Shown piece after piece: positions 1 through 64,000 of a stretch of DNA of 64,000 nt. A program made the position numbers and the translations under genes. The notes beneath the pieces were generated by a model that was given only the letters and a program-made list of their open reading frames with translations, was not told the DNA's origin and searched no databases. Within the stretch, counting starts at the first letter, position 1. Each line of letters begins with the position of its first letter. Location of the stretch: contig NZ_CP024011.1 in assembly GCF_002688565.1 (NCBI RefSeq), positions 248,001 to 312,000 on the forward strand, read 5' to 3'. Source of the DNA: Acinetobacter sp. LoGeW2-3. Its GTDB lineage: Bacteria > Pseudomonadota > Gammaproteobacteria > Pseudomonadales > Moraxellaceae.

Positions 1-53
1 AAGTGCTTGGTGCAACGATTAAGCTGTAAGTACCAGTCCTTTTCAGCTTTTAA

Positions 54-90
54 AATAAAAATACCACGTTTTTGGAACGTGGCATTTTTA
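54..90. terminator. Bidirectional rho-independent terminator
   Basis: A 7-bp stem (CCACGTT at 64-70, AACGTGG at 76-82) with a 5-base loop is flanked by an A-run on the left and a T-run on the right. It lies just past the stop codon of the minus-strand lipoprotein gene and could also end a plus-strand gene that lies left of the window. Confidence 0.8.
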
Positions 91-109
91 TGTGTTGATT
101 CAGATTGTT

Positions 110-1153
110 TTAATTCAGCTGTCTCAACATATTCTTGGCACCAGCATGATTATATTGCGTTGCCAGTCCGCTCAAGACGCGTTGAGCCTGTCCTTTAGCA
201 TTTGGAAAGCGGCTGCTATAGGTCGAAATACCAGTCAGACAACGCGCTACCAACATACCTGATTCAGTATAAACCCGAGTTCCTTCTGTACCGTGCTGCT
301 TGCCATAGTTATAGGCACGCTGGGCATTATTGCAGGCATTATTAAGGTTCTTGCCATTATTAATGTCACGCCGAGCAGCAACATAAAGCTTCATTTGCTG
401 CTGTTGTGGGGTTTCAACCACAGTCGCACGCGGGGTAGCGACCGTTACTGGCTTCTGCTCTTTTTTCTCTGCTTCGACCTTGGCAAGTTCTTTGCGCTCA
501 AGCTCTTTACGATCCTGCTCCTTACGGTCATGATCTTTCAGTTCTGTCGCTGGTTTAGCTGCTACAGTCGTTTTGGCAATAGGAGTTACAGTTGCCTTCG
601 CCACATTGAGCTGTTTCTTGGCTGGATTTGGAGTACTCGCAGCCGCGCGATAGAAATTATGTGCTTCAGCTGTTTCCATCAGTCGGGTCAGCAAGCGTAC
701 ATTACGGGTCTTACTGTTCTTTTCTGGCTGACGCTCAGAAACAGGTTCAATTGAGACAATCCAGCTTTCCGCAAGGTCATCCATTGTGCATTTATAGGCA
801 CCCACACCCTGCACCACACCGCGGTTTGCAGCAAGACGCGTACGCTGAGCAGAATCGCCTACCAGACTAAATTTACTTTTATACAGCAGGGATAGCTTGC
901 CCCCTTGCTCATGACAATATTGCGTCACGATTGAACGCGGATACATCGCCTGAGTCGAATTGCTGTGCTGTTTTTGATCCCATAGATAGACATATTCTTT
1001 CGCCTTACCATCTGGCTGATTGATTCCCCGTTTCACAATCAGTTCCTGTGGACTATGAAAAGGATGCAATATATTTTTCTTTGCGCGTTCCATGCTATTA
1101 CACGCCGCCAAGCTCATTGTTATTGTTATCAATAAAAATACTTTCAGTTTCAC
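110..1153 (-). CDS. Predicted lipoprotein of unknown function
   Basis: I do not recognise the family. The GTG at 1153 gives a short basic N-terminus, a hydrophobic stretch (VFLLITITMS) and a lipobox LAAC, so the mature protein should be lipid-anchored at Cys; the longer reading from 1195 would bury the signal peptide, so I prefer GTG. About 347 residues. The middle (roughly residues 185-240) is low-complexity, rich in Lys, Glu, Asp and Arg, and looks like a flexible linker between an N-terminal envelope domain and an Ala/Asn/Tyr-rich C-terminal domain with helical character. It is a single gene with its own terminator at 64-82. Role in the cell envelope is inference only. Confidence 0.7.
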   Translation of the reverse strand: MKLKVFLLITITMSLAACNSMERAKKNILHPFHSPQELIVKRGINQPDGKAKEYVYLWDQKQHSNSTQAMYPRSIVTQYCHEQGGKLSLLYKSKFSLVGDSAQRTRLAANRGVVQGVGAYKCTMDDLAESWIVSIEPVSERQPEKNSKTRNVRLLTRLMETAEAHNFYRAAASTPNPAKKQLNVAKATVTPIAKTTVAAKPATELKDHDRKEQDRKELERKELAKVEAEKKEQKPVTVATPRATVVETPQQQQMKLYVAARRDINNGKNLNNACNNAQRAYNYGKQHGTEGTRVYTESGMLVARCLTGISTYSSRFPNAKGQAQRVLSGLATQYNHAGAKNMLRQLN

Positions 1154-1365
1154 CGTAGATATCTCAACCCAAAGCATGCAGATAAAATAATGCAAAACTG
1201 AGCAAATACCAAATCCAAGCGTCTGATTAATAAATTTATTTTTAAGGTGAAAAAAATCAAAAATGACAATTAAGACACATTTTAATGATTATTTTTCGAA
1301 CTCACCCACATCAGGCTTCATTCGGTACAGTATTATTTATTAGGCAAAATTTATAGACGAAAAAA

Positions 1366-1397
1366 GACCAAAGAAGGAATCACGTACTTCTTTGGTC
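1366..1397 (-). terminator. Rho-independent terminator (minus strand)
   Basis: An 11-bp perfect stem (GACCAAAGAAG at 1366-1376 and CTTCTTTGGTC at 1387-1397) is followed on the minus strand by six T residues. The only reading frame directly upstream of it on that strand is the short ORF at 1407-1496, so the terminator may be what is left of a longer lost gene. Confidence 0.75.
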
Positions 1398-1406
1398 ACT
1401 TATCTG

Positions 1407-1496
1407 TCAGGCTGGATCGAGCTTTTCTACTTTTACAGCAAACCAATCTCCACTACCAGCATACAGTTGATAAGTCTTAAACTTCTTAATTTTCAT
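1407..1496 (-). pseudogene. Short ORF, possibly the 3' remnant of a lost gene
   Basis: A 29-codon ATG-to-TGA frame with plausible protein character (contains LYAGSGDWFAVKVEKL) sits 10 bp before a strong minus-strand terminator. The frame stays open upstream of the ATG for about 15 further codons until a TAA. It could be a real small protein or the tail of a decayed gene. No family is recognised. The rest of the stretch 1154-1727 shows nothing else apart from the terminators. Confidence 0.3.
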
Positions 1497-1680
1497 CAAC
1501 GTACAGTTATTATTTTTATACGACAGAAGGCCTGAAAATTAAGTACCAAATACACTTGGCCCTTAAGATTCTAGTCAAGCGAATATTCATTGAATATCCC
1601 AAAATGAGGAGGTTTTACAAAAATTTTGCCTAAAATCGACCGTTCATCGGATACACCGGCCAATCCTGATGTGGCATAAA

Positions 1681-1706
1681 AAAGACCCGCCATTAGACAG
1701 GTCTTT
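1681..1706. terminator. Terminator after sbmA
   Basis: A 7-bp stem (AAAGACC at 1681-1687, GGTCTTT at 1700-1706) extends into A- and T-runs on each side. It lies 22 bp past the stop codon of the minus-strand sbmA-like gene. Confidence 0.75.
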
Positions 1707-1727
1707 TTTAAAAACAAAATACTATTT

Positions 1728-2921
1728 TTAATGAATGTGTGATTCGAATGCTTTCAGACGTTTGTAGATCGACATCAATTCGATAATTTTCGGCCAAGAC
1801 AAAATCAAGTACTGGAAAGATTCACGTACTTTGTTAAATACGTTCAGGATCTGCATCATCAAACCTAAAGTAATCGCCCCTGCGGCAATACTCGGGAACA
1901 GTACGAACAGACCATAAATATTGTCGAGCTGCAAATACCAGATCCGCACCATATTGAAATAGGCATAATGGAAATACAGACGGAAATAGTTCCAGCGTAC
2001 CCGGCTAAACAGTTCTTTTAGCGTCAGCGGTTGAGCACGTTCAGCATAATCTTCCCCATAGACCAGTTCCTTCCGGTAAGCCGCTTCAACCTTCTGATTG
2101 TTGAATTCCAGTCCTGGCAGTTTCATACCCACGATCATCAATACCACTGTACCAAAGGCTGCCCAACCCAGTGATGCCCAGACCAGTGCATGACTGATCT
2201 CACCTACAATTGGCAGTGTCTTAACGTGACTAGAAAGCTTGTATAGCACCGGTAAGAAAGCCATTAGCAACATAAAAGATTCAATAAAGGAAACACCGAG
2301 TTCTTCAGTACTGCGGGCAAAGCGCATGGTATCTTCCTGGATACGCTGTGAAGCTCCTTCAATATGACGCAGCTGTTCCCAGTAAGCCGTGTAGTAATCA
2401 TTCATTGCTGTCCGCCAGCGGAATACATAATGGCTGACAAAGAACATATTAAATACCGCTAAAGTGACATAAATCATCGCGATATAAATAAAGACCAATG
2501 CACCCTGATAAAGCAAGGTCACGTCCCCACCACCACTGGTTAGCATCTTCTGGATCTGGTCATAGAACGGGCTATACCATTCATTCAGCACGACATTGAC
2601 CTGAACACCAAACCAGATATTAAACAGGATAAAGGCTGAACCCCACACCGACCAGCGCTGCCATGGATGTCGCGCCACCACATACCAGAATCCGGCAAAC
2701 AGCGCTGTGGCTGTCAGGAACCAGAGATAGAACCACAAGAATTTCTGCGACCAAAACCGACTGATATCAATCGCCATCGTCGCTTCATGGTAGCCTTCGC
2801 TAAAACCCACATAGCTGCCCCAACTTGAGCCACCACTATGCCAGACCGCGAGGTTGATAAAGAACCACACCACCACGCTGAGAAAAAACCAGACGGGTTT
2901 TGGAAAGAAAGACTTAAACAT
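1728..2921 (-). CDS. sbmA: SbmA/BacA-family peptide transporter
   Basis: This 397-residue inner-membrane protein matches the SbmA family in length (about 400) and in recognisable blocks. The N-terminus (MFKSFFPKPVWFF) is followed by a hydrophobic segment and the GGSSWGSYVGFS region; further membrane segments lie around residues 60-100, 140-170, 215-265 and 345-370. The EYSPFYDQIQ-like and MAFLPVLYKLS segments are family-typical. Family members import peptide antibiotics such as microcins and bleomycin and proline-rich peptides using the proton gradient, and lack the ABC ATPase domain; none is present here. The ATG at 2921 has a purine-rich AAAGGAC upstream. It appears monocistronic, ending at the 1681-1706 terminator. 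Confidence 0.88.
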   Translation of the reverse strand: MFKSFFPKPVWFFLSVVVWFFINLAVWHSGGSSWGSYVGFSEGYHEATMAIDISRFWSQKFLWFYLWFLTATALFAGFWYVVARHPWQRWSVWGSAFILFNIWFGVQVNVVLNEWYSPFYDQIQKMLTSGGGDVTLLYQGALVFIYIAMIYVTLAVFNMFFVSHYVFRWRTAMNDYYTAYWEQLRHIEGASQRIQEDTMRFARSTEELGVSFIESFMLLMAFLPVLYKLSSHVKTLPIVGEISHALVWASLGWAAFGTVVLMIVGMKLPGLEFNNQKVEAAYRKELVYGEDYAERAQPLTLKELFSRVRWNYFRLYFHYAYFNMVRIWYLQLDNIYGLFVLFPSIAAGAITLGLMMQILNVFNKVRESFQYLILSWPKIIELMSIYKRLKAFESHIH

Positions 2922-3331
2922 GTCCTTTGCATGCTCCTTATTTTTAATAGACCTCAGGTCAATTAATCATGATGAAATTTGCAGCAGTGTAAAGCAGTTC
3001 AGTGCAAGTTTTTCAGCTTGATTAAAAAATATCTGGCTAAAAACTGGTTATTTTTATCTGCTTATTCATAAGTATGAATCATTATATTTGTAGTGGACTG
3101 AATACTTATGTGATGAATCCTGTGATCAATCCTTTGTTCGTTTTAACATCAGTGAGCAAACCTGTACAGAACAGATACGATATATGGTTATTTTTTATCT
3201 TACTCTACGGAGATATGCACTAATAAAAATATTTATGCTGATTTTCATTTTGCAAAAACTACTCAAATACAAAGAAAAATTATGCTATCCTTGAATGAAT
3301 AGTAAACATAAGAACCGTGGGGAGTTAAATC
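2922..3331. other. Intergenic region between sbmA and a small gene
   Basis: This AT-rich stretch of about 410 bp must hold the divergent promoters of the sbmA-like gene and the small gene at 3332. I see no convincing operator, repeat or further gene in it. Confidence 0.5.
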
Positions 3332-3526
3332 ATGGAAAGCTCTGTAATTGAACTACTGAAGCCGATCACCCTAGAAAAAGAAAACTGTGCACCGATTATT
3401 TATGAAGAAGGTACAGTGCTAAAAGTAGTGATGCAAACACCAACCAGCCTATTGGTGACTACAGACAACCAGTTTAACTTCACTGTTGCGCTTAAAGACG
3501 AAAATGAAATCTGGAGAGAGCTGTAA
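3332..3526 (+). CDS. Small hypothetical protein (64 aa)
   Basis: A 64-residue acidic protein with alternating hydrophobic and polar residues, suggesting a small beta-rich fold (segments TVLKVVMQTPTSLLVTT and NQFNFTVALKDENE). A clear ribosome-binding site (GGGGAG) sits 8 bases before the ATG and a terminator follows at 3640-3663, so it is very likely a real single-gene unit. No signal peptide or membrane segment is visible. I do not recognise a function. Confidence 0.7.
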   Translation: MESSVIELLKPITLEKENCAPIIYEEGTVLKVVMQTPTSLLVTTDNQFNFTVALKDENEIWREL

Positions 3527-3639
3527 TTCTGTTCATTGAATGCGTGGGTTGTTGTATGTTTCACTTCCCCTCATGAATACAGATCAACACCTTCCTGAAA
3601 ATTTTTATTTCAGTCCTAAAAACTGAAAGAAATAAAAAA

Positions 3640-3663
3640 AACCTCCCATCAAATCGGGAGGTT
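3640..3663. terminator. Bidirectional terminator
   Basis: An 8-bp stem (AACCTCCC at 3640-3647, GGGAGGTT at 3656-3663) is flanked by a long A-run and a long T-run. It serves the plus-strand small gene and the minus-strand cio operon, which converge on it. Confidence 0.85.
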
Positions 3664-3698
3664 TTTTTATTGTCTTATGCAAATGCAAATCTTAAAGT

Positions 3699-3806
3699 TT
3701 AATAGGCCAGCTGTAGCAGGAAACGGAAAAAGCCAGCAATGATCGCCATCGTGAGAAAACCCGCCAGCCATAACACAATAAACCATCCAGCCCGATTCAG
3801 TTTCAT
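3699..3806 (-). CDS. DUF2474-type small membrane protein of the bd oxidase operon
   Basis: A 35-codon gene with one long hydrophobic helix (about residues 8-32, containing WFIVLWLAGFLTMA) that fills most of the protein. It starts 18 bp after the stop of the subunit II gene and has a very strong ribosome-binding site (GGAGGAGG, 7 bases before the ATG), so translation is well supported. Small one-helix proteins (DUF2474, comparable in role to CydX) lie next to cyanide-insensitive bd oxidase genes and are thought to stabilise the complex. The assignment to DUF2474 rests on size, position and the N-terminal basic/Trp pattern. Confidence 0.75.
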   Translation of the reverse strand: MKLNRAGWFIVLWLAGFLTMAIIAGFFRFLLQLAY

Positions 3807-3824
3807 CCTGTTTCCTCCTCCAGC

Positions 3825-4829
3825 TTAATGATAGCCGTCGTCACCCACCCGCACCTTGTCGCGGAACACCCAATAAGAAATACCCGTATAGAACAGGATA
3901 ATAGGTATCAAAATCAGCGCGCCGATCAGCGCAAACAACTGACTGCTTTGCGGTGCAGCCGCTTCCCAAAGGGTAACGCTTGGTGGAATGATATAAGGCC
4001 ACAGACTGATCAGGAATCCTGTATAAGCCAGAATCACCAATGCCAAGGTATAAATAAATGGCGCAAATTCCTGACGGCGTTTACAAGCACGTAGCGCCAT
4101 AAAGGTAAATAACAACACCAGAATTGGCACAGGACTAAAATAGAAAATCTGAGGCTGACTAAACCAACGTTCGGCAATCTGTTGATGTGCCAATGGCGTA
4201 TATAGACTGACTGCCCCGAAGATCACGAGCAAAGCAATGATCAGTTTTGGCATTAACTGGAACATCTTGTCTTGCAGTTCATGGTCGGTTTTGAAGATCA
4301 GCCAGCCACAGCCCAAGGTTGCATATAAGGCCACGACCCCTACCCCGGTAAATAGCGAAAATGGCGTGAGCCAGTCCAATCCACCACCGCTATAAATGCC
4401 ATTGGTGGTTTTAATCCCCTGAATATAGGCACCCAAGATTACACCTTGCAAAAAGGAGGTCAGAATCGAACCGCCAATAAAAGCAATGTCCCACCAGTGC
4501 TTACCCCGATGTGCCTTAAAGCGAAACTCAAACGCGACACCACGGAAGATCAGCGAAATTACCATCAAGATGATTGGGATATACAGAGCAGAAAGCACGG
4601 TCGAATACACCAATGGAAAAGCTGCAAATAGCCCCGCACCTCCCAGTACCATCCAGGTTTCATTACCATCCCAGACTGGTGCCACGGTATTCATCATTAC
4701 ATCCCGTTCATGCTGATCCTTGAAGAAAGGAAACAGAATCCCGATACCCAAATCAAAACCATCCAGTACCACATACATCAGTACGCCGAGAGCAATGATC
4801 GCAATCCAGATCAATGACAGGTCAATCAT
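3825..4829 (-). CDS. cioB: Cytochrome bd ubiquinol oxidase subunit II (CIO type)
   Basis: A 334-residue multi-spanning membrane protein, shorter than E. coli CydB (about 380) and typical of the CioB/CydB short group. The start MIDLSLIWIAIIALGVLMYVVLDGFDLG, with its DGFDLG motif, and the PVWDGNETWMVLGGAG motif are signatures of subunit II. It supports quinol oxidation and oxygen reduction without proton pumping. Its ATG overlaps the stop of subunit I by four bases (ATGA), indicating translational coupling, and the 35-residue DUF2474 gene follows. Confidence 0.93.
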   Translation of the reverse strand: MIDLSLIWIAIIALGVLMYVVLDGFDLGIGILFPFFKDQHERDVMMNTVAPVWDGNETWMVLGGAGLFAAFPLVYSTVLSALYIPIILMVISLIFRGVAFEFRFKAHRGKHWWDIAFIGGSILTSFLQGVILGAYIQGIKTTNGIYSGGGLDWLTPFSLFTGVGVVALYATLGCGWLIFKTDHELQDKMFQLMPKLIIALLVIFGAVSLYTPLAHQQIAERWFSQPQIFYFSPVPILVLLFTFMALRACKRRQEFAPFIYTLALVILAYTGFLISLWPYIIPPSVTLWEAAAPQSSQLFALIGALILIPIILFYTGISYWVFRDKVRVGDDGYH

Positions 4830-6265
4830 TTGTTATTCTCCTGATCACGTTGAGCACGGTCATCTTCTTCATTTTGCTCAAAGGTACTCATTGGACGCTT
4901 AGAGGCACGGATGACTTCACCATCTGTATGTGGACTGGCATGGATAAATTCTGGTCCCTTATGCATCATTTTCAGCATGTAATAAATGCCCACACCAAAA
5001 ACCACACAGTAGACCAGTACAAAGATAATCAGGGTCAAACCCACCTGCTCTGCTGAAACCGGGGACAAGGCATCCCGGGTACGCATAACGCCATAGACTA
5101 CCCACGGCTGACGGCCAACTTCAGTGGTAAACCAGCCAGCCAACAAAGCAATGAAACCGGAGGGTCCCATAATAAAAGCAAAACGATGTAACCACGATGC
5201 TTCATAGAAACCACCGGCCTTACGCAGGATCAAGCCAGCAAATGCCAGCAACAGCATTAGCATGCCCAGACCCACCATGATGCGGAAACTCCAGAACACA
5301 ATTAAGGAGTTCGGCCGGTCTTCCGGTGCAAAGTCTTTCAAACCCGGTACCTCTCCATCCCAGCTATGGGTCAGAATCAGACTACCCAGTTTCGGAATGC
5401 CAACAGCATATTTGGTTTCTTCAGCTTCCATATCTGGTATTCCGAACAGATACAGCGGCATACTCTCACCACGGTTGGTTTCCCAGTGCCCTTCAATCGC
5501 AGCGATTTTGGCAGGTTGATGTTTACTCGTATTCAATCCATGAAAGTCACCCACAACCACCTGTAACGGTGCCAGAACCAGAATCATCCACATCGCCATG
5601 GAAAAGGATGTTTTGACCAATGCATCCCGACGACCTTTGAGCAGATGCCAGGCGGCTGTCGCTGCTACCAGCAGTGCTGAAACCAGAAAAGCTGCGATCC
5701 CCATGTGAACCAGGCGATATGGGAAAGACGGGTTAAACACGATCGCCAGCCAATCCTGTGGAACAATAAGACCATTCTCAATAGCAAAGCCCTGTGGCGT
5801 CTGCATCCAGCTGTTGGAGGACAGAATCCAGAACATGGAAATACAGGTGCCAAGGGCAACCATCACCGTTGCAAAGAAATGGGTTTTCGGTCCGACCCGG
5901 TCCCAGCCAAATAGCATGATGCCGAGGAAACCGGCTTCCAGAAAGAAAGCACTCAACACTTCATAAGCCAGCAGCGGTCCGGTGACACTACCAGCCACCC
6001 GGGAAAATTCACTCCAGTTGGTGCCGAACTGATAGCTCATCACCACACCAGAGACCACTCCCATACCAAAGGCCAGCGCGAAAATCTTGATCCAGAACTT
6101 AAATAGGTCACGATAAACTGGGTCATTAGTTTTTAACCAGCGCCATTCCAGTACCGCTAAAAAACTGGCCAGACCAATGGAAATCGCCGGGAAAATAATA
6201 TGGAACGAGACGGTAAAAGCAAATTGAATACGTGCCAGCTCAAGGGCCGTCAAACCTAAATCCAT
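4826..6265 (-). CDS. cioA: Cytochrome bd ubiquinol oxidase subunit I (CIO type)
   Basis: Subunit I of a bd-type terminal oxidase, 479 residues. Family features visible are the N-terminal ELARIQFAFTVSFHIIFPAISIG segment with a haem-ligand His at residue 22, the GWDRVGPKTHF block, the NPSFPYRLVHMG block with a conserved His, and the GWFTTEVGRQPWVVYGVMRT signature near the C-terminal end. The region between membrane segments corresponding to the Q-loop is short, as in cyanide-insensitive oxidases, so I use cioA; cydA is equally valid by homology. Ribosome-binding site AAGGTGA precedes the ATG. First gene of the cioA-cioB-DUF2474 operon. Confidence 0.93.
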   Translation of the reverse strand: MDLGLTALELARIQFAFTVSFHIIFPAISIGLASFLAVLEWRWLKTNDPVYRDLFKFWIKIFALAFGMGVVSGVVMSYQFGTNWSEFSRVAGSVTGPLLAYEVLSAFFLEAGFLGIMLFGWDRVGPKTHFFATVMVALGTCISMFWILSSNSWMQTPQGFAIENGLIVPQDWLAIVFNPSFPYRLVHMGIAAFLVSALLVAATAAWHLLKGRRDALVKTSFSMAMWMILVLAPLQVVVGDFHGLNTSKHQPAKIAAIEGHWETNRGESMPLYLFGIPDMEAEETKYAVGIPKLGSLILTHSWDGEVPGLKDFAPEDRPNSLIVFWSFRIMVGLGMLMLLLAFAGLILRKAGGFYEASWLHRFAFIMGPSGFIALLAGWFTTEVGRQPWVVYGVMRTRDALSPVSAEQVGLTLIIFVLVYCVVFGVGIYYMLKMMHKGPEFIHASPHTDGEVIRASKRPMSTFEQNEEDDRAQRDQENNK

Positions 6266-6648
6266 GTCGTCACCTTATCGTTGATTATTTTGGTGCGTTG
6301 CTTCAGCAAACCGTGCTGAAAATCTTTTAAATACAGTCTAGTTCCATCAAGATGGATACAATGTTGCGAATCTGTTGAGCTTTGGCTGCAATAAGATACG
6401 TAGTAAGAAGATAAGTGCCTAAATTGTTAGCTGTTTTGAAATGAAAATTGAGCAAGAAATGCTAAAAACAGAATAGAAAGATTTGTAAATGAAATTGGCT
6501 TTTTTATTCCATAGAAAAATTATTTAAATAGAAACAAACCCGGATTTTTGGACACATGATTATTCTGATCAAAAGGTATAAGTACAAATAAAAAGACCAA
6601 AATATCTGGTCTTTTGCTTTCATATTCGACTTGTCTAAACCAAATAGC
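6266..6648. other. Intergenic region upstream of cioA
   Basis: The stretch contains the cioA promoter region and, at 6591-6615, a terminator (AAAAGACCA / TGGTCTTTT stem followed on the minus strand by an A/T-rich tail) that ends the MBL/YeeE transcription unit. I see no clear FNR- or ArcA-type operator and no gene. Confidence 0.6.
6591..6615. terminator. Terminator downstream of the persulfide dioxygenase-like gene
   Basis: A 9-bp stem (AAAAGACCA at 6591-6599, TGGTCTTTT at 6607-6615) with a 7-base loop; the stem itself carries the A- and T-runs, so it can act on either strand. It lies 34 bp past the stop at 6649. Confidence 0.75.
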
Positions 6649-7524
6649 TTAAGACTTAAAATAATTCAGTGGTAATTTTAAATAGGAAATACCATTGGCT
6701 TCCGGCTCAGGAAACTGCCCGGCACGCATATTGACCTGAATCGCTGGCAAGATCAGTTTCGGCATGTTCAAGCCAGCATCACGCTGGTTGCGCATCTCGA
6801 CAAACTCAGCTTTGCTGATGCCATGCCTGATATGAATATTCTGGGTTTTCTGGGTCTGGATATCGGTCTGGCAGACAAAGTGTTGACGGTCTTTGGGTAA
6901 ATAGTCGTGACATAAAAATACCCGAGTCTGGTCAGGCAACTGGAATAGTTTCTGCAATGAGTCATACAGCGTTTCAGCACTACCACGCGGAAAATCACAA
7001 CGTGCCGTACCATAGTCCGGCATAAATAGTGTATCGCCGACAAAGACTGCATCGCCAATCACATAGCTGAGACAAGCTGGTGTATGTCCCGGAGTTGGAA
7101 TGTTATAGGCTTCGAGATTGCCAATTCTGAAAGCTTCCTCATCTTCAAACAGATAGTCAAAAGGCTGCAAGGCATTAAACTGCTTGATGTCCAGGTTATA
7201 GATACTACTAAAGGTTTCCTGCACCAGCGAAATTTTATGGCTCATGGCAATTTTGCCACCAAGTACCGATCTCAGGTATTGTGCTGCGGTCAAGTGATCA
7301 GCATGGACATGGGTTTCCAGAATCCATTCAACGGTTAAATTCTGTGCCCGCACATAGGCAATGATCTGATCGGCATGGGTGGTCGAGGTACTGGCAGAGG
7401 CGGCATCATAATCCAGCACGCTATCAATAATGGCACATTGCTGGCTGGCAGGGTCGCTGACGACATAACTAAAGGTATTGGTATTTTCATCAAAAAATTC
7501 CTGTACCTGTGGCTGTTGTAACAT
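6649..7524 (-). CDS. MBL-fold persulfide dioxygenase-like hydrolase
   Basis: A 291-residue metallo-beta-lactamase-fold protein of the ETHE1/Blh type. The metal-binding motif HVHADHLTA (THxHxDH) is at about residues 76-84, TPGHT at about 145 and the GDTLF block at about 163, with a later HDY motif. These enzymes oxidise glutathione persulfide to sulfite. The ATG at 7524 is preferred over the upstream reading at 7542 because it has a good GGGGGA ribosome-binding site and avoids overlap; the neighbour's stop is at 7527. It forms an operon with two YeeE/YedE genes and lies opposite an ArsR regulator, the arrangement of BigR-type sulfide-response modules. Confidence 0.85.
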   Translation of the reverse strand: MLQQPQVQEFFDENTNTFSYVVSDPASQQCAIIDSVLDYDAASASTSTTHADQIIAYVRAQNLTVEWILETHVHADHLTAAQYLRSVLGGKIAMSHKISLVQETFSSIYNLDIKQFNALQPFDYLFEDEEAFRIGNLEAYNIPTPGHTPACLSYVIGDAVFVGDTLFMPDYGTARCDFPRGSAETLYDSLQKLFQLPDQTRVFLCHDYLPKDRQHFVCQTDIQTQKTQNIHIRHGISKAEFVEMRNQRDAGLNMPKLILPAIQVNMRAGQFPEPEANGISYLKLPLNYFKS

Positions 7525-7526
7525 GC

Positions 7527-7943
7527 TTATCCCCCTGCCCATTTTTTATGAATGAAAACACCGACCAACATCGCCATAATAAAGTAAAACACCTGATAAT
7601 GTCCTAGACCGATGAGGGTAAAACTGGGTGCCGGACAAATCCCGGCAATGCCCCAACCTATCCCAAATAATAGGCTGCCAATAATCAGTTTGCGATCAAG
7701 TTCAGTTTTGCTTGGTAATTCTATTGGTTCACCGAATAGGGTTTTCGTTGCTGGATTACGTACTACTTTCTGGAATGGAATAAAAGCCACCATAATTGCA
7801 CCCAACATTACAAAGGCCAGACTCGGATCCCAGTTACCAAACAGGTCTAAAAAACCCAGTACCTTTTCCGGATTGAACATGCCTGAAAGCATCAGCCCGA
7901 CCGAGAACAGACCACCAAAGACAAAAGCCAACAGGTTTTTCAT
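7527..7943 (-). CDS. YeeE/YedE half-size transporter (DUF6691 type)
   Basis: A 138-residue membrane protein with about four hydrophobic segments and the GxxFxxGMxxSGM and FGIGWGIAGICPAPS motifs. The CPAP motif with its Cys resembles the thiosulfate-binding pore residue of YeeE. Paired half-size proteins of this kind are thought to form one sulfur-compound channel. It starts one base after the stop of its partner and has a GGAGCG ribosome-binding site. Confidence 0.85.
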   Translation of the reverse strand: MKNLLAFVFGGLFSVGLMLSGMFNPEKVLGFLDLFGNWDPSLAFVMLGAIMVAFIPFQKVVRNPATKTLFGEPIELPSKTELDRKLIIGSLLFGIGWGIAGICPAPSFTLIGLGHYQVFYFIMAMLVGVFIHKKWAGG

Positions 7944-7944
7944 G

Positions 7945-8361
7945 CTAGAACGCTCCTGTCACATGGCGAATTACATACACCGTGATAAAACCGGTGGCCA
8001 TAAAACACAAAGTCGCCACAATAGAACGACCTGACAAACGACTGATGCCACAAATGCCATGTCCGCTGGTACAGCCAGAACCGAGTCGCGTACCAAAGCC
8101 GACCAACAGCCCAGCCACAATCATCATCAATGGGCTGGCATTCAGCTCGATCTCGGGCTGGATAAACAAACCATAGATAAATGGGGTAATGATCAGACCA
8201 GCCAAAAACCAGATCGCCGGAGTTTTAAAGAGGGTCTCTTTATTCACGACCTGTCCGATCAGTCCACTAATCCCGGCAATCCGTCCATTAATGTAGAGAT
8301 AGCCGACGACAGCCACACCGAGCAGCGAACCGCCTAAAAAGGCCAAAGTAAAATCGTGCAT
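7945..8361 (-). CDS. YeeE/YedE half-size transporter
   Basis: Partner half of the sulfur-compound transporter, 138 residues, with membrane segments and the [23 protein letters not shown] motif (the family's GxGCTSGHG signature with a conserved Cys). It is the first gene of the three-gene minus-strand unit, followed after one base by its partner and then by the persulfide dioxygenase-like gene. Transported compound (thiosulfate, sulfite or similar) is inferred from the family. Confidence 0.87.
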
Positions 8362-8373
8362 AGGAATTCTGGA

Positions 8374-8408
8374 AATTTAATATATAATTTTATAATATAT
8401 AATAATTA
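8374..8408. promoter_or_regulatory. AT-rich candidate operator of the sulfide-response module
   Basis: The divergent promoter region between the YeeE genes and the ArsR gene has a dense AT palindromic block, including TATAA-TT-TTATA at 8383-8394 and further TATA repeats to 8402. BigR/SqrR-family repressors bind AT-rich inverted repeats in just this position. Inferred from position and symmetry; AT-richness alone could produce it. Confidence 0.4.
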
Positions 8409-8479
8409 ACATTATTCAAGACGAATTTAGTAAGACATATTTTCAGAACAACATATCAGACACGATACAGGTATTTAAT

Positions 8480-8788
8480 ATGGACTTTTCTAAGGTTGAT
8501 CAGGTCAGTAATTTATTGAAAGTTCTGGCGAATCCGGATCGCCTGAAAATTCTTTGTGTACTGGTCGACACCGAACTCAATGTACAGCAAATTGCCGACT
8601 GTTCTGACATTCAGCAGCCGACCCTGTCACAACAACTCACCGTGCTGCGCAAATATAAATTGGTGCATACCCGCCGTGAAGGCAAACAGATTTATTATCA
8701 GCTGAGTGATCCGAAAATTCTCAAAATCATGCAGACCCTGTATCAGTTGTATTGTCAGAATATAGACACTGTTTCCTCTGAAAAATGA
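8480..8788 (+). CDS. ArsR-family regulator, BigR/SqrR-like
   Basis: A 102-residue winged-helix repressor. The HTH (LNVQQIADCSDIQQPTLSQQLTVLRKYKL) lies around residues 33-61 and the wing (RREGKQIYYQL) around 65-75. Cys residues at 26, 41 and 92 are present; Cys41 sits in the HTH where persulfide-sensing BigR/SqrR proteins have one of their two sensing cysteines, and Cys92 is a candidate for the second. Divergent from the YeeE-YeeE-MBL operon, so it likely derepresses that operon under sulfide or persulfide stress. Metal sensing is an alternative, but no typical metal-binding Cys pair is evident. Confidence 0.85.
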   Translation: MDFSKVDQVSNLLKVLANPDRLKILCVLVDTELNVQQIADCSDIQQPTLSQQLTVLRKYKLVHTRREGKQIYYQLSDPKILKIMQTLYQLYCQNIDTVSSEK

Positions 8789-8880
8789 TCAGCTAAACAG
8801 TCCAAATTCATCTAACAAAAAATAAACTTAGTCTTAATTCATGCCACCTTGTGAGCCATCAGCCGGTTCTGTATCTTGAT

Positions 8881-9531
8881 TTAAACTACATTAACCAATG
8901 GAATGTCCAGCCACTGAGCCTTTGGAAAATGCTGTTGTAAATATTGCTGTAAATACTGAATAGTATCCTGCGCAATCACTTCATCTTGAGCATCATCGGC
9001 ATGGTTAAAAGCCAGGGCATACAATTCAATCTTGCGCTGCTTTAACAGTTCCAGACTGAGCAAGGTATGGTTAATACTGCCGAGACGGCCAGAAGTAACC
9101 AGAATCACTGGGAACTGCTGTGCTGCCATGTAATCCACGGTTAACAACTGTTCAGTCAGTGGCACCATTAAGCCCCCTGCACCTTCTAGCAATACTCGGT
9201 CATAACGTTGAGCCAGAATTTGGGTGGCTTGCTGGATTTTGGCAAAGTTCACCGGACGCTGTTCCAGCCGGGCAGCCAGATGTGGTGAAGCCGGATAGGC
9301 ATAGATTTCCGGCATCGTTAACCTTTCACGATCTTCCAGTAAAAGGCCGCACCCCATAATCTTGCGATGCTGTTCGATGTCTTCAGACAGATTGGGATTG
9401 CCGGTCTGGATCAGCTTCTGGGTAATGGTACGAATCCCCTGCTCATTCCAGCTTTTAGCCAGAAAACCAGTGGTATAGGTCTTGCCAATGCCGGTATCGA
9501 TACCGCTGACAAAATAGATTTCTGCGTTCAT
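8881..9531 (-). CDS. bioD: Dethiobiotin synthetase
   Basis: ATP-dependent carboxylation of 7,8-diaminopelargonate to dethiobiotin. With the ATG at 9531 the protein has 216 residues. The P-loop SGIDTGIGKTY is at residues 9-19, and the VLLEGAGGLMVPL motif typical of BioD lies around residue 110. This start has a GGAAGCG ribosome-binding site and overlaps the bioC stop by four bases (ATGA), so the longer reading from 9543 is not used. Last gene of the bioA-bioF-bioC-bioD run. Confidence 0.93.
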   Translation of the reverse strand: MNAEIYFVSGIDTGIGKTYTTGFLAKSWNEQGIRTITQKLIQTGNPNLSEDIEQHRKIMGCGLLLEDRERLTMPEIYAYPASPHLAARLEQRPVNFAKIQQATQILAQRYDRVLLEGAGGLMVPLTEQLLTVDYMAAQQFPVILVTSGRLGSINHTLLSLELLKQRKIELYALAFNHADDAQDEVIAQDTIQYLQQYLQQHFPKAQWLDIPLVNVV

Positions 9532-10280
9532 GAGCGCTTCCATGCAATGAGATAAATCGGGTGATAGGTCAAAGGATATTGCTGGTTATCTGGTAACTGG
9601 AATTGTTGATATTGCTTATAAAACTGCTGCAAAGAAGACTTCGTCCAGCGGAAACCCTCAGCGGTTGCTTGCACCCCAGTGGCCTTGATATGTTTCAGCA
9701 CATCACGCGGATGTCCAAACTCCAGAATCAGGTGCTGTTCTTCTTGAACCAGAACTTCATAACCACAAGATTCCAGTAATTCAATCATTTGCGGCAGTGA
9801 CTGATAATCGAGTCCCTGCCCGGTCAGTGCCTTAATTTCTTTGAGATTGTCCTGAGCATAACTGGCAAAACACAACCATCCAGACGGGTTTAAAACCTGA
9901 TGAATTTTCAGGAATAACGCTTCAAGCTGCTGCACCCACTGCAAGGCAGAACAGGACACGACCAGATCCAGCGATTGTGGCAGCGGCAAAGTTTCGATAT
10001 TGCCAATGCCCCAGTAAATTCGGGCATCTTCATCAAAATGCTGTTTGACTTGGGGATAGAGATCATTCAGAAACAGCTGATCAAAGCTGTAATGCTGCAT
10101 CAGCTGACGGGTGAATAAACCCGAACCACAACCAATTTCTAGAATCCGCTGCACATATGGCGGGACATGCAGCTGCATACGTTGGATCAGTTCCAACGCG
10201 ACCCGGCGCTGAGCAATCGCATGCTGTTCATAACTGGACTGTGCCTGGGCAAAGCGCTGCGCAACCTGATCAGTGTTCAT
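9528..10280 (-). CDS. bioC: Malonyl-ACP O-methyltransferase
   Basis: SAM-dependent methyltransferase that starts pimelate-moiety synthesis by masking malonyl-ACP as its methyl ester. 250 residues from the ATG at 10280. The N-terminal QVAQRFAQAQSSYEQHAIAQ pattern is typical of BioC, and the SAM motif I ILEIGCGSGLFTRQL is around residues 44-58. The start overlaps the bioF stop as ATGA; the upstream reading from 10349 lies inside bioF and is rejected. Confidence 0.92.
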   Translation of the reverse strand: MNTDQVAQRFAQAQSSYEQHAIAQRRVALELIQRMQLHVPPYVQRILEIGCGSGLFTRQLMQHYSFDQLFLNDLYPQVKQHFDEDARIYWGIGNIETLPLPQSLDLVVSCSALQWVQQLEALFLKIHQVLNPSGWLCFASYAQDNLKEIKALTGQGLDYQSLPQMIELLESCGYEVLVQEEQHLILEFGHPRDVLKHIKATGVQATAEGFRWTKSSLQQFYKQYQQFQLPDNQQYPLTYHPIYLIAWKRS

Positions 10281-11446
10281 CGTGGTAACTCCTGCAGCAC
10301 ATCCAGCAACCGTTGCAGCTGTGCCGAACTCACCTGCTGATGCAGACAAATCCGCAATCTGGAAGTATTTTTCGGAACTGTTGGCGGACGTACCGGCAGC
10401 ACATAAAAGCCTTTTTGCTGTACATATTCTGCGGCAGCAATAGTTTTAGCTGCATCGCCAATGATCACTGGCACAATTTGCGAACTGGAGGGGCAAGGAT
10501 AACCCAGAGCCTGAATCCCCTGATGGCAAAGGCCAGACAGACTGGCAAGCTGCTGACGTTCTTGATTCATTTTCTGCATTTTCTGGAAAATGAAATCGAT
10601 CCAGGCCATACAAATTGGTGGCTGGGCTGTACTAAAAATCAGCGGGCGCATGCTGTTAATCAGATATTCCCGGATGACCGGATGGCAGACCAGATAGCCC
10701 CCCACCGATGCCAGTGCCTTGCCAAAGGTTCCGACCAGCAAATCAATTTGCTCTAGCACCTGATACTGCTCGGCACAACCTAGCCCGTGTTCACCCCGTA
10801 CACCAATTGCATGCGCTTCATCCACATACAGCATAACCTTATCAAATTGCTGCTTGAGCGCGACCAGTGCAGCGAGATCAGTTTCATCGCCATCCATACT
10901 GAAAATGGATTCTGTGACCACAATGATGCGCTGGATATTTTCATCCGCCTGATACTTTTCCAAAAGTTGCTTCAGATGTTCCAGATCATTATGTCGGTAG
11001 CGCACATAGCTGGCATTAGACAGACGGATGCCATCGATGATGCTCGCATGTACCAGCTTGTCAGCAATGATCATGGTCTTGCTATCCGCCAGCGCTGGAA
11101 GAATCCCAATATTCATGTGATAGCCACTGTTAAACAGCAACACAGATCGGCCAAATGCCTGAGCCATGCTGGCTTCCAGCTGTTCATAAGCTGGGAAATT
11201 TCCTGTCAGCAGCCGTGAAGAACTGGAACTCATCTGCCGTTCAACAAGCGGAGTCAGATCGAAGAATTCTTCCCGCAACTGCAGATTGGCCGCCAGCCCG
11301 AGATAGTCATTAGATGCCAGATTCAGCATCTCGACACTATTCAGCTGAAGAACAAGCTGGCTGGAAATACCCTGCTTAAACTGGCGGTACTGACCCTGCT
11401 GTTTTAAATCGTCCAGCTGCTGCTGAAAATATTCCAGATGCTTCAT
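10277..11446 (-). CDS. bioF: 8-amino-7-oxononanoate synthase
   Basis: PLP enzyme that condenses pimeloyl-ACP with alanine. 389 residues, the usual length. Visible features: [10 protein letters not shown] near the N-terminus, [35 protein letters not shown] (PLP-contacting Asp/His) and the Schiff-base lysine in [17 protein letters not shown] overlaps on both sides (with bioA upstream and bioC downstream) show tight translational coupling. Confidence 0.95.
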
Positions 11447-12741
11447 GCTGTTGCTCCCATCGCCTGAATCATCTCAACCATATGAGTCATTAAAGTTGCA
11501 AGTTGTTCATCGGAAATGATAAATGGCGGCATCACATAAACCAGACGGCCAAATGGACGAATCCATACCCCACGGCGTACACAATCCGCCTGGAAGCTGG
11601 CCAGGTCAACAGGCTGCTGTAGTTCCACCACCCCAATCGCGCCAAGGACACGGATATCCGCAACCTGCGGCAGTGCCTTCAGGGGCTGTAAATGAGTTTT
11701 TAAAGTTTGTTCAATCTGCTGCACTCTCGCCTGCCAGTCCTGTGCCAAGAGCAACTGGGTACTTTTTAGGGCCACGGCACAGGCCAGCGGATTGGCCATA
11801 AAAGTTGGGCCATGCATAAACACACCTGCTTCACCTTGGGAAACCGTTTCCGCCACATGCTGAGTAGTGAGTGTGGCAGACAGGGTCATATAACCCCCAG
11901 TCAGCGCCTTGCCTAGACACATGATATCTGGACTGATATCAGCATGTTCACAGGCAAACAGTTTGCCGCTGCGACCAAAACCGGTCGCGATTTCATCCAG
12001 AATCAGCAGAATATTGTAGCGATCGCAAAGTTCTCGCACCTGTCGCAGATATTCCGGATGATACAAGCGCATGCCGCCCGCACCCTGTACGATCGGCTCA
12101 ATAATCATCGTTGCGATCTGTTCATGCTTTTCTGCCAGCAGCTGTTCCAAAGGCCGAATATCTTCAGGCTGCCATTCACCATCAAAACGGCTTTGCGGCG
12201 CCGGGACAAAGTAACGATGTGGCAGGCTGGAACCAAAAATCTGGTGCATGCCAGTGACCGGATCACAGACTGACATGGCATTCCAGGTGTCCCCATGGTA
12301 GCCGGAACGTGTGGTGACAAAATTACTTTTCTGTGCCTGACCGCAGGCATGCCAGTATTGCACTGCCATTTTCAACGCGACTTCCACAGCCACTGAACCG
12401 GAATCTGCATAGAAAATCCGATCCAAAGGCTCTGGAGTAATTTCGATCAGCAGTTTAGCCAGATCAATTGCCGGCTGATGGGTCAGGCCGCCAAACATGA
12501 CATGCGACATCGACTGTAGCTGATCCTGTACCGCCTGATTCAGTTCCGGATGGTTATAACCATGAATCGTGCACCACCAGGAAGACATGCCATCGATCAG
12601 CTGGGTACCATCTTCCAGTTCAATTACATCCCCATGCGCTGCCCTGACCTTGTAGCAAGGCAGTGGATGGGTCATGGACGTATATGGATGCCAAATATGC
12701 TGCTGATCAAAAGAATCGTGCACAGAAAATAACCTAGACAA
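11443..12741 (-). CDS. bioA: Adenosylmethionine-8-amino-7-oxononanoate aminotransferase
   Basis: Class III aminotransferase that uses SAM as amino donor to make 7,8-diaminopelargonate. About 432 residues. It contains [63 protein letters not shown] and the PLP lysine in [11 protein letters not shown]. There is no ATG at the start: TTG at 12741 (GGGG upstream) and GTG at 12723 are the candidates, and either leaves the conserved N-terminus intact. Its stop overlaps the bioF start as ATGA. Confidence 0.94.
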
Positions 12742-12795
12742 TAGCGCTGCCCCGATCTTAACGGTTTAATTTTGAAATGAACATCCACCGGATAG

Positions 12796-13533
12796 TCAGG
12801 AAATTTTGACTGAATGAATATCTTGTAAAAATTGCAAAATTGGCTCAATTACTAAACTGGTATCGAACAGGATGGCATCATGCGCAGCCTGAATTTTTAC
12901 AAAGTTCAGATTCCTTGCAGAGATAAGTGCAATATCTTGCAAAACTTTGCAGGGAACCAGCATATCTTTCTCGGAATTAATAAATAGCATCTTGCCCGGA
13001 TAGCTTTTCACGATATTGACCAGATTTAATTGTTCTAAAAGATAGAGATGGGCTTGCTGATAGGATAAATCAATATTTATCGATTGCTGTTGTAAATATT
13101 TTGCCCGTTCCCGAGGTGCTGCAGAACCTAGCGTCACCAGTGCACAGAAGCGTTGCAGAGCCTGCTCTGGCTGCAACATCACCGCATGTTTAAACTGCAG
13201 ATACTGCGCTTTGGGCATCGCATGCGGCCAATTTTCCTGTGCTACAAAGCTAAGATTGGACATACAGGCAATTACAGGCTTGGTATCTTGGGTCTGCTGA
13301 TAGATTTCATTAGCCAATAACATCGCCAGCTGCCCGCCGAGCGACCAGCCGATCAGCACATCCATATCGGCAGCTGTCTGTACTTTTTCTGCCAGCAGTT
13401 CTGCTTTATTCGGATCAAAGATGTCCCAGACAACAACCTGAGGTTGCTGTTCTGACTGCTGTTCCAGCTGCTGCACAAATTCATTCAGCACCTGGGTACC
13501 TAGCCCCCAGCCGCTGATGAGCAGAATTTTCAT
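12796..13533 (-). CDS. Alpha/beta hydrolase, likely BioH-like pimeloyl-ACP methyl ester esterase
   Basis: A 245-residue alpha/beta hydrolase. The oxyanion region (LLISGWGLG) is at residues 3-11, the nucleophile elbow GWSLGG at about 82-87, a likely acid in the INSEKDMLVP segment at about 190-200, and the catalytic His in AAHDAILFDT at about 217. Placement between bioB and bioA, and the absence of any other esterase in the cluster, suggest it releases pimeloyl-ACP from its methyl ester as BioH does; several unrelated esterases fill this role in different bacteria (BioG, BioK, BioJ and others), so I leave the symbol blank. ATG at 13533 preferred over TTG at 13536. A terminator separates it from bioB. 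Confidence 0.7.
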   Translation of the reverse strand: MKILLISGWGLGTQVLNEFVQQLEQQSEQQPQVVVWDIFDPNKAELLAEKVQTAADMDVLIGWSLGGQLAMLLANEIYQQTQDTKPVIACMSNLSFVAQENWPHAMPKAQYLQFKHAVMLQPEQALQRFCALVTLGSAAPRERAKYLQQQSINIDLSYQQAHLYLLEQLNLVNIVKSYPGKMLFINSEKDMLVPCKVLQDIALISARNLNFVKIQAAHDAILFDTSLVIEPILQFLQDIHSVKIS

Positions 13534-13572
13534 CAATCCTGTTCCCTATATTTTTGTTGTGATCCATTCAAT

Positions 13573-13605
13573 AAAAAAGGGATCAATCTCTTTCGAAATG
13601 ATCCC
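13573..13605 (-). terminator. Terminator after bioB
   Basis: On the minus strand a GGGATCA/TGATCCC stem (13579-13585 and 13599-13605) with a 13-base loop is followed by six T residues (13573-13578). It sits 20 bp past the bioB stop, suggesting that bioB is partly uncoupled from the hydrolase-bioAFCD genes. Confidence 0.75.
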
Positions 13606-13624
13606 TGATAGACAGCTGCAAAAT

Positions 13625-14614
13625 TTAAGCAGGCTGCATAGCATCCACGGCAAGTTCACGACCGGTTTTCTTCGGTGTCTCGGCTTTTAGCCCCAGTTTG
13701 GCAAACAGGGCTTTGTCCTTACCTTCGCCGCTGTTTGGTGCAGTCAGCAATTTATCTCCCGAGAACAGCGAGTTGGCACCAGCCATAAATGCCAGCGCCT
13801 GATCCGAATCCGACAGGGATTCACGGCCTGCAGAAAGACGGATATAGCTTTTCGGCATGATGATACGTGCTACGGCAATGGTACGAATCCAGTCAATTAC
13901 ATCCAGTTTTTCCACATCGGCCAGTGGTGTACCTTCAATTGGTACCAGCATATTGATTGGCACAGATTCCGGATGAATCGGCATGGTTGCAAGTTCAAAT
14001 AATAATCCCACACGATCCTGTTTACCCTCACCCAAGCCAACAATCCCCCCGCTACAGACATTGATCCCCGCTGAACGGACATGATCCAAAGTATTCAAAC
14101 GGTCATCAAAAGTTCGGGTACTAATTACATTGGCATAGTATTCACGCGAAGTGTCTAGGTTATGGTTGTAATAATCCAGGCCGGCATCTTTCAGACGTTC
14201 TGCCTGGGAAGCATTTAGCATCCCCAAGGTCATACAAGTTTCCATACCTAGCTTTTTGACTTCTTGAATCAGCTCCAGCACATAAGGCATATCGCGTTCA
14301 TGCGGATTACGCCATGCTGCGCCCATACAAAAACGGGTTGAACCAGATTCTTTAGCCTGTTTTGCTTCAGCAATGGCCTTTTGTACCTCGACCCGTTTTT
14401 CAATTTCCAGATCGGTATCATAATGGGCAGACTGGGAGCAGTATTTACAGTCTTCTGGACAGCGACCGGTTTTAATCGAAAGTAAGGTACTGACCTGTAC
14501 GGTATTGGCTTCAAAATGCTCACGGTGAATTTGCTGTGCCTGGAACAGTAAATCCATCAGAGGTTGATCATAAAGTGCCTGAATCTCGTCACGCGTCCAG
14601 TCATTGCGAATCAT
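13625..14614 (-). CDS. bioB: Biotin synthase
   Basis: Radical-SAM enzyme that inserts sulfur into dethiobiotin. 329 residues. The CxxxCxxC cluster motif [13 protein letters not shown] places the [4Fe-4S] ligands at Cys52, Cys56 and Cys59; the second cluster's [16 protein letters not shown] and YYNHNLDTS blocks and the SAGRE motif (AGRESLS) are present. A promoter region of about 500 bp lies upstream, and a terminator follows. Confidence 0.96.
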
Positions 14615-15127
14615 AATCTCAACATCAATGTTAAAAAGAGGTGTAGAAATAATACGCGGTTTTCTAAAAAATGGTTTAGCCTTTTATATCAAAATTCGGA
14701 TGAAAGGCTTTTATTTTTAAGCTCAACTAATAGTCAATTCAAAAGAAAATCCCCTAAACACTCCACATTTCAAGTCAAAGATCAGTTAAGTAAGGACCTA
14801 TAGCTAATAAAATAACTTCCAGTTTTCTCTTTCATCACACCAGATTGTTTAGCTCAAACTACAAGTTATAAAAATATTTTATATTTAAAAGCTTATAGAG
14901 ATTTATGCATTAAGAGTCATGCTTCTTACATGTCGTAAATTATGCGCTGTATAAAAAACCCGATAATTGCTGCAATTTATTAAAGTTGATGTGTAAGCAA
15001 AAGCTGATATGTAAACAATAAAAAAGCCCTTAGATGAAATAATCTAAGGGCTTTTTTTAGGAATATGCTTTCAATTAAGTAGGCTGCAATTGACCTCAAT
15101 AAAGCTATAAATATTTAAAAATAAAAC
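14615..15127. other. Intergenic region upstream of bioB
   Basis: About 510 bp of AT-rich DNA holding the bioB promoter and, at 15025-15052, the terminator of the next minus-strand gene. I see no gene, repeat or clear BirA/BioR-type operator. Confidence 0.5.
15025..15058. terminator. Strong terminator
   Basis: An 11-bp perfect stem (15025-15035 and 15042-15052; AGCCCTTAGAT with its complement) has A- and T-runs on both sides. It ends the minus-strand gene whose stop codon is at 15128. Confidence 0.85.
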
Positions 15128-15700
15128 TTACTTTACCGGAATCATTAGGTGTTGATACGGCGTACCTGACCACATCACATAAGGTACAGCAGTGTCCGGT
15201 TCAACATTTTTCGGATACATATCATAGAAAGCAGGTTCAGCACCAACGATCATGACATGCGGACCAGTTTTGATCCAATGGTTACCTGCACTCGGTTTTT
15301 GGGCATAAGGATCAGTATTACTGGCATCAGTTCCGCCTGCCAGCATATACATAAAGCCTACTTTACCAACTGTAGGTGCTTTATGTGTCATCCAGGCTTC
15401 TGCCCATTCTAAAGCTGCTTTATCCATACACATTGGGTCAGGACCTGGCGTAGTTGGGTTATCCGGCATACAGGTAAAGCCATTATTGCCTTGACGCAAA
15501 ACTCGCATTTTTCCATCTGACTCTATAGCGATGATGGTGGCACCTGCACCTACTTTGTTTGGTGCCGCACTCATGGCACTGGCGATTGCCTTTTGGTCAG
15601 CTGTACTGGTTTTAGTCACTTGCGGTGGGGTTGCTGCGAGGACACTGGAAATAGATAGGGTTAGCCAACCAGCGGCCAGTAATATTTTGGAGAAATTCAT
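15128..15700 (-). CDS. Secreted hypothetical protein
   Basis: With the ATG at 15700 (AAGGAGA eight bases upstream) the 190-residue protein begins with a classical signal peptide, MNFSKILLAAGWLTLSISSVLA, cleaved probably after ALA-type VLA, so the protein is periplasmic or secreted. The mature part contains SDGKMRVLRQGNNGFTCMPDNP, an EWAEAWM segment, GTDASNTDPYAQKP and HVMIVG, features of an uncharacterised periplasmic family whose function I cannot name. The longer reading from 15772 lacks a ribosome-binding site and is rejected. Confidence 0.75.
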   Translation of the reverse strand: MNFSKILLAAGWLTLSISSVLAATPPQVTKTSTADQKAIASAMSAAPNKVGAGATIIAIESDGKMRVLRQGNNGFTCMPDNPTTPGPDPMCMDKAALEWAEAWMTHKAPTVGKVGFMYMLAGGTDASNTDPYAQKPSAGNHWIKTGPHVMIVGAEPAFYDMYPKNVEPDTAVPYVMWSGTPYQHLMIPVK

Positions 15701-15912
15701 AACCTGTTCTCCTTGAGATATAAGTGAAAAACAGATGATATCTACCAAAACAGGCTTAATAATCCGCACCACTATCAGGTCTGCCTAAAGTACATATCGA
15801 CTAAAATTAGGTTAATGAAAGGAATATCTACCTATAAAAGAAATGATTATTGGCAGTTAAGAAATTGCGATGAGCTAAAGTGAATGGAGGGAATAATTAA
15901 TACTCCTATAAT

Positions 15913-16395
15913 TTAACCACGCACCGCAGCTTCAATTGTAGCAACATCAATTTTTTTCATTTTCAGCATGGCATCAAATGCCCTTTTTGCGACTTCTGGA
16001 TCTGAACTGTAGGATGCTTCAATCAAAGCAGTCGGGATGATTTGCCAGGAAACACCCCATTTATCCTTACACCAGCCACATTCACTTTCCTGACCACCAT
16101 TATTCACAATGGCATTCCAGTAACGATCGGTTTCTTCCTGATCTTCGGTAGCGACCTGAAAGGAAAACGCTTCATTATGTTTAAACATTGGCCCACCATT
16201 CAGGCCGATACAGGGAATTCCAAGTACCGTGAAATCCACCGTAATAACATCACCTTTCTTGCCCGATGGATAATCTCCAGGTGCAAGCACGACCGCACCT
16301 ACAGACGAATTCGGAAAAGTTTCTGCATAAAATCGTGCAGCTTCTTCAGCATCGTGATCGTACCAAAGGCAAATGGTGTTTTTTGCAATATTCAT
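15913..16395 (-). CDS. PhnB-like VOC-family protein
   Basis: A 160-residue vicinal-oxygen-chelate protein of the PhnB/3-demethylubiquinone-methyltransferase-like group. It has the N-terminal ICLWYDHDAEEAARFYAETFPNSSV block, the CIGLNGGP block and the C-terminal CGWCKDKWGVSWQIIP block that define this group. The molecular function of the group is not established. A good ribosome-binding site (AGAGGTGA) precedes the ATG; single gene. Confidence 0.85.
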   Translation of the reverse strand: MNIAKNTICLWYDHDAEEAARFYAETFPNSSVGAVVLAPGDYPSGKKGDVITVDFTVLGIPCIGLNGGPMFKHNEAFSFQVATEDQEETDRYWNAIVNNGGQESECGWCKDKWGVSWQIIPTALIEASYSSDPEVAKRAFDAMLKMKKIDVATIEAAVRG

Positions 16396-16899
16396 GATCT
16401 CACCTCTGGGTAGAGATTAAGAGATGACTCATTTGTATATCCACTTTTCAGACTACGCTTTATGAGCGGTTTAACAAATTTATTTATGCATTCTATATTC
16501 AACCCAACTTGGCAAAAGACCAATTTCTTTATTGTGTTTTTATTGATCTAAATGTAATTCCTGTACTGCAAGCTTTTTAACTTTTTTATACTACTTATTC
16601 CTTATGTATGACAGCTATTTAATAAAAAACTTTAATAAATACTTAGCAAGACCCAGATAATAAAAATTTTGAATTTCCTTCATACCGAATAAAATTATAA
16701 AACAATGACTTAAGAATATACGCCACCAGAAAATATAGATTAACCCACTGATGCTTATTTGAAATATGAGCATCGTAAATTGGTCAATTTTGACAAGTCC
16801 AGTAAGCAAAAAAATTATCAATCTAATTTATTTTCAATCTGTTAAAGGACGGATTGAGTGGCTCTTAATCTTTCTACTTTAGCTTTTCTACCCTTTACT
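16396..16899. other. Intergenic region, no gene seen
   Basis: AT-rich stretch upstream of vanA. A 68-codon minus-strand frame at 16615-16821 begins with TTG, lacks a ribosome-binding site and reads as hydrophobic AT-derived sequence, so I do not call it. The part next to vanA (16900-16990) is annotated separately. Confidence 0.5.
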
Positions 16900-16911
16900 T
16901 ATGGATCCAAT
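16900..16911. promoter_or_regulatory. Upstream VanR-type operator (imperfect)
   Basis: TATGGATCCAAT matches the VanR operator ATTGGATCCAAT in 10 of 12 positions and keeps the palindromic core TGGATCCA. It lies 62 bp upstream of a perfect copy at 16962. Confidence 0.6.
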
Positions 16912-16935
16912 AAACTCTATTTAACATATTTTTTG

Positions 16936-16973
16936 TTGACTATTCGTACAAATAATCATAAATTGGATCCAAT
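16936..16973 (+). promoter_or_regulatory. vanA promoter with perfect VanR operator
   Basis: A -35 element TTGACT (16936-16941) is followed at about 16-17 bp by an ATAAAT-like -10. The perfect palindrome ATTGGATCCAAT at 16962-16973 overlaps or immediately follows the -10. The same 12-bp sequence is the known VanR operator (VanO) of Caulobacter vanAB. Binding there would block RNA polymerase in the absence of vanillate. vanA starts 18 bp downstream. Confidence 0.8.
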
Positions 16974-16991
16974 TGATAAGGAGATCATAAT

Positions 16992-18065
16992 ATGTTTATT
17001 AAAAATGCCTGGTATGTAGCAGCCCGCCCTGAAGAGGTTATGGAAAAACCATTAGGTCGTCAGATCTGTGGCGAAAAAATGGTGTTTTATCGTGGTAAAG
17101 AAAATAAGGTTTATGCAGTAGAAGACTTCTGTCCACATCGTGGTGCTCCTTTATCTTTAGGCTTTGTAGAAGATGGCAATCTGGTCTGTGGTTATCATGG
17201 ATTAGTCATGGGCTGTGATGGCAAGACAGTGGCGATGCCTGGACAACGTGTTCGTGGTTTTCCATGTAATAAAAGTTATAGCGTCGTGGAAAAATTTGGT
17301 TTTATCTGGGTATGGCCAGGCGACCAGTCACTTGCAAGTGAAGATCAGTTACCAGAACTGGAATGGGCTGATAATCCTGAATGGGCTTATGGTGGTGGAT
17401 TGTTTCACATCAATTGCGATTATCGTCTGATGATTGACAACCTGATGGATCTTACGCATGAAACGTATGTGCACTCCGCCAGTATCGGCCAAAAAGAAAT
17501 TGATGAAGCTGCTCCTACTACCCGTGTAGATGGAGACCATGTCATTACAGAACGTCATATGGAAAATATTTACGCACCTCCATTCTGGCAAATGGCATTA
17601 AGAGGTAATAATCTCGCTGATGATGTTCCTGTAGACCGTTGGCAGATCTGTCATTTCTTTGCGCCAAGTAATGTACATATTGAAGTTGGCGTAGCCCATG
17701 CAGGTAAAGGCGGTTATCAGGCAGATCCCGAGCATAAAGTGTCTTCTATTGTTGTGGACTTTATTACGCCCGAAACAGAAACTTCTCACTGGTATTTCTG
17801 GGGTATGGCTCGCCACTTCCAGCCAGATAATGTTGAACTGACAGGCCAGATCCGTGAAGGTCAAGGTAAGATTTTCTCAGAAGATCTGGACATGCTGGAA
17901 CAGCAACAACAAAACTTGCTCCGCTATCCTGACCGTAAATTGCTGATGCTAAATATTGATGCGGGCGGAGTGCAAGCGCGCAAAGTGATTGATCGCCTGA
18001 TCAGCCAAGAACAGGTGAACGAGATTGCAGGCAAAGACCATATTCCGTCAGTCACGCTTGGTTAA
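16992..18065 (+). CDS. vanA: Vanillate O-demethylase, oxygenase subunit
   Basis: Rieske non-haem iron oxygenase that converts vanillate to protocatechuate and formaldehyde. 357 residues, the family's usual length. The Rieske motif CPHRG...CGYHG gives ligands Cys47, His49, Cys66 and His69; the mononuclear iron site NLMDLTHETYVH gives Asp153 (bridge), His156 and His161. An AAGGAGA ribosome-binding site precedes the ATG. First gene of the vanA-vanB operon; operators for VanR lie in its promoter. Confidence 0.96.
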   Translation: MFIKNAWYVAARPEEVMEKPLGRQICGEKMVFYRGKENKVYAVEDFCPHRGAPLSLGFVEDGNLVCGYHGLVMGCDGKTVAMPGQRVRGFPCNKSYSVVEKFGFIWVWPGDQSLASEDQLPELEWADNPEWAYGGGLFHINCDYRLMIDNLMDLTHETYVHSASIGQKEIDEAAPTTRVDGDHVITERHMENIYAPPFWQMALRGNNLADDVPVDRWQICHFFAPSNVHIEVGVAHAGKGGYQADPEHKVSSIVVDFITPETETSHWYFWGMARHFQPDNVELTGQIREGQGKIFSEDLDMLEQQQQNLLRYPDRKLLMLNIDAGGVQARKVIDRLISQEQVNEIAGKDHIPSVTLG

Positions 18066-18120
18066 ATAGTTAAAGTTTTAAGACAGTATTTTGATTTTTC
18101 AGTTTAGGAGCGGTACTCAC

Positions 18121-19062
18121 ATGGAAGTGACCATTCATCAGATCCATCAACACAATTCTCAGATCAATTCATTTGAGCTCATGAGTTGTAATGGAGAACC
18201 TCTACCTCCTTTTAAAGCAGGCGCGCATATTGATGTACATATGAGCGAGGGATTAATACGCCAATATTCTTTGGCGAATTGCAGCAGCGAACAGCACCGC
18301 TATGTGATTGGTGTACTGAATGATCCCAACTCACGTGGTGGCTCACGCTTTATGCATGAACAGTTACAAGTCGGACAACGTATTCAGATCAGTGAACCAC
18401 GTAACCTGTTTGAACTGGACACAGCACTTGAACATGCCATCCTATGTGCAGGCGGGATTGGGATTACACCGATTCTGGCAATGGCCAAAGAATTAAAACA
18501 ACTGAACAAATCTTTCAAGCTGTTTTACTTTGTTAAAACCCGTTCCGCAGTGGCTTTCCAGGAAGATCTCAACCTTTTAGGTGATTCAGTACATCTTCAT
18601 ATTGATGATGAAGCAGCCACACATTGCAATTTACCCGCTGCATTGGCTCAGGCTGACTCGGCACATCATGTTTATGTTTGTGGTCCACAAGGCTTTATGG
18701 ATTTTGTCATTCAGACTGCACAACAGCAATCGTGGCCTGAAACCCATATTCATAAAGAACACTTTAGTGCACCTGCGATTGATACCAGTGAAGATGGCAG
18801 TTTCAGCATTAAAGTTCAAAAAACCGGACAATTGATCCATGTTGCACAGGACCAGACCGCTGTACAGGCACTTGAGGCTGCTGGCGTGAATATTCCTGTT
18901 TCTTGTGAACAGGGAATTTGTGGTACCTGTTTAGTGAAGGTAGTAGAAGGTGAAATTGACCACCGAGATATGTACTTAACTGAAGAAGAACAGGCAGCAC
19001 AGGATCAATTTACCCCATGCTGCTCACGTGCCAAATCTAAAATGCTGGTTATCGATCTTTAA
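18121..19062 (+). CDS. vanB: Vanillate O-demethylase, reductase subunit
   Basis: Electron-transfer partner of VanA: an N-terminal FMN/NAD(P)H ferredoxin-reductase module (RQYSLANCSSE flavin-binding motif, AGGIGITPILAM nucleotide-binding motif) followed by a C-terminal plant-type [2Fe-2S] domain (SCEQGICGTCLVKVVEG and a later Cys in the TPCCSRA segment). 313 residues from the ATG at 18121, which has AGGAGCGG eleven bases upstream; the reading from 18091 adds ten residues not typical of the family. Confidence 0.95.
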   Translation: MEVTIHQIHQHNSQINSFELMSCNGEPLPPFKAGAHIDVHMSEGLIRQYSLANCSSEQHRYVIGVLNDPNSRGGSRFMHEQLQVGQRIQISEPRNLFELDTALEHAILCAGGIGITPILAMAKELKQLNKSFKLFYFVKTRSAVAFQEDLNLLGDSVHLHIDDEAATHCNLPAALAQADSAHHVYVCGPQGFMDFVIQTAQQQSWPETHIHKEHFSAPAIDTSEDGSFSIKVQKTGQLIHVAQDQTAVQALEAAGVNIPVSCEQGICGTCLVKVVEGEIDHRDMYLTEEEQAAQDQFTPCCSRAKSKMLVIDL

Positions 19063-19070
19063 AGAAATAA

Positions 19071-19100
19071 AAACTGCCAGCTCCTTAAAACTGGCAGTTT
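19071..19100. terminator. Terminator after vanB
   Basis: A 10-bp stem (AAACTGCCAG at 19071-19080, CTGGCAGTTT at 19091-19100) followed by AATTTTT. A second small hairpin with T-run at 19130-19147 (CCCTCAGGAGGG then ATTTTTT) lies between vanB and the convergent vanR stop. Confidence 0.8.
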
Positions 19101-19170
19101 AATTTTTCTCCACTTTCCGCCCTTCTGCACCCTCAGGAGGGATTTTTTATTTAAAAAAACAGACTTAAAC

Positions 19171-19872
19171 TTAAGATGGCAGATCAGAATTAAAAATAGA
19201 ACGCATCATATCCCCAAGCGTGACCACATGACTATGTTCCCGCATCAGACTCTCTGCTCGTGCCGAATCCCGATTTTTCAAGGCATTAAAAATGGCGCAG
19301 TGTTGAATATGGGCATGATGTAGTCGGCGAAATTCTGAAAGCGGATTATTTTTATCGTAAGTTAAGGCTTGGGCAGAAGCTAACGGCAGCTGGTTATTCT
19401 TACTCAGCGCCTGCACAATCGCGACGTTGTCTGAACCCTGAATAATTGTATTATGAAAAATCGTATTGTAATGATGATAGGTTTCAATATCTTCATTGCT
19501 TAGCTCAGTTTTTTTAAATATTGGATCAATTTGGGTAATACATTGCATGAGCTGATCTTGCTGCTGCGTATTTAATCCCTTCTCTGCCAGTTTTTTCGCT
19601 GCCAGGCCTTCCAGTACTCCACGAACTTCAAGCGCATCCTGAATCAACTTCGGCGAAATTTCCCTGACCGTATAGCCACGGGTCGGATTTTTGAGTAACA
19701 AGCCTTCTTGTTCAAGCAGTCTGAATGCCATACGAACCGGTTGACGTGAAACACCCAACATTTCCGCTGTCGGAATTTCGGCCACGCGAGCACCACCCGG
19801 AATTTCACCTGAAATAATCATTTTTCTAAGTTCAATCAGTACTTGCTGACCTGATGACATGGACTTACTCAT
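19171..19872 (-). CDS. vanR: GntR/FadR-type regulator VanR
   Basis: A 233-residue GntR-family repressor: N-terminal winged helix (residues about 8-75; GEIPGGARVAEIPTAEMLGVSRQPVRMAFRLLEQEGLL) and a C-terminal FCD helical ligand domain (EVRGVLEGLAAKKLAEKG, HxxFH-like HNTIFHNTII). It converges on vanAB, and the perfect VanO palindrome upstream of vanA supports its identity as VanR. The same operator is found upstream of the transporter gene at 40018, so its regulon is probably split. The start codon has only a weak ribosome-binding site. Confidence 0.88.
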   Translation of the reverse strand: MSKSMSSGQQVLIELRKMIISGEIPGGARVAEIPTAEMLGVSRQPVRMAFRLLEQEGLLLKNPTRGYTVREISPKLIQDALEVRGVLEGLAAKKLAEKGLNTQQQDQLMQCITQIDPIFKKTELSNEDIETYHHYNTIFHNTIIQGSDNVAIVQALSKNNQLPLASAQALTYDKNNPLSEFRRLHHAHIQHCAIFNALKNRDSARAESLMREHSHVVTLGDMMRSIFNSDLPS

Positions 19873-20024
19873 TTGTGATATGTGTACTGATGCTACCGGG
19901 TGAATGAAAATAATTCAACAGAAGCCAGGAAGATCCCATACAGCGTCTAGAACCCCGATCTCCTTGGAAATAGACGTGGAAAATTTATTCAACCGAGACT
20001 GCTCCAGTTCAAGGTCATAAAAAA

Positions 20025-20471
20025 TTATTCTTCCTGAAACTGCTGTAAATTCGTAGCCATGATTTCAAGGTTATTCCGGATCAGAAAGGCAAGATTGATA
20101 TCTACCCCCTTGAGCATCGTTTGTTCCAGTTCCTGAACTACGGCTCGACATTCGTTTAATTTATCTAGCCCTTCCTGCGTGACATTGACAAGAATACGGC
20201 GACCATGAGAAGGATCCGATTCCTTACTGATCCAGCCACTACTTAATAAATCCTGTAAAATTTTATTGGTCGATTGTGGTTTGATAAAAGAGCGTTCTGC
20301 CAGTTTGGCATTCGAGAGACTACCTTTTGCCGCCAGTACAGACAAGGCTGTAAACTGAGGCAATGTAATGTCTAAAGGCTTCAGGCGTTCATTTAGTAAT
20401 TTACTGATAATACGATCTACGCGAGCGATCATGTAGCTCAAGGTTGGCAGCTGATTTAACTGATGTTCCAT
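20025..20471 (-). CDS. hcaR: MarR-family regulator HcaR
   Basis: A 148-residue MarR-type repressor: dimerisation helix at the N-terminus, winged HTH (LPQFTALSVLAAKGSLSNAKLAERSFIKPQSTNKILQDLLSSGWI) around residues 45-90 and the wing DPSHGRRILVNVT. In Acinetobacter HcaR represses the hydroxycinnamate genes and is released by hydroxycinnamoyl-CoA thioesters. I start at 20471: the longer reading from 20543 runs through the terminator of hcaK at 20507-20533 and adds sequence unlike MarR proteins. Confidence 0.85.
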   Translation of the reverse strand: MEHQLNQLPTLSYMIARVDRIISKLLNERLKPLDITLPQFTALSVLAAKGSLSNAKLAERSFIKPQSTNKILQDLLSSGWISKESDPSHGRRILVNVTQEGLDKLNECRAVVQELEQTMLKGVDINLAFLIRNNLEIMATNLQQFQEE

Positions 20472-20502
20472 AGTATTTAATTCAACCTTAAATCCTAACC
20501 AT

Positions 20503-20533
20503 AAAAAAGTATGGCCCAAAAGAGGCCATACTT
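20503..20533 (-). terminator. Terminator between hcaK and hcaR
   Basis: A 10-bp stem (AAGTATGGCC at 20507-20516, GGCCATACTT at 20524-20533) is followed on the minus strand by T residues. It lies directly after the hcaK stop, so hcaR has its own promoter or relies on read-through. Confidence 0.75.
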
Positions 20534-20544
20534 GAGTCATCACA

Positions 20545-21777
20545 TTACTGAGTTGACGTATTTAATACAGGCAACTGCTGAGACACTTTTGGTTTACGTA
20601 CCAAGAATAGTGCTGCAACTGCGGCAATAAAGATCAATGGAATACTTGCACCAATTACCATTGCTGAACTTGAACCCAGAGACAGTAATGCTCCAGCAAA
20701 AAGTGGACCGGCAAAAGAACCAATACGTCCTACTGCTACTGCTGCTCCCACACCAGTACCTCTCATTTCTGTAGGATAAAACATGGCAGCAAGCCCATAT
20801 AGTGCTGACTGACCACCTACAATGAACAATCCACAGCCTACAGCCGATAAAGACAGTAATGCAACTGTAGGTGAAATTGCAAGGCAGCACAGTGAAATAA
20901 GAATACCGACATATATGAGTTTAATAACAAAACTCATGCGCAACTTATCCAGCAAAATACCCATCAGGACTGAACCGAATATACCGCCGACATTGTAGCC
21001 AATCTGAACATAGTTTGCTTCCGTCTTGCCTAAGCCCTGTGCTCCCATTAACAGCGGTAACCAGTTGAGTAGAAAATACAGAACGACAAGGGTAAAGAAG
21101 AAACTGATCCAGATCTGAATCGTAGAGAAACGTCGTTCCTTGGCAAATAACACTTCAAAGAAAGGCGTACTTGGCTTGTTTTGGTGTGCTGAAAGATAAG
21201 CACTTGATTCAGGCAAAAATTTCATCAGTAGAGGGATGAGTAAAATTGGAGCCAATCCGCCAACATAGAAGATATGCCGCCACTCAGCATCACCCGCCAA
21301 TGCCATCGCCACGAAGGAAGTCATCATTCCACCAAAAGGAATACCACTGTACATGATACTGACTGCGGTCCCTTTATATTTTTCAGAGACTGCTTCCGAT
21401 GCCATGGTAATCATCATGGGCAAGGCACCACCCATACCTAAACCCGTTAAAAAACGAATCAGGAGAAGCAAGTTATAATCACTGGCATATGCTGTCAGTA
21501 CAGACATAATGCCAAAGATTAAAATACTGATCAGAAGAACCGCTTTACGTCCAATTTTATCTGCATATCGCCCACCCAGTAATGCACCAGGCAGGGTTCC
21601 CAAAATTGCTGCACTGAATGCCCATGCCATTTGGGCATTGTCCAGGCCAAACTCCGCTCGCATCCGTGGTGCTGCAACGCCCATCGATTGAAGATCGAAA
21701 CCTTCAAACACTGCGATTGCAAAACACAGTACGAGTGTAAGCATGGCTTTGCCTTTGCTACTTACACTATGTTCCAT
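20545..21777 (-). CDS. hcaK: MFS aromatic acid transporter HcaK
   Basis: A 410-residue 12-segment major facilitator of the aromatic acid:H+ symporter (AAHS) group. Segment 1 carries the acidic FEGFDLQSMGVAAPRM motif typical of AAHS carriers, and GGRYADKIGRKAV is the MFS loop 2-3 motif. Divergent from hcaA and next to hcaR, it most likely imports hydroxycinnamates such as p-coumarate, ferulate or caffeate. An AAGGACA ribosome-binding site precedes the ATG. Confidence 0.85.
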   Translation of the reverse strand: MEHSVSSKGKAMLTLVLCFAIAVFEGFDLQSMGVAAPRMRAEFGLDNAQMAWAFSAAILGTLPGALLGGRYADKIGRKAVLLISILIFGIMSVLTAYASDYNLLLLIRFLTGLGMGGALPMMITMASEAVSEKYKGTAVSIMYSGIPFGGMMTSFVAMALAGDAEWRHIFYVGGLAPILLIPLLMKFLPESSAYLSAHQNKPSTPFFEVLFAKERRFSTIQIWISFFFTLVVLYFLLNWLPLLMGAQGLGKTEANYVQIGYNVGGIFGSVLMGILLDKLRMSFVIKLIYVGILISLCCLAISPTVALLSLSAVGCGLFIVGGQSALYGLAAMFYPTEMRGTGVGAAVAVGRIGSFAGPLFAGALLSLGSSSAMVIGASIPLIFIAAVAALFLVRKPKVSQQLPVLNTSTQ

Positions 21778-21955
21778 TCATTATTGTCCTTTTCGAATTT
21801 TTTAATTCATACACTTCCTATGTATTGCCTTCCGTCCTAAGCAATCCGAAAAATATCACCTAAACTTATAATTTAATCAATATATATTTTTATATTTTTA
21901 CAATTTAAATATTTATTTTATTAAATTACATTGGTTTATAAATTATTTTTTAAAT

Positions 21956-21975
21956 ATTCAAAATAATACTTGAAT
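21956..21975. promoter_or_regulatory. Inverted repeat in the hcaK-hcaA divergent promoter region
   Basis: ATTCAA and TTGAAT (21956-21961 and 21970-21975) are separated by 8 bp, 63 bp before the hcaA ATG. MarR-family repressors bind such repeats, so it is a candidate HcaR site; the region is very AT-rich, so chance occurrence is possible. The 260-bp region holds both promoters and no gene. Confidence 0.3.
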
Positions 21976-22038
21976 GTAAGTTTAACTGATATTATCTTAA
22001 ACCTCATCAGGACATAAACAAACATCAAGGAGCAACAC

Positions 22039-22872
22039 ATGTCTTATCAAAACCGCTGGCAAACTGTTGACGTACAAGTGGATGCAGGCATTGCATGGGT
22101 AACCTTAAACCGCCCAGAAAAGAAAAATGCAATGAGCCCAACATTGAACAAAGAAATGATCGATGTACTCGAAACTCTAGAATTAGACCCTGAAGCACGT
22201 GTACTTGTTTTGACCGGCGCCGGAGATTCCTGGACAGCTGGCATGGACTTAAAAGAATACTTCCGCGAAGTCGATAATCAACCAGAGATCTTCCAAGAAC
22301 GTATTCGCCGTGATGCATCTCGCTGGCAGTGGCATCTGCTTCGTTTCTATTCAAAACCAACAATTGCTATGGTAAACGGTTGGTGTTTTGGTGGTGGTTT
22401 CTCTCCACTTGTCGCATGTGATCTTGCCATTGCAGCAGACGAAGCAACCTTTGGTTTATCTGAAATCAACTGGGGTATCCCACCGGGCAACCTGGTAAGC
22501 AAAGCAATGGCAGATACTGTGGGTCACCGTACTTCGATGTACTACATCATGACGGGTAAAACCTTCTCAGGTGTTGAGGCTGCCAATATGGGCTTAGTGA
22601 ATAAGAGTGTTCCACTTGCGCAACTTCGTGCTGAAGTCACTGAACTGGCTAACAACTTACTTGAGAAAAACCCGGTTGTACTACGTACCGCGAAAAATGG
22701 TTTCAAACGTTGCCGTGAACTGACTTGGGAACAAAACGAAGATTACTTATATGCAAAACTGGATCAATGTAATCATCGTGATGATGAAGGTGGTCGTGAA
22801 CAAGGTCTGAAGCAATTCCTTGATGACAAGTCAATCAAGCCAGGTCTTCAAGCTTACAAACGCCCTGCTTAA
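22039..22872 (+). CDS. hcaA: Hydroxycinnamoyl-CoA hydratase-lyase
   Basis: Crotonase-family enzyme that hydrates feruloyl-CoA or p-coumaroyl-CoA and cleaves off acetyl-CoA to give vanillin or 4-hydroxybenzaldehyde. 277 residues. The oxyanion-hole segments AGMDLKEYF (about 67-75) and VNGWCFGGGFSPLVACDLA (about 112-130) and the catalytic Glu142 in LSEINWGIPPGN (equivalent to Glu143 of the Pseudomonas HCHL enzyme) are present. AAGGAGC ribosome-binding site. First gene of the hca operon. Confidence 0.95.
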   Translation: MSYQNRWQTVDVQVDAGIAWVTLNRPEKKNAMSPTLNKEMIDVLETLELDPEARVLVLTGAGDSWTAGMDLKEYFREVDNQPEIFQERIRRDASRWQWHLLRFYSKPTIAMVNGWCFGGGFSPLVACDLAIAADEATFGLSEINWGIPPGNLVSKAMADTVGHRTSMYYIMTGKTFSGVEAANMGLVNKSVPLAQLRAEVTELANNLLEKNPVVLRTAKNGFKRCRELTWEQNEDYLYAKLDQCNHRDDEGGREQGLKQFLDDKSIKPGLQAYKRPA

Positions 22873-22922
22873 GCAGTCTCAATACACATTCGTCATGATG
22901 GACATGTAAGGAAACATTTGCC

Positions 22923-24374
22923 ATGCAAAACGTACAGTTACTTATTCACGGTCAATCCGTTGCAGCAAGCTCAGGACAAACTTTTGAAAGAATCAGCCCG
23001 ATCGATGGCTCGGTTGCATCAATCAGCGCTGCTGCAACTTTATCGGATGTTGATCGTGCGATCGAATCCGCACACGAGGCGTTTAAAACATGGTCTGCCC
23101 TTTCTCCAACAGACCGTCGTTTAAAATTACTCAAAGCGGCGGACCTGATGGATCAAAAAACTGAACAATTTATTCAGACTGCGATTCATGAAATAGGTTC
23201 AACTGCAACGTGGTATGGTTTTAATGTTCACCTTGCGGCCAATATGCTACGCGAAGCTGCAGCTATGACCACACAGATTGATGGTAGTATTATTCCATCA
23301 GATGTACCAGGCAACATGGCGATGGGCATTCGCGTACCCTGTGGTGTCATCGTCGGGATGGCACCATGGAATGCCCCTGTGATTCTTGCCACACGTGCAT
23401 TAGCTATGCCGCTTGCCTGTGGCAACACTGTGGTTCTTAAAGCATCTGAAGCATGCCCTGCAACACATCGTCTAATTGGAGAAGTGTTACATGAGGCAGG
23501 GATCGGAGATGGCGTAGTCAATGTCATAACCCATGCGGCACAGGATGCTCCGCAAATTGTGGAACGCTTAATTAGCCACCCACTGACCAAGCGTATTAAT
23601 TTTACCGGTTCAACCCATGTGGGCCGAATTATTGCTGAAACAGCAGCTAAATATTTAAAACCTGTCCTGCTCGAACTTGGTGGAAAAGCACCTGTAATTG
23701 TGCTTGATCAGGCTGACCTAGATGAAGCTGTCAATGCCGTAACCTTCGGTGCTTTCTTTAACCAGGGTCAAATCTGCATGTCCACAGAACGTGTTCTGGT
23801 AGATGAAAAAATTGCGGATATCTTTATCGAAAAACTCGTGGCGAAAGTCAAAACTATTCGCGCTGGCAATCCACTTGAGAGTGATGCCCCACTTGGTGTG
23901 CTGGAAAGCTTAAAAGCAGCTGCACGTATTGGAAAGCTAATTGAAGATGCACGTGAAAAAGGTGCAAATTTACCACTCGGTTTGGACATCGACGGTGCTA
24001 TCATGCAACCTACGATCGTGGTCAATGTCACTAAAAATATGCAGATTTATGCCGAAGAATCGTTCGGCCCTGTGTGCACGGTACAACGCTTTAAAACTGT
24101 TGATGAAGCGGTTGAACTGGCAAATGATTCCGAATTTGGTTTATCTGCAGCTGTGTTTAGCCAGGATTTAGCACAGGCGCTTGCTGTAGCAAAACGTATC
24201 GAATCTGGGATCTGCCACATCAATGGCGCGACTGTACACGATGAAGCACAAATGCCGTTTGGTGGTGTAAAACAAAGTGGTTACGGACGGTTTGGAAGTA
24301 AAGTCTCTGTTGCTGAATTTACCGAATTACGTTGGGTGACTATACAAACAAGCCCACGTCACTACCCGATCTAA
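22923..24374 (+). CDS. hcaB: Vanillin / 4-hydroxybenzaldehyde dehydrogenase
   Basis: NAD(P)-dependent aldehyde dehydrogenase, 483 residues. It oxidises the aromatic aldehyde released by HcaA to vanillate or 4-hydroxybenzoate. Catalytic Cys lies in FFNQGQICMSTERV and the general-base Glu in LELGGKAPVIVLD; MAPWNAPV and FTGSTHVGR are cofactor-binding signatures. It starts 50 bp after hcaA with an AAGGAAA ribosome-binding site. A hairpin follows it at 24384-24410. Confidence 0.93.
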   Translation: MQNVQLLIHGQSVAASSGQTFERISPIDGSVASISAAATLSDVDRAIESAHEAFKTWSALSPTDRRLKLLKAADLMDQKTEQFIQTAIHEIGSTATWYGFNVHLAANMLREAAAMTTQIDGSIIPSDVPGNMAMGIRVPCGVIVGMAPWNAPVILATRALAMPLACGNTVVLKASEACPATHRLIGEVLHEAGIGDGVVNVITHAAQDAPQIVERLISHPLTKRINFTGSTHVGRIIAETAAKYLKPVLLELGGKAPVIVLDQADLDEAVNAVTFGAFFNQGQICMSTERVLVDEKIADIFIEKLVAKVKTIRAGNPLESDAPLGVLESLKAAARIGKLIEDAREKGANLPLGLDIDGAIMQPTIVVNVTKNMQIYAEESFGPVCTVQRFKTVDEAVELANDSEFGLSAAVFSQDLAQALAVAKRIESGICHINGATVHDEAQMPFGGVKQSGYGRFGSKVSVAEFTELRWVTIQTSPRHYPI

Positions 24375-24383
24375 CGAAAATAC

Positions 24384-24413
24384 AAAGAGTTGACATGAGG
24401 TCAACTCTTTTCG
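24384..24413. terminator. Hairpin between hcaB and hcaC
   Basis: An 11-bp stem (AAAGAGTTGAC at 24384-24394, GTCAACTCTTT at 24400-24410) followed by TTT. Inside the operon it can act as a partial terminator or as an RNA-processing/stability hairpin that sets hcaAB above hcaCDE. Confidence 0.65.
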
Positions 24414-24451
24414 TGGGAAAAGAATAGATAAAAATACATGGAGTAATAACA

Positions 24452-26338
24452 ATGGCACGCGTGACAGTTCAATCGCATAAATATCCTGAACGTTTTGTTA
24501 AATTAGGCAGTCATGAAACACATTTTGAATATAAGAACGGCACCTTATATATTTCTCCAAAAGAAAAGCTCAAGCCTTACCCACAAAAATTAACTGACCG
24601 TTTACTTCAATATGCAGAGACACATCCGAACCGCATATTTGCTGCAAAACGTGATGGTTCAGGTCAATGGATTGAACTGACATATGCCGAAACAGCAAAT
24701 CGTGCATGGCGTATTGCACAAAGTTTAAAACAATATTCACATTTATCGACTGAACGTCCTATCGTCATTTTATCTGGCAACGATTTGGAGCATCTCACCC
24801 TATCCATGGGGGCAATGCTTGCAGGGATTCCTTTTTCCGCGGTTTCCCCGGCTTATTCTTTAATTTCCAAAGATTTTGGCAAACTCAAACATATCTTTGA
24901 TGTCCTTACACCTGGTTTAGTTTTTGCCAATGATGGGGATGCTTTTGCGACTGCCATTGAGCACTGCCGTAATGCTGATGATATTGAAGTAGTCACCACA
25001 TCCGGTCAGCTTGGTGGTCAAGCATGTACTTCCTTTGCAACACTGCTTGATTCTGAAATCAAGGATATCAAGGCCCACTATGCCACGATTGATGAACATC
25101 AAATTGCCAAATTTTTATTTACCTCTGGCTCGACCAAAATGCCAAAGGCAGTGCCGACCACACATTTGATGCTCTGCACCAATCAGCAAATGTTGCTGCA
25201 AACTTTCCCAGAATTTGAAGATACACCACCGATTTTGGTCGATTGGTTGGCATGGCATCATACCTTCGGCGGCAGCCATAATGTCGGAATCGCACTTTAC
25301 AATGGCGGCACGATTTATATTGATGATGGCAAACCGGTCCCGGGGAAAATGGAAGAAACCATTCGTAACCTGAAAGAAATTGCACCAACGGTATATTTAA
25401 ATGTTCCGAAGGGTTGGGAAGAAATCACGGTAGCACTTGAACAGGATGAAGAACTCCGTGAAAAATTCTTTAGCCGTGTCAAAGTGTTATTTTTTGCTGG
25501 GGCTGCGCTATCTGAAGCAGGCTGGAACCGTCTAGATCAGATTGCACAAGACCATTGCGGTGAACGCATCCGTATTATGAGTGGCTTAGGTATGACAGAA
25601 ACTGCGCCCTCTTGTGTATTTACTACAGGTCCTAAAGTCATGGCGGGCTTTATTGGTTACCCAGCGCCAGGCTGTGAAGTCAAACTGGCACCATGTGGTG
25701 ACAAACTTGAATTTTGTGTTCGCGGCAAAAACGTCATGAAACATTATTGGCGTCTACCTCAAGAACAGCAGGCTGATATTTTTGATGAAGAAGGGTTTTA
25801 TCGTACTGGCGATGCCGTAAAGCTTGTTGATCCAAACGATCCAAGCCAAGGTCTCATGTATGACGGACGTATTGCCGAAGACTTTAAACTCAATACCGGT
25901 ACCTTTGTTAATGTGGGTACCTTACGCAATAAAGTCCTGATTAATGGCAATCTATTAATTCAAGATGTTTGCATTACCGGCTCTAACCTGAATGCAATTG
26001 GTTTTCTGATTTTCCCGAAACTTTCAGCTTGTGCTGAATATGCTGGTTTAGATCTTAAACACGTGACAGCCCAAGAAGTATTGAGCCACCCTAAAGTACA
26101 GCAATGGTTTAAACAATTCCTGGTGGACTTCAATAAAGACGCCACTGGCAGTTCAAATACCGTATCAATGCTGTATTTAATGACAGAGTCTCCACAATTG
26201 GATGCCGGAGAAACCACTGACAAAGGTAACTTAAATCAGAGTGGCATTTTGAAACGTCGTGCTGGCATGGTGCAGGAACTCTATGAAAAACACGTTAATA
26301 ATCCATTAATTATTCGTATTCCAACTCTTAAACAATAA
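24452..26338 (+). CDS. hcaC: Hydroxycinnamate-CoA ligase (feruloyl-CoA synthetase)
   Basis: AMP-forming acyl-CoA synthetase, 628 residues. The ATP/AMP-binding motif LFTSGSTKMPKAVPTTH is at about residue 226, the GLGMTETAP motif at about 385 and the RTGDAVKLVDP motif at about 450. It activates ferulate, p-coumarate or caffeate to the CoA thioesters that HcaA cleaves and that also serve as inducers of HcaR. GGAG ribosome-binding site eight bases before the ATG. It is about 100 residues longer than many ligases of the fold, as is usual for this feruloyl-CoA synthetase group. Confidence 0.92.
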   Translation: MARVTVQSHKYPERFVKLGSHETHFEYKNGTLYISPKEKLKPYPQKLTDRLLQYAETHPNRIFAAKRDGSGQWIELTYAETANRAWRIAQSLKQYSHLSTERPIVILSGNDLEHLTLSMGAMLAGIPFSAVSPAYSLISKDFGKLKHIFDVLTPGLVFANDGDAFATAIEHCRNADDIEVVTTSGQLGGQACTSFATLLDSEIKDIKAHYATIDEHQIAKFLFTSGSTKMPKAVPTTHLMLCTNQQMLLQTFPEFEDTPPILVDWLAWHHTFGGSHNVGIALYNGGTIYIDDGKPVPGKMEETIRNLKEIAPTVYLNVPKGWEEITVALEQDEELREKFFSRVKVLFFAGAALSEAGWNRLDQIAQDHCGERIRIMSGLGMTETAPSCVFTTGPKVMAGFIGYPAPGCEVKLAPCGDKLEFCVRGKNVMKHYWRLPQEQQADIFDEEGFYRTGDAVKLVDPNDPSQGLMYDGRIAEDFKLNTGTFVNVGTLRNKVLINGNLLIQDVCITGSNLNAIGFLIFPKLSACAEYAGLDLKHVTAQEVLSHPKVQQWFKQFLVDFNKDATGSSNTVSMLYLMTESPQLDAGETTDKGNLNQSGILKRRAGMVQELYEKHVNNPLIIRIPTLKQ

Positions 26339-26356
26339 GCCCTTACCCTGAGTTCA

Positions 26357-26380
26357 GCAGCGCTTTTTCTAGCGCTGCTT
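26357..26380. repeat. Inverted repeat between hcaC and hcaD
   Basis: AGCAGCGCT and AGCGCTGCT enclose a short T-rich loop. There is no T-run after it, so it is more likely an mRNA stability or processing hairpin than a terminator. Confidence 0.5.
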
Positions 26381-26411
26381 GGGCAGTTGCATTCAAATTA
26401 AGGATAATTCT

Positions 26412-27551
26412 ATGCAAAAAGATAGTGATTTCGAGCTGTTCCGTGATAATTATCAACGTTTTTTAGCAGAACACGTTGCACCATTTTATGAAACTTGGGA
26501 AGAGCAAGGCTTAATCCCACGCGAACTATGGCACAAGCTTGGGGAAAATGGTTTTTTATGTGTTGATGTCCCTGAAGAATACGGGGGCTTTGGTGCGCCG
26601 ATTCACTATTCACAAATGCTGGTGCAAGAAACCGCCAAAGCCGGTTTTACTGCCTTGGCAGTTGGTATTGGAGGACAAAGCGAACTTGTCTCCCCTTATA
26701 TCCAAAATATTGGTAGCGAAGAACAAAAACAATATTGGTTACCCAAGATGGTCTCAGGTGAAGTGGTCACCGCGATCGCAATGACGGAAGCCAATGCTGG
26801 TTCCGATTTACAAGCAATTCGCACCCAAGCCATTTTAGATGGCGATCATTATGTGGTGGACGGTTCTAAAACCTTTATTTCCAATGGACATCATGCCGAC
26901 TTAATCGTACTGGTTGCAAAAACTGACCCGCAAGCACGCGCCAAAGGCATTTCCATTTTACTCGTTGATGCTCATTTAGATGGAGTGAAAAAAGGACGCA
27001 GTCTGAAAAAAATTGGACTACATGCCCAAGACACTGCTGAACTGTTTTTTGACCAAGTTCATGTACCTAAAAATCAACTTTTGGGTCAAGAAGGCCACGG
27101 TTTTAGCTATCTGATGCAAGAATTGCCACGCGAACGTCTCAGCATTTCACTTATGGCACTTGGATCAATCCAAGGTGCCATCGACATTACTAAAGAGTAT
27201 GTGCTTGAACGTAAAGCCTTTGGTCAAGCTTTATCTCAATTCCAGAATACACGTTTTGTGCTTGCACAAGCGCAAATTAAAGCGCTTGCAGCTGAAGCAT
27301 TTGTTGAACGCTGTAAAGACCTATATAGCAAAGATGCCCTAAGTGTGACTGAAGTGGCCGCATTGAAGTGTTTTATTACTGACACCCAATGTGAAGTCAT
27401 TGACCAGCTCCTACAGCTCTTTGGGGGCTACGGCTATATGCAGGAATATCCAATTTCGCGCTTCTTCGTCGATGCGCGTGTGCAAAAAATTTATGGGGGA
27501 ACCAATGAAATTATGAAGGAGATCGTAGCACGCGAACTCTTGGGGAAATAA
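26412..27551 (+). CDS. hcaD: Acyl-CoA dehydrogenase HcaD
   Basis: FAD-dependent acyl-CoA dehydrogenase, 379 residues from the ATG at 26412 (AAGGATA upstream; the reading from 26379 is rejected). Visible motifs: MTEANAGSDLQAIRT, FISNGHHADLIVLVAKT, and the C-terminal YGGTNEIMKEIVARELLGK. In the hca pathway it likely oxidises dihydro-forms such as 3-(4-hydroxyphenyl)propionyl-CoA to the cinnamoyl-CoA, widening the substrate range. That role is inferred from family and operon. Confidence 0.88.
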   Translation: MQKDSDFELFRDNYQRFLAEHVAPFYETWEEQGLIPRELWHKLGENGFLCVDVPEEYGGFGAPIHYSQMLVQETAKAGFTALAVGIGGQSELVSPYIQNIGSEEQKQYWLPKMVSGEVVTAIAMTEANAGSDLQAIRTQAILDGDHYVVDGSKTFISNGHHADLIVLVAKTDPQARAKGISILLVDAHLDGVKKGRSLKKIGLHAQDTAELFFDQVHVPKNQLLGQEGHGFSYLMQELPRERLSISLMALGSIQGAIDITKEYVLERKAFGQALSQFQNTRFVLAQAQIKALAAEAFVERCKDLYSKDALSVTEVAALKCFITDTQCEVIDQLLQLFGGYGYMQEYPISRFFVDARVQKIYGGTNEIMKEIVARELLGK

Positions 27552-27602
27552 AACACGCATGACTTAAAAACAATATTTTCAATAATGTTTCAGGATGAAA
27601 TA

Positions 27603-28859
27603 ATGATGAAAAATTTATGGATCACACCGTTTTTACTTTTAACTACACCTGCTTTTGCCAATAGTTTTATTGAGCAAAGTAAAGTGGATTTAACGGCTCG
27701 TAACTTCTACTTCGATCGCGATTTTCAGGTTGAAAACCGTTATCCGGCACTCCGGGACTGGAGCCAAGGCTTCATTTTAAAAGCCCAGTCAGGTTATACC
27801 GAAGGCCCTATTGGATTTGGTATCGACATTTTGGCCACTGCCGGGTTTAAGCTGGATGCTGATGCAAAGTATGGTGGTACAGGAAACCTGCCACGTAATG
27901 CCAGAACCAATGAGCCAGCAGATCAATATGGGGAAATTGGGATCACCGCAAAAGCCAAAGTTGCTCAAACTGAAGTCCGCGTCGGTACATTACAACCGAT
28001 GACACCAGTACTTGTCGGTTCCCCTGCCCGCCTGTTACCTCAAACCTATCGCGGGGTAGCAGTTCAGTCTAAAGATGTGCAGGGTCTCGATTTACAAGCA
28101 TCCTATATAGACAAGGTTAATCACCGTGATTCGACCAATTATGAAAACATTAAAATCTCTGGGGTGAACGGCCGTTATATATCAGCCGAAACAGATCATT
28201 TGTACTATCTTGGTGGCCATTATGATCTCAATAATTATCCACTAAAACTGACCGCCTTCCATATGGATGTCGAAGATCTGTATCATCAATCATTATTGGG
28301 CGTTACCTACAGACATGCCTTTAATGAGGATACCGCACTGACCAGCCAGCTACGTTACTATTTGAGTGATGCTGATGGGGCTGCCAAAGCAGGTAAAGTC
28401 GATAATAATCTGATCCATAGCCACTCCGAGCTAAAACATCAAAATCATAAATTCATTCTTTCTACCTTCCATCATTTAGGTGACACTGCCTTCCCTTATT
28501 TAACGGGCGGTGAAACGGGCTTAACCATCGACACATGGACAGGCGAATTCTTAAATGCTAAAGAACGTGTTTATAGTGCCCGTTATGAATATGATTTTAA
28601 AGACTATGTTCCGGGCTTACGTTTTATGACCCGCTATACCCATGGTAGTAATATTTATGCGCCGCAACTCGGGGGCACCGATTTTGAGGAAGATGAACTC
28701 GATTTTGATATTGGCTACACGCTGCAAAATGGCCCACTGAAAAATCTTGGACTACGTGCACGTTATGCCATTTATGATAACGATATGCCGCTCACTGCCA
28801 ACATTAAACCGGCCAATGAGACCCGTATCAATATTGATTACACATGGAAATTTAAATAA
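27603..28859 (+). CDS. hcaE: OprD-family porin HcaE
   Basis: Outer-membrane porin, about 418 residues. Signal peptide MKNLWITPFLLLTTPAFA precedes the mature start NSFIEQSKVDLTARNFYFDRDF, which is an OprD-family signature; the C-terminus ends in an aromatic residue strand (INIDYTWKFK). It likely admits hydroxycinnamates through the outer membrane. Start could be 27603 or 27606 (tandem ATG). It resembles the porin at 41439 closely at both termini, so the two are paralogues. Followed by a terminator at 28869-28895. Confidence 0.88.
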   Translation: MMKNLWITPFLLLTTPAFANSFIEQSKVDLTARNFYFDRDFQVENRYPALRDWSQGFILKAQSGYTEGPIGFGIDILATAGFKLDADAKYGGTGNLPRNARTNEPADQYGEIGITAKAKVAQTEVRVGTLQPMTPVLVGSPARLLPQTYRGVAVQSKDVQGLDLQASYIDKVNHRDSTNYENIKISGVNGRYISAETDHLYYLGGHYDLNNYPLKLTAFHMDVEDLYHQSLLGVTYRHAFNEDTALTSQLRYYLSDADGAAKAGKVDNNLIHSHSELKHQNHKFILSTFHHLGDTAFPYLTGGETGLTIDTWTGEFLNAKERVYSARYEYDFKDYVPGLRFMTRYTHGSNIYAPQLGGTDFEEDELDFDIGYTLQNGPLKNLGLRARYAIYDNDMPLTANIKPANETRINIDYTWKFK

Positions 28860-28868
28860 TCAACTCAA

Positions 28869-28895
28869 AGCTCCAATTTCATTTGGAGCTTTTTT
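28869..28895 (+). terminator. Terminator after hcaE
   Basis: An 8-bp stem (AGCTCCAA at 28869-28876, TTGGAGCT at 28883-28890) followed by a T-run. It lies 9 bp past hcaE and only 18 bp before the next start codon, so the thioesterase gene may depend on read-through. Confidence 0.75.
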
Positions 28896-28912
28896 ATCAT
28901 GGGATAACTATC

Positions 28913-29296
28913 ATGTTTAATCTTAGTCAATTGCCACCGATTCATCATTTATTGGGTGGTCATAATATTCAGTGGGATACAGAAAAACGTGAAATAGCTG
29001 TGAGTTATACTGCACTCGAGAGCTTTACCAATCCGCGTGGTAGTGTGGAAGGCGGTATGATTTGTGCCATGCTCGATGATGCGATGGGTATTTTGGCAGC
29101 ATTGAATCAGACTGCAAAACCTGCCGCGACGATTAATTTATCGATGGATTTTTTTAGACCATGTGAAGTCGGTGAAGTACAGGCGAAAGCGTGGTTTATT
29201 AAGGAAGGACGTAAAATTCTCAGTATTGAAAGTGAAGCCTGGCAGCAAGGCAAGTTAGTAGCTAAAACAAGTGCAGCTTTTATGGTATTAGACTAA
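28913..29296 (+). CDS. PaaI-type hotdog-fold thioesterase
   Basis: A 127-residue hotdog-fold protein of the PaaI group. The motif VEGGMICAMLDDAMGILAA holds the expected acidic catalytic residue, and TINLSMDFFRP is the family's second block. It would hydrolyse stalled aryl- or acyl-CoA esters and so free CoA during hydroxycinnamate breakdown. ATG at 28913 preferred (GGGATAA upstream); the reading from 28883 starts inside the terminator. It closes the hca cluster and meets pcaG convergently. Confidence 0.82.
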   Translation: MFNLSQLPPIHHLLGGHNIQWDTEKREIAVSYTALESFTNPRGSVEGGMICAMLDDAMGILAALNQTAKPAATINLSMDFFRPCEVGEVQAKAWFIKEGRKILSIESEAWQQGKLVAKTSAAFMVLD

Positions 29297-29318
29297 AATA
29301 AAAATTAAAGTCATTAAA

Positions 29319-29347
29319 AAAGGTCAGTGAAATCACTGACCTTTTTT
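29319..29347. terminator. Bidirectional terminator between hca and pca operons
   Basis: AAAGGTCAGTGA and TCACTGACCTTT form a 12-bp perfect stem with a 2-base gap (loop opens from the top of the stem), with A- and T-runs at the sides. It ends both the plus-strand hca operon and the minus-strand pca operon. Confidence 0.85.
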
Positions 29348-29373
29348 TGTCGTTTCAGCTTTCTTTCAAACGC

Positions 29374-30006
29374 TTAGATATCAAGGAATACCGTTTCATT
29401 TTCGCCTTGAACGCGAATATCAAAACGATACACCACTTGACCATCACGCTCCTGGCGTTTTGCGATCAAGGTTTCACGACGTGGCGCCCACTCAATACCA
29501 TTCAATAATGGATCATTGGCATTGGCTTCAGCTTCATCGTCAAAATAAACACGAGTATGTAAACCTAAGTTAATCCCACGTGCAAAAATTACCAGTGCAA
29601 TATGCGGTGCTTGTTTAGTGCCTTTACGGCCTGGCACAACGCCTGGCTTAATCGTATCAAAGCTCCATACACCGGTTTCAAAGTCAGCAGCAGCTCGGCC
29701 CCAACCCAAGAAGTTTGGATCGGCTTGCTTGCCTTGTGTATCGGCTTGGCTCGGATAGACACCATTGGCATCTGCTTGCCAAATCTCTACAAGAACATCG
29801 CGGAGTGGTAAACCTAGACCATCAAATACCTGACCTTCTAAACGAATACGTTCGCCTTGAGTTTCTGCTTTCGCCAATTGGTTATTGAAACTATGTTCAA
29901 ATACTTCAATACCAGCCTGGTTTGGCATTAAACCGATATGTACATACGGACCACCTGTTTGTGATGGTGTTTCACGTAATTCCTGAAAATTCCAACCGTT
30001 CATCAT
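29374..30006 (-). CDS. pcaG: Protocatechuate 3,4-dioxygenase alpha subunit
   Basis: Structural alpha chain of the intradiol dioxygenase, 210 residues from the ATG at 30006 (AAGGAGCGTC upstream). It carries the ETPSQTGGPYVHIGL start, the VEIWQADANGVYP block and the PHIALVIFARGINLGLHTRVYFDD block, but lacks the iron-ligand HIH of the beta chain, as expected. Last gene of the pca operon. Confidence 0.96.
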   Translation of the reverse strand: MMNGWNFQELRETPSQTGGPYVHIGLMPNQAGIEVFEHSFNNQLAKAETQGERIRLEGQVFDGLGLPLRDVLVEIWQADANGVYPSQADTQGKQADPNFLGWGRAAADFETGVWSFDTIKPGVVPGRKGTKQAPHIALVIFARGINLGLHTRVYFDDEAEANANDPLLNGIEWAPRRETLIAKRQERDGQVVYRFDIRVQGENETVFLDI

Positions 30007-30017
30007 GACGCTCCTTA

Positions 30018-31177
<1,160 letters not shown>

Positions 31178-31260
31178 GATAAATACACTCTTTCACGTTT
31201 ATAAGGCGGACTGAAGATGTCTGAGGAACACCTTCACTCCATAACGATCTTTAATTAAAA

Positions 31261-32046
31261 TCAGTGCTTTGCAATAAATTCTGCAAAGATTTGGTTAAAT
31301 TGTTGTGGTGCTTCAATATTGGATAAATGTGATGCATCCACTACAGCGATCTCACAATTCGGTATATGCGCTTGCATAAATTCGCCATCTGCGACTGTGG
31401 TTACCGGATCAAGTCCACCACATAGCGCCAGACAAGGGACTTGAATCGCTGAAATTTGTTCACGTAAGTCCGCTTGAGCAAGCGCACGACATGCTGCTGC
31501 ATATCCTTTTGGTGGGGTTACCGATAGGCTTTGAATGCTCTGCTGCGCAATGGCATCATGAATATAATCAAACTTGTCACTGAACCAACGCATGTGCGTA
31601 GTACTCACTATATCTGCCAAGCCCTCTGTTTCTACAGTATCTGCACGTGATAACCACGCTGTTTCTTGACCAATTTTTGCTGCCGAATTTGCAATGGTGA
31701 TACTTAGAAAATGTTGTGGCGCAATTAAACCAAGTTGCAGGCCGGTGATCCCCCCCATTGAAATGCCACAAAAATGCGCTTTTTCAATATTAAAGTGATC
31801 AAGAATATCTACGACATCATTTGCCAAATCGGTTAGCGTGCTATTGTCAATCACAGCACTTTTTCCATGGCCACGAGTGTCATAACAAATCACGAAGTAA
31901 TCCTGTGCAAATACAGTCACCTGTGCCTGCCACATGCCATGATCTGTACCTAATGAATTGGAAAAAATAATGGCTGGCTGAGTCGCATCACCAAAGCTAT
32001 AAACCGCCAATTGTTGGCCATTTCGGTTCTTGATCAGTGAAATCAT
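31261..32046 (-). CDS. pcaD: 3-oxoadipate enol-lactonase
   Basis: Alpha/beta hydrolase, 261 residues, that opens 3-oxoadipate enol-lactone. SNSLGTDHGMW is the oxyanion region, the nucleophile is in GISMGG (about residue 94), the acid in GGLDPVT and the catalytic His in VDASHLSNIEAP. Its ATG overlaps the pcaB stop (ATGA). Confidence 0.95.
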   Translation of the reverse strand: MISLIKNRNGQQLAVYSFGDATQPAIIFSNSLGTDHGMWQAQVTVFAQDYFVICYDTRGHGKSAVIDNSTLTDLANDVVDILDHFNIEKAHFCGISMGGITGLQLGLIAPQHFLSITIANSAAKIGQETAWLSRADTVETEGLADIVSTTHMRWFSDKFDYIHDAIAQQSIQSLSVTPPKGYAAACRALAQADLREQISAIQVPCLALCGGLDPVTTVADGEFMQAHIPNCEIAVVDASHLSNIEAPQQFNQIFAEFIAKH

Positions 32047-33401
32047 GCTGTCTTTCCTTGTACACGTTGTAATACCGCATCTATTTGCTGTTGGGTATTA
32101 CCTAAATAATGTTGCGGATTAAAAATATCTTGCAGTTGCTGTGCATCAAAAATTGCTGTGATTTCAGCATTATTTTGTGCTACATCAAGTAAATGACGTT
32201 TCTCAGCGACTGCTTGTTTACACGCCGCTTCCACCACATGATGGGCATTGAGTCGACCTAGTTTTGGTGCCAATGCCATCATCATCGCTTCAGCCATGAT
32301 CAAGCCTTGGGTACATTCAAGATTACGAAGCATGTTGTCAGCTTGGACATCGAGTCCTTCAAACACTTCAATTGCACGTGCCAAACTGCCAGCAGACAAT
32401 TGAAAGATTTCAGGCAATGCAAGCCATTCAGCATGCCAAGATCCTAAACTGCGTTCATGTTCCTGAACCAGGCTTTGATAAATACTCGACATCAGTGCAG
32501 GTACACGATTCGCAGCTGCCAAAATTGATGCGGCTGCTACAGGATTACGTTTATGTGGCATGGTTGATGAACCACCCCGCCCTGCCCCGCTTGGTTCAAA
32601 CACTTCTGCAATTTCAGTTTGCATCATTAGCGACCAATCACGAGCCATCTTGCCCAAATTACCTGTAATCGTTGCAAGCACATGGGCAATTTCAACAATA
32701 CGATCGCGTTCGCCATGCCAGGTACAATCCGGAACATTTAAATCAAGTTCTGCTGCAAAGGCTTCAATTACGGCACTGCCCTGATCAAGGAGTGATGCGA
32801 GCGTGCCGACTGCACCGCCCAATTGTACGGTTAATGCAGAATTTTTAAGAGCTTGTACACGGTCAAAATCACGCTGCAAACTTGCCAACCAACGTGCAGT
32901 TTTATGGCCAAAAGTCAGTGGCAAACCTTGTTGTAACCATGTCCGACCAATCATGACTTGGTCACGATAGCATTCAGTCAATTTTCGAGTTGCCAACATC
33001 GCCTGGATGAGTTGAGCTTCAATTAAATTCAAGCCATCACGGCACTGCAAAATACATGCAGTATCAATAATGTCTTGGCTTGTTGCTCCCCAATGTACAT
33101 AGCGTGAAGCATCTTCATCGACTTTTTTAACCGCAGCCGTCAATTGCTTCACAAAGGGAATTGCAATATTTCCAGCAAGTCCTGATGCACTTGCAAGCGT
33201 AGTAAAGTCAATGACCTCGTCCACCTGTTGATGAGCAACGTGCACAATATGTGCTGCCGCTGAAGCAGGAATCACCCCCACTTTCGCCTGAGCTTGAGCC
33301 AATGCTGCTTCTGCTTGCAACATATAACACACCATTCCTTCATCACTAAATATTGCCGTGATCTCGGTTTGGTAAAATAGATTTGCATACAATTGGCTCA
33401 T
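32043..33401 (-). CDS. pcaB: 3-carboxy-cis,cis-muconate cycloisomerase
   Basis: Fumarase/aspartase-superfamily enzyme, 452 residues, closing 3-carboxymuconate to 4-carboxymuconolactone. The signature GAGRGGSSTMPHKRNPVAA is present (superfamily GSSxMPxKxNP), as are VHWGATSQDIIDTA and the TWHGERDR segments. It lies between pcaF (78 bp upstream) and pcaD (overlapping). Confidence 0.95.
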   Translation of the reverse strand: MSQLYANLFYQTEITAIFSDEGMVCYMLQAEAALAQAQAKVGVIPASAAAHIVHVAHQQVDEVIDFTTLASASGLAGNIAIPFVKQLTAAVKKVDEDASRYVHWGATSQDIIDTACILQCRDGLNLIEAQLIQAMLATRKLTECYRDQVMIGRTWLQQGLPLTFGHKTARWLASLQRDFDRVQALKNSALTVQLGGAVGTLASLLDQGSAVIEAFAAELDLNVPDCTWHGERDRIVEIAHVLATITGNLGKMARDWSLMMQTEIAEVFEPSGAGRGGSSTMPHKRNPVAAASILAAANRVPALMSSIYQSLVQEHERSLGSWHAEWLALPEIFQLSAGSLARAIEVFEGLDVQADNMLRNLECTQGLIMAEAMMMALAPKLGRLNAHHVVEAACKQAVAEKRHLLDVAQNNAEITAIFDAQQLQDIFNPQHYLGNTQQQIDAVLQRVQGKTA

Positions 33402-33479
33402 TTGAATATCCTTTTCTGACTTGTTTTAAATACCTTTCATTGTTTTGTTTTTAAGCAAGAAATGAAATAGGATTTAAAT

Positions 33480-34685
33480 TTATACACGTTCAATAATCAG
33501 CGCGATGCCTTGGCCCACCCCGATACACATTGAACAGAGAGCATATTTTCCACCGATTTGTTCAAGTTGGTTCAAGGCAGTAGTCACCAGACGGGCACCG
33601 GAAGCACCGAGTGGATGGCCAATCGCAATGGCACCACCATTTGGGTTTACGCGTGCTTCATCATTTGCTAGACCTAAATCACGGGTCACTGCCAGCGCTT
33701 GTGCAGAGAAGGCTTCATTCAGTTCAATGACATCCATCTGATCTAGTGTCAAACCGGTCTGGGCCAGTAGCTTTTTGATCGCTGGTGCCGGACCAAAGCC
33801 CATAATGCGTGGTTCAACACCCACCACGGTTGCACTAATGATTTTGGCACGTGGTTTTAAACCATATTCTTGAACGGCTTCATCAGAAGCGATCAAGAGT
33901 GCTGCTGCACCGTCATTGATACCTGATGCATTCCCCGCAGTGACAGTCCCATCGGCTTTCACCACTGGTTTCAGCTTGTTTAAACCTTCAAGTGTAGTTG
34001 AAGCACGCGGATGTTCATCGGTATCGATAACAACAGGTTCACCTTTACGCTGAGGAATCACCACAGGCACGATTTCTTTTTTGAAAAAACCTTTGGCTTG
34101 TGCAGCGGCTGTGCGTTGCTGGCTAGCTAGGGCAAACTTGTCCTGATCTTCACGATTAATATTGAACTGTTCTGCCACGTTTTCAGCCGTTTGTGGCATG
34201 GTTTCAACACCGTACAACTCTTTCAGTTTTGGATTAATAAAACGCCAGCCCATGGTGGTATCTTCAAGCTTTTGAGTACGGCCATAAGCTGTTTCAGACT
34301 TACCCATGACAAAAGGGGCGCGTGACATGGATTCCACACCACCAGCCATAATCAGATTGGCTTCACCGGCTTTAATGGCACGAGCAGCAATTGCTACCGC
34401 ATCCAGGGAGGATCCGCAAAGACGGTTAATCGTGGTTGCCGGTACCTGATATGGCACACCTGCGAGCAGGGCTGACATACGACCCACGTTGCGGTTATCT
34501 TCACCGGCCTGATTGGCACAGCCATAGATGATGTCATCCACTTTTTCCCAGTTGATACTTGGGTTACGTTCCATCAAGGCTTTAATCGGGATAGCTCCCA
34601 GATCGTCAGCACGAACAGGTGCCAGTCCACCAGCATAACGACCGAATGGAGTACGGATGGCATCGATGATATATGCGTTTTTCAT
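33480..34685 (-). CDS. pcaF: 3-oxoadipyl-CoA thiolase
   Basis: Thiolase that splits 3-oxoadipyl-CoA into succinyl-CoA and acetyl-CoA, the last step of the beta-ketoadipate pathway. 401 residues. Active-site Cys90 (NRLCGSS), the His in [14 protein letters not shown] and the second Cys in [12 protein letters not shown] are all present. It is separated from pcaJ by a 164-bp gap holding a repeat element. Confidence 0.96.
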
Positions 34686-34704
34686 ATTTTATTTTCCCGC
34701 TCTT

Positions 34705-34845
34705 TAATCCTTCCCAACCTCCCTTTATCAAAGGGAGGAGAACTTCCGGCAACTATTCTCGAAAGTCCCCCTTTCTTGCACATCGACTTAAAGCAATGCT
34801 TAAGTCTCGTTCAGGGGATTTAGGGGGGATTTAATTTTCCTTAAA
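34705..34845. repeat. Intergenic hairpin repeat inside the pca operon
   Basis: Between pcaJ and pcaF lies a composite element: a perfect CCTCCCTTT/AAAGGGAGG hairpin (34718-34738), a C-run segment, a near-perfect palindrome GACTTAAAGC...GCTTAAGTC at 34786-34807, and a G-rich arm ending GGGGGGATTT. Paired C-rich and G-rich ends bring the two sides together. Elements of this look are scattered between genes in Acinetobacter. Neighbouring operon gaps are far shorter, so it appears inserted. Confidence 0.65.
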
Positions 34846-34849
34846 TAAC

Positions 34850-35503
34850 TTAACCCTGAGTCGCATCAATCAATGTTGCACCCGTCATCGACTGTAGTCC
34901 TTCAAATGACAGACCTTCAACTTTTTCAATCACTTTCATACCTTCAGCCGTGATATCAATCACGCACAGGTCGGTATAGATGCGGTCGACACATTTCAGA
35001 CCCGTTGCTGGATAAGATAGCTCAGCCACAATTTTGGGTTCGCCTTTTTTGGTCACGTGATCGGTGGTGATAAAGACTTTCTTGGCACCAACCGCCAGAT
35101 CCATCGCGCCACCGACTGCAGGAATCGCATCCGGTGCGCCGGTATGCCAGTTTGCTAGATCACCATTTTCAGCCACTTGGAAAGCACCCAGGACTGCAAT
35201 ATCAAGATGTCCACCGCGCATCATCGCGAAAGAATCCCCATGATGGAAAAAAGCACCGCCTTCAAGCATGGTGACGAATTCTTTTCCGGCATTGATTAGT
35301 TCAGGATCACGGTCTTCTTCTGCAGGTGGTGGGCCAAATGCCAGCAAACCATTTTCAGAATGCAGGAATACATCTTTATCTGAAGGCAGGTAGCTTGAAA
35401 TTTTAGTGGGTAGGCCAATGCCTAAATTGACATAAGCACCATCTGGAATGTCCTGGGCAACACGTTCAGCGATCTGGTCACGGGTCAGTTTGGTATAGCT
35501 CAT
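34850..35503 (-). CDS. pcaJ: 3-oxoadipate CoA-transferase beta subunit
   Basis: Subunit B of the succinyl-CoA:3-oxoadipate CoA-transferase, 217 residues. The catalytic Glu lies in HSENGLLAFGP, and [10 protein letters not shown] and GGAMDLAVGAKKV are family motifs. An AAGGAG ribosome-binding site precedes the ATG, 21 bp after pcaI. The pair resembles the second CoA-transferase pair at 52122-53473 in this window. Confidence 0.94.
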   Translation of the reverse strand: MSYTKLTRDQIAERVAQDIPDGAYVNLGIGLPTKISSYLPSDKDVFLHSENGLLAFGPPPAEEDRDPELINAGKEFVTMLEGGAFFHHGDSFAMMRGGHLDIAVLGAFQVAENGDLANWHTGAPDAIPAVGGAMDLAVGAKKVFITTDHVTKKGEPKIVAELSYPATGLKCVDRIYTDLCVIDITAEGMKVIEKVEGLSFEGLQSMTGATLIDATQG

Positions 35504-35524
35504 CTTTTTTCTCCTTAGCCGTGA

Positions 35525-36196
35525 TTACTGTGCAGGCTGTACTTGTACAACGTGCTGTACGAAGATTCCCGGGGTAATGATGTGTTCAGGATCGAGTGCA
35601 CCGAGTTCAACGACTTCAGACACCTGGGCAATGGTCACATCTGCCGCCATCGCCATGATCGGACCGAAGTTACGGGCAGATTTGCGATACACCAGATTGC
35701 CCCAACGGTCGCCTTTCGATGCTTTAATCAGAGCAAAGTCCGCTTTAATTGGATTTTCTAAAACGTAATCTTTACCTTCGTAGTTCATGGTCTGTTTGCC
35801 TTCAGCCAGCAAAGTACCAAAACCAGTTGGTGTGTAGATTGGGCCTAGACCCATGCCAGCAGCCTGGATACGACAGGCCAGGTTCCCTTGTGGCACCAGT
35901 TCCAGCTCGATCTTGCCAGCACGGTACAGCTCGTCAAAGACCCAGGAATCTGACTGACGCGGGAAAGAACAGATGATCTTACGTACTGCGCCAGCTTTAA
36001 GAAGCTTTGCCAGGCCATAGTCTCCGTTACCGGCATTGTTATTGACGATCACTAGATCTTTCACACCAAGTTCGATCAGGCCATCGATCAGTTCAGCCGG
36101 CTGACCTGCGGTACCGAAACCACCAATCATGATGGTTGATTCGTCTTTGATTTGTGAAAGTGCTTCAACCAGTGAAGCAGAACTTTTATCGATCAT
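35525..36196 (-). CDS. pcaI: 3-oxoadipate CoA-transferase alpha subunit
   Basis: Subunit A, 223 residues. It has the GGFGTAGQP glycine-rich loop near residue 25, the IVNNNAGNGDYGLAKL block and the NFGPIMAMAADVTIAQV block of CoA-transferase alpha chains. The ATG at 36196 has GGAG eight bases upstream. First gene of the pca operon, divergent from pcaU. Confidence 0.94.
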   Translation of the reverse strand: MIDKSSASLVEALSQIKDESTIMIGGFGTAGQPAELIDGLIELGVKDLVIVNNNAGNGDYGLAKLLKAGAVRKIICSFPRQSDSWVFDELYRAGKIELELVPQGNLACRIQAAGMGLGPIYTPTGFGTLLAEGKQTMNYEGKDYVLENPIKADFALIKASKGDRWGNLVYRKSARNFGPIMAMAADVTIAQVSEVVELGALDPEHIITPGIFVQHVVQVQPAQ

Positions 36197-36359
36197 CAAA
36201 TAACTCCATGTGTTGCCACTAGTACAAAAATTTTTGAGAACCTAAGGTTCTGGTGAAAATACATTCTGGACGGAGAACAAATTCCAACCAAAATCCTTAG
36301 GATTCTGTGTGATCTATTCTTGATAAAATCCAAGCTTTCGACTACGGTTTAAAAATAGT

Positions 36360-36400
36360 TTTGTACGATTTACAGAATCTTTGTACGATGATCGAACAAA
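36360..36400. promoter_or_regulatory. PcaU operator: three 10-bp repeats
   Basis: TTTGTACGAT occurs at 36360-36369 and again at 36380-36389 exactly 10 bp later; ATCGAACAAA at 36391-36400 is the inverted, one-mismatch third copy. This is the arrangement known for the PcaU operator of Acinetobacter (a palindrome plus a direct repeat 10 bp away) in the pcaU-pcaI divergent promoter region. PcaU binding activates pcaI in response to protocatechuate. Confidence 0.88.
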
Positions 36401-36482
36401 AACTTTTTCTAATTCTTAGAATTAAATAAAGAAACCGTAACGATACATGAAAAAGTAATATATGAAGATCAAGGAATTTGAC

Positions 36483-37307
36483 ATGGCAACCAGTGATAGT
36501 TCACGCGACCAAATGATCCAGAACCCGGAGAATAAAAAAATGATTCGTCATGAAGACTTCATTGCCGGCGTAAGTAAAGGATTAGCAATTCTGGATTGCT
36601 TTGCCAATGATCGACACCGTTTAAACGTTAGCATGGCAGCTGAAAAGACAGGACTTACACGGGCGGCTGCGCGTCGTCATTTACTAACACTGGAATATCT
36701 TGGTTATTTAGATTTTGATGGCCATTTTTATTCTTTGAGTCCTAAAGTCCTCAAATTTTCAGGGGCTTATTTGAGTGGAGCACAGCTACCTAAAATTGCT
36801 CAACCCCTTCTTAATTTGCTGACTCAGCAAACCTCATTAATTTACTCTGTCATGGTCTTGGACGGTTTTGAGGCAATTACGATCGCTCGTAGTGCTGCAC
36901 ACCAACAAACTGATCGGGTCAATCCTTATGGCTTACATCTCGGCAATCGATTACCAGCACATGCTACTTCTGCAGGGAAAGTTTTACTCAGTTATTTAAG
37001 CCCTGAGTCTCAGCAAGAATGGCTTGACCAATACCCTTTAAAATCACTGACCAAATACACCTATACGGATAATCAGGCATTTTTAGCCCTATTGAAGCAA
37101 ATTCGTGCCGATGAATTCTGTTACTCAGCAGAAGAGCATGAACTTGGTGTACATGCACTTGCGGTTCCAATTTATAACCACCGTGCCGATGTCGTTGCTG
37201 CTTTAAACATTGTTTCCCCTACTGGACGTACCAGCAAAGAATATTTACAACAGCATATTTTGCCTTTACTGCAACAAACAGCGCGTGAATTCCGTCAATT
37301 TGTTTAA
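36483..37307 (+). CDS. pcaU: IclR-family regulator PcaU
   Basis: Activator of the pca operon, about 274 residues. The N-terminal winged HTH (SMAAEKTGLTRAAARRHLLTLEYLGYLDF) spans about residues 45-75 and the C-terminal effector domain follows (HLGNRLPAHATSAGKVLLSYL, EEHELGVHALAVPIYN). The ATG at 36483 has AAGGA seven bases upstream, which makes it better than the ATG at 36462. Divergent from pcaI with the triple-repeat operator between them. Close in sequence to PobR encoded nearby. Confidence 0.92.
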   Translation: MATSDSSRDQMIQNPENKKMIRHEDFIAGVSKGLAILDCFANDRHRLNVSMAAEKTGLTRAAARRHLLTLEYLGYLDFDGHFYSLSPKVLKFSGAYLSGAQLPKIAQPLLNLLTQQTSLIYSVMVLDGFEAITIARSAAHQQTDRVNPYGLHLGNRLPAHATSAGKVLLSYLSPESQQEWLDQYPLKSLTKYTYTDNQAFLALLKQIRADEFCYSAEEHELGVHALAVPIYNHRADVVAALNIVSPTGRTSKEYLQQHILPLLQQTAREFRQFV

Positions 37308-37364
37308 GCCATTTTCTAGATAGAATGTGAATGTTGTAAATGAATACCTTTTCTCTATAATAAA

Positions 37365-37403
37365 AAAACACATCGAGCTCAAATGAACTCGATGTGTTTT
37401 GAA
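37365..37403. terminator. Bidirectional terminator between pcaU and pobA
   Basis: A 13-bp stem (AAAACACATCGAG at 37365-37377, CTCGATGTGTTTT at 37388-37400) with a 10-base loop, between the convergent pcaU and pobA stops. Confidence 0.85.
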
Positions 37404-37444
37404 TCTAGCGCAGATTTAAATAACAAAAGTCATAAAATTTGCAC

Positions 37445-38659
<1,215 letters not shown>

Positions 38660-38742
38660 TCATCCTTTTTTACAAGTTAAGAAATTTTCATGTTTCCGCC
38701 TAGACCTTAGCCTCAATCCCTACCGAAATAGGTGACTTTTGA

Positions 38743-38753
38743 CCGATGATCGG
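38743..38753. promoter_or_regulatory. Candidate PobR operator
   Basis: The palindrome CCGATGATCGG lies in the 155-bp divergent region between pobA and pobR, 41 bp before the pobR start. It shares the CGATGATCG core with the inverted-repeat part of the PcaU operator, as expected for two closely related IclR proteins. Confidence 0.6.
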
Positions 38754-38793
38754 ACATGATATCTAAAGAAAATAAATAATGAGGGGAATGTAA

Positions 38794-39603
38794 TTGCGCA
38801 AAGATTTGATTTTTAGTGAAAATAATAATGAGTCTATTCAGTATGACGATTACATTGCAGGACTAGCAAAAGGTTTAAGTTTGCTTGAATGCTTCAGTAC
38901 TGAACGTCAAAAGCTGAATGTTACCCAGATTGCTGAACGTACCGGGCTCAGTCGTACTGCGGCTCGACGCTATGTCCGTACCCTCAAATTTCTCGGTTAT
39001 CTCGATACAGATGAACATTTCTATTGGCTCACCTATAAAGTGTTACGCTTTTCCAGCGCTTATCTCAGTTCCGCCTACTTACCTAAAGTTGCCCAACCGA
39101 TGCTCAACCTCTTAAGCATAAAAACTGCTTTGAGTTATTCTGTTGCAGTACTTGATGAGCATGAAGTTGTACCTGTTGCAAAAAGTATTGCTCCCCAAAT
39201 TGACACCAGCAAACTTAGTCCACTTGGTGTACACCTAGGGAACCGCCTGCCTGCGTATGCTACATCGACGGGCAAGATTCTACTTTCACATTTAAGTCTT
39301 GAAGCCCAGCAACAATGGCTGGATAAATTTAACCTGAAACGGCTTACCCCCTACACCATTACGGATCCACAGGTTTTTTTAAAAACATTAGAGCAAGTTG
39401 GTCAGCTTGATTACTGTATTTCTACAGAAGAACATGAATTAGGAATCATTGCGATGGCAGTCCCCATTTTAAATATGCAGGGAGATACTGTAGCTGCGCT
39501 AAACTGTATTGGCTCAAGCGCGCGTATTAATACCAGTTATTTAATACAAAATATCCTCCCTCTGCTTAAACAGACTGCTCATGATTTGCGTGCCATACTT
39601 TGA
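38794..39603 (+). CDS. pobR: IclR-family regulator PobR
   Basis: 4-hydroxybenzoate-responsive activator of pobA, 269 residues. HTH in NVTQIAERTGLSRTAARRYVRTLKFLGYLDTDEHF and effector domain with HLGNRLPAYATSTGKILLSHL and STEEHELGIIAMAVPI. The start is a TTG: an in-frame TAA lies directly upstream, no early ATG exists, and GAGGGG sits eight bases before the TTG. Very similar to PcaU in layout. Confidence 0.92.
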   Translation: MRKDLIFSENNNESIQYDDYIAGLAKGLSLLECFSTERQKLNVTQIAERTGLSRTAARRYVRTLKFLGYLDTDEHFYWLTYKVLRFSSAYLSSAYLPKVAQPMLNLLSIKTALSYSVAVLDEHEVVPVAKSIAPQIDTSKLSPLGVHLGNRLPAYATSTGKILLSHLSLEAQQQWLDKFNLKRLTPYTITDPQVFLKTLEQVGQLDYCISTEEHELGIIAMAVPILNMQGDTVAALNCIGSSARINTSYLIQNILPLLKQTAHDLRAIL

Positions 39604-40017
39604 TAATATTGCATGATTTTTAAAGTTTTTTATGATTTTTTATGCTAAGTGATTGATCATATGTATTCTTTTTTTACAAAATGAACGCCTTTGTTCATAC
39701 TTTTTAATTCCTAGTATTTCACTAGATTATTCAATGATTTCCTATGTTCTATGGATCCATTTAATCCAAAAAAACGATTATTGCATATATTTTATGCTTG
39801 TATTTGGATCCAATAATGATAAATTCAGCACATCGCAAGTAGGCTGATTAAATCTTCAGCAACAGAACATGGACGGGTTCTGATCTGCGGTGGACATCTT
39901 AAACATTACTAGGATGACACCTTTTAACCAAAAAAATTATGCAATATTAATAAACTAATCACGTTTATTTATACATATATGTGCTGGTTTAGGTGTCTGA
40001 TTCCATGGAGAAAGTAA
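39604..40017 (+). promoter_or_regulatory. Promoter region of the vanK-like gene with two VanR-type operators
   Basis: Two GGATCC-centred palindromes occur: ATGGATCCAT at 39751-39760 and TTTGGATCCAAT at 39803-39814 (11 of 12 matches to ATTGGATCCAAT). They are 53 bp apart, close to the 62-bp spacing of the pair upstream of vanA. A 200-bp leader separates them from the ATG at 40018. No gene is seen in the stretch. Confidence 0.7.
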
Positions 40018-41367
40018 ATGGTTCAGAACCCTCGTGAGGAAATGAATAACAAAACCATGAATAGCTATCAATGGTTTGTTATCGGTATCTGTGTTCTTTT
40101 AAATGTCATCGATGGTTTCGATGTATTGGTGATGGCATTCACTGCATCATCGGTATCAGCAGAATGGGGACTCACAGGTTCACAGTTAGGTGCTTTATTA
40201 AGTGCCGGTCTGTTTGGTATGGGTGCAGGTTCTTTATTTTTGGCCCCTTGGGCAGACAAAATTGGTCGTCGCCCTTTAATTCTGCTTTGTCTGCTTATTA
40301 GTGGTGTCAGCATGATTGCTGCTTCACTAGTACAGAGTGCAACTCAGCTCGGTATTATGCGTTTTATTACGGGTCTAGGGATTGGTGGTATTTTGGCAAG
40401 CAGTAATGTGATTGCCAGTGAATATGCATCATCGCGCTGGAGAAGCTTGGCAGTAAGTTTGCAATCCACCGGTTATGCCATTGGTGCAACCATTGGCGGT
40501 ATGATTGCAATTGCTTTGATCAGCCATTTCGGCTGGCGTTCAGTCTTCCTTGCAGGCGGATTAACGACCATGTTTATGCTGGTAGTAGCATTTTTCACTT
40601 TACCAGAATCACTCGATTATCTGCTGGTTAAACAGCCAAAAAATGCTTTAGATCGTATTAATCACCTCTGCCAACGTATTGGTTTGACTCGTATTCAGCA
40701 ACTTCCTGAAGTTGTACTCAATACCGCACAATCTAAGATTGGTATTGCAAAATTATTCACTGCTGGGCTTGGCCTACAAACCATCTTACTTTGGGTTAGC
40801 TTCTTCTTCGTAATGTTCGGCTTTTACTTCGTTATGAGCTGGACACCAAAAATCTTGTCTGCAAATGGCATGACGACTGAACAAGGTGTGACTGCTGGTG
40901 TACTGATCAGTGCAGGAGGCATGTTTGGTGCGGCATTGATCGGTCTAATCAGCGCACGTGTCCGTGTATTCTATGTACAAGCAGCTTTCCTGGCATTAAC
41001 CGCCATCTTAATTCTGCTTTTTGTAAACAGTACTGGCACACTTACTATTGCCTTTATCCTGTCAGTTTTCTTGGGCGTATTATCTAATGGCTGTGTGGCA
41101 GGTCTTTATGCCATGTCACCTTCAATCTATGCAGCCGATGTGCGTGCTACCGGTGTAGGTTCTGCAATTGGTTTTGGCCGTATTGGTGGAATTTTATCCC
41201 CGTTAGTTGCAGGTGCTTTCCTAGACGGCGGAATTTCTTCACTTACCTTGTATGGCTACTATGCGGGTGCTTTTGTTCTTGCGATTGTGACTGTTCTTAG
41301 TCTTTCAAAATTGCAGAATAAACACACGGCTCAATTAAACTTCCAAAGCTCTACTGTAAGTTCATAA
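40018..41367 (+). CDS. vanK: MFS aromatic acid transporter (VanK/PcaK type)
   Basis: A 449-residue AAHS-group major facilitator with 12 membrane segments. The first segment carries the NVIDGFDVLVMAFTA motif with the acidic pair needed for proton coupling, and WADKIGRRPLIL is the loop 2-3 motif. GGAGAAAG ribosome-binding site. Together with the porin downstream it forms an import operon. The VanR-type operators upstream favour vanillate as substrate and the name vanK; since the pca operon has lost its pcaK, it may also take up protocatechuate. Confidence 0.82.
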   Translation: MVQNPREEMNNKTMNSYQWFVIGICVLLNVIDGFDVLVMAFTASSVSAEWGLTGSQLGALLSAGLFGMGAGSLFLAPWADKIGRRPLILLCLLISGVSMIAASLVQSATQLGIMRFITGLGIGGILASSNVIASEYASSRWRSLAVSLQSTGYAIGATIGGMIAIALISHFGWRSVFLAGGLTTMFMLVVAFFTLPESLDYLLVKQPKNALDRINHLCQRIGLTRIQQLPEVVLNTAQSKIGIAKLFTAGLGLQTILLWVSFFFVMFGFYFVMSWTPKILSANGMTTEQGVTAGVLISAGGMFGAALIGLISARVRVFYVQAAFLALTAILILLFVNSTGTLTIAFILSVFLGVLSNGCVAGLYAMSPSIYAADVRATGVGSAIGFGRIGGILSPLVAGAFLDGGISSLTLYGYYAGAFVLAIVTVLSLSKLQNKHTAQLNFQSSTVSS

Positions 41368-41438
41368 CTCTTTTATTACTTCATTATCCTGAGCTGAACA
41401 TGAAGTTCAGCTCTATTCAAATATATAGGGACAATATC

Positions 41439-42707
41439 ATGAGATTCTCTGCAATCTTTTTGGGGATACTTTCGTCTGTAGTTTTAGCTCCTGCTTTTGC
41501 AAACAGTTTTATTGATGATTCTCAGGTCACATTGACAGCACGTAATTTCTATTATGACCGTGACTATAAGCAAGGAGATGCTTTCCCGGCAGCACGTGAT
41601 TGGGCTCAAGGTTTTATCTTAAAAGCAAATTCTGGTTATACGCCAGGTGTTGTTGGATTTGGTGTAGATATCTTGGGTCTAGCAGGTTTTAACTTATTAG
41701 GCGATAGCGTCGATGAGTATGCTGCTTCCGGTTTACTCCCTGTGGGTCAAGACAGAAAGCGTGCTGATCAGTATGGTGAACTCCGTTGGACCGCGAAAGC
41801 AAAAGTACAGGACTCCACATTACATGTAGGAACATTGGCGCCAATGTTCCCTGTGCTATTTTCCAGCCCTGCCCGTTTATTCCAGCAGAATTATCGTGGT
41901 GCTCATCTACAGTTTAATGAAATAGATAATTTAAAAGTTCATGCGTTGTATACAGATCGAGTCAACCAACGGGACTCCACCAACTATGAGAAAATTCGAG
42001 TAGGTAACCCAAATGGACGATTCGACACTGCTGCTGAATCTTCTGGCCTACATATGTTAGGAGCTGAATATAAGGTTAATGATCAGGTAGCTACACAAAT
42101 TTTTCATGCAGACTTACATGATGTGTATCAACAAAGTTTCTTGGGACTAAAAACCAAACATGACATTGGTATCGGTAATTTCCTGTCTGATTTGCGTTTG
42201 TTCGTGAGTGAAGATTCAGGCGATGCCCTTGCAGGTAATATCGAGAACCAGCACTTCAGCGGGATTTTCGGTTTGAATCGTAGCAATCACACCTTTAGTC
42301 TGGGCTATATGCAATCATTTGGTGATACTGCCATGCCTACCCTGTCAGGTGCTGAACCTGCGGTATTCTTGGACAGTATGAGTGCTGACTTTACTAATAT
42401 TAATGAAAAAGTTTATCACGTCCGTTATGACTACGATTTTAAAGATACCCCTCTTAACGGTCTTAAATTTATGACCCGTTATAGTAAAGGAGTAGATATT
42501 GAAATTAGAAATCTGCCAGGTGAAGAATTTGAGCAAGACGCGCTAGATTTCGATTTAAGTTATCGCATTCCAGCAGGTAAACTTGAAGGCTTAAACCTAC
42601 GTGCACGTTATAGCCATTATCGTAATGATATGCCTGCCCAAGGCATGGCTTTCCGTTCTGATAATGAGACCCGTGTGAATATTGATTACACCTGGAAGTT
42701 TAAATAA
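41439..42707 (+). CDS. vanP: OprD-family porin (VanP type)
   Basis: Outer-membrane porin of about 422 residues. From the ATG at 41439 (AGGGAC upstream) it has signal peptide MRFSAIFLGILSSVVLAPAFA, then NSFIDDSQVTLTARNFYYDRDY, and ends INIDYTWKFK-like with NIDYTWKFK. It is paralogous to HcaE. Operon with the MFS carrier suggests outer-membrane entry of vanillate or related acids. Followed by a terminator. Confidence 0.82.
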   Translation: MRFSAIFLGILSSVVLAPAFANSFIDDSQVTLTARNFYYDRDYKQGDAFPAARDWAQGFILKANSGYTPGVVGFGVDILGLAGFNLLGDSVDEYAASGLLPVGQDRKRADQYGELRWTAKAKVQDSTLHVGTLAPMFPVLFSSPARLFQQNYRGAHLQFNEIDNLKVHALYTDRVNQRDSTNYEKIRVGNPNGRFDTAAESSGLHMLGAEYKVNDQVATQIFHADLHDVYQQSFLGLKTKHDIGIGNFLSDLRLFVSEDSGDALAGNIENQHFSGIFGLNRSNHTFSLGYMQSFGDTAMPTLSGAEPAVFLDSMSADFTNINEKVYHVRYDYDFKDTPLNGLKFMTRYSKGVDIEIRNLPGEEFEQDALDFDLSYRIPAGKLEGLNLRARYSHYRNDMPAQGMAFRSDNETRVNIDYTWKFK

Positions 42708-42774
42708 ATTCTAACTGATTAAACTTCTTATTCATTCAGATTTATTATTTTTTCAATAATTTATAAATCAAAAT

Positions 42775-42800
42775 AAAAGAGGCCTTCCGGCCTCTTTTTA
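42775..42800. terminator. Terminator after the porin gene
   Basis: AAAAGAGGCC and GGCCTCTTTT form a 10-bp stem around a TTCC tetraloop (42775-42798), followed by TATA. Confidence 0.85.
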
Positions 42801-43516
42801 TATCTATTCAATATTGAATATTTCTAAATTTAGGCATCTGCTTTAATCACATGTTCAGCCTCACCCCCCCATTACTACAATTTTCTGCGGAAACTTCAAC
42901 ATGTATAATTGGCGTGTTTCTGTATATTGACTGTCAGTATTATCGTGAAAGTATGCGAGTCGAAGAACTGTTAGACTAAATTTGTTTAGATCAGTAAAGC
43001 TCTTAACTATTTATTTTATTAAGTTATTTAGGAATTTTTTAATATTCCAAACGTCTCCAATTATTATTTCCAAGTTGGCTCTCTATTTGATCCATTCAAA
43101 ATATAATTCCTCACTTCTTTTAAAAAATAGTTACTCAATCGCCATTCTCAACGGATAAATTTGGGACTGGTTCTCCTTACAAAAAACTACATTTCCTATG
43201 ATTTAGTATCTTGGAATTATCCAAAAAATATTTTTTATGAATAACATTAATTTATGTTATAAATTAACCCCATATTTTATGAAATTATTTATTACGTAAT
43301 TAAATTACGTATTGAATAATATTCAAGATCCAGTATGATGAGTTAAATTCCTTCTTTTTCTTGTGTGCATCAGGAATCGATGCAGTTCAGCAAGTCAAAG
43401 AAGTCAGGCAAACGGATTTGTCTTCTCAATATAAAACGGCAGTCATACCACCGTAGAGCCTGAACAGACAGTAAAAGATGAGCAATAGGATTGCTTCTAA
43501 AAAATGAGGATGTTGT
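42801..43516. other. Long intergenic region upstream of hpd
   Basis: Over 700 bp without a convincing gene. A short open stretch at about 42917-42979 (ends RESMRVEELLD) has no start signal and may be noise or a relic. The part near 43282 holds the motif shared with the fahA promoter. Confidence 0.45.
43282..43315. promoter_or_regulatory. Candidate operator upstream of hpd
   Basis: AAATTATTTATTACGTAATT (43282-43301) contains the palindrome ATTACGTAAT, and a second ATTACGTA follows at 43305. The same 20 bp, with a single difference, occurs upstream of fahA at 49482-49501. The IclR regulator encoded beside fahA is the likely binder. Confidence 0.6.
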
Positions 43517-44578
43517 ATGAATGAATTAGCCAATCCATTAGAACTATGTGGATTCGAATTTATTGAATTTGTATCTGAAGATGGCCAACTGGATCCTGTT
43601 TTCCAAGCCATCGGATTCACTAAAGTGGCGAAGCATAAATCGAAAAATGTCTATTTATGGCGCCAGGGCAATATTAATATCATTCTGAATTATCAGCCTG
43701 AATCATATGCAGCCTATTTCTACAAAGAGCACGGTCCTTCTGCTTGTGCAATGGGCTTCCGTACCAAGAATGCGGCAAAAGCTTTTCAAAAGGCGATTGA
43801 AATCGGCGCAGAACCGATTTATAGCAAAATCGGGCCAATGGAGCTTAATATTCCTGCGATTAAAGGAATCGGTGGTTCCCCAATCTTCCTGGTCGATTGT
43901 GACATTTACCAAAATGATTTTATCTTCTTCGATAATGTTCCATCGCGTCCAGTCGGCACAGGCCTGAATGAAATCGACCATTTAACGCATAACGTTTATA
44001 AAGGTCGTATGCAGTACTGGGCAGATTTCTATGAAAAGATTTTCAACTTCCAGGAAATCCGCTACTTCGATATTAAAGGCGAATACACTGGCCTGACCTC
44101 TAAAGCATTGACTGCACCAGATGGTAAGATCCGTATTCCACTAAATGAAGATTCGGACAAAGGTAATGGTCAGATCGCTGAATTCCTGAATGAATTCAAT
44201 GGTGAAGGTATTCAGCACATTGCCTTTATCTGTGATGACCTGCTTGAAACATGGGACAAGCTGAAAGCTTTAGGCACCAAGTTCATGACGCCACCGCCAA
44301 GCACTTATTATGAAATGCTGGATGAACGTTTACCGAACCATGGTGAGCCAGCGGATGAGCTGCAAAAACGCGGCATTCTGCTAGATGGCAATACCAAAGA
44401 TGGCAACAAACGCCTGCTATTACAGATTTTCTCTGAAAATATGATTGGCCCGGTGTTCTTTGAATTTATCCAGCGCAAAGACGACGATGGTTTCGGTGAA
44501 GGTAACTTTAAAGCCTTATTTGAATCAATCGAACGTGATCAGATCAAACGTGGTGTTTTAGACATTTCTAAAGCCTGA
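43517..44578 (+). CDS. hpd: 4-hydroxyphenylpyruvate dioxygenase
   Basis: Fe(II) dioxygenase turning 4-hydroxyphenylpyruvate into homogentisate. 353 residues, the bacterial length. Two VOC-type domains; iron ligands lie in EIDHLTHNV (His), [11 protein letters not shown] (His) and [11 protein letters not shown] (Glu). [15 protein letters not shown] C-terminal signature and [16 protein letters not shown] are diagnostic. Ribosome-binding site GAGGATG precedes the ATG. Confidence 0.97.
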
Positions 44579-44748
44579 CCTTTTTAAAGCCATACCGGTG
44601 TCTATGTAGTCTCATGTGCATCGGTATGGTTGCCTCTGCTTCAACAGATACGCTCGTATAACACTTAAGATTCTGCATCGATGACGGCATAAAAATAATA
44701 AAGCACATCATAGTTCAGCGCTTAATCTCACATGGATGATGAATAAAA

Positions 44749-46149
44749 ATGCAGCATATTGAACAAGGAAACCTGAAAAAAGGTTTAAGTAACCGGCATA
44801 TTCAGCTCATCGCACTCGGTGGTTCAATTGGTACCGGACTGTTTCTTGGAATTTCACAAACGATCAAGCTTGCCGGGCCTTCCGTTATTTTAGGTTATGC
44901 CATTGCAGGCTTGATTGCCTTCTTAATGATGCGCCAACTGGGTGAAATGATTGTACATGAACCTGTGAGCGGTTCTTTTAGTCATTTTGCTTATAAATAC
45001 TGGGGCAAATTTGCCGGATTTATGTCGGGTTGGAATTATTGGGTACTCAATATTCTGGTCTGTATGGCCGAATTAAGTGCCGTCGGTCTTTATATCCATT
45101 ACTGGTGGCCGGAAATTCCGACCTGGGTTTCTGCCCTCGGCTTCTTCATTTTCATTAATGTGATTAATCTCCTCCACGTGAAATTATTCGGTGAAATGGA
45201 ATTCTGGCTGGCGATCATTAAGGTCGGTGCGATTATTGCCATGATTGCGTTCGGTAGTTACCTGCTTGCCAGTGGTAGCGGCCACAGCCAGTCCAGTCTG
45301 GAAAATTTATGGCAACTCGGCGGCTTTTTCCCGAATGGAATCATGGGCCTGATTATGGCAATGGCGATGATCATGTTTGCTTTCGGCGGTATTGAACTGG
45401 TCGGGATCGCAGCCGCTGAAACCGACAACCCGAAAAAGACCTTACCTAAAGCAGTCAACCAGATTGTCTACCGCGTCCTGTTATTTTATATCCTGAGCCT
45501 AGTGGTGATTTTATCGCTTTACCCTTGGAATATGATGGCGCAAGGTGGTAGTCCATTTGTCATGATTTTTGATTCTCTCGGCAGTCAGACGGTTGCCGGA
45601 GTTTTGAATTTCGTGGTGTTAACCGCAGCGGTTTCGGTATATAACAGTACTAACTACTGTACCAGCCGTATGCTGTTAGGCTTAGCCCAGCAAGGTAATG
45701 CGCCGAAGTTCTTAAGCAAGATTAATCAGCGTGGCATCCCTGTGAATGCGGTGATGGTTTCAGCGTTTTTCACCTTGATGTGCGTTTTATTAAATTATCT
45801 GGTGCCGGAAAAAGCCTTTAGCATGCTGATGATGCTGGTGGTTGCTGCCATCGTGATTAACTGGCTTGTTATTTCCTATACTCATTTGAAATTCAAGACC
45901 TCAATGAATCGTACGCAGACTAGAACCGATTTTCCAAGTGTGGCGTATCCATTCACCAACTATTTATGTATCGCATTTATGGGCGGTATTCTGCTGATTA
46001 TGAGCAGCACCCCGGACATGCGCGTTGCTGTCATCATGATTCCGGTCTGGATTGGTATTCTCTCGGTTGCCTACTTCTTTAAGCGCAAACAGGAATCTCA
46101 GACTGCTATTTTAGATAACAGCAAAATTAGCACCTTACCAGAAGCGTAA
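44749..46149 (+). CDS. Aromatic amino acid permease (AroP-like)
   Basis: A 466-residue APC-family permease with 12 membrane segments. The N-terminal RHIQLIALGGSIGTGLFLGISQTIKLAGPSV block and the MRQLGEMIVHEPVSGSFSHFAYKYWG block are typical of the AroP/PheP/ProY branch. Between hpd and tyrB it most likely imports tyrosine or phenylalanine; the exact substrate is inferred from context. Confidence 0.85.
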   Translation: MQHIEQGNLKKGLSNRHIQLIALGGSIGTGLFLGISQTIKLAGPSVILGYAIAGLIAFLMMRQLGEMIVHEPVSGSFSHFAYKYWGKFAGFMSGWNYWVLNILVCMAELSAVGLYIHYWWPEIPTWVSALGFFIFINVINLLHVKLFGEMEFWLAIIKVGAIIAMIAFGSYLLASGSGHSQSSLENLWQLGGFFPNGIMGLIMAMAMIMFAFGGIELVGIAAAETDNPKKTLPKAVNQIVYRVLLFYILSLVVILSLYPWNMMAQGGSPFVMIFDSLGSQTVAGVLNFVVLTAAVSVYNSTNYCTSRMLLGLAQQGNAPKFLSKINQRGIPVNAVMVSAFFTLMCVLLNYLVPEKAFSMLMMLVVAAIVINWLVISYTHLKFKTSMNRTQTRTDFPSVAYPFTNYLCIAFMGGILLIMSSTPDMRVAVIMIPVWIGILSVAYFFKRKQESQTAILDNSKISTLPEA

Positions 46150-46178
46150 TCGCATATTGATTAGATTAGGATAGATTC

Positions 46179-47405
46179 ATGTTTCAACATATTGATACTT
46201 ATGCCGGTGATCCAATTCTCTCTTTAATGGAAGAATTCAACAAAGATCAGCGTAGTAACAAAGTCAACTTAAGCATCGGACTGTATTACAACGAAGATAA
46301 TATCGTGCCGCAGCTAGACTCAGTTCAGAAAGCCTATACTTATCTGACCCCTGACTATAATAAAGTTCGTGTTTACTTGCCGATGGATGGGCTAAACAGC
46401 TTTAACCAGGCTGCACAGGAATTAATTTTTGGAACTTCCAGCCCTGCCCGTGAGCAAGGCCGTGTGGTTACGATTCAGACTTTGGGTGGCTCAGGTGCAC
46501 TAAAAGTCGGCGCAGATTTTTTAAAGAAATATTTTCCAAAATCTGAAATCTGGGTCAGCCAGCCAACTTGGGAAAACCATATTGCGATCTTTAACGGCGC
46601 TGGTATTCAAACCCATTTCTATCCTTATTATGATGCAGAAACCAATGCCGTTAATGTACCGGCGATGCTGGATTGCTTAAAACAGCTGCCAGCTCACAGT
46701 ATTGTGTTACTGCATCCATGCTGCCATAACCCGACTGGTGCAGATTTACAGCCGCATGATTGGGATCAGGTCATTGAGGTATTAAAAGCGCAATCCTTAA
46801 TTCCGTTCCTGGATATGGCTTATCAAGGTTTTGGTCAGGGTCTGGAACAGGATGCCTATGCTATCCGTGCACTCGATCAGGCTGGCATGAACTTCATCGT
46901 CAGCCATTCATTTTCCAAAATCTTCTCTTTATATGGAGAGCGTATTGGTAGCTTAAGTTTTGTCTGTGATGACTCTACAAGCGCACAAAATGTTTTAGGC
47001 CAGTTAAAAGCCACAGTTCGCCGGATTTATTCAAGTCCAGCGGCTAATGGTGCCCTATTGGTGAGCCAGGTATTAAATAATCCTGAACTGTTTCAGCAAT
47101 GGCAGGCTGAAGTTGAAGAAATGCGCCAGCGTATTTTACGTATGCGTGGCCTACTCAAAGAAAAATTGTCTCAGGCATTGCCAGAACTTGATTTCAGCTA
47201 CCTGACCCAGCAACAAGGTATGTTTAGCTATACCGGCTTAACTGCTGAGCAAGTGGATCTGTTAAAACAGCATTACGGTATTTATCTGGTTCGTAGTGGC
47301 CGCATGTGTACAGCAGGTCTGAACCTTAGCAATATTGATTATGTTGCCGAGTCGATGGCTGCAGTGATCAAAATGCAGAATGAAGCTGAACCACTGATTG
47401 CTTAA
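46179..47405 (+). CDS. tyrB: Aromatic amino acid aminotransferase
   Basis: Class I PLP aminotransferase, 408 residues, like TyrB/AspC. Visible blocks: [61 protein letters not shown] and the Schiff-base lysine in [19 protein letters not shown]; the CTAGLN arginine-containing [12 protein letters not shown] block near the end binds the alpha-carboxylate. It converts tyrosine to 4-hydroxyphenylpyruvate, the Hpd substrate. Follows the permease by 29 bp. Confidence 0.93.
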
Positions 47406-47420
47406 AAAACAGTAAGTTTT

Positions 47421-47456
47421 AAAAGCCTTCTAGCTTAAGTGCTCGAAGGCTTTTTT
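47421..47456 (+). terminator. Terminator after tyrB
   Basis: AAAGCCTTC and GAAGGCTTT form the stem with an inner AGC/GCT pair, followed by a T-run. Confidence 0.8.
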
Positions 47457-47760
47457 ATGAATGGTGATTTGATCTTTTTAAATAAAAATAGAGTCAGGTC
47501 ATGTTCTTGGGCAAAATCCGTAACCAATTGGATATCTATTCTTATTTCATCTGGACATTTTGTTCTGCACTAGGATTAAATGAGAGTACATAAAACCGTG
47601 GAACATTGCTTCTTTATTAAGTGTTAAATATGAAAAATCATAAAAAAGCCTAATTTGAGATAATCAAGCTTTTTATTACCATTTAAATATATGATTTATA
47701 TAAATAAATAAAAATAATCACGTATAACGTGTATTATGTTAATTTTAGGAGATCTCAAGA
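47457..47760. other. Gene-poor stretch with possible relic coding
   Basis: Between tyrB and the next gene, the minus strand has short open segments in different frames near 47470-47600 (for example DEIRIDIQLVTDFAQEHDLTLFLFKK). They have no start codon or ribosome-binding site and cannot be joined without frameshifts. Either a decayed gene or chance. Confidence 0.3.
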
Positions 47761-48192
47761 TTACTCTCCAATCAATTTCATATCCTTTTCATCCCACCAA
47801 TGTTGAGCATAGATTTCAGGATTAGTTGTAAGTATCTCATTCAAAATATCAGCTACAAACATTAGTTGCTCTGATATATCAATTTTCTTAAAAAATCCTT
47901 TCTTAATTATTGGCCTGCAAGGATCTATGAAAACCAAAAAACCATTTTCATACTCTTGATAATGATTACATCCAACCCAAATACCTTTAAATTTTTCGTC
48001 CGCTAAGGGTATTAAATATCCCCAATCCTCATTTATGAAATCTGATACATTTAAGCCATACTTAGGAAGTTCTTCTGATAAGTATTTTGCTAATGTATGT
48101 CCCCAAATTTGTCTATCCCACTCTTCTTTCTCTTCAGAGGTTGGAGGGAAGTTATCAGATCGAAACTCTATATGTGTTTTTAATAAGGTCAT
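47761..48192 (-). CDS. AT-rich hypothetical protein
   Basis: A 143-residue acidic protein I do not recognise. It is rich in Trp, Glu, Asp and Lys, with segments HTLAKYLSEELPKYGLNV, DWGYLIPLADEKFKGIWVGCNHY and IYAQHWWDEKD. No signal peptide or membrane helix is seen. The base composition is more AT-rich than its neighbours, and it interrupts an otherwise continuous tyrosine catabolic block, so recent acquisition is plausible. Small acidic Trp-rich proteins of this look are often immunity proteins to toxins, but no toxin gene is adjacent, so this remains a guess. Confidence 0.6.
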   Translation of the reverse strand: MTLLKTHIEFRSDNFPPTSEEKEEWDRQIWGHTLAKYLSEELPKYGLNVSDFINEDWGYLIPLADEKFKGIWVGCNHYQEYENGFLVFIDPCRPIIKKGFFKKIDISEQLMFVADILNEILTTNPEIYAQHWWDEKDMKLIGE

Positions 48193-48482
48193 AATTTTTT
48201 ATTCTTTAATATTGAATTATGAAAATAAAAGTTCTTATAAAAATTGTCTACATTGCGAGATAATTTTTAATTTTTTTAAAATTAATTAGTTAAACCAAAT
48301 TGATACTTTAATTTAAAATAAAGGCTGTTATACGAACTCTAAAGCATCCAAGAGTTAGAAATCTCTATTCAATTTTCTGTGAGATCGCATATCCAGTAAA
48401 ATAAGAATAAAAATTCTAGTTTTATTTCATAATTAAGCCACATTTTAATTTCTGTCAAACGATCAAAAGCTGGATATAAAAA

Positions 48483-48512
48483 AGATCCAGCACCTCAATC
48501 AGGTCTGGATCT
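48483..48512 (-). terminator. Terminator of the IclR gene
   Basis: AGATCCAG...CTGGATCT stem with inner ACCT/AGGT pairing, followed on the minus strand by a T-run. It lies 40 bp past the regulator stop. The rest of 48193-48551 shows nothing more. Confidence 0.8.
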
Positions 48513-48551
48513 ATGAAAGAATTATAAATTATATCTAATAGAGGAAAAGTG

Positions 48552-49340
48552 TTAGACAGCGACCTGTGGATTAAACAAGGCATCAATCTGCTGTTGAATC
48601 CCGAGCAGATAATCAATAGCCTGTTGCATCTGGTCTGCTGGCAACTGATCTTCGGTGCCAATACAGGTAATCACATGATCAAGCTGTCGACTGAAGTTAT
48701 ACACGGGAATCGCCACTGCATGGATGCCTGCCATCATATCGCCGGTTACTGAAGCATAGCCCTGCTGTAGAATTTTCTCTTTAAGTTGCAAGAATTCTTC
48801 CCAGTTCGCAGGATATTGACCTGCTTTAGCGCTACTCGCCCACTCTTTTTCCAGTAAAGGCTTAATGATATGTTCTGGCTGGAGACAAGCATGTAAACGG
48901 CCAGTTGCCGACTTCAGCAAAGGCATACGCGAGCCGACTCGGGTAATAATATTAAATACATGGTTAGACTCAAGTGACTGAACCACTACAGCACCATCGG
49001 CAAACCATTTACTGACATGAATACTGCAATTTAAATGCTGCTGAATCTGCACAATATATTTTTGGGTTAATTCCAGCATATCGGTACGTTTTAAGGCATT
49101 GACCCCAAATGCATGAGCACGCTCACCCAGGCTATAACGCCCGTCACTGAGCTGCTGGGCATACCCTTTACGTATCAAACTCACCACATAACGATGCACT
49201 TTTGCAGGATGCATAGACAGGACTTCCGACAGCTCTTTTAACATCATCGGTGCATTATGTTCAGTCAATGCATCGAGTACAGTTAATCCTACTTCTAGAG
49301 ACTGCACCCCTCCCTGTAATTTTTCTTCCTCAACGCTCAT
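48552..49340 (-). CDS. IclR-family regulator of tyrosine catabolism
   Basis: An IclR protein of about 262 residues: HTH in GLTVLDALTEHNAPMMLKELSEVLSMHPAKVHRYVVSLIRKGYA and C-terminal effector domain (RMPLLKSATGRLHACL, GYASVTGDMMAGIHAVAVPVYNF-like). ATG at 49340 is chosen for AGGA eight bases upstream; ATGs at 49373 and 49355 are possible. It is divergent from fahA. The shared 20-bp motif upstream of fahA and hpd is its likely target, and homogentisate or a related acid its likely effector; both are inferences. Confidence 0.82.
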   Translation of the reverse strand: MSVEEEKLQGGVQSLEVGLTVLDALTEHNAPMMLKELSEVLSMHPAKVHRYVVSLIRKGYAQQLSDGRYSLGERAHAFGVNALKRTDMLELTQKYIVQIQQHLNCSIHVSKWFADGAVVVQSLESNHVFNIITRVGSRMPLLKSATGRLHACLQPEHIIKPLLEKEWASSAKAGQYPANWEEFLQLKEKILQQGYASVTGDMMAGIHAVAIPVYNFSRQLDHVITCIGTEDQLPADQMQQAIDYLLGIQQQIDALFNPQVAV

Positions 49341-49481
49341 CGTTTCATCCTGCATATACGCATTAATTTTCATGGTTCTATAAAGCCATTGTACTACTGA
49401 AATCAAAAATCTTGTTCAGCCAAATCTGATTCCAGATTCAGATCATATCCGCATTTTAACAAATTTACATTATTCATAATC

Positions 49482-49501
49482 AAATTATTTATTGCGTAAT
49501 T
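49482..49501. promoter_or_regulatory. Candidate operator upstream of fahA
   Basis: AAATTATTTATTGCGTAATT differs by one base from 43282-43301 upstream of hpd. It lies 61 bp before the fahA start and in the divergent promoter of the IclR gene. Confidence 0.6.
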
Positions 49502-49561
49502 TAAAAATATAAGTATGATTCTGTATAGAACTTAAATTTTCCACGGAAAGGATTCATATTT

Positions 49562-50845
49562 ATGACGACGCGTTTAAAGTCATTTATCGACATCGCTCCT
49601 GATTCAGATTTCCCTTTAGAAAACCTGCCTTATGGTATTTTCAGTGATGAGCAAAACGTCCAGCCACGTGCCGGGGTGGCACTCGGAGAATGGGTTGTGG
49701 ATCTGGGAGTATTGGAAGAAAAGGGTTATTTAAAGCTAAAAGAAGGTCAGCAATTTTTTAATCAGCCAACCTTGAATGCTTTTATTGAGTCGGGTAAAGC
49801 CAATTGGTCTAAAGTACGTACGGAATTACAAAAGTTACTCTCAGCCGATCATGCCGAATTGCGTGACAACAAAGAGCTACGTGATCAGGTTTTCTTGAAA
49901 CAGTCAGACGTCAAAATGCATCTGCCAGTCTATATCCCGGGCTATACCGACTTTTATTCATCGAAAGAACATGCCACTAATGTCGGCTGTATGTTCCGCG
50001 ATCCGAAAAATGCACTGTTAGCCAACTGGTCAGAACTTCCAGTCGGTTATAACGGCCGTGCCAGCTCCGTAATTGTCAGCGGTACAGAAATCGTACGCCC
50101 ATCAGGACAGATCAAATTACCGGATTCTGATCGTCCAGTTTTTTCAGCGTGCCGCAAACTCGACTTCGAACTGGAAACCGGCTTTATTATTGGCAAGCCA
50201 AATAACTTAGGCGAGCCCATTGCGATTGAAAATGCTTGGGATCATATTTTTGGCATGGTGCTATTCAATGACTGGTCTGCACGTGATCTGCAACAATGGG
50301 AATATGTACCGCTAGGTCCATTTAACGCCAAGACTTTTGCCTCTTCGATCTCGCCATGGATCGTAACCATGGAAGCGCTGGAACCATATAAAACCAGTTC
50401 ACCTGCTCAAGAGCCAAAACCTCTGGCTTATCTGCGTGAAGATAACAGCAGCAATAGCTATGACATTAACCTGTCGGTTGAAATTCAGCCTGAACATTCA
50501 GACCAGGCTGATGTCATCTGCGAAACCAATTTCAAATATATGTACTGGTCGATGGCACAGCAGCTGGCTCATCACACGATTGCAGGGTGTAATGTTCAGG
50601 TCGGTGATCTGATGGGTTCAGGCACAATTTCAGGCCCTACGCCAAATTCTTATGGTTCATTACTGGAAATCACCTGGAATGCAACCAAGCCGCTGACTTT
50701 GTCGAATGGTGAACAACGCACCTTCATTCAGGACGGCGACACCGTGATCATGAAAGGTCATTGTGAAAAAGAGGGTCTGCGTATCGGTTTCGGTGCTGTG
50801 AGCGGCAAAATCTTGCCAGCGATTGATTTCGGTTTTACTGAATAG
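49562..50845 (+). CDS. fahA: Fumarylacetoacetase
   Basis: Hydrolase of fumarylacetoacetate to fumarate and acetoacetate, 427 residues, the size of full-length FAH. Two-domain layout: N-terminal SH3-like domain (LPYGIFSDEQNVQPRAGVALG) and catalytic FAH domain with YTDFYSSKEHATNVG (catalytic His), LDFELETGFIIGKPN (metal Glu) and NDWSARDLQQWEYVPLGPF (metal Asp), and GDLMGSGTISGP. First gene of fahA-maiA-VOC-CoA-transferase. Confidence 0.95.
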   Translation: MTTRLKSFIDIAPDSDFPLENLPYGIFSDEQNVQPRAGVALGEWVVDLGVLEEKGYLKLKEGQQFFNQPTLNAFIESGKANWSKVRTELQKLLSADHAELRDNKELRDQVFLKQSDVKMHLPVYIPGYTDFYSSKEHATNVGCMFRDPKNALLANWSELPVGYNGRASSVIVSGTEIVRPSGQIKLPDSDRPVFSACRKLDFELETGFIIGKPNNLGEPIAIENAWDHIFGMVLFNDWSARDLQQWEYVPLGPFNAKTFASSISPWIVTMEALEPYKTSSPAQEPKPLAYLREDNSSNSYDINLSVEIQPEHSDQADVICETNFKYMYWSMAQQLAHHTIAGCNVQVGDLMGSGTISGPTPNSYGSLLEITWNATKPLTLSNGEQRTFIQDGDTVIMKGHCEKEGLRIGFGAVSGKILPAIDFGFTE

Positions 50846-50859
50846 TCCGGGGTGAAATC

Positions 50860-51504
50860 ATGACCATGCAACTGTATACCTATTTTCGGAGTTCGGCCGC
50901 TTACCGGGTTCGTATTGCGCTCAACCTGAAAGGACTCGAAGCAGAACATATCCCGGTTCATCTGGTGAACAATGGCGGCGAACAGCATAGTGAAACATTT
51001 CGTCGGGTCAATCCGGGTGAGCTGGTCCCTGCCTTAATTGAAGATGATTTCACGCTGACCCAGTCGCTCAGCATGATTGAATATCTGGAAGAAAAATTTC
51101 CGGAAACTCCCCTGTTGCCCGAGGATTTGCAACAGCGTGCGCTGATTCGGGCCTTCAGTCTGAATATCGCTTGTGACATTCATCCACTCAACAACCTGCG
51201 TGTACTTCAGTACCTTAGCAAAACCCTGAATGCCAGCGACGAACAGAAAACTGAATGGTACAGACACTGGGTTATCACCGGTTTAAAAGCACTTGAAGCT
51301 CAATTAACGCTTTCAAATGGCCAATTCTGTTTTGGAGATCAGCCTAGCCTTGCAGATTGCTGCCTGATTCCGCAAGTGTATAACGCTAAACGTTTCAACA
51401 TCGATCTTTCAGATTTTCCGAAAATTGAATCGATTTATGAATATTGCAATTCACTAGACGCATTTCAAAAAGCTGTACCTGAAGCGCAGCCCGATGCAGC
51501 ATAA
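50860..51504 (+). CDS. maiA: Maleylacetoacetate isomerase
   Basis: Zeta-class glutathione transferase, 214 residues. YFRSSAAYRVRIALNLKG is the zeta-class active-site motif (SSxxxRVRIAL), NPGELVPALIEDDFTLTQSLSMIEYLEE binds glutathione, and the helical domain with SLADCCLIPQVYNAKRFN follows. Converts maleylacetoacetate to fumarylacetoacetate for FahA. Starts 14 bp after fahA. Confidence 0.95.
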   Translation: MTMQLYTYFRSSAAYRVRIALNLKGLEAEHIPVHLVNNGGEQHSETFRRVNPGELVPALIEDDFTLTQSLSMIEYLEEKFPETPLLPEDLQQRALIRAFSLNIACDIHPLNNLRVLQYLSKTLNASDEQKTEWYRHWVITGLKALEAQLTLSNGQFCFGDQPSLADCCLIPQVYNAKRFNIDLSDFPKIESIYEYCNSLDAFQKAVPEAQPDAA

Positions 51505-51524
51505 GAATATATAAGGATATAACC

Positions 51525-52100
51525 ATGACCATTCAAATCGAAAAAATTCACCATGTCGCCTACCGCTGTAAAGATGCCAAAGAAACCGTGGAATGGTACA
51601 AAAAGAACCTGAACATGGACTTTATCCTGGCTTTTGCTGAGGATCATGTACCGTCTACCAAGGCTTTCGACCCGTATATGCATCTGTTTTTAGATGCAGG
51701 CAATGGCAATGTGTTGGCCTTCTTTGAACTGCCCACCCAACCGGAAATGGGCCGCGATGAAAATACCCCGAAATGGGTGCAGCATATCGCCTTAAAAGTG
51801 AAGGATCGTCAGGCACTGGTTCAGGCCAAAGAGCATCTGGAAGCCAATGGCGTAGATGTACTGGGCATTACCAATCACGGCATTTTCCATTCAATTTACT
51901 TCTTCGATCCAAATGGCCACCGTCTGGAACTGGCGTATGATGATGAAAAAGCATCGCAAAAAATTGCCATGATTACCGAAGAAATGAAATATGACATGCT
52001 GGAACAATGGAGCAAAACCAAACGCGCGCCTTCACATACCCACTTCCTGCATGCAGATGAATTAGACCACAGCGCTCGCGAAGCCAAGATGGACGCTTGA
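51525..52100 (+). CDS. VOC-family protein, candidate ring-cleavage dioxygenase
   Basis: A 191-residue vicinal-oxygen-chelate protein: two beta-alpha-beta-beta-beta modules with metal-ligand-type residues His10, Glu68, His87 and Glu135, spaced like those of glyoxalase I (5, 56, 74, 122 in E. coli), then a helical C-terminal tail of about 50 residues. It lies 20 bp after maiA and 21 bp before the CoA-transferase genes, with an AAGGATA ribosome-binding site, so it belongs to the tyrosine pathway operon. The homogentisate 1,2-dioxygenase (cupin-type HmgA) expected in this operon is missing, and VOC folds include extradiol dioxygenases, so it may open the homogentisate ring. An accessory role is the alternative. 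Confidence 0.8.
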   Translation: MTIQIEKIHHVAYRCKDAKETVEWYKKNLNMDFILAFAEDHVPSTKAFDPYMHLFLDAGNGNVLAFFELPTQPEMGRDENTPKWVQHIALKVKDRQALVQAKEHLEANGVDVLGITNHGIFHSIYFFDPNGHRLELAYDDEKASQKIAMITEEMKYDMLEQWSKTKRAPSHTHFLHADELDHSAREAKMDA

Positions 52101-52121
52101 ATTTTAAGATAAGGATTTCTG

Positions 52122-52823
52122 ATGAATAAAGTCGTTGCCAATGCTCAGGAAGCTTTAGCGGATATCGTGGCAGATCATCAAATGCTCGCCGTTGGCGGAT
52201 TTGGTTTATGCGGTATCCCTGAAGCACTCATTGACGCTTTAAAAAATACTGGTGTGATTGGCCTGACCTGCATTTCTAATAATGCCGGTGTGGATGATTT
52301 TGGTTTGGGCAAATTGCTGCAAACCAAGCAGATCAAAAAAATGATTTCTTCTTATGTCGGTGAAAATAAAGAATTTGAACGCCAATATCTGAATGGTGAA
52401 CTGGAAGTGGAACTGACTCCTCAAGGTACACTGGCAGAAAAACTGCGTGCTGGCGGTGCTGGAATTCCTGCTTTCTACACTCAAACAGGTGTCGGCACAT
52501 TGGTTGCCGAAGGCAAAGAAGTCCGTGAATTTGAGGGTAAAGAATTTATCCTGGAAAAATCATTAACCGCAGACGTGGCATTGGTTAAAGCCTATAAAGC
52601 GGATAAGGCTGGCAATCTGGTCTTCCGTAAGACTGCGCGTAATTTCAATCCTGAATGTGCCATGGCCGGAAAAATCACTGTGGCTGAAGTTGAACAGGTT
52701 GTAGAGATTGGTGAACTTGATCCGGATGATATTCATCTACCTGGAATTTATGTAAACCGAATCATCGTCAATGCTTTACCGGAAAAGCGCATTGAGCAGA
52801 TGACCTTAAAGGCAGGAGCATAA
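52122..52823 (+). CDS. 3-oxoacid CoA-transferase subunit A
   Basis: Alpha chain of a two-subunit CoA-transferase, 233 residues: [16 protein letters not shown] glycine loop, [15 protein letters not shown], and [18 protein letters not shown]. It is the ScoA/AtoD type. In this operon its likely substrate is the acetoacetate released by FahA, converted to acetoacetyl-CoA with succinyl-CoA as donor. Confidence 0.92.
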
Positions 52824-52825
52824 TC

Positions 52826-53473
52826 ATGGCTTGGACTCGAAATGAAATGGCTCAGCGTGCGGCACAGGAACTTGAAGATGGTTTCTATGTCAATCTCGGT
52901 ATTGGCTTACCAACACTGGTAGCCAACTATATTCCAGAAAATATCAACGTCTGGCTCCAGTCTGAAAATGGTCTGCTAGGCATTGATGAATTCCCGACTG
53001 CAGAAACAGTTGATGCAGACCTGATCAATGCCGGTAAACAGACAGTCACTGCTCGTAAAGGTGCAGCTTTCTTCTCAAGTGCTGAATCCTTTGCCATGAT
53101 TCGCGGGGGTCATGTCAATATCGCAATTTTAGGCGCGATGGAAGTCTCCGAAACAGGTGATCTGGCTAACTGGATGATTCCGGGCAAGAAAGTCAAAGGT
53201 ATGGGCGGTGCTATGGATCTAGTGGCAGGTGTGCAGAAAGTCGTAGTGCTAATGGAGCATACGGCGAAAGACGGTTCCCCAAAAATTGTTCCTCAATGTA
53301 CCTTGCCCCTGACCGGTAAAGGTGTCGTCAACCGAATCATTACGGATCTCGGTGTTATGGATATTACTTCACGCGGAGTGTTTCTGATAGAACTCGCTCA
53401 AGATGTCACGCTGGAACAGATCAAAGTTGCGACTGGAGTGGAGCTGATTACGGATAGACTTGAGGCTGCCTGA
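52826..53473 (+). CDS. 3-oxoacid CoA-transferase subunit B
   Basis: Beta chain, 215 residues, 2 bp after the alpha chain. Catalytic Glu in [26 protein letters not shown] and [19 protein letters not shown] are family motifs. Together with the A chain it completes tyrosine breakdown to central metabolites. Similar in layout to pcaIJ but not identical, so the two pairs are paralogues with different 3-oxoacid substrates. Confidence 0.92.
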
Positions 53474-53493
53474 TCTTTTTAGGCTGAATATTC

Positions 53494-53520
53494 AAAGCAG
53501 CTAAGGCTGCTTTAATTTCG
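53494..53520 (+). terminator. Terminator after the CoA-transferase genes
   Basis: AAAGCAGC and GCTGCTTT (53494-53501 and 53506-53513) with a TAAG tetraloop, followed by AATTT. Confidence 0.65.
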
Positions 53521-53833
53521 CCTCCGCAATATCACTTCTGCAGTCATCTTATCCAGGTCAGAGTTTTTTATAATTCCCTATAAAGGAGGTAAAGAAAGAA
53601 CAGATCAGCTTTATAAATATAATTTAACTCAGTCCAAAAATTAAATTACCTTTATTTCTATATTCAACTTAATTTGCAGAAGTACTCATTCTTTTTTCTC
53701 TACTGTGTTTTCATCAAGCTAAATTGAATTCCTAAAATCTAAAAACCTTCTCACTCTATTTTTGTAATTACTATCTGATAAATAAAAATAATTATGATAA
53801 TAAAATTATACATATCGAGAAAATCCGACCAAT

Positions 53834-53856
53834 AAAAAAGCCACTTGCGTAAGTGG
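53834..53856 (-). terminator. Terminator of a tmRNA-like gene
   Basis: CCACTT/AAGTGG (53841-53846 and 53851-53856) with a GCGT loop is followed on the minus strand by a C and six T residues. It lies just past the CCA end of the tmRNA-like fragment at 53877. Confidence 0.7.
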
Positions 53857-53876
53857 ATGATTTATAAGAAGAATTT

Positions 53877-53912
53877 TGGTGGAGGTGGCGGGAGTTGAAC
53901 CCACTAAAGCTT
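53877..53912 (-). other. 3' end of a tmRNA/tRNA gene, probable attachment site
   Basis: On the minus strand the sequence has a T-arm (GTGGG TTCAACT CCCGC at 53888-53904), the acceptor 3' strand CACCTCC, discriminator A and CCA. The sequence is very close to the end of bacterial tmRNA (ssrA). The gene body is absent: no 5' acceptor or tag-encoding region is found upstream on this strand, where a LysR gene lies instead. A natural terminator follows. This is what remains of an ssrA 3' end displaced by an integrative element. Confidence 0.65.
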
Positions 53913-54130
53913 AACACTATCACAACCTATCAAATATAAGTATTTGTATTTTAAAACATTTACTTAATTTCATTTGATAGTCTGTGATAGACTTTTGAAA
54001 AAGTGTGGCAAAAAATGTGGCAATTAATTTTACCCAATGTGAACCCGAATTTGATTTAGTGCATTGAATCATAAAACTAATATTGTCTAAATCCCGCCCC
54101 AAGATAATGCAATGATAAAAATTCGGAGAA
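53913..54130. other. Putative integration scar DNA
   Basis: AT-rich DNA next to the tmRNA-like 3' end. It has a 12-bp-spaced direct repeat TGTGGCA (54004-54010 and 54016-54022) and an inverted repeat near CTATCACA...TGTGATAG (about 53926-53933 and 53983-53990), the kind of arm sites seen beside integrase attachment sites. No integrase gene is present in the window. Confidence 0.4.
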
Positions 54131-55048
54131 CTAACTGTAATAAGAGATTCTTTTCTTTGAGAATCTCTCGAGTTGCTTCAAGAACCCTTCAAAATAATCT
54201 TTCTGCTTTTCTTCACTTCTATATCCTGCATATAAGGTTCGGCGTAATCCTTCAGGTGAAACACACTCTAAACGACGCGACGTAACCCACCCCTTCTTTT
54301 CATATTCATTTACCACCCAATCTGGCAATGCTGCAATCCCCCGACCACTTGCAACAAGCTGGATCAACATTTGGGTTAAGTCGGTAGTACGGATTTGCTT
54401 TGGCATGATGTTCTCTGGAATAAACAAACGTGACATGATATCCAATCGATGCTTGTCTACTGGATAAGTGATCAGGGTTTCTTCTGCCAGTTCTTGTACC
54501 GTAATCTCTTCGGCACGTACCAACGGATGTGTATTAGATAAAACTAGCCGAGATTCATACTCAAAAATTGGGAAATATTCGATTCCCTTCATTGCTATTG
54601 GATCAGCAGTAATTAGCAGATCAAACTCTCCTGTTTGCAACAGCTCATGTGGATTAGCTTCAAAACCGGAAGCAAAATCTAAATCAACATCAGGATATTG
54701 ACTACGGTACTGATTCAAAAGTGGCATGAGCCAATCGAAACAACTATGGCACTCTGAGGAAAAAACAATGCGACCTGTCTGCCCATGAACAATACGGGTA
54801 ATGTCACTTTGTGCTATTTGAACTTGTGGCAATACCTCATCGGCCAATTTCAATAGACGTAAACCCACATTAGAGAAACTGATAGGACGTGTACGACGAT
54901 TGACCACTTCTACACCAAACCATTGATCTAGCTCTCGCAACTGGTGAGATACAGCCGAAGGAGTCAGACATAGGTCACCTGCTGCTGCAACCAATGAACC
55001 GTGCTCTCTCAAGGCTGTCAGTGTTTTTAAATGTCGTATTTCTATCAT
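54131..55048 (-). CDS. LysR-family regulator, MetR-like
   Basis: A 305-residue LysR protein: N-terminal HTH (IEIRHLKTLTALREHGSLVAAAGDLCLTPSAVSHQLRELDQWFG) and a periplasmic-binding-like effector domain. The whole-length resemblance is to MetR, the homocysteine-responsive activator of methionine synthesis genes (FSSECHSCFDWLMPLLNQYR and GRGIAALPDWVV are MetR-like). ATG at 55048 has GGGA upstream; the earlier TTG at 55063 is not needed. Its closeness to the methionine synthase genes supports a methionine-regulatory role. Confidence 0.85.
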   Translation of the reverse strand: MIEIRHLKTLTALREHGSLVAAAGDLCLTPSAVSHQLRELDQWFGVEVVNRRTRPISFSNVGLRLLKLADEVLPQVQIAQSDITRIVHGQTGRIVFSSECHSCFDWLMPLLNQYRSQYPDVDLDFASGFEANPHELLQTGEFDLLITADPIAMKGIEYFPIFEYESRLVLSNTHPLVRAEEITVQELAEETLITYPVDKHRLDIMSRLFIPENIMPKQIRTTDLTQMLIQLVASGRGIAALPDWVVNEYEKKGWVTSRRLECVSPEGLRRTLYAGYRSEEKQKDYFEGFLKQLERFSKKRISYYS

Positions 55049-55131
55049 GTAAATCCCAAACAATAACTATAATGTCAGAAAAGCCCACACTGAGTGAGCC
55101 TGTTCTTCATATCAAATTAATTGAATATCTC

Positions 55132-55932
55132 TTAACTCAATCCTTTAAATATGAAAAAGCATCCAACGATACTTAACAATACCGCAAAACATTTTTTCAG
55201 CATTTGCGGTGATAAAGCATGTGCTGTTTTTGCACCCAACTTAGCTGTAAAGAAACTCATCAGGCTAATGCCTAAGAATGCATAAGTATGTACATAGCCA
55301 ATACTGTTGGGCACAGCAGCATGTGCTTTCATCCCAAAAATCATAAAGCCTAAAGCACCAGCAATCGCAATGGGTAAACCACAAGCGGCAGATGTTCCCA
55401 CTGACTTTTGCATGACGACGCCATAACGGTTGAGATACGGGACGGTTAAACTGCCACCACCGATCCCAAAAATAGCTGAAGCCACCCCAATCACTGAACC
55501 TGCAGCCACCTGCTTACCGGTTGAGGGCAACGTTCTGCTTGAGTCGACAGCCTTTTTAGCCCCCATGAACATGCTATATGCCACCCAAATCAAGAATAAA
55601 CCAACGATGAGTTGAAGATGTATTCCTGAGAGCCATCCTGCAATCGCCGCACCTGCAAAACAGCCAATTGCCATCGGTGGCGCCAGATTTTTAAATACCG
55701 ACCATATCACTGCACCATTTTTATGGTGTGCCATGAATGAACTGATTGATGTCACAACAATGGTGGCTAATGAGGTTCCTAATGCCAAATGCATGATCAC
55801 ATCAGGACTGTAGTCCATCTGAGTAAAAACAATAAAGAGTAATGGGACGATGATCGTTCCACCACCGACACCAAAGAGACCAGCCGCAAATCCTGCAAGC
55901 GCCCCGATGACTAAAAAAATAATAAGTTCCAC
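55132..55932 (-). CDS. TauE/SafE-family membrane transporter
   Basis: A 266-residue membrane protein with about 8 hydrophobic segments, and the family's duplicated glycine-rich motifs GLFGVGGGTIIVPLL (near residue 20) and AIFGIGGGSLTVPYL (near residue 160). TauE/SafE proteins are proposed exporters of sulfite or organosulfonates. Start is GTG at 55932 with AGGATATC upstream. Placed among methionine-synthesis genes, it may move a sulfur compound linked to that module; this is inference. Confidence 0.85.
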   Translation of the reverse strand: MELIIFLVIGALAGFAAGLFGVGGGTIIVPLLFIVFTQMDYSPDVIMHLALGTSLATIVVTSISSFMAHHKNGAVIWSVFKNLAPPMAIGCFAGAAIAGWLSGIHLQLIVGLFLIWVAYSMFMGAKKAVDSSRTLPSTGKQVAAGSVIGVASAIFGIGGGSLTVPYLNRYGVVMQKSVGTSAACGLPIAIAGALGFMIFGMKAHAAVPNSIGYVHTYAFLGISLMSFFTAKLGAKTAHALSPQMLKKCFAVLLSIVGCFFIFKGLS

Positions 55933-55976
55933 GATATCCTGACTTTTAAAGGATTGAATATTGAAGCAATGAACGG

Positions 55977-56471
55977 TTAAACCGTTTCCAGTTGACCGAC
56001 CTGATGATAGGCACGATTAAAATAGACCAGGCTTTCCTCTTGCTGGCTTTGTTTGATGGCTAATACACGACATAAGAAAATGCTATGTGTGCCAACATTT
56101 TTAATCTCTTCTATCTTGCAATCAAAACTTACCAAAGCATCTTCTAAAATCGGAGCACCTGTTTTGAGTGTGGTCCAACACCCAAGTTTGAAGCGGTCTT
56201 CAGAATTGAATTTGCTTGAAGCAAAAGCATTGGAGATATGTTCATGCTGTGTGCTGAGTACATTCACAGATAGCACTTTATTTTCAATAAAATGTGCATG
56301 AGAACGAGAGGATTGATTCATACAAACCAGCAATGTCGGCGGTGTATCGGTTACGCTACATACCGCTGATGCAGTAAAGCCATGCATCCCTGCTGTCCCT
56401 TGTGTGGTTATTACATTCACAGCAGTCGTCAACAAAGACATAGCGTTTCTAAAATCTGTTGCTTCAATCAT
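55977..56471 (-). CDS. Flavin reductase-domain protein
   Basis: A protein of about 164 residues of the HpaC/FRP-DIM6 flavin-binding group: AMSLLTTAVNVITTQGTAGMHGFTASAVCSVTDTPPTLLVCMNQSSRSH near the N-terminus, VSFDCKIEEI and the HSIFLCRVLAI segment. These proteins use NAD(P)H to make free FMNH2 for an oxygenase. Start could be 56471 or 56480. It lies 98 bp downstream of the methionine synthase gene on the same strand, so it may supply reduced flavin to the oxygen-dependent MesD/MesX reaction. Confidence 0.83.
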   Translation of the reverse strand: MIEATDFRNAMSLLTTAVNVITTQGTAGMHGFTASAVCSVTDTPPTLLVCMNQSSRSHAHFIENKVLSVNVLSTQHEHISNAFASSKFNSEDRFKLGCWTTLKTGAPILEDALVSFDCKIEEIKNVGTHSIFLCRVLAIKQSQQEESLVYFNRAYHQVGQLETV

Positions 56472-56568
56472 CTCTTTCATCTCAAATGTATATATCACGT
56501 GGTGATGCTGAAAGCAGGACAAATGATCTAGCTACTATTTGCCCTGCTTAGCTTCAGACTACGTTTGA

Positions 56569-57597
56569 TTATGCCTCTAGTTCTTTACGAACAATGGCAG
56601 CACCTGCACTTAACGCTTCAAGCTTGCCACGTGCAACATTACGAGATAAAGGTGTCATACCACAGTTGGTTGAAGGATAAAGCTTGTCTGCATCGACGAA
56701 CTGAAGTGCTTTACGCAATGTGTTTGCGACTTCTTCAGGAGTTTCTATCTGATTGGTAGCCACATCAATCGCACCCACCATCACTTTCTTGCCACGAATC
56801 AATTCAATCAGATCCATCGGTACACGTGAGTTTTGGCACTCTAAGGACACAATATCAATCTTGGATTTTTGCAGTTTCGGGAAAGCTTCTTCGTACTGAC
56901 GCCATTCTGAACCCAAGGTCTTTTTCCAGTCTGTGTTGGCTTTAATACCATAGCCATAGCAAATGTGAACGGCTGTTTCACATTTCAGACCTTCAAGCGC
57001 GCGTTCCAGAGTTGCCACACCCCAGTCATTCACTTCATCAAAGAACACGTTAAATGCAGGTTCATCGAACTGGATGATGTCTACTCCTGCTGCTTCAAGT
57101 TCCAGAGCTTCCTGATTCAGAATCTTGGCAAATTCCCAGGCCAGTTTTTCACGGCTCTTATAGTGACCATCGTACAATGTATCAATCATAGTCATTGGAC
57201 CAGGTAATGCCCATTTGATCGGTTGATCGGTTTGACTGCGCAGGAACTTGGCATCCTCAACAAAGACAGGCTGTTTACGAGAAACTTCACCGACCACTGA
57301 AGGTACGCTGGCATCGTAACGGTTACGGATACGAACGGTTTCACGCTTGTTAAAATCCACACCGTCAAGGTGTTCAATAAAGGTGGTCACAAAGTGCTGA
57401 CGGGTTTGTTCACCATCGCTGACAATATCAATGCCTGCTTGACGTTGTTCATGTAAAGATAACTTCAGTGCATCACGTTTCGCCTCAAGTAGTTCTTCAC
57501 CTTCAAGTTTCCACGCAGACCACAGCTTTTCAGGTTCAGCAAGCCAAGATGGTTTCGGTAAGCTGCCTGCTGTTGAGGTCGGAAGTAAAATTGCCAT
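56569..57597 (-). CDS. mesD: Core methionine synthase MesD
   Basis: A 342-residue protein equivalent to the catalytic C-terminal half of MetE without its N-terminal folate-binding half. Zinc-ligand-type residues His211 and Cys213 (AVHICYGYG), Glu253 (SLECQNSR) and Cys312 (STNCGMTPLSRN) are present; IQFDEPAF binds homocysteine. Paired with a DUF1852 gene it fits MesD, a family shown genetically to need neither methyl-folate nor cobalamin, but DUF1852 and oxygen. ATG at 57597 (AAGAAGA upstream) is chosen; the longer reading overlaps the DUF1852 gene. The methyl donor is unknown. Confidence 0.9.
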   Translation of the reverse strand: MAILLPTSTAGSLPKPSWLAEPEKLWSAWKLEGEELLEAKRDALKLSLHEQRQAGIDIVSDGEQTRQHFVTTFIEHLDGVDFNKRETVRIRNRYDASVPSVVGEVSRKQPVFVEDAKFLRSQTDQPIKWALPGPMTMIDTLYDGHYKSREKLAWEFAKILNQEALELEAAGVDIIQFDEPAFNVFFDEVNDWGVATLERALEGLKCETAVHICYGYGIKANTDWKKTLGSEWRQYEEAFPKLQKSKIDIVSLECQNSRVPMDLIELIRGKKVMVGAIDVATNQIETPEEVANTLRKALQFVDADKLYPSTNCGMTPLSRNVARGKLEALSAGAAIVRKELEA

Positions 57598-57665
57598 AAC
57601 TAATCTTCTTTCTTTAAATTCGCAAATCTGTAAATATCTTGAGTAGCTTAAGCAGCTTGGTTTTT

Positions 57666-58646
57666 CTAGGCTGTTTCTACTTTGAAATTGGCAGCCCATT
57701 CATCAAGGATGTGTTTATATGACTTGATGAAGTTTTCTTCAGTCCATTTGCCTTGTTTCACAGCTAACTGACCACGTTCAACTCGGTCATAGACAACACG
57801 AGTCAATGAATAATCGCCATAGCTCAAGCTTGGTTGATACACCACACCTGCAGGTGAATTGGTATTGTAGATTTCAGGGCGATAGATGCGTTGGAAGCTT
57901 TCCATAGTGCTAATGGCACTGATCAATTCAAAATCGGTGTAATCACGTAACAAGTCCCCTGCGCAGTAGAATGCAAGTGGCGCGTTCGCACCTCGAGGCT
58001 TGAAATAACGTACGCTTAAACCCATCTTGGCGAAGTATGCATCAGTACGTGAATAATCATCATTGGTGTATTCCACACCTAAGATCGGATGCACATTTGC
58101 AGTTTGATAATAAGTTTTCGTCGTTGACACACTTAAGCAGATCACAGGCTGTTTTTTGAATTCAGCTTTAAACACATCAGAATTCACTAAATGTAAATAA
58201 AGCTTGCCGTGCAGGTCGCCAAAGTCTTCTGGCATTTCATTAAACTTGCACCCTAAAGCTGGTAGTACCACGCTAAAGTCATAATCACGCACATAAGACG
58301 AGAAGCTGTTGCCAATCATGCCTTCAATACGTTCACCCGTTTGATGGTCAATGATGGTACTTTTTAAGGTTTCAATAAATGGAAACGTTTTTCCGTTGCC
58401 TTCGATATCAATTTCAGCAGAGATAATATCGATTTCAAGTGAATAGCGATCACCTTTTGGATTATCTACCGTTGCCAAGCTATTAAAACGGTTATTGATC
58501 ATCGCCAAGGTACGACGCAGGTTTTCTTCACGGCTTTCCCCGCGTGCCAAATTGGCAAAGTTCGTAGTCAAACGTGTGCTGTTTGCTGGCTCATAGTTCT
58601 CATCAAAACGAATACGTTTAATTGAACATGCAAATTTGTTACTCAT
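57666..58646 (-). CDS. mesX: DUF1852 protein MesX, partner of MesD
   Basis: A 326-residue DUF1852 protein with no recognised catalytic motif. It starts MSNKFACSIKRIRFDENYEPANSTRLTTNFANLARGES-like and has the segments GDRYSLEIDIISAEIDIEG, HPILGVEYTNDDYSRTDAYFAKMGLSVRYFKP and YRPEIYNTNSPAGVVYQPSLSYGDYSLTRVVYDRVE. No membrane or signal segment is seen. Published mutant work links DUF1852 to MesD-dependent methionine synthesis in aerobic bacteria. It precedes mesD by 68 bp in an apparent operon. Confidence 0.9.
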   Translation of the reverse strand: MSNKFACSIKRIRFDENYEPANSTRLTTNFANLARGESREENLRRTLAMINNRFNSLATVDNPKGDRYSLEIDIISAEIDIEGNGKTFPFIETLKSTIIDHQTGERIEGMIGNSFSSYVRDYDFSVVLPALGCKFNEMPEDFGDLHGKLYLHLVNSDVFKAEFKKQPVICLSVSTTKTYYQTANVHPILGVEYTNDDYSRTDAYFAKMGLSVRYFKPRGANAPLAFYCAGDLLRDYTDFELISAISTMESFQRIYRPEIYNTNSPAGVVYQPSLSYGDYSLTRVVYDRVERGQLAVKQGKWTEENFIKSYKHILDEWAANFKVETA

Positions 58647-58831
58647 GGAGATTCACAACCCTAAATTTTTAAAATAAAAGCAAATTTTCTGAATGGACTT
58701 ATTTAAGCGTGAATTTCTAAATGAGTAAAACGATATAAATTCAGTTAAAGATGAAGGAAATTCACTTTAAGGTATCCTCCAAACGATTTACTAAATATTT
58801 TCCTAAATATCGATCTCTACCTGAAAAAACA

Positions 58832-58859
58832 GAAACCTCCCCAGTCTGGGGAGGTTTTC
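58832..58859. terminator. Bidirectional terminator
   Basis: GAAACCTCCCC and GGGGAGGTTTTC form a long stem around AGTCT with A- and T-rich ends. It lies 20 bp past the TonB receptor stop. Confidence 0.85.
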
Positions 58860-58879
58860 ATGGAATATTTCCAAATTGA

Positions 58880-60991
58880 TTAGAACCTGTATTTCAGAGA
58901 GAAACGATAACTACGGTCTTCTGCTGGGTGTATATGCTGATCTACAAACCCTTCACGGCTATCTGAAGCTGCATCGCACTCAGGTGTAGAATGTTCATTG
59001 GCTAAACAGGACTCATACAGGTATTCAATATCATTCACTTTACGGTTGAACAAATTCAGCACATCCAGTTTTGCCTCTAGATTTTTAGAAATCTCGTAGC
59101 CAGCTTGTAGATTGACCAAAGTTGATGCACTTGATTTCACACTGTTATCTTCAATCAGTGGTCTTGCACCAAAGTAACGCATTCTTAAGCCAATGCTCCA
59201 TGGTTGTGCAGGTGTGTAAATAATTCCAGCGGATGCAGTTCTATTAATTGCACCAGGAATGTACCTCCCTTCCTCAGCATGGTCTTTATATCGTGCTTTG
59301 GATAAGGCCAAATCAACATCTACCATCCAATTGTCATTTGGCTTATAGAAGTTACTCACCTCAATACCTTGACGACGACTCGGACGGCTCGCTTCAGTTG
59401 TACCCGCGTCACCCACAAAGAGTAACTCCGAATCTGAATCCAATTGCCACAATGCAATGGTGGTATTTAAATTTGGCAACCACTGTCCACGAACGCCAAG
59501 TTCCGCATTTTTCGTTCTTACCAGTGGATCTACGGCATCTATTTGTTCTAGATAACTTTCATCTCGCGGATCTGGATTGATTTTAATGGTCGTCCCACGT
59601 GCATCATTGCTATGAAAACCGTAAGCATAATTCACGTAATATTCGGTATTCGCCCATGGACCAAAAACCAAATTCAGTTTTGGACTGAAAATGTGGTCAT
59701 CTGTATGACCCGAGTTTACTGCTAAATCTGAATCTACATCGAAATTGAAGTAGTCTGCACGCAGACCTGCAATACTCCTGAACCATGGTGTCCATTGCAC
59801 CTGATTCTCTGCCCAAACACCGACATTATATTCTTTCACCTGATCTTCACGGATGGTATTAAAACGTTGGCGACCTTGTGTCTGATAGAGACCTAATCCA
59901 TCTATATCATCAAAGCGTGTAGATGCGCCTATTCGGTTAATCACCAACCGATCATCCCAGTGACTGTGCCAATTATGCTGCACAGCTCCACCAAAGATAT
60001 AACGATCCTCAGCTTGTTCAAACTGATCGCCACGCTCTACATCCATAAGATAATAAGTAAAATTGGAGAACAGGTTTAATTTGGAATGAATGCCATATAG
60101 ATTGAACTGTGTCTGTTGATCGTCATGCGTTACCAGCTTTTCAAAGGCAATGGATGTACGGGTGGTCTCTCCACCATCACTTGGTTCGAGCGTACCAAAA
60201 CGTCCAATTAAGCCCTGTTCAACTGCACGCTGAGCCACTTGATCTGTCGAATCCCAGCTAGAATCGTAATGATTGCCAGTTAAGCTCCAGCCATTCTTTT
60301 CATCACCACGTGTGTATTTTAATAAATAGTTTTGTTTTTTTAGATTTTGCTCTCTATCCCATGGGCCATCATTGCTTAAACCTTCTACGGCACTAAGCAA
60401 AGTACCATTTGCAATTTCTGCCGCACCCGCAGCGATGACACGTTTGTAATCGTGTGAACCTAATGTCATTTGTACAAATGGACGATCAAGTGTGCTGATG
60501 GTTTTAAGTTTAACACTACCTGCCGAGGCAAAATCACCATCAGCCGCCTCATTAGCGCCTTTATGATAATGCAAGTTTTCAATAAGTTCAGGGATAACAA
60601 AATTCATGTCTGTATATCCCTGTCCATGTGCATGGGTCACCATATTTAATGGCATACCATCGACTGAGGTCGCGAAGTCAGTGCCATGATCGAGGTTAAA
60701 ACCGCGTAAGAAGTATTGATTGGCTTTACCATCGCCACTGTGTTGGGTCACAATTAAACCCGGTACAGTTTCTAAAACTTCAGCAGGTCGAAGCAAAGGC
60801 CGATTTTTGAGTTGTTCTTTAGTGACCGTTCCTTGGGAAGCTGAATATGCAATACCGTTTTGGCTTTCAGAATCTGCATGTGCAAAAATGTGAATGGTTT
60901 CAAGTTGGGGATAAAGTGTTCCACCAGCAAAAGCAAAATTAAATAAATTCCCAGTGGCAAAAAGTCCGATGGTTAATGCTTTTAATTTCAT
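58880..60991 (-). CDS. TonB-dependent outer-membrane receptor
   Basis: A 703-residue receptor. Signal peptide MKLKALTIGLFATGNLFNFAFA, plug domain from about residue 45 (RPAEVLETVPGLIVTQHSGDGKANQYFLRGFNLDHGTDFATSVDGMPLNMVTHAHGQGYTDMNFVIPE) and a beta-barrel ending in YRFSLKYRF, the expected C-terminal Phe. The THAHGQGYTD segment with histidines is found in a receptor group that includes metal-linked members, but the ligand is not certain. No TonB-box lineage or Fur site is obvious. Bounded by terminators, it appears monocistronic. Confidence 0.88.
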   Translation of the reverse strand: MKLKALTIGLFATGNLFNFAFAGGTLYPQLETIHIFAHADSESQNGIAYSASQGTVTKEQLKNRPLLRPAEVLETVPGLIVTQHSGDGKANQYFLRGFNLDHGTDFATSVDGMPLNMVTHAHGQGYTDMNFVIPELIENLHYHKGANEAADGDFASAGSVKLKTISTLDRPFVQMTLGSHDYKRVIAAGAAEIANGTLLSAVEGLSNDGPWDREQNLKKQNYLLKYTRGDEKNGWSLTGNHYDSSWDSTDQVAQRAVEQGLIGRFGTLEPSDGGETTRTSIAFEKLVTHDDQQTQFNLYGIHSKLNLFSNFTYYLMDVERGDQFEQAEDRYIFGGAVQHNWHSHWDDRLVINRIGASTRFDDIDGLGLYQTQGRQRFNTIREDQVKEYNVGVWAENQVQWTPWFRSIAGLRADYFNFDVDSDLAVNSGHTDDHIFSPKLNLVFGPWANTEYYVNYAYGFHSNDARGTTIKINPDPRDESYLEQIDAVDPLVRTKNAELGVRGQWLPNLNTTIALWQLDSDSELLFVGDAGTTEASRPSRRQGIEVSNFYKPNDNWMVDVDLALSKARYKDHAEEGRYIPGAINRTASAGIIYTPAQPWSIGLRMRYFGARPLIEDNSVKSSASTLVNLQAGYEISKNLEAKLDVLNLFNRKVNDIEYLYESCLANEHSTPECDAASDSREGFVDQHIHPAEDRSYRFSLKYRF

Positions 60992-61183
60992 CTTAATCCC
61001 GATAAGTATAATGCGCCCATTATTAGCAAACTTTGTGCCAAATATCTATTTTTATTAATTTTTAAATTTACCTAACGATATATTTTGAAGATTATCTTAG
61101 ATTTCCCGTTGAAGAACTTAGAATTCCTTGTACATTGCAAATCACTTGACCAAGCAATCACTGGGTATAAAGTAACTTCATAT

Positions 61184-61240
61184 AAAGAGACTGTATTTCT
61201 CCTTCTACAAACCGCCAATTCTGGCTGATGATGCCTACGT
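61184..61240 (+). ncRNA. Fluoride riboswitch (crcB motif)
   Basis: The sequence carries the conserved pieces of the crcB RNA in order: a GAGA...TCTCC P1-like pairing (61187-61202), AAACCGCC (61209-61216), a small GCCA/TGGC hairpin (61214-61225), GGCTGATG (61223-61230) and GCCTAC (61233-61238). It lies about 60 bp upstream of a crcB reading frame, the canonical place. A TATAAA -10 at 61166-61171 fits transcription starting just before it. The first pairing segment is imperfect, so its activity is uncertain. Confidence 0.75.
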
Positions 61241-61285
61241 AACTCTCTTTCCAAGTAGAGTTCGTAGGCGTGCGCTCTACTTTTA
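61233..61285 (+). promoter_or_regulatory. Expression-platform hairpin of the fluoride riboswitch
   Basis: GCCTACG (61233-61239) can pair with CGTAGGC (61263-61269), stacked on AACTCT/AGAGTT (61241-61246 and 61257-61262). The hairpin uses the GCCTAC that the aptamer also needs, so the two structures exclude each other. TTTTATTT follows 10 bases later, a weak terminator tail. Confidence 0.6.
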
Positions 61286-61302
61286 TTTGGAACGCATATT
61301 TC

Positions 61303-61683
61303 ATGTATATATCCTTTCTTTCAATTGCTCTTGATTCAGTACTTGGTGCCTAGCTTCGCTGGAGTATTAGTCTTAAATTTCACAGTGTCTTTGAACATAT
61401 ACCTTTCGGAACCGTTGGAGTTAACTTGATGGTGCTTTCATTATCGGGTTAGCAGTATCATTTTTTTCAAACAGTTCTATTAATCCACACTATAAGCTTT
61501 TCTTAGTCACTGGATTTTGTGGTGCATTGAACCACTTTCTCCACTTTTTCTGTAGAAGTGGTTGGGTTATTACAATCTTTAAAGTTTGAATATGCCATTT
61601 CCACCATTGCGATTCATGTGGTGGGATCGTTGATCTTTACGATTTTGGGAATGTTGACTTATCAATTGGCGACGAATCATTAA
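61303..61683 (+). pseudogene. crcB: Decayed fluoride channel gene crcB
   Basis: Read with corrections, the frame encodes a normal-length CrcB/Fluc of about 126 residues: PFGTVGVNL, GAFIIGLAVSFFSN, LVTGFCGAL and TTFSTFSVEVVGLLQSLKFEYAIS, then a last membrane segment to TNH. Three lesions are visible: an in-frame TAG at 61351-61353, a one-base deletion near 61428-61431 and a one-base insertion at 61530/61531 that restores the frame. The gene should not make a working channel. The upstream riboswitch is still recognisable. Confidence 0.85.
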
Positions 61684-61771
61684 GACAAACTATTTATTCA
61701 AAAATTACCTGCACTAATTTGTGTATTGTTTGAACAATAGGAATTATATAAACTTAACATATTAATTATTA

Positions 61772-62680
61772 ATGAGAATTTTAGTGAAGGAATCTGAATT
61801 GATATTAGTAGATACTGAGTATTCAATATTTTATTCAAATACGAACTTTATTCCTATCGATGAAGTTATATCCAGTCTCAGAGCTTTAGAACGTAATATT
61901 CATTACACCTCTAAATTTATTGAAAAGGCATATCCTAATTACAAAGTTATAAATTCTGAAATTTTTATTGAAAATTTAAAAAGCGGTAGTTTAGACGTCA
62001 AATTAATAATTCGAAAGGCTCTACATGTTATTGAGAAAAGTTCAAAGACTGCAACTCAGCTTCTACCATCTAAAGAAACAGTCAAAGATATAATTAAACA
62101 GTCTACTATAGCTTTAGTTATCGAAGGAACTAAATTAGCTACTGCTACTCCTGTGACACCAACAACAGTAAATAATATTACTGTAAATAATATTAACACG
62201 ACTATTCAATCACCTTATTTAAGTGAAAAAGAGTACCAAGAGGTATTGTCCAAAATTCCTCAAAAAACTTTAGCAGAAAATGCTATCAACATAACAAAAC
62301 CAGCAAAATTGGAAGATAAAGCTGAGATTAAATTTGATTATAAAAATGATAATGAAGTCACTTTTGACCGTTCAGTTTTAGATTCTATTCCTGCAACCTA
62401 CACCCCACTTACCCAAGATGAGAAAGAAAAATTCCATCAAGATATTGTTTTATCAATTTATGCATCAGATAAAGATAGACGAGAAACTGGATGGGCTGGA
62501 TCTATTCATTCTTTGAATCATAAAAGGGTATCTTTGAAATTAAATGATAGTGTGAAACCTGAGCAACTTCATGGAATGACTGAAGTCATAGCTAGTGTGA
62601 TTGTTCATGAAAAATTTAATCGACAAAAAAAAGTATATGAAATTGCTTATATAGAAGTTCTAGGATTTAAAGCTAAATAG
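61772..62680 (+). CDS. AT-rich hypothetical protein
   Basis: A 302-residue protein of no family I can name. Residues about 1-105 form a mixed domain (SSLRALERNIHYTSKFIEKAYPNY, ENLKSGSLDVKLII); an Asn/Thr-rich linker follows (VTPTTVNNITVNNINTT); the C-terminal part (GWAGSIHSLNHKRVSLKLNDSV and HEKFNRQKKVYEIAYIEVLGFK) looks beta-rich. No membrane segment or signal is evident. The start may be ATG 61772 or a TTG at 61799 with AAGGAA upstream. It is more AT-rich than queH next to it and lies in a decaying region, which suggests acquired accessory DNA, but no defence or toxin motif is visible. Confidence 0.65.
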   Translation: MRILVKESELILVDTEYSIFYSNTNFIPIDEVISSLRALERNIHYTSKFIEKAYPNYKVINSEIFIENLKSGSLDVKLIIRKALHVIEKSSKTATQLLPSKETVKDIIKQSTIALVIEGTKLATATPVTPTTVNNITVNNINTTIQSPYLSEKEYQEVLSKIPQKTLAENAINITKPAKLEDKAEIKFDYKNDNEVTFDRSVLDSIPATYTPLTQDEKEKFHQDIVLSIYASDKDRRETGWAGSIHSLNHKRVSLKLNDSVKPEQLHGMTEVIASVIVHEKFNRQKKVYEIAYIEVLGFKAK

Positions 62681-62825
62681 TTTTTTAAGATTCATTATTT
62701 GAATGTTAGTAATTCTATACACCATGAAAAGTATTCATTTTAACATTAGAAAATATCAGCATATCAAAGTCTTATGATGTACTTAAATCGCTAAAATATA
62801 GGGTTTAGATTTAAACCCTATAACC

Positions 62826-63494
62826 ATGACAAATAAACTTGAACGTCAAAAACTGACTCTCCCAGAAGGTCATGACAAACTACTTCTCCACTCTTGCTGT
62901 GCGCCGTGCTCAGGCGAGGTGATGGAAACACTAATTGAATCAGGCATCGACTTTTCGATCTTTTTCTATAACCCTAACATTCACCCTGTTAAGGAATACC
63001 TCATCCGTAAGGAAGAAAATATTCGATTTGCCGAAAAACATACTATCCCTTTTATCGACTGTGATTATGACACTGACAATTGGTTTGCACGTGCCAAAGG
63101 CATGGAAAATGAACCTGAAAAAGGCATCCGTTGTACCATGTGCTTTGATATGCGTTTTGAACGTACAGCTTTATATGCAGCCGAAAATGGCTTCAGTCTA
63201 ATAAGTAGCTCGCTTGGTATTTCCCGTTGGAAGAATATGCAGCAGATTAATGACTGTGGTCATCGTTCTGCTTCACATTACCCAGGCATTACCTATTGGG
63301 ATTACAACTGGCGTAAAAATGGTGGTGCTGTTCGTATGCTCGAAATCAGCAAGAAGGAAGAGTTCTACCAACAGGAATATTGCGGCTGTGTCTATTCCTT
63401 ACGCGACACCAACCGTTGGCGCATGAGCCAAGGGCGTGACCGGATTAAATTAGGTGTGAAATTCTATTCGAATGCCATGGATGACGAAAACTAA
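62826..63494 (+). CDS. queH: Epoxyqueuosine reductase QueH
   Basis: A 222-residue DUF208/QueH protein that completes queuosine synthesis in tRNA. Conserved Cys motifs: HSCCAPCSG (Cys24, Cys25, Cys28), [14 protein letters not shown] and YCGCVYS, plus [19 protein letters not shown]; these hold its iron-sulfur cluster and a metal site. It substitutes for the cobalamin-dependent QueG. Converges with the next gene; the stops overlap by four bases. Confidence 0.95.
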
Positions 63495-64000
63495 GTTTCT
63501 GTCGCCAGATACCAATTTTTCCAGGAACTGGTTCCACGTACTTTAATTGGTACAGTTGGAATCAGTTTTTCTTTTAGAACGTCAGTCTGTCCCACGGCTT
63601 TGGCAAGTCTGGCTTTCACAGAATGAATGCATTCCCGATCTCCAAATTCACAGCGGTCTAAAGTAGTCCCCCCACAAGGACCATTCGCCAATCCTTTTGG
63701 ACAGGTTTCAGGACAGATATATAAAGTATCTCCTAGCCTGCATTGACCACAGCTTTCACAGCCCACAACGCCATGCTTAGAGATAAATTCAGTTTTCAAT
63801 AATGCTTTTGCAGCAGGTGTATGCTCCCAAAATGAGGCTTTAAAAATAAAGTGTCCAACACCCTTGGCAATTTTGGACTCAAACAATGCCTCATGCATGA
63901 AATGTAGTTGCTGATATTTAATCAGCTGACTGGATGTGGGTTGACGGGAGTAATAAGGTAATTCCGGCACAAACTCTTTTCCAGTCTTCACTTGCCATAA
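63491..64000 (-). CDS. Methylenetetrahydrofolate reductase C-terminal-domain protein (partial)
   Basis: The visible 3' portion (about 170 residues) is a Cys-rich MTHFR C-terminal domain: [32 protein letters not shown] with later Cys in [13 protein letters not shown], which should bind iron-sulfur clusters. The frame stays open to the right edge (64000), so the start lies beyond the window; in known members an N-terminal MetF-type domain precedes this one. The GTG at 63991 is not taken as the start. Confidence 0.8.

Follow-up and report, generated by a model that had tools for sequence, protein, structure and literature searches.

The core methionine synthase MesD depends on MesX and O2, whereas MetF and B12 are dispensable (Price et al. 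2021, PMC7857596). In E. coli, mesD and mesX of Sphingomonas koreensis suffice to bring back methionine synthesis, and an E. coli strain without metF is rescued by the pair only with air. The same study noted a flavin reductase gene in the neighborhood, proposed a flavin mechanism and left open where MesD obtains its methyl group (PMC7857596). The locus described here lies in a 64,000 nt window of Acinetobacter sp. LoGeW2-3 (NZ_CP024011.1, positions 248,001-312,000) and is an Acinetobacter copy of this known but little-understood mesX-mesD system. The two protein families and their pairing are those of Acinetobacter baylyi (ACIAD3523/ACIAD3524) and S. koreensis, and the same kind of flavin reductase is found next to the pair in both (ACIAD3522 and Ga0059261_2931; PMC7857596). 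Two things set LoGeW2-3 apart from these systems: tauE and a regulator gene of the metR type in the module, and a second, diverged module elsewhere in the genome.

All five genes, mesX, mesD, the flavin reductase gene (fre), the TauE/SafE gene and the metR-type LysR gene, are located on the minus strand (Table 1), and Pfam/NCBIfam profile matches confirmed them as laid out in the preliminary description. Its further statements on the need for O2 and the independence of methyl-folate and cobalamin are likewise supported, but had already been published for relatives (PMC7857596), and the interpretation of the module as a whole is largely in print. What we add is the second module, the MetR-type boxes, the distribution of the reductase and the riboswitches before mesX.

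Table 1. Features of the mesX-mesD locus, numbered from the first nucleotide of the window.
Feature	Position	Strand	Remarks
mesX (PF08908 / DUF1852), putative oxygenase partner of MesD	57669..58646	-	326 aa; Pfam 529 bits
mesD, core methionine synthase without folate domain	56569..57597	-	342 aa; PF01717, PRK09121
fre, short-chain flavin reductase (PF01613, RutF/HpaC-like)	55977..56471	-	164 aa, start inferred
TauE/SafE family transporter (PF01925)	55132..55932	-	266 aa; 173 bits
metR-type LysR regulator	54131..55048	-	305 aa; PRK15421 252 bits
MetR box TGAA-N5-TTCA (predicted)	58752..58764	-	118 bp before mesX start
Weaker MetR box copy, two mismatches	58731-58743	-	begins 21 bp further in
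Intrinsic-terminator-like hairpin	58833..58857	-	between upstream TonB-receptor gene and mesX

Because the terminator-like hairpin separates mesX from the TonB-receptor gene, mesX most likely has its own transcript; terminator-like sites in the region numbered 7 versus 4.2 expected from shuffles, and a hairpin alone is a weak indicator. The start of mesD is most likely the ATG at 57597, since the open reading frame start at 57699 overlaps mesX. For fre the listed reading frame opens with a TTG at 56522; the later start given in Table 1 is most likely because plasmid relatives are annotated at 164 aa.

MesX is a full-length member of PF08908 (profile positions 1-323 of 323, cut-off 25 bits). 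The MesX alignment comprised 127 rows including the window (1 of 127 loci dropped) and the MesD alignment 124 rows including the window (4 of 127 dropped); one locus set kept 54 of 60 loci, six having lost mesX to the ORF filter. Across the 127 MesX rows 84 positions are invariant, among them H146, C170, H186 and E192. A profile search of the PDB returned noise only and matched no solved structure, and a Pfam search using all 49 members likewise found no other family beyond noise. MesX matches in phages are confined to two records that share the name Acinetobacter phage MD-2021a and may represent host DNA.

MesD scored 699 bits against PRK09121 (NCBIfam cut-off 392), and Pfam recognized only the catalytic domain PF01717. 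The pairing of a core MetE without folate domain and an adjoining DUF1852 protein is as previously described. MesD shares with the cobalamin-independent methionine synthase MetE this domain and the conserved H-x-C, Glu, Cys pattern, but lacks the folate-binding N-terminal domain and reaches at most ~84 bits to solved full-length MetE chains. H211, C213, E236 and C312 are invariant in all 124 rows and are candidate zinc ligands by analogy with MetE biochemistry. The closest solved structure is 3RPD; around these four residues, the pairwise alignment with 1XDJ seems to be out of register. Gene order is mesX then mesD in 43/43 loci of the other MesX genomes in the phylum sample and in 62 of the 63 Moraxellaceae loci, which include two each from Psychrobacter submarinus and Acinetobacter sp. 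S54; one of the two P. submarinus loci has a broken mesD and fre. The smallest conserved unit is mesX-mesD.

The reductase itself matches PF01613 (133 bits); its best NCBIfam model is RutF, where 209 bits fall short of the cut-off of 254.75, and its nearest solved structure is 2R0X, a ‘possible flavin reductase’. It follows mesD in all 62 mesD-bearing Moraxellaceae loci, once as broken remnants. Beyond this family the picture changes: only 3 of the 44 MesX genomes in the Pseudomonadota sample carry a PF01613 gene close to mesX, and two of the 44 (G228 and G342) gave no match in a search covering the PF01613 family only. Mere presence of PF01613 in a genome is uninformative, since 13 of 14 control genomes have it. 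The preliminary description had made its flavin idea depend on a reductase that is neither dispensable nor unconserved beside the pair; conservation holds within Moraxellaceae and fails outside.

A reductase tree of 58 rows (the window, 14 other Moraxellaceae, five further mes-linked and 38 background sequences) places three distinct PF01613 lineages directly after mesD, although the three slot changes could be one gain and two losses. The tree carries a tool warning that long branches meet; the mes-linked rows L069 and L169 are partial, and the background comes from 40 stretches, of which L170 repeats the gene of L147 and L204 has no domain match. LoGeW2-3's own non-mes reductase (L177) groups inside the Moraxellaceae mes group. 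Because three lineages fill the slot, yet most genomes have no such gene nearby, the link is optional but recurrent, and its distribution suggests that the flavin reductase was added locally and does not belong to the system everywhere. Of the 59 Moraxellaceae loci whose sequence extends far enough, 31 have the transporter gene tauE no more than 4.5 kb downstream of mesX.

The LysR gene fits the NCBIfam MetR model PRK15421 best (next model 103 bits) and stays below that model's own cut-off of 382; the best PRK15421 scores across the MesX genomes range from 720 down to 156 bits, with 13 of 44 passing, and for these reasons we call the protein MetR-like. LoGeW2-3 has only two strongly MetR-like genes, both in mes modules (next match 70 bits). 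Counted in MesX genomes only, a MetR-like gene is present in 43/44, 50/50 and 28/28 genomes of three sets, and in 61/61 genomes behind the loci L003-L065 as well as in Moraxella bovoculi (L081). As a general member of the Acinetobacter operon the metR-type gene was rejected: among 55 loci that extend far enough, only four have it downstream, and each genome searched still has one somewhere.

The predicted box before mesX fits the MetR consensus TGAA-N5-TTCA of Leyn et al. 2014 (PMC4239095), where PF08908-metE2 members of the MetR regulon show the same regulator type and box upstream. Allowing one mismatch, a box precedes mesX in 59 of 65 Moraxellaceae regions (100 dinucleotide shuffles: mean 19.5, maximum 27) and in 47 of 63 further regions (mean 12.6, maximum 22), the latter including two Moraxellaceae (L081, L120) and two entries, L078 and L161, that are apparently one genome. 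Paired boxes 20-21 bp apart occur in 22/63 further regions (shuffles 0.03, maximum 1) and in 10/65 Moraxellaceae regions (0.21, maximum 2). A box is missing from six of the 65 Moraxellaceae regions; one of these is L020, whose locus carries a metR-type gene. The earlier guess of a MetR-like regulator is well supported by the box counts and the MetR-like genes of MesX genomes. In PMC4239095 no MetR was found in any of the four Moraxellaceae genomes of that study; the MetR-like genes and predicted boxes reported here argue against the view that Moraxellaceae lack MetR.

In A. baumannii B12 lowers mesX expression by log2 -8.3 and that of the flavin reductase ABUW_3196, two locus tags from mesX, by log2 -2.5. 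Insertions in metR (ABUW_1599), mesD (ABUW_3197) and mesX (ABUW_3198) of A. baumannii are among those in amino-acid biosynthesis genes that were reduced in lung; the main text of that transposon paper does not mention ABUW_3196. A cobalamin riboswitch lies directly before mesX in two of 22 other genomes scanned, Frigidibacter and G371, the latter being the single genome of 44 without a MetR-like gene at threshold. An Rfam scan of the window and both mes loci of LoGeW2-3 found no riboswitch near mesX; the single cobalamin riboswitch that it detected precedes a BtuB-like gene beyond the window. Expression of mesXD seems linked to both MetR and B12, an indication of the conditions under which the pathway operates.

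The second module, mesX-mesD-fre-metR without tauE, is located at G000:C1:2691837-2695565 and had escaped the preliminary description. It is diverged, and dN/dS values of 0.02-0.08 for all four shared genes (0.077 for fre) indicate purifying selection on each. Between the modules 109 of 130 bases are identical just before mesX versus 35 of 130 in the next stretch.

On balance we favor, with modest confidence, a MetR-activated, B12-repressed, O2-dependent and folate-/cobalamin-independent methionine synthase operon in which the reductase probably supplies FMNH2 to MesX. Homocysteine would build up when MetH has no B12, and the MetR-type regulator, with homocysteine as its putative effector in LoGeW2-3, would then activate mesX via the predicted box. 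With O2, MesX would form or carry a methyl group derived from a common metabolite, and MesD, as a zinc core methionine synthase, would hand it on to homocysteine. Reduced FMN for MesX most likely comes from the short-chain reductase encoded beside it, a cofactor assignment that we infer. This reductase may help, but other cellular flavin reductases could stand in for it, and most lineages would therefore not keep its gene next door. E. coli possesses flavin reductases of its own. The flavin-driven oxidation of the preliminary description gains from the three lineages after mesD and the B12 repression, and loses from a reductase that is mostly not adjacent and from the sufficiency of mesD and mesX in E. 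coli. As in two-component flavin monooxygenases with RutF/HpaC-type reductases, a short-chain PF01613 gene sits beside a putative oxygenase; unlike in these, the MesX sequence matches no known flavin oxygenase and the reductase gene is usually not its neighbor. More tentatively, and with the odds rather against it, MesX could be the oxygenase half of a new-fold two-component flavin enzyme that oxidatively makes a methyl group from a central metabolite, its interchangeable reductase having been captured beside mesD about three times. If true, methyl groups would arise biologically without one-carbon folates, cobalamin or radical SAM chemistry. Genomes lacking any PF01613 match are natural tests of the need for a reductase.

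The two histidines H146 and H186, the only invariant ones in MesX, suit a metal site equally well together with E192 and E92 among the invariant acids. MesX might then be a non-haem iron oxygenase of the 2-His-1-carboxylate type, with the reductase keeping the iron reduced or acting as a side helper. The lack of a recognizable flavin fold, the absence of the reductase from the locus in most lineages and the two of 44 genomes lacking PF01613 agree with such an enzyme, but three separate reductase lineages in the slot after mesD do not, and no metal-site motif of MesX matched a known family; we regard it as unlikely. Less probable still is a reductase that is only a co-regulated neighbor with another job, e.g. 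serving another FMNH2-dependent monooxygenase, and kept by operon inertia in Moraxellaceae while MesX needs neither reductase nor flavin. Its lack of conservation outside Moraxellaceae, the sufficiency of mesD and mesX in E. coli (PMC7857596) and its weaker B12 response would fit, as would the dimethyl sulfide enzymes of A. baylyi, which, according to PMC13352529, share one other flavin reductase, MsuE. Retention of fre under selection in a second module without tauE and the different reductase lineages in the same position speak against it.

A methyl group still derived from folate, by flavin reduction of methylene-THF on MesX or as methyl-THF from an MTHFR-like/DUF5981 protein, is improbable: an MTHFR-like gene fused to DUF5981 does lie 6 kb from mesX in LoGeW2-3, such genes are near mesX in 12 of 80 genome-contig loci as well as on two plasmids from Acinetobacter and in one genus from a different family, and both genes adjoin in all three sampled genomes having both, but mesD and mesX rescue E. 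coli without metF, and DUF5981 is without a match in 41 of the 44 MesX genomes (co-occurrence is not clearly raised, 3/44 versus 16/354 genomes). MetR control of the MTHFR-like gene was rejected, an exact box being found upstream in 0 of 17 loci and a one-mismatch box in two.

A CDF gene adjoins the second module, and genes for a GTP-binding protein, HisI and a TGS-domain protein are found near the Thioclava mesX. With regard to a zinc/Zur link, the stretch around the second module contains no Zur-like palindrome, and one lies between the GTP-binding protein and HisI genes in L169.

Our analysis supports the preliminary description: all five genes of its oxygen-dependent methionine synthase module are in place on one strand, and the finding is real, though its main idea is already in print. 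MesD requires MesX and oxygen, with neither MetF nor B12 required (Price et al. 2021, PMC7857596), E. coli is rescued by S. koreensis mesD plus mesX (PMC7857596), and growth under N2O has been reported for strains with MesD (PMC13059711). We found no biochemical characterisation of MesX in the open-access literature searched. The operon almost certainly acts in oxygen-dependent methionine synthesis. New here are a second module, a census of the reductase that points to its repeated capture, MesX genomes with no PF01613 match, and control by MetR and by B12, Moraxellaceae included.

Features of the mes operon (window coordinates) and of a nearby gene cluster
Feature	Position	Strand	Remark
mesX (PF08908/DUF1852)	57669-58646	minus
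mesD	start at 57597	minus	342 aa
flavin reductase (PF01613)		minus	between mesD and TauE/SafE in gene order
TauE/SafE transporter	55132-55932	minus
LysR, MetR-like	54131-55048	minus
MTHFR-DUF5981/core MetE-like/QueH-like/BtuB-like cluster	G000:C1:311491-316894 (L089 11492-16895)		same contig; mostly just past the window end, close to the mes operon

The mesD reading frame as called, from 57699, runs into mesX; the start adopted in the table agrees with the mesD copy of the second module. MesD is by its sequence a predicted core methionine synthase: it scores 699 bits against PRK09121 (cut-off 392), Pfam finds no folate domain in it, and its nearest solved structure is 3RPD. In MesX, 84 of 326 positions are invariant across 127 rows, including just two histidines (H146 and H186) together with C170, E92, E192 and E258. 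Comparison of MesX with solved structures and other Pfam families gave no match above noise, and the sequence by itself does not discriminate between flavin and iron chemistry. Upstream of mesX and in the same orientation is a gene for a TonB-dependent receptor (58880-60991); Acinetobacter sp. HR7 (L003) also has one upstream. On the plus strand, a gene run at 49562-53473 resembles, from translations read by eye, fumarylacetoacetase, maleylacetoacetate isomerase, a dioxygenase-like protein and a two-subunit CoA transferase.

Conservation of the flavin reductase next to mesD-mesX, the count proposed in the preliminary description, holds for one family and not beyond it. Among 63 Moraxellaceae loci drawn from genome_contigs, 62 have mesD after mesX, and all 62 of these have a reductase after mesD (one as broken remnants). 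In a Pseudomonadota sample of 398 genomes, 44 have MesX; mesX precedes mesD in all 43 loci from the 43 MesX genomes other than the window's, and PF01613 is found near mesX in 3/44, namely the window genome, G074 (also Moraxellaceae) and G316. A search for this reductase family only gave no match anywhere in G228 and G342, and in G348 a weak one with a stop codon inside; PF01613 is common in general (13/14 control genomes). A PF01613 reductase adjoining mesXD is therefore not a universal part.

Outside Moraxellaceae, reductases directly after mesD occur in Celeribacter (L069), a Thioclava plasmid (L169), Pseudomonas abyssi (L077), Halopseudomonas (L079) and G316 (L147), and in a tree of 58 reductases all of these fall on branches other than the Moraxellaceae mes group. 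Linkage to mes needs four changes on the tree, at least three of them being forced by well-supported branches, and a single origin appears in 0/200 bootstrap trees. The best NCBIfam models differ as well, every one below cut-off (RutF in Acinetobacter, HsaB in L077 and L147, StyB in L069, HpaC_Thermus in L169). Three changes could in principle equal one gain and two losses, and L177, a non-mes paralogue from the window genome, sits inside the Moraxellaceae mes group. Our own reading is that flavin reductases were probably captured repeatedly beside mesD. Such capture would favour a real need for reduced flavin, usually met by other cellular reductases; in A. baylyi another reductase, MsuE, supplies the flavin enzymes for dimethyl sulfide use (PMC13352529). 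That the present reductase supplies FMNH2 to MesX we hold to be slightly the better bet.

The same genome contains one further mesX. Downstream of it come genes for MesD, a reductase of PF01613 and a regulator of the MetR type; this module is without tauE and adjoins a CDF cation transporter gene. Protein identity between the modules is 96% for MesX, 95% for MesD, 90% for Fre and 93% for LysR. Synonymous divergence of 0.65-1.6 and dN/dS of 0.02-0.08 across the four gene pairs point to an old pair whose genes, including the reductase, all look to be under purifying selection. Ahead of mesX the two modules match at 109 of the first 130 bases and at 35 of the next 130.

MetR very probably controls the mes operon. 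The window's LysR protein scores 252 bits against the MetR model (next-best NCBIfam model 103), which falls short of the cut-off of 382; the second module's regulator scores 248 and the genome's next protein 70, the two being its only strongly MetR-like genes. Upstream of mesX, TGAATTTCCTTCA lies at 58764-58752, 118 bp ahead of the start, and an intrinsic-terminator-like hairpin separates the TonB-receptor gene from this MetR box (TGAA-N5-TTCA) and mesX. Upstream regions were scanned against 100 dinucleotide shuffles, which, the regions being kin, measure enrichment and not independence. With at most one mismatch the box occurs in 59/65 Moraxellaceae regions of 240 bp (shuffles: mean 19.5, maximum 27), 107-137 bp before mesX in 54 of the 59, and in 47/63 further regions of 300 bp (mean 12.6, maximum 22). 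Exact boxes number 21/65 (mean 1.1, maximum 4) and 18/63 (mean 0.65, maximum 3), and paired boxes 20-21 bp apart 10/65 (mean 0.2, maximum 2) and 22/63 (mean 0.03, maximum 1), respectively. No box was found in six of the 65 Moraxellaceae regions, among them L020, which yet has a metR-type gene within the locus. The upstream regions of the MTHFR-like gene offer a useful contrast: of 17 loci, none has an exact box and two have one with a single mismatch. Counting MesX-bearing genomes only, a MetR-like gene (E <= 1e-40) is present in 43/44, 50/50 and 28/28 of three sets, which indicates that the Moraxellaceae examined do carry a predicted one. A P. aeruginosa swarming regulator, for which a MetR paper is cited, is listed as sharing 47% identity with ABUW_1599, the A. 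baumannii metR (PMC5382811).

In G371, the sole genome without a MetR-like gene, a cobalamin riboswitch immediately precedes mesX (L162 6409-6600), as in Frigidibacter (L078 9655-9853; L161 is apparently the same genome). Riboswitches were sought in 22 further genomes, these two included, picked partly because they had a B12-box core or no MetR box; none was found near mesX in the other 20 or in the window genome. In published A. baumannii data, B12 represses mesX (ABUW_3198, log2 -8.3) and, less strongly, the flavin reductase gene (ABUW_3196, log2 -2.5) (PMC12892962). A transposon study gives lung fitness losses of -2.24 for metR, -1.79 for mesD (ABUW_3197) and -1.38 for mesX, listed close to further amino-acid genes such as metZ and metW, apparently in a lung-only block; its main text leaves ABUW_3196 unmentioned (PMC12604733).

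Of 59 Moraxellaceae loci that extend far enough, 31 have TauE downstream of mesX, and in 9 of 42 loci (L121-L162) a TauE gene is near mesX on the opposite strand, so the transporter link recurs. A gene for an MTHFR-like protein fused to DUF5981 lies about 6 kb from mesX in the window genome, near mesX in 12/80 genome_contigs loci and on two plasmids of Acinetobacter, and no more than 2 kb from it in two genomes of one genus of another family; other Acinetobacter also have it beside mesX. It occurs in only 3/44 MesX genomes, as a neighbour of mesX in 3/3. In the window genome's cluster the core MetE-like protein is weak (PF01717, 26 bits), the QueH-like and BtuB-like proteins were named by reading translations, and the BtuB-like gene has a cobalamin riboswitch ahead of it (L089 16897-17040).

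MesX matches occur in 210 of 72,556 plasmid records, some chromosome-sized. Mobilizable Acinetobacter plasmids carry mesX-mesD-flavin reductase (L164 15001-17671; L165 12001-15838); an MTHFR-like gene is nearby on both, and one also has a LysR gene. Acinetobacter sp. S54 has, besides a complete locus (L060), a mesX with neither mesD nor reductase found alongside (L059 9995-10972), adjoining a gene of luciferase-like appearance. Psychrobacter submarinus has, in addition to a complete locus (L063), a second one in which mesX is full-length and the mesD and reductase genes after it are broken remnants (L062 10001-12680). G082 combines a full-length pair (L128) with broken mesX and mesD fragments (L163 5760-6659). 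On the Thioclava plasmid (L169 2065-8361), the surroundings of mesXD and a short reductase include genes for a GTP-binding protein, HisI and a TGS-domain protein, and a Zur-like palindrome in this neighbourhood suggests a possible link to zinc limitation.
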